IMG/VR virus record: IMGVR_UViG_3300029945_000043 | Span: 1-29,410 of that record | Strand: one strand, 5' to 3' | DNA: 29,410 nucleotides | From: a virus | Part shown: positions 1 to 29,410 of the stretch, in pieces | Layout: each line of letters begins with the position of its first letter | Position numbering within the stretch: the stretch's first letter is position 1 | Notes under the pieces: model-generated | Told to the model about the DNA's origin: nothing | The model's database searches: none | What the model saw: only the letters and a program-made list of their open reading frames with translations | Translations under genes and position numbers: made by a program

Positions 1-373
1 CGAAATCGGCAAAGAGATTGTCGACGGCGCGCTGCGCGTTCAGCACCGGCAGCTTCTCGAACTTCCGATGCTCCTCCACCTCTCTCGACCAGGCCCGGAG
101 CTGACGGACAAAATCGGTGGCGCGCTGCTGCACGTCGTCGGACCGGATCGCCGGGTTGGCCTTGTCGAACCGCGCAACGGCGGCCAGCAATTCATCGCGC
201 CGCGCCTCGTGCCGCTCCAGCCGCCGGCCCAGCTCAAGGTTCAGAACGTCGATGTCGAGCTGGATCAACGTGCCCTCGGGCTCGCCGGAATTGTGGCCGA
301 CGCCCGGCGGTGTCAGGCCGATACCGTACAGTCCGGCGTCCGCCATCAGCCGGGTCTGGCTTTTTGTCGCCAC
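1..373 (-). CDS. Partial phage protein with a GHNSGE motif (C-terminus off the left edge)
   Basis: Read leftward from a GTG at 371-373 (a second GTG at 374-376 is next to it) this frame stays open to base 2, giving about 124 residues and no stop, so the C-terminus is outside the window. An AGGAG ribosome site sits 6 nt before the inner GTG. The protein has a short N-terminal part ending in PPGVGHNSGE (about residues 27-36), then a predicted long charged helix rich in Arg and Glu. GHNSG-type motifs are common in uncharacterised early proteins of alphaproteobacterial phages; no function is established to my knowledge. It follows the 110-aa gene by about 10 nt and is probably translated from the same leftward message. 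Confidence 0.7.
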   Translation of the reverse strand, partial: MATKSQTRLMADAGLYGIGLTPPGVGHNSGEPEGTLIQLDIDVLNLELGRRLERHEARRDELLAAVARFDKANPAIRSDDVQQRATDFVRQLRAWSREVEEHRKFEKLPVLNAQRAVDNLFADF

Positions 374-382
374 CACGCGCTC

Positions 383-715
383 CTAAAACACTGGGGGAAG
401 CCGGGAGACGTCGATCCTTGAGCAAGGATCGGCCATCGGATGCGCGGGATGGTCCTGGGCATATTCGAGGAGGGTCAGCAGATATGCGTAATCCTCGGCG
501 TTTATGCGTCGACCGCCCTGCCACACCCGCATCACGCCGGGGGCCATGTGCGGGTCACGGTGCGGCAGGCCCGCCGGGCGCCCGTTGATTTCCGCGCCCC
601 ACAGATCGGCCGCGAAGATGATGCGCGCGGGCATCCATGGGCCGCCGCGCGCGAAGCGCAGCCGGAAGAAGCCCGGCTCCGGTCGATCGATCACGCGAGA
701 CTGGTTCCAGCGCAT
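383..715 (-). CDS. Conserved-looking phage protein, 110 aa, unknown function
   Basis: First gene of the leftward operon. The protein (110 aa) is mixed alpha/beta in look, with an aromatic N-terminal part (GFFRLRFARGGPWMPARI, residues 15-32) suggesting a small beta-rich domain that may bind DNA or another protein, and an acidic/aliphatic helix (INAEDYAYLLTLLEYAQ) further on. No catalytic motif is visible and I do not recognise a family. Its TAG stop is a few bases before the next start, so the two genes are likely coupled. The ATG lacks a strong Shine-Dalgarno sequence, and a 22-bp palindrome lies just upstream (721-742), which could act on transcription or translation. Confidence 0.7.
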   Translation of the reverse strand: MRWNQSRVIDRPEPGFFRLRFARGGPWMPARIIFAADLWGAEINGRPAGLPHRDPHMAPGVMRVWQGGRRINAEDYAYLLTLLEYAQDHPAHPMADPCSRIDVSRLPPVF

Positions 716-720
716 CGCTC

Positions 721-742
721 TAGCCTATGGCCGTGTAGGCTA
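721..742. promoter_or_regulatory. Operator-like inverted repeat just upstream of the leftward operon
   Basis: Perfect 7-bp arms TAGCCTA (721-727) and TAGGCTA (736-742) separated by 8 bases. It lies 6-27 bases upstream of the ATG at 715, inside the leader of the leftward operon. It could be a repressor operator or an RNA hairpin that hides the translation start. Role inferred from position only. Confidence 0.4.
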
Positions 743-848
743 AGGACACAACCCCTCTTTTCGCGCAACTCGCATACGCATGAACGTATCGTGAACGCGG
801 CTGTCAAAGACACGCCTGGAAACAAATTTAAGTCGCGCGAATCAATAT

Positions 849-876
849 ATAGTATCCGTGCGGCCTAAACACGCAA
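849..876 (-). promoter_or_regulatory. Candidate leftward promoter for the 1-715 operon
   Basis: On the minus strand TTGCGT (876 to 871) could be the -35 and TACTAT (854 to 849) the -10, with 16 bases between; TATATA a few bases on is an alternative -10. This is the most AT-rich part of the otherwise gene-free stretch 716-1019. The -35 touches the palindrome at 875-891, which fits repressor control. A second copy of the palindrome's core ATAGTAT lies at 849-855 over the -10. The rest of the gap (to 1019) shows no convincing gene; a half site AATGAAT recurs at 971-977. Confidence 0.35.
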
Positions 877-891
877 TGAATAGTATTCATT
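875..891. promoter_or_regulatory. Perfect 17-bp operator palindrome
   Basis: AATGAATAGTATTCATT: 8-bp perfect arms around a single central G. This size and symmetry are typical of operators for XRE/CI-type dimeric repressors. It sits between the repressor gene (ends at 1020) and the leftward operon (starts at 715) and touches a candidate -35 element. Which protein binds it is not shown; the repressor at 1020-1511 and the Cro-like protein at 1594-1821 are the natural candidates. Confidence 0.5.
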
Positions 892-1019
892 CGCCCATAG
901 GTAAATTCCGCAACCGCGCGTAACATCCGCCCAAGCGCGCCCCGACAAACAACAGCAGGGGATACACGGCAATGAATGGTAGCGTGTTACGTGTGGACTT
1001 CCGGAGCGGTCCGCCCGGA

Positions 1020-1511
1020 TTAGGCCACCTTCTTGCGGGGGCGCTGAACGCCGCCGTCCGCCTTGCGGACCATCAGCAGCGCCCTCTTGCGCAGCTCGGG
1101 GTCGGCGAGCAGCAAGGTGACGGCGCGGTGCTCCCTTTCATCCAGGCCGCGCACAAAATTCAGCCAGGCGTATTCCAGGGGATCAGCCACGATGGTCCAC
1201 GGTTCACGGGCACCGCGCCACAGCCGCAGCAGCGCCAGCTCATCCGCGCTGTAGATGACCTCGCGGCGGTCTGGGGCACCCGGCGGCGGGATCGGCGCGC
1301 CGATCGGCGCGAACAGATCGACCAGGGCGCAGTCTAGGCTTTTCGCGATCTTGCCCCAGGCCAGGTGATTCAGGTGGCGTTTCCCGGCCTCGAATTTCCA
1401 GAAGGTGTCCGGAGTTAACCCCGCCGCGCGCGCCGCGTCGCTCATTCGCACGCCCCGGGCGATGCGGATTTCCTGCATCCGCGTCTTCGGCCTGCTATTT
1501 TGATCACTCAT
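1020..1511 (-). CDS. XRE-family phage repressor (CI-like)
   Basis: 163 aa from ATG 1511. Residues about 12-68 form an XRE helix-turn-helix: RMQEIRIARGVRMSDAAR, then AGLTPDTFWKFEAGKRHLNH as the recognition part, then the helix ending in LVDLFAP. The remaining ~90 residues are alpha-helical and charged and do not show a LexA-type peptidase, so no self-cleavage is evident. A TTG at 1553 would add 14 residues, but the extra part does not look like protein; ATG 1511 was chosen although its ribosome site (AGGGG) is a distant 12 nt away. Divergent arrangement with the Cro-like gene at 1594 is the classic CI/Cro switch. Expected role: keep lytic promoters off in the lysogen. Confidence 0.8.
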   Translation of the reverse strand: MSDQNSRPKTRMQEIRIARGVRMSDAARAAGLTPDTFWKFEAGKRHLNHLAWGKIAKSLDCALVDLFAPIGAPIPPPGAPDRREVIYSADELALLRLWRGAREPWTIVADPLEYAWLNFVRGLDEREHRAVTLLLADPELRKRALLMVRKADGGVQRPRKKVA

Positions 1512-1553
1512 AGGTGAACGATGCCCCTGATTCGGCGGATTTCCTAGCGACAA

Positions 1554-1571
1554 CCACGGTTGCGTCCGTGG
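1554..1571. promoter_or_regulatory. Operator-like palindrome between repressor and Cro-like gene
   Basis: CCACGG (1554-1559), six bases, CCGTGG (1566-1571): an 18-bp inverted repeat in the 82-base divergent intergenic region. It covers the candidate -35 (1560-1565) of the rightward promoter, so a bound dimer would block transcription of the Cro-like gene and early operon. The sequence differs from the 875-891 palindrome, so one or both may be bound by different regulators. Confidence 0.45.
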
Positions 1572-1587
1572 CCTTCCTGGCTATGAT
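1560..1587 (+). promoter_or_regulatory. Rightward early promoter, probably giving a leaderless mRNA
   Basis: TTGCGT (1560-1565), 16 bases, TATGAT (1582-1587; five of six bases match TATAAT). The A of the Cro-like ATG is at 1594, six bases after the -10, which is where transcription would be expected to start. There is no Shine-Dalgarno sequence before the ATG. The message would therefore begin at, or within a base or two of, the start codon, as for lambda cI from PRM. Inferred from spacing. Confidence 0.5.
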
Positions 1588-1593
1588 CCGAAA

Positions 1594-1821
1594 ATGACCC
1601 TGGACGAATGGCGTCGACGCGAAAATCTGACCTACGCCGCGCTCGCGGCGCGCATCGGCGTGGCCGGAAAATACCCGGCGCAGCGGGTATTCAAGTACTG
1701 CGCGCACACCCGCGTGCCGCCGCGCCCCGTCATGCGGCGGATTGAAGAAGCCACCGCCGGCGCCGTCCGCGACGCCGATTTCCCGCTGCCCGACGCTTCA
1801 TCCTCCAGAAAAGCCGCCTAG
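1594..1821 (+). CDS. Cro-like helix-turn-helix regulator
   Basis: 75 aa. It has the layout of small Cro/YdaS-like phage regulators: TLDEWRRRENLTYAALAARIG (first helices), then a recognition helix in the AQRVFKYCAHTRVPPR region, then the typical ending RRIEEATAGAVRDADF, followed by a short disordered tail. In this family the protein binds operators as a dimer and turns the repressor promoter off. It is the first gene of the rightward operon, divergent from the CI-like gene, with the next gene starting 19 nt after its stop. The ATG has no ribosome site; see the promoter entry for the leaderless argument. Confidence 0.75.
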   Translation: MTLDEWRRRENLTYAALAARIGVAGKYPAQRVFKYCAHTRVPPRPVMRRIEEATAGAVRDADFPLPDASSSRKAA

Positions 1822-1840
1822 GGCGGCTGGAGCATTTTCC

Positions 1841-2455
1841 ATGGCACGCCCGAAGAAGGCCAACGGTCACACCGCGCCCACGAAGATCAGGGCGCCCGCC
1901 AAGAAGAAGAACGGCGCGGCCCCCGAACCGCTGTTCGGCGCCCCCGCCGACGATGATCCCATGTTCGCCGATGATTTTGTTGATGACCCCGCCGCCGAGG
2001 CGACCACCATCGACGTCGCCGTCGCCACGCTGTCCGGCGACATCCGCGACTTCATCCTCGATCGCCTCCGGCGCGAGCAGGACCGCCGGCCGTGGGACCA
2101 GCGATCGGAGGCGTCGCAGAAGGAGACCGTCGCTTCCGTGGAAGCCGCCGTGGTGACGGTGCTGCGCAAGGCCGTGGAGCTGATCGCCGGCCAGGGCCGA
2201 TCGACCATCAAGGCGAAGCTGGAGAAGGTCACCGTCAAGGACGGGATCACCGCCCAGCTGATCCTCGGCCGCTTCGATCAACGCCGCCACAACCTGATCG
2301 ACGCCACCGGCGCCGCCGTGCTGATCGTCGTCGCGGACGCCAAGGAATACGTCGGCGAGCGCGCGCCGGCCGCCGTCAAGCCAGACCAGGCGTCGCTGCT
2401 GGGCGACGTCGAGGTCGTGCATTCCGCGCCGGACAACGCCCACCCGTTCGCCTGA
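1841..2455 (+). CDS. Conserved phage early protein, unknown function
   Basis: 204 aa from ATG 1841, preceded by GGAG about 10 bases away; an in-frame ATG at 1742 would overlap the Cro-like gene and adds only low-complexity Pro/Arg residues. The N-terminal ~40 residues are basic and Lys/Ala-rich (MARPKKANGHT..., PAKKKNG), then an acidic linker (DDDPMFADDFVDDP), then a folded-looking alpha/beta domain with TVKDGITAQLILGRFDQ and AAVLIVVADAKEYVGERAP. I recall similar proteins from rhizobial phages next to repressor genes, all unnamed. Place and charge pattern would suit a DNA- or single-strand-binding partner of the replication genes that follow, but no motif proves this. Confidence 0.7.
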   Translation: MARPKKANGHTAPTKIRAPAKKKNGAAPEPLFGAPADDDPMFADDFVDDPAAEATTIDVAVATLSGDIRDFILDRLRREQDRRPWDQRSEASQKETVASVEAAVVTVLRKAVELIAGQGRSTIKAKLEKVTVKDGITAQLILGRFDQRRHNLIDATGAAVLIVVADAKEYVGERAPAAVKPDQASLLGDVEVVHSAPDNAHPFA

Positions 2456-2457
2456 CG

Positions 2458-2607
2458 ATGGCCGTTTTCGCCGCGCGCGCCGGGCCGGAACATTCGGCGA
2501 ACGATAGATTCGCGGGGCGACGATTCGCGCGCCGGCCGACGCGCGGCCAACATCCGGCAAAAACAAGGCAACCGCTAGGTAAACCCACAAGGGTTTTCGT
2601 TCCTTGA
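2458..2607 (+). CDS. Possible small basic protein, 49 aa (doubtful)
   Basis: An ATG two bases after the previous stop opens a 49-codon frame whose TGA overlaps the TTG start of the helicase gene (TTGA). The product would be very basic (about 10 Arg). For: the overlap fits the tightly coupled style of the operon. Against: no ribosome site, mixed codon use, and no recognisable fold. It may be only leader sequence. Confidence 0.25.
   Translation: MAVFAARAGPEHSANDRFAGRRFARRPTRGQHPAKTRQPLGKPTRVFVP
2581..2596 (+). promoter_or_regulatory. Small hairpin over the helicase leader
   Basis: AAACCC (2581-2586), loop ACAA, GGGTTT (2591-2596), ending 7 bases before the TTG start of the helicase gene. The only purine-rich ribosome site candidate (AAGGG) is inside the hairpin, so it may dampen translation. 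It has no U-run typical of a strong terminator. Confidence 0.3.
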
Positions 2608-3992
2608 GCGTCATAGTCCGCCCCTACCAGGCCGATTGGATGGCGCGAATCAGCGAGCAGTTCCGCCACCACGGGCGCGTGCTCGGCGTGCTCCCCACGG
2701 GGGCAGGCAAGACCGTCTGTTTCACCGACATCACCCGGCGCACGGCCGCCCGCGGCAACGACGTGGTCATCACCGCGCACCGTATCGAGATCGTCCAGCA
2801 GATCGCCGCCGCGCTGCGCGCCGCCGGCGTCCCCCATGGCTGGATCGCCGCGGGAAAGCCGGATTTCCACGAGCCGGTCCGGGTGGGCATGGTGCAAACC
2901 GTGGCAAATCGTCTGGATACATTAAGACGCCCGAAACTTCTGATCGTTGACGAAGCCCACCACGCCACCGCCGGCACCTATCGACGTATCATGGAGGCTT
3001 GGCGCGGCAGCTACCATTTTGGTGTGACCGCGACCGCCGCGCGCACCGACGGAACCGCCCTCGGCGAGTGCTTCGACGCCATGGTTGTCGGCCCGTCGAT
3101 GCGAGAACTGATTTCGCAGGGCTATTTGGCTGACTATTCCTACTTCGCGCCGCCGGTGCGCGCCGACCTTTCCGCGGTCCAGACGCGCGGCGCGGATTAC
3201 GTGACCGGCGAGCTGGCCGAGGCCATGGACAAGGCCATCATCACCGGCGACGCCATCGCCACGTACGCCAAGCATTTGGCTGGCAAGCCGGCCGTCGTCT
3301 TCTGTGTCAGCGTCGAGCACGCCGGGCACGTCGCCGAACAGTTTTCTCGCGCCGGCTGGCGCGCCGCCAGCGTGGACGGCGCGATGGACGGCGCGACGCG
3401 GGCCAGCCGGATCGCCGCGATCGGCGACGGCCGCCTGCAAATCCTGACCTCGTGCGACCTCATCAGCGAGGGCACGGATATACCGGCGGTCGCCGGCGTC
3501 GTGCTGCTGCGGCCGACGCAATCCCTGATCATCTATTTGCAGCAGGTGGGCCGCGCGCTCCGACCCAAGGCGGACGGCTCCCACGCCGTCATCCTCGATC
3601 ATGTCGGGTCCTTTTTCAAATTCGACCCGCCGGACCAGGAGCGTCCCTGGAGTCTTTTGGGACGCCTGAAGCGCGAGCGCGCAACCAACGTGATGAGCTG
3701 CCCGAAATGCTACGCGGCGTTCCGCACGGCGCCGCGCTGCCCGGCCTGCGGCTTCGTGTTCGCCGTCAAGCCCACCAAGCGGATCATCGTCGAGCGCGAG
3801 GGCGTGCTGGAGGAGATCACCCCGGAACGCCTGAAGTTTCTGCGAGAACAGAAGCTGAACGTGCTGCTGGATGCGGCGAAGACCCGCGACGATTTCGAGG
3901 CGATACGCCGCGCCCGCGGCTATCACCGCCGCTGGACCCAGATCCAGATGAACCTGCGCGCGACCGGCCGGGCGCGGCGGTGGGCGGCATGA
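2604..3992 (+). CDS. SF2 DEAD/DEAH-box helicase with C-terminal zinc ribbon
   Basis: 462 aa. Motifs in order: RPYQ (6-9) near the N-terminus, Walker A PTGAGKT (31-37), DEAH (116-119), TATAAR (142-147), and the motif VI region QQVGRALRP (313-321). A zinc ribbon with CPKC (366-369) and CPAC (379-382) follows, then a helical tail. This is the phage UvsW/RadD-like type of SF2 helicase that unwinds or anneals branched DNA during replication and recombination. The start is TTG at 2604: an in-frame TAA lies just upstream (2580-2582), and the first ATG (2640) would remove the RPYQ motif. Its stop overlaps the nuclease ATG by 4 bases, so helicase and nuclease are made together. Confidence 0.92.
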   Translation: MSVIVRPYQADWMARISEQFRHHGRVLGVLPTGAGKTVCFTDITRRTAARGNDVVITAHRIEIVQQIAAALRAAGVPHGWIAAGKPDFHEPVRVGMVQTVANRLDTLRRPKLLIVDEAHHATAGTYRRIMEAWRGSYHFGVTATAARTDGTALGECFDAMVVGPSMRELISQGYLADYSYFAPPVRADLSAVQTRGADYVTGELAEAMDKAIITGDAIATYAKHLAGKPAVVFCVSVEHAGHVAEQFSRAGWRAASVDGAMDGATRASRIAAIGDGRLQILTSCDLISEGTDIPAVAGVVLLRPTQSLIIYLQQVGRALRPKADGSHAVILDHVGSFFKFDPPDQERPWSLLGRLKRERATNVMSCPKCYAAFRTAPRCPACGFVFAVKPTKRIIVEREGVLEEITPERLKFLREQKLNVLLDAAKTRDDFEAIRRARGYHRRWTQIQMNLRATGRARRWAA

Positions 3993-4390
3993 TGGTGGAA
4001 AGCCAGCTCCAGGCGGACATCCGGCTGGCCGTCGGCAAGCTCCCGCACGCCCGGCTTTTCCGGAACAACGTCGCCCTCGGCTGGGTCGGCGAGGTGATTC
4101 ACCGCGACACCCAAACCGTCACGCTGGCGCACCCGGTGCGCGTCACCACGGGCCTCGTCACCGGCTCCGCGGATTTGATCGGCTGGACGTCGATCGTCAT
4201 CACGCCGCGCATGGTCGGCGCCAAGGTGGCCGTGTTCTCCTCCGGGGAAGTGAAGCCACCGGGTGCCAGGACGGCCCCCGCGCGCGAGGTGGAGCAGGCA
4301 AACTGGCGCGTCGCCGTCCACCAGGCCGGCGGGTTTTCCGCCATTTTGCGCAGCGTCCGGGACGGGCTCGACCTGGTGCGCGCGCTATGA
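3989..4390 (+). CDS. VRR-NUC family nuclease
   Basis: 133 aa starting in the ATGA overlap with the helicase. It matches the VRR-NUC branch of the PD-(D/E)XK nucleases: E4 in the first helix, GSADLIG with D62, GEVK with E87 and K89, and Q103 in EVEQANWRVAVHQAGG. These are the usual metal-binding and catalytic residues, all present. Family members in phages are about 100-150 aa and are thought to cut branched or flapped DNA. Side-by-side VRR-NUC and SF2 helicase genes are a common phage pair. A second ATG at 3992 would be equally acceptable. The stop TGA overlaps the next gene by 4 bases. Confidence 0.9.
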   Translation: MMVESQLQADIRLAVGKLPHARLFRNNVALGWVGEVIHRDTQTVTLAHPVRVTTGLVTGSADLIGWTSIVITPRMVGAKVAVFSSGEVKPPGARTAPAREVEQANWRVAVHQAGGFSAILRSVRDGLDLVRAL

Positions 4391-4611
4391 TTGATCTGGC
4401 CAACGAGAACGCGCCGGCACAGGCGCCCCCCCGCTTGGACGAGGCGCGCAGGACCATCGCGTACGCGAGATTCTGCGCGGCCCGGCAGGATCTGCTGGCG
4501 GCGCTCGTCATGATGATCGCCGCCCACCTGCCGACCGAGCAAATCATCGTGGAGGTGGATGGCACCAACCACGCAATGAAGAGTCTCGTTCGCGTGTTTG
4601 ACGCGCCATGA
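4387..4611 (+). CDS. Small protein of unknown function, 74 aa
   Basis: Starts in an ATGA overlap with the nuclease and ends in an ATGA overlap with the next gene, which is the best evidence that it is real. The protein has a disordered Pro/Ala start, a central helical part (EARRTIAYARFCAARQDLLAALVMMIAAHL), then a short strand-like segment (EQIIVEVDGT). The central helix is amphipathic with one hydrophobic face; it is too charged to call a membrane segment with confidence. No family recognised. Confidence 0.6.
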   Translation: MIDLANENAPAQAPPRLDEARRTIAYARFCAARQDLLAALVMMIAAHLPTEQIIVEVDGTNHAMKSLVRVFDAP

Positions 4612-5078
4612 GCGCCGCCGTCACCGTGCATGGCCACCCCGCGGCGGAGATGGCATGGCTACGCGCTAGGCTTGCACACGACATCGAGCAATGCGCGACG
4701 CTGTACTGGTGGAGCGTCTACTCCGTGAAAGACGCGGTGCAGGTGCTACACGCCAGGGCTTTGTGGTTCGACGCCCACCAGATCAGGGCAGGCGAGATGG
4801 CGTTCACCATCAAGCTGCGCGACGCCGTGGAGCGATTCCTGGATGAGGCGATTGGTCGGCACGGAGAGGCGCACGCCGCCGCGTTCCGCGCGATGACAGC
4901 CGCCGCGCGCGCACAAATCAACGAGCGGGGTGATCGCAACGCCGCGGCCGCCGCCGCCGCGTCCTGCGCGGCGCGCCATGACCCGCTGCCGCCTGCGTAC
5001 CTTGTTCAGCAGGCCACCGAGCAGGCGGCCAAAGAAATTCGGATGTCGGAATCATGGTGGACGAAACGGACCCCATGA
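4608..5078 (+). CDS. Helical protein of unknown function, 156 aa
   Basis: Overlaps both neighbours by 4 bases in ATGA fashion. The sequence is almost entirely helical, with aromatic residues in LYWWSVYSVKDAVQVL and a run of Ala (NAAAAAAASCAARHD) before a C-terminal Gln/Glu helix. I see no catalytic motif and no known family. As the gene just before the RepA-like ATPase it might be a replication accessory protein, for example a loader or single-strand-binding partner, but this is only positional inference. Confidence 0.65.
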   Translation: MSAAVTVHGHPAAEMAWLRARLAHDIEQCATLYWWSVYSVKDAVQVLHARALWFDAHQIRAGEMAFTIKLRDAVERFLDEAIGRHGEAHAAAFRAMTAAARAQINERGDRNAAAAAAASCAARHDPLPPAYLVQQATEQAAKEIRMSESWWTKRTP

Positions 5079-6319
5079 AAGAGATACGCGAACGGCTCGC
5101 GGCGTATGACGGTGTTATCAACGCCGTCTACGGCGACAACGTGGTGCCGCACCCCGCCCTCGCCGCCAATCCCCGACCGTCCGCGCTGGTCATCAAGCCG
5201 GCCGCGCTTCTCGCGGGCGAACAGATCGTCCCGCGGCAATGGCTGTACGGGACGGTGTTGCTGCGGCGCATGGTCACCGTCATCATCGCGCCCGGCGGGG
5301 TCGGCAAAACCTCCTGGTCAATCGCCGCCGGCCTGTCGCTGGCGCTCGGTCGCGGCCTGATCGGTGATTATGTCCATCACCAGGCGCATGTGCTGTTCGC
5401 GTCCCTAGAGGACCCGGAGGAAGAATTCGACCGGCGCGTGGCGGCGGCGATGCTGCGCTACGCGATCCACCCCGATGAACTCCGGGGCCGCGTCAGTCTG
5501 ATTGACGGGCGCGCGCGGCATCTCGTGATGGCGGAACTCAACCGCGCCGGCGAGATGGTGTTTCCCGACAAGGCCGCGCTCACCGACCTCATCCGGGGCA
5601 TGAAGATCGACGTGCTCATCATCGACCCCGTCGTGAACTCACACGGCCTGGACGAAAACGACAACACGCAGATCAACGCCTTGGCCCGCGCATGGTCGGA
5701 AATCGCCAACGACACCGGATGCTCCGTGGTGCTGATCCATCATACCCGCAAGGGCGCGGTGGCCGGCGACCCTGACTCTGGACGCGGCGCCAGCGCGCTC
5801 GTCCATGCCAGCCGGTCCACATTCACCCTCACCGCCGCGACGCTTGCGGATGTCGAGAAGCTCGGCATCAAGGACAACGAGCGGCGGCAATACATCCGCC
5901 TTGACGACGCCAAGGTGAATCTATCGCCGACGGCCGAGGACGCCCGTTGGTTCCGGCTCACCTCGATGCCGCTCGGAAATGGCGACGCCTTTTATCCGAG
6001 GGGCGACAATCTCCAGGTGATCGAGGCATGGACGCCGCCAAAGTCTGCCATTTCCCAGCAAACGCCGGCGGCGATCAATCAGGCGTTGGACGTCATTGCC
6101 GCCGGAAAGGACGGCCTGCCGTACGCCAAAAACCACCAGAACGGGCGATGGGCCGGAAACGTGCTCGTCGACATGCTCGGCCTCACGCCCGCCGACGCCA
6201 TCCGCGCCATCGCGACCTGGCTCAAGGAAGGGTTGCTCTTTGAGAATCAATTCCGCGACCCGGAAACCCGCAAGGCGCGCGCCGGGCTCGGTGTCAGCAG
6301 CCGGAGGCCGACGGAATGA
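5075..6319 (+). CDS. RepA-like hexameric helicase ATPase (AAA_25)
   Basis: 414 aa from ATG 5075, which overlaps the previous stop as ATGA like its neighbours; ATG 5054 would give 421 aa. It is a RecA-fold ATPase of the RepA/AAA_25 group. Walker A is APGGVGKTS (residues about 72-80), an ADP-side segment HVLFASLEDPEEEF follows, Walker B is IDVLIIDPV (D184), and VVLIHHTRKG carries the His sensor. About 100 C-terminal residues form a separate helical domain (GRWAGNVLVDMLGLTPADAI), likely a winged helix. RSF1010 RepA and phage relatives unwind DNA at an origin. The gene is followed at once by an iteron-like repeat region, which supports a role in replication initiation. Confidence 0.85.
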   Translation: MKEIRERLAAYDGVINAVYGDNVVPHPALAANPRPSALVIKPAALLAGEQIVPRQWLYGTVLLRRMVTVIIAPGGVGKTSWSIAAGLSLALGRGLIGDYVHHQAHVLFASLEDPEEEFDRRVAAAMLRYAIHPDELRGRVSLIDGRARHLVMAELNRAGEMVFPDKAALTDLIRGMKIDVLIIDPVVNSHGLDENDNTQINALARAWSEIANDTGCSVVLIHHTRKGAVAGDPDSGRGASALVHASRSTFTLTAATLADVEKLGIKDNERRQYIRLDDAKVNLSPTAEDARWFRLTSMPLGNGDAFYPRGDNLQVIEAWTPPKSAISQQTPAAINQALDVIAAGKDGLPYAKNHQNGRWAGNVLVDMLGLTPADAIRAIATWLKEGLLFENQFRDPETRKARAGLGVSSRRPTE

Positions 6320-6327
6320 CAAAGCCA

Positions 6328-6538
6328 GTGGCGCATTCGGTGGCGCACGGTGGCGCGTTCGTTCCGGCTGGTGATTTTTTTTCGTGGGATTCCCTGGGCG
6401 GCGTCGGGTCACGCGCCTTGCGCCACCGCTCCCCTCTGTCCAGAGGACAGAGAGGGGAGCGGGTGGCGCATCGCGAGGCCCCAACCCAAAGCCGATTTTG
6501 CGCCACTGCTTTTCTTGTCGGTGGCGCACGGTGGCGCG
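6328..6538. repeat. Iteron-like octamer cluster, candidate replication origin
   Basis: Eight copies of GTGGCGC(A/G) or its complement lie in 211 bases with no gene: forward at 6328, 6340, 6350, 6463, 6521 and 6531, reverse (TGCGCCAC) at 6419 and 6499. Copies at 6350 and 6531 end in G. A run of eight T (6375-6382) is the only AT-rich patch. The stretch directly follows a RepA-like helicase gene. Iterons next to the initiator gene are the classical layout of plasmid and phage origins, so an origin is a fair guess; the motif could instead bind a regulator. Confidence 0.5.
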
Positions 6539-6548
6539 TTCGTTCCGG
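6337..6548 (+). repeat. 31-bp exact direct repeat
   Basis: Bases 6337-6367 are repeated exactly at 6518-6548, 181 bases apart. Each copy starts TCGGTGGCGCACGG and ends GTTCGTTCCGG, and each carries two of the octamers. The copies flank the large inverted repeat at 6419-6470. Exact identity at third positions of any frame argues for selection on DNA or a recent duplication rather than for coding. Confidence 0.8.
6419..6470. repeat. Large near-perfect inverted repeat (stem-loop)
   Basis: Left arm 6419-6441 and right arm 6445-6470 pair around an AGA loop. The arms match over all 23 bases of the left arm with only one extra C and one extra dinucleotide in the right arm. The outer ends are the octamers TGCGCCAC and GTGGCGCA. 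There is no T-run after it, so it is not a standard terminator. It could be an extruded structure at an origin or a primer/packaging signal. Confidence 0.75.
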
Positions 6549-6608
6549 GCGCAAATCGGGTCGCCTCCCGGCACCCTTGGTCGGCTGGTTCTGACGGCTA
6601 GGAATAGA

Positions 6609-6851
6609 ATGGATGTTCGATCCGTGAGCCGGCGCCGGCCTAAGTCGATCGCCAACGACAACCCCGGCGAGATCGTGCTGGCCGCGGTGCCGTGCGCCGC
6701 CTGCCGCGTGCTGATCGCGGAGCGGGCGCCGAGCATCTACGTCGTGGTCGGAACCGACGTGCGGGGCTGGTGCTCGCCCGTCTGCGCGGCCTCCGGCGGG
6801 GTGTGGCCATGGGCGGCGGCCGATCAGGCGATCAGGGCGACCTGGGTGTGA
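6609..6851 (+). CDS. Small zinc-finger protein, unknown function
   Basis: 80 aa from ATG 6609 with an AGGA ribosome site 5 bases upstream. Four cysteines in the order C29-x2-C32 ... C55-x3-C59 make a likely zinc knuckle, separated by a beta-rich stretch (APSIYVVVGTDVRGWCS). The N-terminus is basic (SRRRPKS). This looks like a small nucleic-acid or protein adaptor; I know no named family for it. An ATG at 6384 in the same frame would run through the repeat region and was rejected. It lies just before the NusG-like gene, and its stop overlaps a possible GTG (GTGA) start for that gene. Confidence 0.65.
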   Translation: MDVRSVSRRRPKSIANDNPGEIVLAAVPCAACRVLIAERAPSIYVVVGTDVRGWCSPVCAASGGVWPWAAADQAIRATWV

Positions 6852-7045
6852 CGATCCGTCCGGTGTTTGTTCATACCCCTTGCGAAAGGTCGCGCGCGGG
6901 TGCAGATCGCAAGAGCAGGGCGGACATCAATGGCTTAGGTGTCGCGCCTGCGCAGCCATGCCGATCTGACGCCAAACAATCAAGATCCGGACATGGCGGG
7001 CGGCGCGACGGCGCCGGCAGGAAACACAAGGCCAAGCCGACGCCG
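6852..7045. other. Gap or N-terminal extension before the NusG-like gene
   Basis: 194 bases. The frame of the NusG-like gene is open throughout and could start at GTG 6848 in a GTGA overlap. From about 6985 codon use becomes strongly GC-ending and the frame reads GRRDGAGRKHKAK, a basic motif often seen in phage DNA-binding tails; from 6851 to about 6985 codon use is not gene-like. I cannot decide between leader and coding. Confidence 0.3.
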
Positions 7046-7585
7046 ATGCAAACGACCTGGCCGAAATCCGGCGGCCCGCGCTGGCTCGCCGTCGCCACGC
7101 ACCCGCAGGCCGAACGTCTCGCGACGCAGGAGATGTCGCTCGCCGGCTATCGCTCCTATCTGCCGTACATCGCCGTCCGGCAGCGCGACCCCGTGGTCTG
7201 GTCGATGTGGCGCAAATCCCTGGTTCCGCGTTTCGCCGGGTATTGCTTCGTCCAGCACGATTACGACGCCGATCCCTGGCAACCGATCCACCGCCTCGCC
7301 GGGGTGCGCAACATTCTCACGACGCCGGAAGGCCGCCCCGTCCCGGTGGACGACAAACTGATCGCGTGGCTGATGGCTCTCGACGCGGAAAAGCCGCTGC
7401 TCGACGCGGCTAAAATGCCCATTTTCGCCGTCGGCCAGGTGGTTCGGATCGAGGACGGGCCGTTTCAGGGTTTCCCGGCCACCGTGCTCGCGTGCGACGG
7501 CTACACCACGGAACTGCTGGTCACGATCTTTGGCCGCTCCACCAAGGTCACGATCGAACGCTACAGGATCGCGGGGGCCGCCTGA
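7046..7585 (+). CDS. NusG/RfaH-family transcription elongation factor
   Basis: 179 aa from ATG 7046. The NGN domain spans residues about 12-92: RWLAVATHPQAERLATQEM, then YRSYLPYIAV, then LVPRFAGYCFVQHD and IHRLAGVRNIL, which are the standard NGN strands and helices. A KOW segment follows (FAVGQVVRIEDGPFQGFPATVLA, 128-150). Length and order match NusG and RfaH. Such proteins bind RNA polymerase and suppress pausing; phage or plasmid paralogues usually act on their own operons, so an antiterminator for phage genes is likely but not shown. A GTG at 6848 would add 66 mostly basic residues. The stop overlaps the next ATG as TGATG. Confidence 0.85.
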   Translation: MQTTWPKSGGPRWLAVATHPQAERLATQEMSLAGYRSYLPYIAVRQRDPVVWSMWRKSLVPRFAGYCFVQHDYDADPWQPIHRLAGVRNILTTPEGRPVPVDDKLIAWLMALDAEKPLLDAAKMPIFAVGQVVRIEDGPFQGFPATVLACDGYTTELLVTIFGRSTKVTIERYRIAGAA

Positions 7586-7761
7586 TGGACGAGCCCATAC
7601 TGCTGGCCCCCGCCGAGTTTGCCCGTCTGGTTCGCATCGAGATCGCGGCACGGGCCATTTTAGCGCGTCACGTCGATGTTCGCCTGGGCGACGACCAGGT
7701 GCGCATCAACCGCGATGCCTTCCTGGATCTGCGGCGCGCGCTCCAACCGGCGGACGATTGA
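7585..7761 (+). CDS. Small protein of unknown function, 58 aa
   Basis: Starts and ends in TGATG overlaps with its neighbours, which supports a real coupled gene. The short acidic-hydrophobic protein reads as one or two helices (PAEFARLVRIEIAARAILARHV) followed by a strand and another helix (DAFLDLRRALQ). No motif or family is recognised. It could be an adaptor or inhibitor, but nothing in the sequence says so. Confidence 0.5.
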   Translation: MDEPILLAPAEFARLVRIEIAARAILARHVDVRLGDDQVRINRDAFLDLRRALQPADD

Positions 7762-8066
7762 TGGGACGGCCGCTGTCCGGCGTCGCCGATCTGGTCGCGC
7801 GAATCCCGAGAATCACCGACCACGATGGCTTTTCCCACCTTGACCGCTGGAACGGCGAGGTGGCGGGCTGGACCGACCACGCGATTATGCTCGACCTCGA
7901 TCCCGCGCGGCCCTCCCGCGTGTGGCTGCCGCTCGACCAATGCCGGCGGGACGGCGACGCGCTCTATGTCGCGACCTGGCTGCTGCGGCGGCGCGAGCGC
8001 ATGATTTCCGATCATCAGGCCGCGGTTACGGCCATGCGGCGCCGGGATCCGGCACGCGGCGCCTGA
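7761..8066 (+). CDS. Small protein of unknown function, 101 aa
   Basis: Begins in a TGATG overlap. The middle part has alternating aromatic and charged residues (WNGEVAGWTDHAIMLDLD, RVWLPLDQCRRDGDALYVATWLL) that look like a small beta-barrel or SH3-like sheet, followed by a basic C-terminal helix (RRRERMISDHQAAVTAMRRRD). No catalytic motif. It is the last intact gene before a decayed region, and its stop codon again overlaps an ATG (8066). Confidence 0.6.
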   Translation: MGRPLSGVADLVARIPRITDHDGFSHLDRWNGEVAGWTDHAIMLDLDPARPSRVWLPLDQCRRDGDALYVATWLLRRRERMISDHQAAVTAMRRRDPARGA

Positions 8067-8075
8067 TGATCGATC

Positions 8076-8193
8076 ATGCGACCGCAGCGTCATCTACCTC
8101 AGTGGCCTCATCCGTCCGGCGTTGGTGGGCATCCGCGCCGATCTCGGCGTCCGCGCGGGCCGTGCGGACGCCGTATTGGTGCGAGACGGCGGC
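8076..8193 (+). pseudogene. Remnant of a phage protein starting ...SVIYLSG
   Basis: From 8086 the frame reads SVIYLSGLIRPALVGIRADLGV, which I recall as the N-terminus of a small uncharacterised phage protein family. The nearest ATG (8076) is out of frame by one base: a single extra C after codon 2 would explain this. After GIRADLGV the resemblance stops and the frame runs straight into the methyltransferase remnant. So the gene appears to have lost its start by a frameshift and its body by a deletion. Recognition is from memory, so moderate confidence only. Confidence 0.4.
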
Positions 8194-8470
8194 ATGACGC
8201 GCGTCGAGACGATTGGGGATTGCACGCTGATACTTGGCGATTGTCGCGATGTGATCCCGACGTTGGGCGCGGTGGATGCGGTGGTTACTGATCCGCCGTA
8301 TGGCGTTAATTTCATGGAATCGAATACAAAATGGTCAATTCGAGACGGCGTTTCTTATGCGTCCTATGACGACACGCGCGAAAACATGCCGCCGCATCGA
8401 AGCCGCGACGCGCCAGCCCGACATGTTCATTGAGCGGCCCCGCGCCACGCAATCGGCGCTGGAACTGAGC
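8194..8470 (+). pseudogene. DNA methyltransferase remnant with an internal deletion
   Basis: From ATG 8194 the frame gives a typical phage DNA adenine/cytosine methyltransferase N-terminus: TIGDCTLILGDCRDVIPTLG, then motif IV as VDAVVTDPPYGVNF, then SYASYDDTREN ending at 8385. At 8387 a different frame continues with CRRIEAATRQPDMFIERP, which is the usual C-terminus of the same family. About 130-150 residues that would lie between, including the AdoMet motif DPF-GSGTT, are missing. The frame from 8194 ends at 8433. The enzyme cannot be active. The gene likely suffered a deletion in this phage lineage, perhaps when the next leftward genes arrived. Confidence 0.65.
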
Positions 8471-8474
8471 GGAT

Positions 8475-8696
8475 TCACCGCATCGCCAGGATCGCCCGGG
8501 CGGCGTCCTCAAACGCCTGTCGACGGACACGTTCGTCCTTGACCTCGAGCAGCTCGTGGATGTGCCCGCGGAGAAAGCGGCGGTCCCGGCGCAGCTGCTC
8601 AATAACGATCAGCAGTTCGGTGTGCGTGCATTGCGCGAACGGCACCAGGGAGCCGTCGTCGCGGCCATACATCCCGTCGTCATCGCTGTCTGGCAC
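8475..8696 (-). CDS. Small leftward protein, unknown function, 73 aa
   Basis: GTG 8696 has a GGGG ribosome site 5 bases upstream. The protein has an acidic start (VPDSDDDGMYGRDDG) and then one long charged helix (THTELLIVIEQLRRDRRFLRGHIHELLEVKDERVRRQAFEDAARAIL) that could form a coiled coil. No family recognised. It is transcribed against all its neighbours except the gene just upstream (8726-8929), from which it is separated by 29 bases. Its 3' end abuts the methyltransferase remnant. Confidence 0.6.
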   Translation of the reverse strand: MPDSDDDGMYGRDDGSLVPFAQCTHTELLIVIEQLRRDRRFLRGHIHELLEVKDERVRRQAFEDAARAILAMR

Positions 8697-8725
8697 GATT
8701 ACCCCCCGAAAACCGCGCGCGGCGG

Positions 8726-8929
8726 TCACGATGCCGGAAACGGCACCTCGCCGCGCTCGATCATTTCCGACAATCCAGGCATGGCGAAATCCACGCGCGC
8801 GCGTTCGGCCAGTAGCTTCTCGCGCGTCCATCCCATCGCGCGCAGCACCGCGAGGGCGCGATGCGCTCGTTCCGGCGTGGCGGGATCGCCGCGCTTCGTC
8901 AGTTCGTGTTCGCAGCAAAGACAGCGCAT
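8726..8929 (-). CDS. Small Cys-rich leftward protein, 67 aa
   Basis: ATG 8929 follows a good ribosome site (AAGGGG). The protein starts MRCLCCEHEL, three Cys in the first six residues, which may bind metal with His8, followed by helices (ERAHRALAVLRAMGWTREKL) and an acidic segment. No family recognised. With the 73-aa gene it forms a two-gene leftward unit inside rightward genes, an arrangement typical of late-acquired cargo (morons) or accessory genes. No promoter was identified with confidence in 8930-9087. Confidence 0.6.
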   Translation of the reverse strand: MRCLCCEHELTKRGDPATPERAHRALAVLRAMGWTREKLLAERARVDFAMPGLSEMIERGEVPFPAS

Positions 8930-9087
8930 CGCTTTTCCCCTTGGTCCGGAAAACGCCCGCCCCAGCCGCCGGTGTACCAGGACGCCGACCGGGGCAGGCA
9001 GTTCACGCGTCCTCGGACGGCTCTCCGGCCGCCTTCCGCCGGTCAGAATACGTTACGATGGCGTCTGGTGGAAGGGCGCCGTTTCCA

Positions 9088-9702
9088 ATGGTCGCGATCT
9101 CGGTTCATGCGGACATCAAGGCGGCGACCAAGGGGCTAAACACCTTCGCGAGCAAGCAAGTGCCGTTCGCTTCCGCGGTCGCCATCAACGATGTCGCGTT
9201 CCAGGTGCAGAAGGCCGAGCGCGGCAACATCGCGCACGCCTTCAAATCGCCACGCCCGTTCACGCAAAACTCGGTGCAGGTCGACCGCGCGACCAAGCCG
9301 AGCCCGCTCGCGACCGTCTTCATACGACCCGAGGTGGCGAAATATCTCGATCCGTACGAGTTCGGCGGCCTCCATGTCACGCCGGGCAAGGCGCTGCTCA
9401 ATCCGAAGTTCATCAGCGTCGATGCGTTTGGCCAGCTGCGCAAAGGCCAGGTCAAGTCGGTCGCGGCGCGCAAGGATGTCTTCGTCGGTCGCGTGCATGG
9501 ACGCATGGGGTTCTGGCAACGATTGACGGAGAACGCATCGCGACAAGCGGGCGAGGGGCTTCATCTGCTCATCAGTTTCGCGCGCAACGCTCCGGTCGGC
9601 ATTCATCTTCGATTTGAGGAACGCGGCGTGGCGCTGGTGCGCAAGCAGATGCCCGCGGCGATGAAGAAGGCATTGGTGCAGGCGCTGGCATCGGCCCGCT
9701 GA
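9088..9702 (+). CDS. Phage tail-completion/minor tail Z-like protein
   Basis: 204 aa from ATG 9088 (AAGGG 11 bases upstream); ATG 9058 would add 10 residues. The pattern is that of the lambda gpZ / tail-completion group: a start with ISVHADIKAATKGLNTFASKQ, then PFASAVAINDVAFQVQKAE, then RPFTQNSVQVDRATK, VFIRPEVAKYLDPYEFGG, and KALLNPK. These proteins normally sit in the head-tail joining part of the late operon. Here the gene lies about 8 kb before the terminase, next to ParB. The family call is from pattern memory. It could also be an unrelated structural protein. Confidence 0.6.
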   Translation: MVAISVHADIKAATKGLNTFASKQVPFASAVAINDVAFQVQKAERGNIAHAFKSPRPFTQNSVQVDRATKPSPLATVFIRPEVAKYLDPYEFGGLHVTPGKALLNPKFISVDAFGQLRKGQVKSVAARKDVFVGRVHGRMGFWQRLTENASRQAGEGLHLLISFARNAPVGIHLRFEERGVALVRKQMPAAMKKALVQALASAR

Positions 9703-9721
9703 AAAATGGTTCCCTCCTAGG

Positions 9722-9739
9722 CCCCCGACGCATCGGGGG
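9722..9739 (+). terminator. Hairpin between tail-completion-like and ParB genes
   Basis: CCCCCGA (9722-9728), loop CGCA, TCGGGGG (9733-9739): a perfect 7-bp GC stem 20 bases after the stop at 9702. Only AATT follows, so it is a weak terminator candidate. A separate A-rich patch (AAAAAAATTTA, 9774-9784) and AGGGG precede the ATG at 9801. The 98-base gap has no other clear content. Confidence 0.4.
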
Positions 9740-9800
9740 AATTGCGCGCGCCCGATGTGTCGCTCCCTCGCAAAAAAATTTAGGGGCTTCAGTTCAGTTT

Positions 9801-10451
9801 ATGAAAATCCGCCTCGTCCCCATCGGCCGGGTCGCGCCCTACCCCGGCAACCCGCGCGCGATCAGCGCCGAGGCGGTCAATAAGGTCGCCAACAGCCTGC
9901 GCGAATTCGGCTGGCAGCAACCGATCGTCGTCGATCCGGAAATGGTCGTCGTCGCGGGCCACACGCGGCTGCTGGCGGCGCGCCTGCTCGGCATGACGCA
10001 AGTGCCGATCAAGGTCGCCGAGGGCCTCACGCCGGCGAAAATCGCCGCCTACCGCCTGGCCGACAACCGCAGCGGCGAGGAAGCCGAGTGGGACATGCGC
10101 CTGCTGCGGATCGAACTCGACGCGCTGGAGGCGGCCGATCTCAATCTCGGAGTGATGACGGGGTTCGATGACGACGAACTGGAGTCGATCCGCCTCGGCG
10201 ATGATGATGACGAGCCCGGCGATCCGACGAAGTTGGCGGACCGCTTCGGGCTGCCACCGTTCTCGGTGCTCAACGCGCGTGACGGCTGGTGGCAGGATCG
10301 CAAGCGGGCCTGGATCGCGCTCGGCATCCAGAGCGAACTGGGCCGTGGCGAGGACCTTCTCGGCCGCGCCGGCGAACTGGAGCGAGGCGATCGGGAGGGC
10401 TGGCCGCCGGGCGAACGCGACGCCGGGCGGCGGCGCCATGCCGGCGGCTGA
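9801..10451 (+). CDS. ParB/Sulfiredoxin-fold nuclease-like protein
   Basis: 216 aa. The N-terminal half is a ParB-like domain: NPR (17-19), VNKVANSLREFGWQQPIVVD (27-46), and VVAGHTRLLAARLLG (50-64), the conserved GHTR box. In phages this domain typically works with DNA methyltransferases and may guide or nick DNA. Residues about 150-180 (FGLPPFSVLNARDGWWQDRKRAW...) are, as I recall, the beginning of a methyltransferase region that is fused to ParB in related phages. The last ~30 residues turn Arg/Gly-rich, and a different frame looks more natural there, so the gene may be cut short by a frameshift. The methyltransferase follows 57 bases later in the same frame. Confidence 0.85.
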   Translation: MKIRLVPIGRVAPYPGNPRAISAEAVNKVANSLREFGWQQPIVVDPEMVVVAGHTRLLAARLLGMTQVPIKVAEGLTPAKIAAYRLADNRSGEEAEWDMRLLRIELDALEAADLNLGVMTGFDDDELESIRLGDDDDEPGDPTKLADRFGLPPFSVLNARDGWWQDRKRAWIALGIQSELGRGEDLLGRAGELERGDREGWPPGERDAGRRRHAGG

Positions 10452-10512
10452 CTACGCCAAACGCCAGCGCGGCGACGGACGCGGCCGGGCGATCGCCGCG
10501 GGGTCCAAATGA
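10438..10512 (+). CDS. Short bridging frame, possibly part of a broken ParB-methyltransferase fusion
   Basis: In the +1 frame relative to ParB, from about 10405 to 10512, the translation (TPGGGAMPAADYAKRQRGDG, then RGRAIAAGSK) looks like the linker found in ParB-methyltransferase fusions. An ATG at 10438 would make a 24-aa peptide whose TGA overlaps the methyltransferase ATG (10509). I treat it as fusion linker put out of frame rather than an independent gene. Confidence 0.3.
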   Translation: MPAADYAKRQRGDGRGRAIAAGSK

Positions 10513-11408
10513 CGCGCGTTCCAAATGCTATCGAGGGGGGCGCGGCGATGCCCCTGGATCGGGCCAGGGACGCACGCAAGGCCGGCGCCCGGGCCGCCAA
10601 CGGGGGCACGCCGGCGGGCCTGACGTTCGGCAAGATGCCGGACAACATCACCGGACCGCCCACCGGCACGTCGATCTTCGACCCGGTGCTGTGCGAGTTG
10701 GCCTATCGGTGGTTCTGCCCTCCGGGCGGGATCGTTCTCGATCCCTTCGCCGGCGGGTCGGTGCGCGGCATCGTCGCCTCCAAGCTGGGTCGCGGTTATA
10801 TCGGTGTCGATCTGAGCGCCCGCCAGATCGCGGCCAACCGGATCCAGGCGAGCGCGATCGGTTGCGATCCCGAGCCGGTCTGGATCGAGGGCGACAGCCG
10901 CGAGATCGAGGCGCTCGCGTCGGGGACGATGGCGGATTTCGTGTTTTCGTGCCCGCCTTATGCCGACCTGGAAGTCTACAGCACCGACCCCCGCGACCTC
11001 TCGGCGATGGCCTATCCGGCGTTCCTCACGGCCTACCGCGCCATCATCGCGGGCGCGGCCAGGCGCCTGCGCGACGATCGGTTCGCGGCCTTCGTCGTAG
11101 GCGACGTGCGGGACAAGCAGGGGTTCTACCGGGGCTTTCCCTGGCACACGGTCCAGGCGTGCGAGGATGCCGGCCTGCGGCTCTACAACGAGGCGGTGCT
11201 GGTGACCGCCGTGGGATCGCTCTCGATCCGGGTGGGCAAGCAATTCGAGAGCAGCAGGAAGATGGGAAAGACCCATCAGAACCTGTTCGTGTTCTGCAAG
11301 GGCGATCCGCGCAAAGCCACGGCCGCGATCGGCCCCGTGGAATTCGGCGAGCTGCCCACCGACCCGGATGCGCCGCCCGACGACACCCGGTATGGCGAGG
11401 AGCTTTAG
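10509..11408 (+). CDS. DNA methyltransferase (N6-adenine or N4-cytosine)
   Basis: 299 aa. AdoMet motif I is DPFAGGS (78-84) after the conserved FDPVLCELAYRWFCPPGG; the acidic GVDLSARQIAANR follows, and catalytic motif IV is SCPPY (147-151). All core motifs are present, so the enzyme should be active. SCPPY is of the (S/D)PP(Y/W) type used for exocyclic amino methylation of A or C; the target site cannot be read from sequence. The motif I to IV order is that of phage ParB-linked methylases. It lies between ParB and a PLP enzyme and probably acts with them on phage DNA. Confidence 0.88.
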   Translation: MTRVPNAIEGGAAMPLDRARDARKAGARAANGGTPAGLTFGKMPDNITGPPTGTSIFDPVLCELAYRWFCPPGGIVLDPFAGGSVRGIVASKLGRGYIGVDLSARQIAANRIQASAIGCDPEPVWIEGDSREIEALASGTMADFVFSCPPYADLEVYSTDPRDLSAMAYPAFLTAYRAIIAGAARRLRDDRFAAFVVGDVRDKQGFYRGFPWHTVQACEDAGLRLYNEAVLVTAVGSLSIRVGKQFESSRKMGKTHQNLFVFCKGDPRKATAAIGPVEFGELPTDPDAPPDDTRYGEEL

Positions 11409-11411
11409 CCG

Positions 11412-12143
11412 GTGCCCGCCGCGCTCGCCGCCTGGATGCCGGCGACGCCGGTCCTGACCGAGCATGAAGGCATCATCGTCGCGCGCGACGACCTGTTTCC
11501 AGGCGGGACCAAGGCGCGGTTCGCCGGCGACCTGTTCGACGGCGCCGACGAGGTGGTTTACGCGAGCCCGGCGCAGGGCGGCGCCCAGACGGCGCTGGCA
11601 TACACGGCGGCGCGGCTGGGCAAGCGCGCGACCATCTTCGTGGCCAAGCGGTCCGACCCGCATCCGCGCGCGATCGAGGCCAAGCGGATGGGCGCCCGGA
11701 TTTTCCAGGTCGCGCCGGGATATCTGAACGTGGTGCGGCATCGGGCGCGCGCCTATGCGCAGGCCCGCAAGGCGTTGCTGGCGCCGTTCGGGTTCGATCT
11801 GCCGGGGGCGGTGGCCGCGATCGCCGCGGCGGCGCGGGCCACCGGCGAGGCGCCCGACGAGGTATGGTGCGCGGCGGGTTCCGGCGTGCTGGCGCGGGGG
11901 CTCGCGGCGGCGTGGCCCGACGCGCGGAGGCATGTCGTCCAGGTCGGCCGGACGTTGTCCGCCGGCGATGTCGCCGGCGCGTCGATCCACGTCTATCCGC
12001 GCGGGTTTGGCGAGCACGCCGCGCGCGCCGCGCCGTTTCCGTCCGATCCGCACTACGACGCCAAGGCCTGGGAAATCTGCCGCGAGCGGCATGGAACCGG
12101 CTGCGTCCTGTTTTGGAACGTGACCGGACCCGCGCGGCCGTAG
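11412..12143 (+). CDS. Fold-type II PLP-dependent enzyme (tryptophan synthase beta / ACC deaminase-like)
   Basis: 243 aa from GTG 11412, three bases after the methyltransferase stop. RDDLFPGGTKAR has K34 as the PLP lysine, as in D-cysteine desulfhydrase/ACC deaminase-like enzymes. SPAQGGAQTALAYTAARLG (52-70) is the substrate-binding loop and helix, KRATIFVAKR the next strand, and CAAGSGVLARG (about 154-164) the Gly-rich phosphate loop. It is shorter than typical members (~320 aa), lacking part of the C-terminal region. Phages carry PLP enzymes in DNA hypermodification clusters, so addition of an amino-acid-derived group to a base is one option; the reaction and substrate are unknown. Confidence 0.8.
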   Translation: MPAALAAWMPATPVLTEHEGIIVARDDLFPGGTKARFAGDLFDGADEVVYASPAQGGAQTALAYTAARLGKRATIFVAKRSDPHPRAIEAKRMGARIFQVAPGYLNVVRHRARAYAQARKALLAPFGFDLPGAVAAIAAAARATGEAPDEVWCAAGSGVLARGLAAAWPDARRHVVQVGRTLSAGDVAGASIHVYPRGFGEHAARAAPFPSDPHYDAKAWEICRERHGTGCVLFWNVTGPARP

Positions 12144-12144
12144 C

Positions 12145-12315
12145 TCAATCCGCGACGCGAAACTCAATGCCCGCGCCGTTTTCGCCGGCAGCCGCATGGG
12201 CCGCCCGGACGATGTCCTCCGTGATCGCGGCGCGCGGCGCGGTGACGATCAGGAGCGGGAAGCCGCCGTCGTCTTCGATTTCCAGCCGCACCCCCGGGAT
12301 CGCGGGGAGGTTCAT
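12145..12315 (-). CDS. Small leftward protein, 56 aa
   Basis: ATG at 12313-12315, TGA at 12145-12147, one base away from the end of the convergent PLP gene. The protein reads as a strand-turn-strand (VRLEIEDDGGFPLLIVTAP) followed by a helix (AITEDIVRAAHAAAG) and a last strand (GIEFRVAD). It is compact, acidic and GC3-rich, as expected for a real gene. No family recognised. It is the last gene of the 12145-17077 leftward block. There is no room for a terminator between it and the PLP gene. Confidence 0.6.
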   Translation of the reverse strand: MNLPAIPGVRLEIEDDGGFPLLIVTAPRAAITEDIVRAAHAAAGENGAGIEFRVAD

Positions 12316-12318
12316 CGC

Positions 12319-12537
12319 TTAACCCTCCGTGGTCGTGGGCGCGGCGACGATGCGAGCGAGTTTCCTTTGCGACGGCCGCATGAACTTCTTCGCCCGCTCG
12401 AACGCCGCCTCGGCGGCCTCGCGTGTCGGAAACCGCTGCGCGCGTCCCGGTTCGTCCGTCCAAATCGTTCCGCGCAGGTTATACCCGCTCGGCAGGCACA
12501 CGATGAACGCGGCGGCGGCGGTATCGGTCTGGGTCAT
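12319..12537 (-). CDS. Small leftward protein, 72 aa
   Basis: ATG 12537 has AGGA 9 bases upstream. The protein contains AAFIVCLPSGYNLRGTIWTDEPGRAQRF, a beta-like part, then a basic helix TREAAEAAFERAKKFMRPSQRK. Small proteins of this shape are frequent in alphaproteobacterial prophages; function unknown. The stop is 3 bases before the next ATG. The 98 bases upstream (12538-12635) hold only a weak hairpin (GAGAG ... CTCTC near 12607-12621) just after the preceding gene's stop. Confidence 0.6.
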   Translation of the reverse strand: MTQTDTAAAAFIVCLPSGYNLRGTIWTDEPGRAQRFPTREAAEAAFERAKKFMRPSQRKLARIVAAPTTTEG

Positions 12538-12635
12538 CTTGTTTCATCCTGTTCTCGGGCGCCATCGCCCGGCGAGGCAGTCTCTATCTCGCGATTTCGG
12601 GGGCAGGAGAGATTTTCTCTCGCCTCCGGAAAGAA

Positions 12636-12905
12636 TTATCGAGCGCGAACGGAAGGCACCGGGTATTGCGCGCCGGTCGCCGTGATGGCGTAGACCACCG
12701 CCCGGCGGCCGTTCTGCCCATGGGTTGCGTTCATGGTGGCCTCGATGCCCCTGGCGCCCGCCAGCGTGGCGCTCTGTTCGGTGTAGGTTTCTTGCGGCCC
12801 CTTGCGGAAATGCACCGCGAAGCCCACGGCCGCGGCGATTTCCGCCGCGGCGTGGATGTCGGCGGCGTGCGGCTTGCCCCGGCTTCCGGGGCGCCGGTAG
12901 GCCAT
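12636..12905 (-). CDS. Small leftward protein, 89 aa
   Basis: Its ATG overlaps the stop of the upstream gene as TAATG (12903-12907). The N-terminus is basic (MAYRRPGSRGKPHA), followed by a helix (AADIHAAAEIAAAVGFAVHF) and a beta-like end (RRAVVYAITATGAQYPVP). No family or motif recognised. The weak hairpin downstream of its stop may separate its message from the 72-aa gene. Confidence 0.55.
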   Translation of the reverse strand: MAYRRPGSRGKPHAADIHAAAEIAAAVGFAVHFRKGPQETYTEQSATLAGARGIEATMNATHGQNGRRAVVYAITATGAQYPVPSVRAR

Positions 12906-13618
12906 TACGCCACCTCGTTGTTCTGAAAACGGATCGCGGAGATCGCCCGGTCGCGATAGCGGATCAGGGCTTTCGGGCTCGTGCTGGTCGGGTTAATCGC
13001 GAACGCTTCGAGGCCGGCGATGTCGCGGGCGGCGACCAGGGCCGTCAGGGCATCGAGCTTCTTGCGGTACGGTTTGTGGGTATTCGCGGTGAAGTCGGGC
13101 GGGTTCGGCAGGATGCAGGCGTCGGTGATCGTCGGCTTGTCGCCGTAGGGCCGGCGGGTCGGCTTGGCCGCCTTCGCCGCCTTTTCCTCCATCAGCGCCT
13201 TGTTGGCCTGGAACATCTTGGCCCCCTTGGCGATCTTCTCCGCCGCGCGGCGATCGGCCGCCTCGGTCGCCTTGGTCGGCTTCTTGGCGGGCTTGGCCGG
13301 CAGGCCTTCCCATGCCGCCGCCTTGGCCTCGGCCGCGCGCTCGGCGTCATCGGCCTTCGCCGCGCGGGCGCCGAGGGTCGCGGGCGATGGGCCACCGGCG
13401 GGGCCGGTGATCGGCGCGCGCTTGGCGGCCGGGACGATCGGCGCCGCGGCGGGCGCGCGGCCGAGGGCCTCGTCGAGGCTGATGCCGCGATCCGCGAGGA
13501 CCGCCATCGTGCGGCTGATCGCGACCGGCTTGCTCTCGAACTTGGTGACCGGGCGGGCGGCGAAACGGTTATGGATGATCGCGAGGTTCGCGGCGGTCAT
13601 ATTGGCGAGCGTCGTCAT
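12905..13618 (-). CDS. Basic protein with a DUF3489-like N-terminal segment
   Basis: 237 aa. The first ~45 residues (TLANMTAANLAIIHNRFAAR then PVTKFESKPVAISRTMAVL) resemble the repeated unit of DUF3489-type proteins, in which a phrase like LVALYN-LTGKPVKKF recurs. A long Ala/Lys/Pro-rich linker (about 55-160) follows, then a basic helical end (KPYRKKLDALTALVAARDIA and KALIRYRDRAISAIR). The build suggests DNA binding or a histone-like role; not proven. The ribosome site is a modest GAGAG stretch. It starts 139 bases after the HTH gene. Confidence 0.6.
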   Translation of the reverse strand: MTTLANMTAANLAIIHNRFAARPVTKFESKPVAISRTMAVLADRGISLDEALGRAPAAAPIVPAAKRAPITGPAGGPSPATLGARAAKADDAERAAEAKAAAWEGLPAKPAKKPTKATEAADRRAAEKIAKGAKMFQANKALMEEKAAKAAKPTRRPYGDKPTITDACILPNPPDFTANTHKPYRKKLDALTALVAARDIAGLEAFAINPTSTSPKALIRYRDRAISAIRFQNNEVA

Positions 13619-13757
13619 GTTCGTGTCTCTCTGCGTTGGTTGCGCCGCTCGGTGGCGGCGAAACTTCCTCTATCCGCAGTATTCGACCAGACCGAGCAAA
13701 TACTTGTGTCGATCGCGAGTAAAATTGTCCGGCAGATTTACTGCGTCGCCGCCGGGA
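13619..13757. other. Leftward leader of the 237-aa gene with a protein-like stretch
   Basis: On the minus strand, bases about 13745-13670 read LPDNFTRDRHKYLLGLVEYCG and then a stop. The peptide is protein-like, but no ATG, GTG or TTG lies in frame after the previous gene's stop. It may be a remnant of a gene, or chance. No clear promoter was found. Confidence 0.25.
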
Positions 13758-14027
13758 TCAACTGGCCCGCGAACGGTTCCGATCGGCCAACGCCGCGCGC
13801 CCGCGGCTGGCGCGCGCCTGGGGCGGTTCCTGGGCCATGGCGGGCGGCGGCGCGGCCCGATGGGCCTGCGCCAGCAGGGCAAGCCATGCGGCCACCTGCG
13901 CCGGCGTGGCGGGTGCGTCGCGGCCCCATCGGCGGACCGTTGTTTCGTCGCGGCCCAGGACGGTGGCGAGGTGCCGCATCGACCAGCCGATCGTTTCCAG
14001 GCACTCGCGCAGTTCAGAGCCGTCCAT
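13758..14027 (-). CDS. Helix-turn-helix DNA-binding protein, 89 aa
   Basis: Residues 1-55 form a helix-turn-helix of the small phage regulator type: GSELRECLETIGWSMRHLAT, then VLGRDETTVRRWGRDAP as turn and recognition helix, then TPAQVAAWLALLAQAHRA. The remaining residues are Pro/Arg/Ala-rich and probably disordered. It likely regulates the leftward block or another phage promoter. ATG 14027 is the only sensible start. The upstream gap (14028-14148) holds the hairpin at 14116-14136 and may contain its promoter, but no clear -10/-35 pair was seen. Confidence 0.75.
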   Translation of the reverse strand: MDGSELRECLETIGWSMRHLATVLGRDETTVRRWGRDAPATPAQVAAWLALLAQAHRAAPPPAMAQEPPQARASRGRAALADRNRSRAS

Positions 14028-14115
14028 CGCCGTCGTCTTTCGCCGTCATTGTTCGCATATCCAACACCTGGGCTCCGATAATTTGCAGGGCACTCGCTCG
14101 ATCAGACCGCCATCG

Positions 14116-14136
14116 GGGGCGCCAAGCGGGCGCCCC
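14116..14136 (-). terminator. GC hairpin after the DUF7694-like gene
   Basis: GGGGCGCC (14116-14123), loop AAGCG, GGCGCCCC (14129-14136), a perfect 8-bp stem 12 bases after the leftward stop at 14149. There is no U-run, so it may only slow polymerase or protect the 3' end of the upstream message. Confidence 0.4.
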
Positions 14137-14148
14137 GTCATGGCCTCG

Positions 14149-14670
14149 TCAATCCCCCGGCGGATCGTCAAACGGCATCTGGACCGCGCCGCCGGCGCTC
14201 ACGCCGCTGACCATCCGTTCGCCGAAGCCGAACGGGTATCGATGCGCGGGCGAGGCGAGAACGAACAGGTGATATTGGTTCGCGATGTCGACGAGGCGGC
14301 TTTCCTTGGGATACAGTTCGATCGCCTCGTTTTCCGGTCCGACCAGCTCGTTCTTGATGCGCTGGAAATCGCGGAAATGCTCGACGCCGATCGGCGCCTT
14401 GTCGCGGCGCTTGATCGACAGATAGATCATCTCAGGCCAGCCGCCGGCCTCCGGCATGCGCTGAATGTTGACCTGATAGACGGCGTTGAGCATCACGGCA
14501 TCGACCGCGCGCGTGCCCCCCGCGGCCTCCCGCACCCGCGCCTCGGGCTGGCCCAGCGCCGCGGCGATTTCCGCGATCCGCGCCTCGGATATCTCCGGCA
14601 GGGTGCCGTGTTCCCATGGTCCCCAGCCGCCGTTGATCGCGCCGATTTTTCGCCGTTGCGCGCGGTTCAC
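14149..14670 (-). CDS. DUF7694-like phage protein, 173 aa
   Basis: The central part, YLSIKRRDKAPIGVEHFRDF then QRIKNELVGPENEAIELYP, then KESRLVDIANQYHLFVLA and the YPFGFGER ending, is a strongly conserved pattern I know from phages of alphaproteobacteria, listed as DUF7694. Function unknown. The N-terminus starts with MNRAQRRK, a frequent motif in phage proteins, and a helical part follows. Its ATG overlaps the upstream gene's stop by 4 bases (ATGA at 14667-14670), so it is coupled to the zinc-binding proteins before it. Confidence 0.75.
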   Translation of the reverse strand: MNRAQRRKIGAINGGWGPWEHGTLPEISEARIAEIAAALGQPEARVREAAGGTRAVDAVMLNAVYQVNIQRMPEAGGWPEMIYLSIKRRDKAPIGVEHFRDFQRIKNELVGPENEAIELYPKESRLVDIANQYHLFVLASPAHRYPFGFGERMVSGVSAGGAVQMPFDDPPGD

Positions 14671-14855
14671 GAGAAGAACTCCCCTTCGATGTCCTCGGTG
14701 GTTTCATAATCCGGGTCGCTGAAAATCTCGGCGCGGAACTCGGCCCGCCGCGCCGCCTCGCACTTCTCGCAGACGAAGCAACAGAAAATCAGCCGCGCAT
14801 CGTAGAGCGCCCGACGCTGATACGGGTCGCACCGATGGCGCGTGTCCTGGCTCAT
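14667..14855 (-). CDS. Small Cys-rich phage protein, 62 aa
   Basis: Start ATG 14855 overlaps the preceding stop as ATGA; a longer in-frame version is shadow of the neighbour. The protein has C9, then CCFVCEKC (C25, C26, C29, C32), a likely zinc site, within the phrase YDARLIFCCFVCEKCEA, then an acidic end (DPDYETTEDIEGEFF). Very similar short proteins occur in many alphaproteobacterial phages, as I recall; none has a known function. Confidence 0.7.
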   Translation of the reverse strand: MSQDTRHRCDPYQRRALYDARLIFCCFVCEKCEAARRAEFRAEIFSDPDYETTEDIEGEFFS

Positions 14856-15403
14856 GCCGCGCGCTCCGATGCACCCGCGTCGCAGGCCGAGCACATCCGG
14901 CCCACGATGTCCGTGAGGCAATGGTTCCGGCGCCTGTCCAGCACGGGAGCAAGGGCCGACGGTAGAGTCCATGCCCCGCAGCCCCCGCACGGGTACAGGC
15001 CGGGCACGGGCGCGCCGTTGACGTGCCAGCCAACGTCGCGCACGTAGCGGGCACCCCAGGCGGTGATCGGCGGCACGCGGATCGGATCATCGGCGTCGAG
15101 AACGCCATACTTGCGCGGGTCCGCCTCGATCTGGACGATGGAGCGCGCATGCTCGGCGGCGCGAAACGCGTTGAACGCCGCGACCAGTTCCGCCGGCATC
15201 TCCCGGTCGATGTTATGTTCCCGCCGTAGCATTCCGATCTCGGCGACGGCCTGGACGAAGGCGTCTTCCCCGCCGCTCATGTGGCGGCGCTCGTAATCGG
15301 AAACCGTGTGCCGCACCGCGACCTCGAACGGCTCCCCGGTGCCGCTCACGCGGGTGCCCGTGTGGCCCATGTAGCCCCAGGCGAACGCGAAACGATAGGT
15401 CAT
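14852..15403 (-). CDS. Zinc-ribbon phage protein, 183 aa
   Basis: The C-terminal third carries two Cys pairs, CGGC (139-142) and CSAC (171-174), forming a zinc ribbon. The N-terminal two thirds are mixed: MTYRFAFAWGYMGHTGTRVS is beta-like, followed by helices with many charged residues. No family recognised. It overlaps both neighbours by 4 bases. The zinc ribbon suggests a nucleic-acid or protein-binding adaptor. Confidence 0.7.
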   Translation of the reverse strand: MTYRFAFAWGYMGHTGTRVSGTGEPFEVAVRHTVSDYERRHMSGGEDAFVQAVAEIGMLRREHNIDREMPAELVAAFNAFRAAEHARSIVQIEADPRKYGVLDADDPIRVPPITAWGARYVRDVGWHVNGAPVPGLYPCGGCGAWTLPSALAPVLDRRRNHCLTDIVGRMCSACDAGASERAA

Positions 15404-15699
15404 GACTTCACCCCCTCCGGGTCGGCGCGGTCCTCGGGAACGCGGTCATCCTCAAACCTCACGTTCTCCGCTACAACCTCGCGGTCGTTATCGCCCGTCT
15501 CGTAACGGTCGATGTAGGCGATCACCCCTTGGCGGCGCTCGTCATAATCAACATGGCTCGGGCCATCCTGGCTCGTCATGATTTCCACGGCGGCCGCTTT
15601 CGCCTTTACGATGGCCTCCGCGTCTGACGCCGCCTCCACGTCGACGGCCTCGAACGCTTGCAGCCAGAAGGCCACCTTGACCTTGTATTTCCGGGTCAT
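15400..15699 (-). CDS. Small acidic protein, 99 aa
   Basis: MTRKYKVKVAFWLQAFEAVD is followed by a helix (SDAEAIVKAKAAAVEIM) and an acidic tail. The pattern strand, then EAVDVEAASDAEAIVKAK, is a common small phage fold with a beta-hairpin and helix, but function is unknown. Overlaps the next gene by 4 bases (ATGA). Confidence 0.65.
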   Translation of the reverse strand: MTRKYKVKVAFWLQAFEAVDVEAASDAEAIVKAKAAAVEIMTSQDGPSHVDYDERRQGVIAYIDRYETGDNDREVVAENVRFEDDRVPEDRADPEGVKS

Positions 15700-15700
15700 T

Positions 15701-15898
15701 TCACTTCGCCATCACGTTGAGGGCGAAACTCAGGTTCGTCCCGGTCGGCCCGGCGATCGGCGTGGTGCCCCCGGAGGACGCCACAAGTTTGGTCTTGCCG
15801 GAGCTTGAGGGCGGCGCCGCGGTGATCGCGCGGGCGGAAATGTCCACGGTAATCACCAGCTTGTTCGCGCCGACAATCTCGTAGGATACGTTGTGCAT
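15701..15898 (-). CDS. Small protein, 65 aa
   Basis: ATG 15898 has GGGGA 7 bases upstream; the longer frame to 15946 runs into the neighbour and was rejected. The protein is beta-rich (VSYEIVGANKLVITVDISA) with a Ser/Gly/Thr-rich second half including SSGKTKLVASSGGTTPIAG. I recall similar 65-aa proteins in phages, unnamed. No catalytic motif. The stop lies one base before the next gene's start region. Confidence 0.6.
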   Translation of the reverse strand: MHNVSYEIVGANKLVITVDISARAITAAPPSSSGKTKLVASSGGTTPIAGPTGTNLSFALNVMAK

Positions 15899-15899
15899 G

Positions 15900-16130
15900 T
15901 CATCGTCCCCTGTATGCGGGCAGCCCGATCGCCGCGCGGCGATCATCCTCGGTCAGAACCTCGTTGCAGCGGTTGAGCTCATCCCAGGCGCTGCGCGGCA
16001 CGCTGGGCGTCCATCGCAGGCCGTAGGCGCGGGTCAGGCGGGCAAAGACAGCCTGCGCCTCGGGCACCGTGAGCGGCGGCGGTGCCGCCTCTTGTGCGCC
16101 GGAAAGCGGGTCATTATCGATAGTGTCCAT
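15900..16130 (-). CDS. Small protein, 76 aa
   Basis: ATG 16130 was chosen; an in-frame ATG at 16205 would add residues without protein-like pattern. The protein is acidic at the start (MDTIDNDPLSGAQE) and then helical (VPEAQAVFARLTRAYGLRW, SAWDELNRCNEVLTEDDRR). The ribosome site is weak. No family recognised. It belongs to the leftward block with the DUF932 gene about 90 bases upstream. Confidence 0.6.
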   Translation of the reverse strand: MDTIDNDPLSGAQEAAPPPLTVPEAQAVFARLTRAYGLRWTPSVPRSAWDELNRCNEVLTEDDRRAAIGLPAYRGR

Positions 16131-16219
16131 CGTGGATGTGTTCCCTAGCCGGAAATGAAGCGACGTTGCGGCATTGCCCAACGGGGCCGACGGGTTGCAG
16201 CCCATCGGCCCCCCCGGGA

Positions 16220-17077
16220 TCAGGCCTTGATTTCGGCCATGCGCGCGCCGAGAGCCCAGAGTGCCCGGTTGAGGCGCACATCGCCGTCGATGCCCTGGAC
16301 TTCGCGCGATGTGCTGCGGCGGGTGCGCCGCGTCACGGGATCGCGCGTCAGGCCGCGCAGGCCGCCGCGCACAGCGTTTTCCTGGATCCGGTTGAACGTC
16401 GTCCAGAGATCGTTCGGCCGATCCTCCTGGCGGCGGACATCGAGCAACTGCTCGGGGCGGATCGCGGTCGATATCTCGCCGGCGGCATCGGCGAACCGCA
16501 GGAAATGCGCCTGCTCGGCGAACGCGTGTTGCTCATCGGGGGACAGCTCGATCCCGGCCCAGGCGTCGGCGCATTGCAGCGCCGTCCGGCTCTCGTTGAG
16601 CACCTTGTAACTGCCCTGGATGACCTTGGACCGAACGTCGCCGGAATGACTGACCGATACCGAGCCGTCGAGCCGGTCCGACGCGATCATGCCGTTGAGG
16701 CAAACCAGCCTGAAAACACCGGCATAGAGCTTGTAGGCCGATGATCCGTCCTGCGCGTTGACCAGAACGACCTCGGGGAACGTGGCGCCGACCCGCAGGC
16801 CATGCGTCGTGCTAGGCTGGCTGCGATGGCGGAACCGGACCAGATGCTTGCCGTGCTCGTTCCTGCCGTACCGCGCGGCGCTCTGCTTGGCGAAAACCGG
16901 ATCGAACCCCTCGGCGCGAAGGGCGCCGATGACCACGCCCGTGGGGATGACCGCGAACCGCGCGCTGCGGCTCTCATGCGCCTCGGAGGCGAATACCGAG
17001 GGCGCCGCGGTGGAAATCTGCTCGTCGGTCAGGACCGATTGGCCGATGTGCATCGAGTGTCGATTGATAAACGTCAT
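16220..17077 (-). CDS. DUF932-family protein
   Basis: 285 aa from ATG 17077. It carries the DUF932 hallmarks: TDEQISTAAPSVFASEAHES then RSARFAVIPTGVVIGALRAE, GFDPVFAKQS, and GKHLVRFRH near the N-terminus, then VFRLVCLNGM and QCADAWAGIEL. DUF932 proteins are common on phages and plasmids and have no proven biochemical role; links to DNA replication or repair are speculation. It is the first gene of the leftward block and is divergent from the terminase operon. Its ribosome site is weak. Confidence 0.85.
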   Translation of the reverse strand: MTFINRHSMHIGQSVLTDEQISTAAPSVFASEAHESRSARFAVIPTGVVIGALRAEGFDPVFAKQSAARYGRNEHGKHLVRFRHRSQPSTTHGLRVGATFPEVVLVNAQDGSSAYKLYAGVFRLVCLNGMIASDRLDGSVSVSHSGDVRSKVIQGSYKVLNESRTALQCADAWAGIELSPDEQHAFAEQAHFLRFADAAGEISTAIRPEQLLDVRRQEDRPNDLWTTFNRIQENAVRGGLRGLTRDPVTRRTRRSTSREVQGIDGDVRLNRALWALGARMAEIKA

Positions 17078-17168
17078 TCGAGAAAGTCCCTGTTCGCGGC
17101 TCGCGGGATGCGGAACCGCCAACGCAGGGAGCCGCAAAACGCGGCCTGCCGCAACTGCTCATTTGGGA

Positions 17169-17194
17169 AACTGGCGAGTTAAAACTGGAGTTTT
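17169..17194. promoter_or_regulatory. Tandem palindromes over the late-operon leader
   Basis: AACTGGCGAGTT (17169-17180) is followed directly by AAAACTGGAGTTTT (17181-17194); both have AACT and AGTT arms. The GGAG ribosome site of the terminase small subunit is inside the second palindrome. They may be paired operators for a regulator of late genes or a translation switch. The remaining intergenic stretch (17078-17168) shows no clear promoter. Confidence 0.45.
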
Positions 17195-17198
17195 CGCG

Positions 17199-17777
17199 AT
17201 GTCCGATGCTCCGGCTCCGGCGACTTATCCGATTGGCACCATCGCGCGGCTGCTCGATCTGACCGAGCGCCAGATCTACAATCTCGCGGCGCGTGGCGTC
17301 CTGCCCAGGGCCGAACGCGGCCGATACGAGATCGCGCCGGTGGTGCGCGCCTACATCAAATACCTGCGCGAGCGCACGGTCGAAGGCGACGCCAAGAGCG
17401 GCGAGTTTCTTGGTTCGCGCACCCGGCTGCTGACCGCGCGGGCGCGCAAGGCCGAGGCCGAGGTTGAATTGCTCGCGGGAACGCTGCTCGCGCGCGATGA
17501 TGTCGAGACGGCCTGGTCAATGATTATTATCAACATTCGCGCGCGGTTCCTCGCGTTGCCGAGCAGCGTTGGACCCGCGCTGCATCGGGCCAAAACGCTG
17601 CGGGAACTGGTGTCGATCCTGAAAGGCGCGGTCGATGACGCGCTCACCGAAATCGCGAACACCGCCATATATGCCCAGCCTGTCGCCGAAGGGATCGCCG
17701 GCGCTGTTGGCGACGATGCGATCGGTGCTGCTGCGGCTGGGGCCACCGCCGAATCTCACGCTGTCGCAATGGGCTGA
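17199..17777 (+). CDS. Terminase small subunit (lambda Nu1-like)
   Basis: 192 aa from ATG 17199, with GGAG 8 bases upstream. Residues about 8-40 form the Nu1 winged-helix start: YPIGTIARLLDLTERQIYNL then AARGVLPRAERGRYE. The rest is long helices (RARKAEAEVELLAGTLLARDDVETAW) as in Nu1-like oligomerisation regions. The protein recognises the phage packaging site and delivers the large subunit. It begins the late operon and its 3' end overlaps the large subunit by up to 107 bases. Lambda Nu1 is 181 aa, so length fits. Confidence 0.88.
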   Translation: MSDAPAPATYPIGTIARLLDLTERQIYNLAARGVLPRAERGRYEIAPVVRAYIKYLRERTVEGDAKSGEFLGSRTRLLTARARKAEAEVELLAGTLLARDDVETAWSMIIINIRARFLALPSSVGPALHRAKTLRELVSILKGAVDDALTEIANTAIYAQPVAEGIAGAVGDDAIGAAAAGATAESHAVAMG

Positions 17778-19656
17778 CCGCTATGCCGTGCTCTCGCGCG
17801 AAACCAGCGCGCAACCCGGCAAGTTCCACGCCTACGGCTATCAGATCGGGATGATGGACGCGGTGACCGATCCATCGGTGACCGAGATCACCGTAATGAA
17901 ATCGGCCCGCGTGGGCTACACGCGCATCCTTGACCACACGATCGGCTATTTCATCCATCAGGATCCGTCGCCGGTCCTCGTCGTGCAGCCCCGCGTGGAG
18001 GACGCGGAGGATTACAGCACGTCCGAGATCGAGCCGATGCTGCGCGACACGCCCGTGCTGGCCGAGATCGCCGGCGAACAGCGCGCGAGCGATCCGGCGC
18101 AGCGCATGCTCAAGCGCACGTTTCGCAACGGCGCGTCGGTGGCATTCATTGGCGCGAACTCCGCTGGCGGGTTCCGGCGCATCTCCGCACGCGTCGTGCT
18201 GTTCGATGAGGTTGACGGCTATCCCGTGGGCGGCGTCGGCTCCGAGGGCGATCAGATCGCGCTCGGGATCAAGCGGTCGGATTCCTATTGGAACCGCGTC
18301 ATCGTCGCCGGATCGACGCCGACGACGGCCGGGACAAGCCGCATCGAGAAGCGGTTCCTCGAAAGCGACCAGCGGTACTATTTCGTGCCGTGCCCGCATT
18401 GCGGCGAAATGCAGCGCCTCGAATGGGGCGGCCCCGATCTGCCGTACGGCATCAAATGGGATCGCGACGACAAGGGGCGCGGCCTGCCCGACACGGTGCA
18501 TTACGTCTGCCGCGCGAACGGCTGCATCATTGAGGAGAGCGACAAGGCGCCGATGATCGCGGCGGGCGAGTGGCGGGCCACGCGGCCGTTTTCCGGCCAC
18601 GCTGGCTTTCACGTTTGGGCCGCCTATTCGCTGTTCGTCAACGCCCGTTGGGCGATGCTGGTCGCCGAGTGGCTGCGGGTGAAGGATGACCCGCTCCAGC
18701 GCAAGACGTTCCACAACCTGGTGCTCGGCCTCCCGTACGAGGATCGCGGCCAAGGTGCTTTGAACGAGCGGACGCTCGCGGCCCGCACGGAAGTGTTCGC
18801 CGCCGAGGTGCCCGATGGCGTGGCCGTGGTGACCGCGGGCGTGGACGTGCAGGACGATCGCGTCGAGATCGAGGTCGTCGGCTGGGGCCGCAACGAGGAA
18901 AGCTGGTCGATCGCGCATGAGGTAATCGAGGGCGATCCCGACACGACGCCGCTATGGGATCAGGTCGACGGGTTCCTCAAACGCATCTGGAAACGCGGCG
19001 ACGGGCGCGGCTTCGAGATCATGGCGACCTGCATCGACAGCGGCGGCCACCACACCCAGCGCGTCTACAATTTCTCCCGCGAGCGCCTCGGCCGGCGGGT
19101 CTGGGCGATCAAGGGCGAGGCCGCGCGGGGCGGCACACGCTCGCCGGTGTGGCCCACGAAGCGGCCGTCGGCGCGCAACAAGGCGGCGTTCCGGCCAATC
19201 ATCATCGGGGTGAACGCCGCCAAGGATGTCATCCGCTCGCGCCTGGCGATAAAGCCGCCGCTCGACGGCGCCATGGGGCCGATAGCCGGCTACATGCACT
19301 TCCCGACCGACCGCGACATCAACTATTTCGCGCAACTTGTTTCGGAAAGGTCGGCCACGAAGCTGGTCGCCGGCCGCGCGTTCCGGGTGTGGGAACTGAT
19401 CCCGGGCCGAGCAAATGAGGCGCTCGACATGAGGGTCTACGCCTACGCCGCGCTCTGCGGGCTGCTCAACGCCGGCCTCAAGCTGAACAGGCGGGCCGAG
19501 GCGCTTGGCGGTTGGGCGGATCAACCCCGGGCCAGCGCCGAACCTGACCGGCGCCCAGATGCGCCGGCGGTTGCCCCTGCGGCGCAGGTGGCCGCCGCCG
19601 CCAAATCCGCCGAGGCTTCCCGGGCGGCTCGCATCGCCCGCATGACGATCCGCTAG
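17671..19656 (+). CDS. Terminase large subunit (lambda GpA-like)
   Basis: 661 aa from ATG 17671; ATG 17716 is possible, and 17635 is too early. The ATPase domain has the GpA-type Walker A variant KSARVGYT (77-84) and Walker B VVLFDE (175-180). A zinc knuckle region follows (CPHCGEMQRLEW ... YVCRANGCII). The nuclease domain carries VTAGVDVQDDRVEIEVVGWG and CIDSGGHHTQRVY with the acidic metal ligands. It cuts and pumps phage DNA into the head together with the small subunit. Overlap with the small subunit gene suggests translational coupling. The C-terminal ~50 residues are Ala/Pro-rich, as often seen. Confidence 0.95.
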   Translation: MPSLSPKGSPALLATMRSVLLRLGPPPNLTLSQWADRYAVLSRETSAQPGKFHAYGYQIGMMDAVTDPSVTEITVMKSARVGYTRILDHTIGYFIHQDPSPVLVVQPRVEDAEDYSTSEIEPMLRDTPVLAEIAGEQRASDPAQRMLKRTFRNGASVAFIGANSAGGFRRISARVVLFDEVDGYPVGGVGSEGDQIALGIKRSDSYWNRVIVAGSTPTTAGTSRIEKRFLESDQRYYFVPCPHCGEMQRLEWGGPDLPYGIKWDRDDKGRGLPDTVHYVCRANGCIIEESDKAPMIAAGEWRATRPFSGHAGFHVWAAYSLFVNARWAMLVAEWLRVKDDPLQRKTFHNLVLGLPYEDRGQGALNERTLAARTEVFAAEVPDGVAVVTAGVDVQDDRVEIEVVGWGRNEESWSIAHEVIEGDPDTTPLWDQVDGFLKRIWKRGDGRGFEIMATCIDSGGHHTQRVYNFSRERLGRRVWAIKGEAARGGTRSPVWPTKRPSARNKAAFRPIIIGVNAAKDVIRSRLAIKPPLDGAMGPIAGYMHFPTDRDINYFAQLVSERSATKLVAGRAFRVWELIPGRANEALDMRVYAYAALCGLLNAGLKLNRRAEALGGWADQPRASAEPDRRPDAPAVAPAAQVAAAAKSAEASRAARIARMTIR

Positions 19657-19689
19657 GGCCAACCAGCGGCCAACCAGCGGCCAACCGGA
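19657..19689 (+). repeat. 11-bp tandem repeat before gpW
   Basis: GGCCAACCAGC occurs at 19657-19667 and 19668-19678, with a degenerate third copy GGCCAACCGGA (19679-19689). The last unit runs into the ribosome site GGAG (19687-19690) of the gpW gene. Copy number might vary and change spacing; role unknown. Confidence 0.75.
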
Positions 19690-19697
19690 GTGTCCCC

Positions 19698-20012
19698 ATG
19701 ACGCTTGTGAACATCACCACCGGGCAGCCGGTGACGGTGGGCGTCGTCGGCTATGCGCCGACGCGCCCCACCATCCTCACCGGCATGTCCGTGCCGCAGC
19801 TGCAGGCAGCGCTGGCCTCGGCGCAGCTGGCGCTCACGAACTGGCAGGTCGGCGGCAAGGTGGTGACCGCCAGCTATGGCCAGGGCGACGGCACGAAATC
19901 AGTCACGTACAACATGATCAACATCGGCCAGCTCACCGGCTGGATCATGCTGTTGCAGCAGGCGCTCGGCGTCCGGAACCTCCGGCGCCCGATGCGTCCG
20001 GTCTACTATTGA
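19698..20012 (+). CDS. Head-tail joining protein W (gpW family)
   Basis: 104 aa. The gpW core is visible in VPQLQAALASAQLALTNWQV then a middle strand region (GKVVTASYGQGDGTKSVTY) and LTGWIMLLQQALG. Family members close the portal after DNA packaging and provide the tail docking site. At 104 aa it is longer than lambda W (68 aa) by an N-terminal Thr/Val-rich lead. The order TerS-TerL-gpW-portal matches lambda. GGAG lies 7 bases before the ATG. Confidence 0.85.
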   Translation: MTLVNITTGQPVTVGVVGYAPTRPTILTGMSVPQLQAALASAQLALTNWQVGGKVVTASYGQGDGTKSVTYNMINIGQLTGWIMLLQQALGVRNLRRPMRPVYY

Positions 20013-21664
20013 CCGAAATCCGCGTCCTCGGTCCGGACGGACGGCCGCTGCCGCCATCGCCGCGCGCGCGGCGTCAGGCGGCGCTCATCGGCGGCCTCGG
20101 CTCCCCGGCCTATGACGCCGCCAACCGCACGTCACAGACCTTCGCGGCCTGGCAACCATACCTTTGGTCAGCCGACAGCGAGCTGAATCCGTATCGCGAT
20201 ACGATCGTCGCCCGGGCGCGCGACCTTGTTCGCAACGATGGTTGGGCCTCCGGCGCGGTCACCCGCATCTTGGACAACGCCGTCGGCGCCAATTTTCGGC
20301 CCATCGCCAAACCGGACTGGCGGTTTCTCGCGCGGGAAACCGGCTGTGCGTTCGATCACGAATGGGCCAAGGATTTCGGGCGCGCCGTCGACAGCCACTG
20401 GCGTTCCTGGGCCGACGACCCCGGCAATTATTGCGACGCGGGCCGCAACCTGACGTTCGGCGGCATGATGCGCGTGGCCTTCCGTCACGAGCTGGTCGAC
20501 GGTGACAGCCTTGCGCTGATGCCCGTGATCAAGGAGCGCGTCGGCCTGGGGCGCGCGCGCTACGCCACCGCCGTGCAGATCGTCGATCCGGACCGATTGT
20601 CCAACCCGCAGCTGGTGTTCGATCGCGACACGCTGCGCGGCGGCGTCGAAGTCGACCAATGGGGTGCCGCGACGGCGTACTGGATTCGCAAGGCGCACCA
20701 GGGCGATTGGTGGGCGGCGGCGGACAGCATGACCTGGATAAAATGCCCGCGCGAGACCCGCTACGGCCGCCCGGTGGTCATCCACCACTTTCCGGCCGAG
20801 CGCGCCGGCCAGCATCGCGGCGGCGTCGGCATTTTCACGCCGATCATGCAACGGCTGAAAATGCTGGTGCGCTACGACAACAGCGAACTCGAGGCGGCGA
20901 TCATCAACGCGATTTTCTCGGCGTACGTCGAAAGCCCGATGGACCCGTCGCTGGTGAAGCAGGCGATGGGCGGCGACGAAGCGGACATCGACGGCGCCAC
21001 GTCGCTGAACGGCTACCAGGAGGATCGCGTCGCCTGGGCGCGGCAGAACTCGATCGCGATCAACGGCGCCACCATGCCGCATCTGTTCCCCGGGGAAAGC
21101 ATCAACACGATTTCGGCGGAGCGCCCGACCAGCAACTTCAAGGATTTCGAGAACGCGGTGCTGCGCAACGTCGCCGCCGGCACCGGCCTCTCCGCGCAGC
21201 AGATCAGCAACGACTGGTCGGACGTAAACTATTCCAGCGCGCGCGGCGCGATGCTGGAGGCGTGGAAAACGCTGGAGCGCCGCCGCGATACGTTCGCGTC
21301 CGGCTTCGCCGATCCGATCCGCTCCGCCTGGCTGGAGGAATCGATGATCGTCGACAACCTGCCGCTGCCGAACGGCGCGCCTGACTACATGGAATATCGG
21401 CACGCCTATTCGCGCTGCCGTTGGGTCGGCCCCGGACGCGGCTGGATCAACCCGGTTGACGAGAAGAAGGGCGCGATCATGGGCATGGATGCGTGCCTCT
21501 CGACGCTGGAGGAGGAATTGGCGCTGCAAGGCCAGGATATCGAGGAGGTGTTGCAACAGCGCGCGCATGAAATCGAGATGATGAAGACTCTTAACATCCC
21601 GCTACCGCAATGGGCGATCGGCGTCCCGGAACAAGCGGCCGAGAAGGCGCCGGAGGCGGTATGA
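20009..21664 (+). CDS. Portal protein (lambda family)
   Basis: 551 aa starting at TTG 20009 in a TTGA overlap with gpW. Lambda-type portal features: YRDTIVARARDLVRNDGWAS then GAVTRILDNAVGANFRP near the N-terminus, a long middle with HEWAKDFGRAVDSHWRSWAD and GDSLALMPV, RPVVIHHFPAERAGQHRGVG-like wing residues, and the helix-rich end with AISAQQISNDWSDVNYSSAR-like residues (GLSAQQISNDWSDVNYSSA). Lambda B is 533 aa. Twelve copies form the channel through which DNA enters the capsid. The stop overlaps the next ATG. Confidence 0.95.
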   Translation: MTEIRVLGPDGRPLPPSPRARRQAALIGGLGSPAYDAANRTSQTFAAWQPYLWSADSELNPYRDTIVARARDLVRNDGWASGAVTRILDNAVGANFRPIAKPDWRFLARETGCAFDHEWAKDFGRAVDSHWRSWADDPGNYCDAGRNLTFGGMMRVAFRHELVDGDSLALMPVIKERVGLGRARYATAVQIVDPDRLSNPQLVFDRDTLRGGVEVDQWGAATAYWIRKAHQGDWWAAADSMTWIKCPRETRYGRPVVIHHFPAERAGQHRGGVGIFTPIMQRLKMLVRYDNSELEAAIINAIFSAYVESPMDPSLVKQAMGGDEADIDGATSLNGYQEDRVAWARQNSIAINGATMPHLFPGESINTISAERPTSNFKDFENAVLRNVAAGTGLSAQQISNDWSDVNYSSARGAMLEAWKTLERRRDTFASGFADPIRSAWLEESMIVDNLPLPNGAPDYMEYRHAYSRCRWVGPGRGWINPVDEKKGAIMGMDACLSTLEEELALQGQDIEEVLQQRAHEIEMMKTLNIPLPQWAIGVPEQAAEKAPEAV

Positions 21665-22479
21665 AGGCGCCGACCCTCGGCTACCCCGCCCGCCTGCTCA
21701 ACCGCCCGCTGCTGCTGCTGCCGGAGCATCTGGCCGCGCTCTCGGCGATGGAGCGGGACCGCGCCGCGGGATACGTTGAAATTGACGACATCGATCAGCC
21801 GCCGGCGCCGGAAACGCTGGGTCAAATCGCGGTAATTCCGGTCTGTGGCGTGCTGACGAACAGCCGTGACTGGTGGTTCTGCGGATCTTCCTACGGCGAC
21901 ATCACCGCGAGCTTCATCGAAGCAATGGGCGATGATTCGGTGAAGGCGATCGTGCTCCGCGTGGACAGCCCCGGCGGGGAGTGCGCCGGCTGCGCGGAAG
22001 TCGGCGACCTCATCTATGCCGCGCGCGGCGAAAAACCCATGGTGGCCATCTTGGACCCCTATGCGTGCTCCGCGGCGTATTGGTTGGCCAGCGCCTGCGA
22101 CCTGGTCACCATTCCGGCCGCCGGCATGAGCGGCAGCATCGGGGCGATCCAACTGCATGTGGACGTCACGAAAATGCTCTCGAACGCCGGGATCAAGGTT
22201 ACGACCATTCAATACGGCGACGAAAAGTCGGACGGCTACCCCACCACGAAACTCAGTGACGCGGCGCTGGCGCGCTTTCAGGCGGACATCGACCTGATCG
22301 GCGAGGATTTTGTCGCCGCCGTCGCCCGCAATCGCGGGCTGTCCGCCGATGCGGTCCGCGCCACCCAGGCGCGTGCGTATCTGGGTGTCAACGGCGTGAC
22401 CGCCGGGCTTGTCGACGCGGTCATGTCGCCGACCGAGGCTTTCGCCGAACTGATGGCGTCGCTGCGGGAAGTCGACTGA
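21661..22479 (+). CDS. S49-family capsid assembly protease (lambda gpC-like)
   Basis: 272 aa starting in the ATGA overlap with the portal. VLRVDSPGGECAG (98-110) and YACSAAYWLASACD (134-147) are the SppA/S49 signatures. S137 and K189 (GDEKSDGYP) fit the serine-lysine dyad; their spacing of 52 equals that of S166/K218 in lambda gpC, as I recall. GMSGSIGA (155-162) is the oxyanion region. The protease trims head proteins during maturation and degrades the scaffold. In lambda the scaffold Nu3 is nested in the same gene; here the scaffold is a separate gene 60 bases further on. Confidence 0.93.
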   Translation: MKAPTLGYPARLLNRPLLLLPEHLAALSAMERDRAAGYVEIDDIDQPPAPETLGQIAVIPVCGVLTNSRDWWFCGSSYGDITASFIEAMGDDSVKAIVLRVDSPGGECAGCAEVGDLIYAARGEKPMVAILDPYACSAAYWLASACDLVTIPAAGMSGSIGAIQLHVDVTKMLSNAGIKVTTIQYGDEKSDGYPTTKLSDAALARFQADIDLIGEDFVAAVARNRGLSADAVRATQARAYLGVNGVTAGLVDAVMSPTEAFAELMASLREVD

Positions 22480-22539
22480 CCCGGCCTTAACACTCGCCGG
22501 CCCGCGCTGGCGCCCCCCGAAAAATCAAGGAGAACAACG

Positions 22540-23223
<684 letters not shown>

Positions 23224-23247
23224 CCCCGTCCCGAAAGGAATTTTCCC

Positions 23248-23940
23248 ATGGTTCTCAACATCACGCCGTACGGCGACAATCCCTGGGTTCCCGGGGAATT
23301 CGCCTACAGCTACACGCCGGACCAGCTGATCGCCGGCGACCACAACCTGGTGACGCAGCCAATCGTCATCGGCGCCGGCATTCTGGCGCGCGGCACCGTG
23401 CTCGGCCAGCAGACGGCGTTCACGGCCGCCGCCTCGCCCGGCCCCGCGAACGTGGGCAACGGCACGGTTGGCGCGATCACCCCCGGCGCGGGCGAGGAGT
23501 ACGGCGCGCCTTATACGCTCGTTGCCACGGCCGCCAACACCTTCGCGGTCTCCGATCCCGAGAAACAGCCGCTCGGCAACGCCACCGTCGGCACGCCGTT
23601 CAACTCCCCGGAAATCGCCTTCACCATCAGCGCCGGCGCCACCCCCTTCGCCGTGGGGGACAGCTTCGCGATCGCGATCACGTCCGGCACCGGAACGTAT
23701 ATCGCGAGCGTCAAGACCGCGACGGACGGCAGCCAGGTCCCGAGCGTGATTCTGGCCGATGCCGCCAACGCCAGCGCGGGGCCGGTCAAGGGCGGTGCCT
23801 ACGTCAGTGGGGAATTCAACGCGGGCCGGATCATCGCGGACGCGTCGTGGAGCGTCGCCCAGCTCACCACGGCGATGGCGGCGTTCGGCATCCACATCAA
23901 ATCCTCCGTCACCGCGGTTGATCCCGTTGAACTCCCCTAA
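23248..23940 (+). CDS. Head decoration protein (gpD-like, with insert)
   Basis: 230 aa. N- and C-terminal parts match lambda gpD: DQLIAGDHNLVTQPIVIGAG near the start and GGAYVSGEFNAGRIIADAS near the end. Between about residues 62 and 145 is an extra beta-rich domain (Gly/Thr/Ala-rich: TVGAITPGAGEEYGAPYTLV and so on) not present in lambda gpD (110 aa). Decoration proteins trimerise on the capsid and stabilise it after expansion. The insert, on the outer face by analogy, may bind a surface or strengthen the shell. Ribosome site AAAGGA is present. Confidence 0.85.
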   Translation: MVLNITPYGDNPWVPGEFAYSYTPDQLIAGDHNLVTQPIVIGAGILARGTVLGQQTAFTAAASPGPANVGNGTVGAITPGAGEEYGAPYTLVATAANTFAVSDPEKQPLGNATVGTPFNSPEIAFTISAGATPFAVGDSFAIAITSGTGTYIASVKTATDGSQVPSVILADAANASAGPVKGGAYVSGEFNAGRIIADASWSVAQLTTAMAAFGIHIKSSVTAVDPVELP

Positions 23941-23997
23941 CGGACGGCGCCCGGCGCTGGCGACCACGCGCTGACAAATTTCCGAAGGTAAACGAAA

Positions 23998-25077
23998 ATG
24001 TCCGGCTCCTCAGGCGGCAATCTCATCTACGATACGACGACGCTCGTGCAGGTGGTTCCAAACCTCAAACGCGCGCAGTCATTCCTGCTCGACAAGTTTT
24101 TTCCGAACATCATCACGTCCGACAGCGAATTCGTCGCCATCGACGTGGACATCGGCAAGCGGCGCATGTCGCCGTTCGTCTCGCCGCTGGTTGAAGGAAA
24201 GATGGTCGAAAGCCGGCGCATCCAAACAAACGTGTTCAAGCCCGCCTACATCAAGGATAAGCGCGCGCCGGATCTGCGGCGGCCGGTGCGGCGCATGATC
24301 GGGGAGCGGATCGGCGGCGACATGACCGGCGCGGAGCGCGAGATGGCCAACCTTGAATTCGAGATGACGGATCAGATCGACATGCTGACCCGTCGCCTGG
24401 AATGGATGGCGGCGCAGGCGCTGATGACGGGCACCGTGACGATCGCCGGCGACGGCTTTCCCACCACCGTCATCGACTTTGGCCGCAGCCCCACGCTGAC
24501 GCTGCTCCTGACCGGCGCCGCGCAATGGGGGCAGGCGAGCAACTTCAACGCCGCCGGCCTCGATCCCGTGCCCACGGCCAGCATCGACACCTGGCAGCAT
24601 GACATCCTGAAATCCTCGGGCGCGATGGTCACCGACATCATCTTCACCCCGACGCCGTGGACGCGCTTTCTGGCCTCCGTGGGCGTCCAGGGCGCGGTCT
24701 ACTACCCGAAGTTGGGAGACGGCAACGATCTGAACCCCGGCGCGCAGATCGCGCGCGGCGGCGTCTACAAGGGACGCTGGGGCCAGTATGATTGCTGGGT
24801 CTACAACGATTGGTATGTCGACGAGAACAACGTCGAACAGCCGATGATCCCGGACGGGACCGTGATGATGGGCGGCCCTGAATTGATGGGCACCCGTGGG
24901 TTCGGCATCATCGTCGATCCCGACTTCAACTATCAGTCCATGCCGTTCGCGCCGAAAACGTGGACGAGCAAGGACCCGGCGCAGCGGCTCATCATGATGC
25001 AGTCGGCGCCGATCGTCATTCCATCACGGGTCAACGCCTTCCTGGCCGCGACCGTCTGCGCGGGAGCACTCAACTGA
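23998..25077 (+). CDS. Major capsid protein (lambda gpE-like)
   Basis: 359 aa; lambda gpE is 341 aa. The start has YDTTTLVQVVPNLKRAQSFL then LDKFFPNIITSDSEFVAIDV, the typical gpE lead. Then VESRRIQTNVFKPAYIKDKR and RLEWMAAQALMTGTV, and in the second half GQYDCWVYNDWYVDENN and MGTRGFGIIVDPDF with the usual end. The protein forms the T=7-type shell. Ribosome site GAAGG lies 10 bases upstream. Its stop overlaps the ATG of the next gene (TGATG). Confidence 0.95.
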   Translation: MSGSSGGNLIYDTTTLVQVVPNLKRAQSFLLDKFFPNIITSDSEFVAIDVDIGKRRMSPFVSPLVEGKMVESRRIQTNVFKPAYIKDKRAPDLRRPVRRMIGERIGGDMTGAEREMANLEFEMTDQIDMLTRRLEWMAAQALMTGTVTIAGDGFPTTVIDFGRSPTLTLLLTGAAQWGQASNFNAAGLDPVPTASIDTWQHDILKSSGAMVTDIIFTPTPWTRFLASVGVQGAVYYPKLGDGNDLNPGAQIARGGVYKGRWGQYDCWVYNDWYVDENNVEQPMIPDGTVMMGGPELMGTRGFGIIVDPDFNYQSMPFAPKTWTSKDPAQRLIMMQSAPIVIPSRVNAFLAATVCAGALN

Positions 25078-25358
25078 TGCCACAGAAAATCAAGGCCGTG
25101 GTGGCACCCGGCCGCACCATCGTCATGCACGAACCGCCGCCCGAAATGGTGGCGAACAGCAAGAAGTCGGGCGTCCCGGTGCCGTTCGATTATGCCCACA
25201 CGCGGCAGTACGGTCCGGGCGCGATCCTCGACCTGGACCCTCTGGACGCCAAACGGTTCGGCGCCCTCGGGTTCCTCGTGGCGGATGGCGGGCAGGCGCC
25301 GGTCGGCGGAAGCGGCCCCCCGGTGGTGATCGAAGCCAACCAGCAGGGACCGCGGTGA
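25077..25358 (+). CDS. Head-associated protein, unknown, 93 aa
   Basis: Starts in a TGATG overlap after the capsid gene and ends with a GTGA overlap. The protein has a beta-like start (MPQKIKAVVAPGRTIVMHEP), a middle YAHTRQYGPGAILDLDPLDAKRFGALGFLVAD, which resembles the short connector-region proteins after gpE-type capsid genes, and a Gly/Pro tail. The function is probably head completion, from position alone. A longer in-frame start at 24960 lies inside the capsid gene and was rejected. Confidence 0.65.
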   Translation: MPQKIKAVVAPGRTIVMHEPPPEMVANSKKSGVPVPFDYAHTRQYGPGAILDLDPLDAKRFGALGFLVADGGQAPVGGSGPPVVIEANQQGPR

Positions 25359-25732
25359 TTGACTGGGACACCATCGTCATCGGCCCGACGGTCGCGGTGT
25401 TCGGCCAGCCGGTGCTGTATCAGCCGATGGTGTCGGCCGGTCCCGTCGGACCGCGGGACAGCCGCGTTCCCGCCACGGCTCCGTTTGCGATCACCGGCGT
25501 GTTCGACGCGGAATATCTGGAACTCGCGCCGCTCGCGATCGGGGACATGATCGGCCTGCCTTCGCAGATCACCAGCGCGCGCCCGGTGCTCGGCATTCAG
25601 CTGTCGCAATTCCTCACGCCGCCGGCGCAGGGCGACCGGTTGACCATCATCGAGACCGGCCGGGTCTACGTCGTGCAGGAAGTCCAACCGGACGGGCATG
25701 GCGGGGCGAAGCTGCCGCTGAACGAGGCGTGA
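25355..25732 (+). CDS. Head-tail joining protein (FII-like position)
   Basis: 125 aa from GTG 25355 in a GTGA overlap. Pattern of connector proteins: TVAVFGQPVLYQPM and then FAITGVFDAEYLEL, PVLGIQLSQFLTPPAQGD, TGRVYVVQEVQPDGHGGAKL. It looks beta-rich. This group occupies the place of lambda FII or similar head-tail joining proteins and is needed to attach the tail. The exact family is uncertain because such proteins are short and poorly conserved. Confidence 0.7.
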   Translation: MIDWDTIVIGPTVAVFGQPVLYQPMVSAGPVGPRDSRVPATAPFAITGVFDAEYLELAPLAIGDMIGLPSQITSARPVLGIQLSQFLTPPAQGDRLTIIETGRVYVVQEVQPDGHGGAKLPLNEA

Positions 25733-26250
25733 CGCTGTATCGGGCGCAGTACCGCGCCCTGGTGGCCGAGCAGCTCATTTTCGCGGGCACCCTGGCTGGT
25801 TCGCGGGTGTTCCAGTCGCGCGCGCTGCCGACCGGCTCGGACATGCTGCCGGCGATTTTGCTGCAAACCCCGAGAGACGCAAAAGTCTCGACAGGCCCGG
25901 GGGCACCGAAATTCATCGCGACCTTCGATCTGTTCGTCGTCGCGCGGCTTGAGGGGGCGACGTTTCAGATCGCCGAGACGCTGATCGAGCAGTTCGTCGA
26001 GCAAATCGAGTTCGCGGTTTTGTGCAATCCGTTGCTGGTCAATCCATTGCAGCAATTTCCCTCCGTCGAAACGAACATCATGATCGACGGCACGGGAAAA
26101 ACGTTTGTCGGCGAGGCCACCATGCTTTTCCGGTGCGAATTCTACCAAGTGTTTGACCCGCCGCTGACGACGCCGCTGACCGAGATTGATGTCAACACGG
26201 TGATTGGCGACCAGACGATTGAGATCACGGTCATCTATCCCGCCGCCTGA
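25729..26250 (+). CDS. Tail terminator-like protein (gpU position)
   Basis: 173 aa from GTG 25729 (GTGA overlap). It is mixed alpha/beta: VAEQLIFAGTLAGSRVFQSR, AILLQTPRDAK, FIATFDLFVVARLEGAT, then FQIAETLIEQFVEQIEFAV, and a C-terminal strand EIDVNTVIGDQTIEITVIYP. The layout matches tail terminator proteins that cap the tube and bind the head. Recognition is by pattern and gene order, not by a specific motif. Confidence 0.65.
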   Translation: MTLYRAQYRALVAEQLIFAGTLAGSRVFQSRALPTGSDMLPAILLQTPRDAKVSTGPGAPKFIATFDLFVVARLEGATFQIAETLIEQFVEQIEFAVLCNPLLVNPLQQFPSVETNIMIDGTGKTFVGEATMLFRCEFYQVFDPPLTTPLTEIDVNTVIGDQTIEITVIYPAA

Positions 26251-26275
26251 CCACCGCCCCCCAGGAGAAACCGCG

Positions 26276-26698
26276 ATGCTGTTGAAACCCGCCCCCGGGC
26301 GAACGGTCTATTACGAACGCTCGCGCACGAAACTCCCAGAGGAAGGCGCGGACATTCCGACGCCGCTTTCGACGCATTGGCACCGCGCCATCAACGCCGG
26401 CGACGTCATCGTGGCCGGCGCGGCGGCCGTCGGGGCGAGCGGCGGGGGCACCGTGCCCGGCACCGGCACCGTCGCGGGCGGCGAGACGCACGGGGGCGAG
26501 CATTGGACGCACCCCAAGGACGAGGCGACGGCGCACGGCGCGGGCAGCGTGGGCGCCGCGGGCGGCGTGGAGCCGGCCAGGGAGGGGCAATGGTCCCACC
26601 CCCGCCCCGAGTCCGCCTCCGTGGCCGGCGCGGGCAGCATCGGGGGCGCTGCCTCCGTGCCAGGCGCGCCTCAAACCGCCACCGTAAAGGGGGCCTAG
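26276..26698 (+). CDS. DUF2635-family tail protein with a long repeated tail
   Basis: 140 aa from ATG 26276 with AGGAG 8 bases upstream. Residues 1-45 match DUF2635 (Mu gp38-like): KPAPGRTVYYERSRTKLPEE then GADIPTPLSTHWHRAINAGD. The usual protein is about 55-80 aa. Here a Gly/Ala-rich extension follows with two imperfect repeats of about 25 residues: GEHWTHPKDEATAHGAGSVG (74-93) and EGQWSHPRPESASVAGAGSI (103-122). It lies before the sheath gene as in Mu-like phages. The extension may be a surface-exposed linker; its role is unknown. Confidence 0.75.
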   Translation: MLLKPAPGRTVYYERSRTKLPEEGADIPTPLSTHWHRAINAGDVIVAGAAAVGASGGGTVPGTGTVAGGETHGGEHWTHPKDEATAHGAGSVGAAGGVEPAREGQWSHPRPESASVAGAGSIGGAASVPGAPQTATVKGA

Positions 26699-26701
26699 CC
26701 C

Positions 26702-28201
26702 ATGTCCGGGTCAATCGTTTTCCAGAAAATCCCATCCAACCTGCGTATTCACGGCACGTTCGTAGAAATCGAGCCGCTGGCGAATTCCGGCGATGTTACG
26801 TATCAGACCCTCATTATTGGCCAGATACTGCCCACCGGCACCGCCGTGCCGAATGAACCGTGCATTTCCGCCGGCCTCACCGACGCGGTGTTGCAGGGCG
26901 GCGTGGGGTCCATGCTGGCGCTGATGACGGCGCAGTACCGGGGCGCCGACAATTTCGGGACCGTCTACTACCTGCCGCTGGAGGATGATCCGGCCAGCGT
27001 CGCGGCCACCCTGGCAATCACCGTCGCCGGCACCTGCACCGCGACCGGCGTGCTGTCGCTGTACATCACCGGCGTGCTCGTGCCCGTCCAAGTAAACATC
27101 AACGACACCGGCGCTGACGTCGCGGCGAACATCGCCGCCGCCATCACCGCCGCCCAGGTGCTCCCGGTTACGGCCACGGCCGCCGGCGGCGTGGTCACCC
27201 TCACCGCGCGCAACAAGGGCCTGGTCGGCAACGAAATCGACGCGCGGCTGAACTATTACGGCAACGCGGCGAGCGAGGTCGTGCCGCCCGGCCTGACCTT
27301 CACGAACCTGCTCGTCGGGACCGGAACGCAGCTCGCCGGCGGCGCGCAGAACCCCACGGCGCTCGCGTCCGCGCTCGCGAACCTGTCGGACATGCAGTTC
27401 GACTTCGTTGTCATGCCCTACACGGACGCGTTGTCGCTCAATGCCTGGCAGACGTTCATGGACAACAACACGGGCCGCTGGAGCTGGCTCCAGCAGCTCT
27501 ACGGCGGCGCCTTCGCGGCGATGCGCGGCACCCTCGGCGCGGTCACCACGCTCCTGCTGGAGCGCAACGACCCCGCGATCTCCATCATGCCGTTCTGGGA
27601 CGCCCCCCAGCCGGCGTGGATCTGGGCGGCGGAAATCACCGGTCAGGTCGCGGTGTCCGTGCGCGCCAACGTGGCGCTGCCGTTGCAGGAAATCATCCTG
27701 AACCTGATGGCGCCTCCCGTCGCCAAGCGGTTCGCGGCGGGCGACCGCAACACGCTGCTGTTCGATGGCGGCAGCACGTTCGTGGTGAACGCGGCCGGCC
27801 AGGTGATCACCGACCGCCTCATCACGACGTATCAACTCAATACCGCGGGCGTGCCGGACGACAGCTTTCTCGACGTCGAGACGCGCTATCAGCTCGCCTA
27901 CACCTGCCGCGACCTGAAAATCTATCTCGCCAGCCTTTATGGCCGGAAAATCTTTGTCGATGACAGCACGCGGATTTCCGGCGCGCTCAACAACGCCGTC
28001 GTCACCCCGAGCATGATAAAGGCGGCGGTGATCAACCGTTATGATTATGTCTGCAACCTCGGCGTGATGCAGGACCCGGAGGATTTCGCCGCCGGCGTGA
28101 TCGTCCAGAAGGCCGGCAGCGTCGCCAAAATCTACTGGCCGGGCGATGTCGCCAACCAGCTCCGGCAGATCGAGGTTCTGGTCGACTTCTCCAAAACCTA
28201 A
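26702..28201 (+). CDS. Tail sheath protein (Mu gpL-like)
   Basis: 499 aa, close to Mu gpL (495). It starts right after the DUF2635 gene. The N-terminal IVFQKIPSNLRIHGTFVEIE is the typical gpL lead; the middle has GTGTQLAGGAQNPTALASAL and DMQFDFVVMPYTDALSLNA; the C-terminal part has FVVNAAGQVITDRLITTYQL then DSFLDVETRYQLAYTCRDLK, and ends with VANQLRQIEVLVDFSKT. The sheath polymer contracts to drive the tube through the host envelope. Its presence makes this a contractile-tailed (myovirus-type) phage. Confidence 0.95.
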   Translation: MSGSIVFQKIPSNLRIHGTFVEIEPLANSGDVTYQTLIIGQILPTGTAVPNEPCISAGLTDAVLQGGVGSMLALMTAQYRGADNFGTVYYLPLEDDPASVAATLAITVAGTCTATGVLSLYITGVLVPVQVNINDTGADVAANIAAAITAAQVLPVTATAAGGVVTLTARNKGLVGNEIDARLNYYGNAASEVVPPGLTFTNLLVGTGTQLAGGAQNPTALASALANLSDMQFDFVVMPYTDALSLNAWQTFMDNNTGRWSWLQQLYGGAFAAMRGTLGAVTTLLLERNDPAISIMPFWDAPQPAWIWAAEITGQVAVSVRANVALPLQEIILNLMAPPVAKRFAAGDRNTLLFDGGSTFVVNAAGQVITDRLITTYQLNTAGVPDDSFLDVETRYQLAYTCRDLKIYLASLYGRKIFVDDSTRISGALNNAVVTPSMIKAAVINRYDYVCNLGVMQDPEDFAAGVIVQKAGSVAKIYWPGDVANQLRQIEVLVDFSKT

Positions 28202-28243
28202 GCGCGCCTCCCCAGAAACCCCTGAAAATTATGCGGCCGAACC

Positions 28244-28268
28244 GGGCGGGGCAGCGCATGCCCCGCCC
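28244..28268 (+). terminator. Strong hairpin between sheath and tube genes
   Basis: GGGCGGGGCA (28244-28253), loop GCGCA, TGCCCCGCCC (28259-28268), a perfect 10-bp GC stem in the 96-base gap. No U-run follows; instead an alternating CG tract (28271-28285) comes before the AAAGGA ribosome site. It may reduce transcription or protect the sheath message end and so set sheath to tube ratio; that is inference. Confidence 0.5.
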
Positions 28269-28297
28269 CGGGCGCGCGCGCGCGAAAGGACGAAGCC

Positions 28298-28684
28298 ATG
28301 TCCGGCACCACCAACGGCATCAACGGCCCGCAGAACCTGATCGCCGGCATTGGCACCGCGTCAATCGACGGCACGCTCTACAACATTTCCGACGTGACCT
28401 ATTCCGACACCGTGATCATCCGGGAGAGCCAAGTCGGTTACAACGGTTATCACGGCCAGTCCGGCAAATACGCTGCCGCCTTCATCGCCTTCAAGGTCCG
28501 CGACAATTCCGGAATCAAGGTCAGTGATTTCGCCGGCATGGTTTCGTCTACCGTCATGATCACGCTCGCGAATGGGAAGGTGGTCACCGGCAGCACGATG
28601 GGCTGCACGCTGGCGCGGGAGGTGGACGCCAACACCGGCGAATTCGAGGCCCGCTTCGAAGGTCCGGGGCTGACGGGGACCTGA
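28298..28684 (+). CDS. Tail tube protein (Mu gpM-like)
   Basis: 128 aa with AAAGGA and a short spacer before ATG 28298. The start NGPQNLIAGIGTASIDGTLY then NISDVTYSDT is typical of the phage tail tube family (Phage_tail_tube), and the end (TGSTMGCTLAREVDANTGEF) continues it with a final FEARFEGPG strand. The protein forms the inner tube under the sheath. Length matches Mu gpM (118 aa) closely. It is followed after 3 bases by the chaperone gene. Confidence 0.9.
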   Translation: MSGTTNGINGPQNLIAGIGTASIDGTLYNISDVTYSDTVIIRESQVGYNGYHGQSGKYAAAFIAFKVRDNSGIKVSDFAGMVSSTVMITLANGKVVTGSTMGCTLAREVDANTGEFEARFEGPGLTGT

Positions 28685-28687
28685 CGC

Positions 28688-29272
28688 GTGGACCCCGAAA
28701 AAATCATCGTTCTCGATCCCCCGATTGACAGCGGCGGGGGCAAGATCATGCAGCTCAAGCTGCGCGAGCCGCTGACCGGCGAGGTGCTGCGCGCGGAAGT
28801 CAAGTTGTCGGCGTTCCTGACGCCGGCGACGCGGCATGCCCGCGACATTCAGTTGATCGCCGAAGTGACCGGCATTCCCCTCGACGCGGCGCGGCGGCTG
28901 CGGGTCACCGATCTGAACGCGGCCATCGCCTACCTGGATGAATTCGTCGACGCGCCGCCCCAGGCTGACTACACCGTGACGCGGCCGCCGGAGTTGGAAA
29001 TCCCCCTGGTGCCGCCGATCGAGCTGCACAGCCGCCGCCACGACATGCTTGAGCTGCGCGAGCCGCTGACCGGCGAACTTGAGAAAGCCTACGCGGAGCT
29101 GGGCAACGGCCGCGACGCGGAAAGCATCCGCAAATTCCAGATACTGCTGATGGCGCTGGTCAGCGGCTGCCACCGCGGCATCATCGAGCGCGTGCCGATC
29201 ACGATATTGGACGAGGGGTTTCGATACCTCGCGGGTTTTACCGGGGCTGGCCGTCGAACTGGCTCGACCTGA
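28688..29272 (+). CDS. Tail assembly chaperone (Mu gp41-like), with duplicated domain
   Basis: 194 aa from GTG 28688. Two copies of the chaperone domain are visible: residues about 20-90 and 117-184, each opening with LREPLTGE (25-32 and 123-130). The single-domain family member in Mu is about half this size. Such chaperones keep the tape measure protein soluble while the tube grows on it. The 0-frame ends in a short non-native tail (TGAGRRTGST) after the slippery site at 29233-29239; a -1 frame continues with a sensible C-terminal domain. It is followed by the next tail gene (likely tape measure) at 29407. Confidence 0.85.
   Translation: MDPEKIIVLDPPIDSGGGKIMQLKLREPLTGEVLRAEVKLSAFLTPATRHARDIQLIAEVTGIPLDAARRLRVTDLNAAIAYLDEFVDAPPQADYTVTRPPELEIPLVPPIELHSRRHDMLELREPLTGELEKAYAELGNGRDAESIRKFQILLMALVSGCHRGIIERVPITILDEGFRYLAGFTGAGRRTGST
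29233..29239 (+). promoter_or_regulatory. -1 ribosomal frameshift slippery site GGGTTTT
   Basis: In the chaperone frame the heptamer reads G GGT TTT, an exact X XXY YYZ slippery site, with tRNA re-pairing to GGG and TTT after a slip of one base. It is at the junction where the long -1 frame begins, as in the tail chaperone genes of Mu, lambda and many phages. A GC-rich stretch follows, but no clear pseudoknot was mapped by eye. Confidence 0.75.
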
Positions 29273-29397
29273 TCGCGGACCTGACGCGCCGCTACGGCTG
29301 GCCGGCGGACGGCCCCGGCTCGGGGTTCGCTCTCACCGGCAGCCGCCTCATGTGGTGGCTCGGGCAGGCGAACCGGCAGGCCAAGACGCCGCTCTAG
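29239..29397 (+). CDS. Frameshift-made C-terminal extension of the tail assembly chaperone
   Basis: After the slip at 29233-29239 the frame continues as YRGWPSNWLDLIADLTRRYG then WPADGPGSG, and ends RLMWWLGQANRQAKTPL before TAG at 29395-29397. It adds 52 residues, so the fused protein has 236 aa. This Trp-rich helical ending is the typical downstream part (gp42-like) of Mu-type chaperones, which binds the tape measure. It lacks its own start codon in a sensible place, so it is made only by frameshifting. Confidence 0.75.
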   Translation, partial: YRGWPSNWLDLIADLTRRYGWPADGPGSGFALTGSRLMWWLGQANRQAKTPL

Positions 29398-29406
29398 GGG
29401 GGCCTC

Positions 29407-29410
29407 ATGC
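29407..29410 (+). CDS. Start of the next tail gene (probable tape measure), cut by the window end
   Basis: An ATG at 29407-29409 follows a purine-rich AGGGGGG 4 bases upstream, 9 bases after the chaperone extension's stop. Only the first codon is present. In Mu-like gene order the tape measure protein comes next. Confidence 0.4.

Follow-up and report, generated by a model that had tools for sequence, protein, structure and literature searches.

A candidate iteron origin directly downstream of an RSF1010-type RepA helicase gene in a contractile-tailed phage

Introduction

What do eight near-identical octamers do directly behind the helicase gene of a phage, and does the product of that gene recognise them? 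The question is raised by IMG/VR virus record IMGVR_UViG_3300029945_000043, whose 29,410 bases are called the window here. A first-pass annotation had read positions 6328-6548 as a phage replication origin or a plasmid-like maintenance region. We consider this stretch, with a probability of roughly 85%, to be the iteron array of a replication origin, or a site required in cis for replication like crr of P4, that would be recognised by the product of the upstream gene.

The record encodes a terminase, portal, major head and tail sheath protein, and by these genes the phage is contractile-tailed. It has neither end repeats nor a tyrosine integrase and is probably a fragment. The host is probably a member of the Acetobacteraceae, because the closest named bacterial relatives are Roseomonas and Acetobacteraceae. 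Two genes after repA lies a gene for a NusG-family protein (6692-7585, NGN domain ~7079-7366; PF02357, phrog_6386, transcription antiterminator). Further downstream, at 9801-11408, a ParB_N-domain gene and an N6_N4 methylase gene match different parts of the fused family phrog_498, and by these matches the two are a split DNA methyltransferase. It is directly followed by an odd piece of cargo, a PLP-dependent, threonine dehydratase-like enzyme (11412-12143; PF00291, phrog_7093) that is possibly linked to DNA modification.

Results

The octamer GTGGCGC(A/G) occurs eight times within 6328-6538, in the order + + + - + - + +, and the 31-bp repeat TCGGTGGCGCACGGTGGCGCGTTCGTTCCGG is exact, both as the first-pass annotation had reported. 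In 211 nt, 0.074 octamers are expected by chance (Poisson P ~2e-14, or ~6e-10 once all positions are allowed for). The annotation had named an equal repeat density elsewhere in the genome as an argument against its reading; the density is low, with 13 GTGGCGCR in the whole record against 10.4 expected from shuffles, and the five copies outside the array are at background level or below. The last base of repA is 6319 and the first octamer begins 9 nt later. Near the middle of the array lies a hairpin, CCGCTCCCCTCTGTCC-AGA-GGACAGAGAGGGGAGCGG, flanked by a pair of facing octamers (6419- and 6463+); it was absent from the first-pass annotation. The features of the locus are as follows.

5075-6319, + strand: repA, RSF1010-RepA-like hexameric helicase (AAA_25/RecA fold) with a C-terminal winged helix, as predicted from PF13481 and 1g8y
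6038-6316, + strand: C-terminal winged-helix domain of RepA (residues ~322-414, predicted structure), proposed to bind the iterons; the word tracks this domain and not the ATPase
6272-6274, + strand: codon of Lys400 in the wing, which covaries with the central dinucleotide of the iteron
6328-6335, + strand: iteron GTGGCGCA
6337-6367, + strand: 31-bp exact repeat, copy 1
6340-6347, + strand: iteron GTGGCGCA, within the 31-bp repeat
6350-6357, + strand: iteron GTGGCGCG, within the 31-bp repeat
6375-6382, + strand: T8 tract, a weak candidate for an unwinding element
6419-6426, - strand: iteron GTGGCGCA, left of the hairpin
6426-6462, no strand: hairpin between facing iterons
6463-6470, + strand: iteron GTGGCGCA, right of the hairpin
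6499-6506, - strand: iteron GTGGCGCA
6518-6548, + strand: 31-bp exact repeat, copy 2
6521-6528, + strand: iteron GTGGCGCA, within the 31-bp repeat
6531-6538, + strand: iteron GTGGCGCG, within the 31-bp repeat

The description of the stretch as free of genes needs one qualification. A 92-codon open reading frame (6316-6594) does exist and overlaps the repA stop (ATGA), but coding-like codon-position bias was looked for in it and not found, and 6328-6548 is probably without a gene. The ribosome site annotated near 6600 is plausible, with AGGA at 6600-6603 and the ATG of the next operon at 6609. Within the array no convincing AT-rich melting element was found; the best 25-nt AT content of 0.60 equals the control median, and the surroundings of the T8 tract are not richer in AT than control windows. 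Of the change in GC skew that the annotation had proposed to look for, no clear sign was found at the array.

The annotation of the upstream gene as a RepA-like ATPase is borne out by its matches. RepA (alternative in-frame ATG at 5054) matches PF13481 (AAA_25) with E 1e-33, and in a PDB profile search its closest solved relative is RepA of RSF1010 (1g8y, E 8e-33). Structure prediction, which was run with viral and genome loci only, gave a pLDDT of 92.6 with 1g8y as top fold match. By fold and sequence, RepA is a RecA-fold, RSF1010-type helicase, for which a hexamer and helicase activity are predicted. The C-terminal domain is confidently predicted as a winged helix, with helices at 361-368 and 372-385 and wing strands at 388-394 and 401-407; residue 400 is at the start of the second wing strand. 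A fold search with this domain returned generic winged helices only (best E 5e-3), and the origin-binding domain of P4 was absent from the best 50 fold matches.

Relatives of RepA were gathered from plasmids, phages, viral contigs and bacterial genomes. With the window RepA alone as query, neither viral nor genome contigs yielded a relative; alignments of closer relatives were required for this, and one wide alignment contained no block of sufficient conservation to serve as a query. A DNA search with the array region against phages gave nothing meaningful. Judged by gene content, the complete relatives include circular phage-plasmids, several of them without a tyrosine integrase. Of the relatives on circular plasmids, one from Rhodoplanes, which carries a terminase, and two from Microvirga have no tyrosine integrase, and one from Methylobacterium has a tail gene together with a tyrosine integrase. 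The Rhodoplanes phage-plasmid also encodes a NusG-family protein.

The place of the array is conserved among these relatives even where the word has changed, which bears out the first-pass idea that the repeats should recur beside repA. In 81 of 104 non-redundant RepA loci the commonest octamer is significantly repeated in the 400 nt 3' of the gene. When an array is defined as at least four copies of some octamer in these first 400 nt, 79 of the 104 loci have one, compared to 32 of 1857 control windows from the same loci; in a larger set of 191 non-redundant relatives with sequenced 3' flank, 138 have at least four copies and 53 lack four exact ones. Each locus's own word reaches 13.8 per kb in the 400 nt 3' of repA, against 0.075 per kb elsewhere, and the first copy follows the stop codon at a median distance of 13 nt. 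Most of the words fit the register NTGNNGCA, 59 of 78 arrays doing so at 4 of 5 fixed positions. Its central dinucleotide NN is uniform inside each array and different between phages, the words including GTGGCGCA, ATGGCGCA, TTGGCGCA, GTGACGCA, GTGTCGCA, CTGGAGCA, CTGCCGCA, GTGCGGCA and others. Perfect hairpins (arm of at least 7) are found in 88 of 115 arrays of relatives and in 464 of 1867 control windows; some of them are pairs of facing iterons themselves. A mid-array hairpin core, CCTAAAGG / CCTTTAGG, recurs in relatives, for example at loci L244, L248, L252, L241 and L096. In a group of relatives (L053, L066, L071, L087, L035) no octamer is repeated within the 400 nt that follow repA, and the origin of this group may lie elsewhere.

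We show here that the word covaries with the C-terminal domain of RepA. Across 67 loci, a partial Mantel test of word against C-terminal domain given the ATPase yields r 0.33 (p 0.0005), while the reverse test, word against ATPase given the C-terminal domain, yields r -0.19. Of 360 alignment columns, that of Lys400 predicts NN best (z 23.6, next 10.1). Lysine at residue 400 goes with GC in 56 of 63 cases and any other residue in 1 of 49 (Fisher 8e-23). In 15 independent pairs that differ in having lysine or not, on an ATPase-only tree from which the C-terminal domain was excluded, the change of word agrees in 12.8 and opposes in 0.4 (median p 0.0005). The other pairings at residue 400 are H with AC/TC/CC, E with CG, Q with GT, R with GA/TA (in a standard wing) and M with several dinucleotides, those of Q and M being drawn from the expanded set itself. 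A one-residue code was fixed from the first 67 loci and then applied to 38 held-out loci, where it was correct in 22 and wrong in 16; 5000 shuffles gave a mean of 8.3 and a maximum of 17. Since the code does better than every shuffle, the link between residue 400 and NN is real, and the simple one-residue rule is incomplete. About 5 of the 16 failures (R with GG) have a differently built wing around the aligned residue, and the remaining ones (M with TG/GG/AT, some K) are genuine exceptions to the rule.

The octamer was also searched for in the reverse direction. A scan of viral contigs found at least 120 stretches with a tandem octamer. Dense clusters, with at least five octamers in 300 bp, number 11 among the 120 stretches listed, and in each of these matches the cluster sits where a replicative helicase gene ends. 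This gene codes for a recognised RepA in five cases and for a D5-type helicase in another five; in the remaining case, locus L105, the contig starts inside a RepA-like C-terminus, and the cluster follows this truncated end. At L107, L114, L115, L116 and L213 a dense GTGGCGCR array lies immediately 3' of a gene for a D5-type primase-helicase, which is unrelated to RepA. To judge from these positions, one octamer is used by two helicase families, RepA and D5-type. We do not claim shared ancestry of their octamer-binding modules, as a profile comparison of the RepA C-terminal domain with D5-type C-termini shows no similarity.

Discussion

The covariation of the word with the C-terminal domain makes RepA the likely binder, and an initiator with its iterons, as the first-pass annotation had supposed, is the simplest reading of the locus. 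We infer that RepA would bind the array directly, that melting and helicase loading would follow there, and that the array would be active as an origin. Binding to the GTGGCGCA words would be the role of the C-terminal winged helix, in which wing residue K400 would read the central GC. The copies in both orientations around the hairpin would gather RepA as rings on two half-arrays, and the DNA would open at or near the hairpin. RepA would in this way be placed directly as helicase, with no separate iteron binder of the RepC type.

Other functions have to be weighed for repeats at such a place. The array sits between two transcription units and could be an operator by which RepA or a regulator controls repA or the operon from 6609, with replication starting elsewhere. 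Iteron arrays often have a regulatory role too, and the gene of the NusG-like antiterminator is close downstream. Such a gene is present in just 21 of 101 array-bearing loci, however, and we rejected its product as a general partner of the array. The array is moreover 3' of repA and away from the repA promoter, and its word covaries with the wing of a replicative helicase; in PICIs the identical layout is a tested origin (PMC6092414). An operator in place of an origin is hence improbable. Still less probable is a terminator or anti-termination site of the repA operon, formed by hairpin and repeats. Most arrays do hold a GC-rich hairpin, with T content slightly raised 3' of it (0.27 vs 0.19), and in P4 a terminator lies between alpha and crr, but the window hairpin has no T-run after it, and a terminator would work without 5-10 identical octamers that lie in both orientations and change along with RepA. 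We give hardly any credit to a parS-like centromere bound by the ParB-like protein of 9801-10451. This protein matches part of the methyltransferase-type family phrog_498 and belongs to no parABS pair, ParA was not found among the genes scanned in the window, and the repeats track the RepA wing residue; what speaks for a centromere is the ParB_N domain encoded in the window and the example of the mycobacteriophages Miko and Rachaly, which carry parS direct repeats directly downstream of repA (PMC7157519).

A narrower form of the main reading, whose probability overlaps with that given above, is an accessory cis-site that is required for RepA-driven replication, while initiation takes place at a second array outside the contig. 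P4 is the precedent, in which a crr of 10 octamers directly 3' of alpha is kilobases away from the annotated origin with its further octamers. In the 53.8-kb Rhodoplanes plasmid, however, 8 of 12 GGTGACGCR lie in the 200 bp after repA and the others are single, and a Microcystis phage has 14 ACTGGCGC, of which 5 fall within 200 bp after repA and the others are scattered. One dense cluster per complete record favours an origin over an accessory site of the P4 kind. We regard the accessory site as unlikely but deserving of some weight.

Beyond the single locus, the origin reading leads to a wider proposal that we hold at even odds. The arrays would define a large and so far unreported group of phage replicons whose RSF1010-type hexameric helicase recognises its own origin via 3' NTGNNGCA iterons. 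Its wing would carry a nearly one-residue code (K: GC; R: NA; H: AC/TC/CC; E: CG; Q: GT), so that one substitution would be enough for a phage to change its origin specificity and, with it, its compatibility. A search of mainly open-access literature found no published description of this RepA/iteron family. The diversity of words may come from incompatibility or from attack on origins, by analogy to what was shown for PLE (PMC8263062). If the proposal is true, origin and initiator are placed for more than 100 phage and phage-plasmid lineages of undescribed replication, and replicon compatibility groups become predictable from sequence. The code would be a rare natural amino-acid-to-base code for an initiator, and single substitutions could test it.

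Among known systems, RepA of RSF1010 (IncQ) has the same ATPase fold and is the closest solved relative, but it measures 279 aa, whereas the window RepA has 414 aa and ends in a winged helix. Opening of oriV is the task of RepC in RSF1010, and the loading of RepA follows this step (PMC8965321). Origin opening and helicase, split there between RepC and RepA, appear to be merged in the window RepA; no member of the RepC family was found among the window genes scanned, the contig being incomplete. In the pRN1 system (PMC4234260) the helicase likewise carries a winged helix at its C-terminus, and its gene is closely followed on the 3' side by an essential stem-loop. Its protein is, however, an archaeal prim-pol/SF3 protein and its origin is described as a stem-loop, while here iterons are found. 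PLE has matched sets of initiator and iterons of which only cognate pairs are functional (PMC7145576, PMC8263062). Unlike in the window, its RepA_N initiator has no helicase and its iterons are semi-palindromes of ~30 bp.

P4 and the SaPIs share the layout of the window and differ in the helicase. Alpha of P4 is a D5-type primase-helicase, and SaPI Rep helicases are of the D5/SF3-like AAA+ type. As in the window, P4 (NC_001609) has octamers in both orientations directly 3' of its helicase gene, namely the ten copies of GGTGAACA in crr next to alpha, and a hairpin, the terminator, at the end of the gene; GGTGAACA resembles GGTGGCGCA. Alpha differs in having a separate annotated origin and in its D5-type C-terminus, to which the RepA domain bears no profile similarity. 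The Rep-ori of SaPI/PICI and the Cch2 origins of SCCmec (PMC6092414, PMC7581432) have short iterons immediately 3' of the initiator-helicase gene, as here. In these elements the C-terminal domain of the helicase binds the iterons, and here it is the predicted winged helix that covaries with the word; in both cases the words vary between elements. A clear AT-rich centre is present in PICIs, whereas none was found in the window array. The SaPI/PICI and SCCmec helicases are D5/SF3-like, while RepA is of the RecA-fold RSF1010 type. If our reading is true, the layout with an origin just 3' of the helicase gene is also used with a helicase of unrelated fold, and one protein serves there as both binder and helicase.
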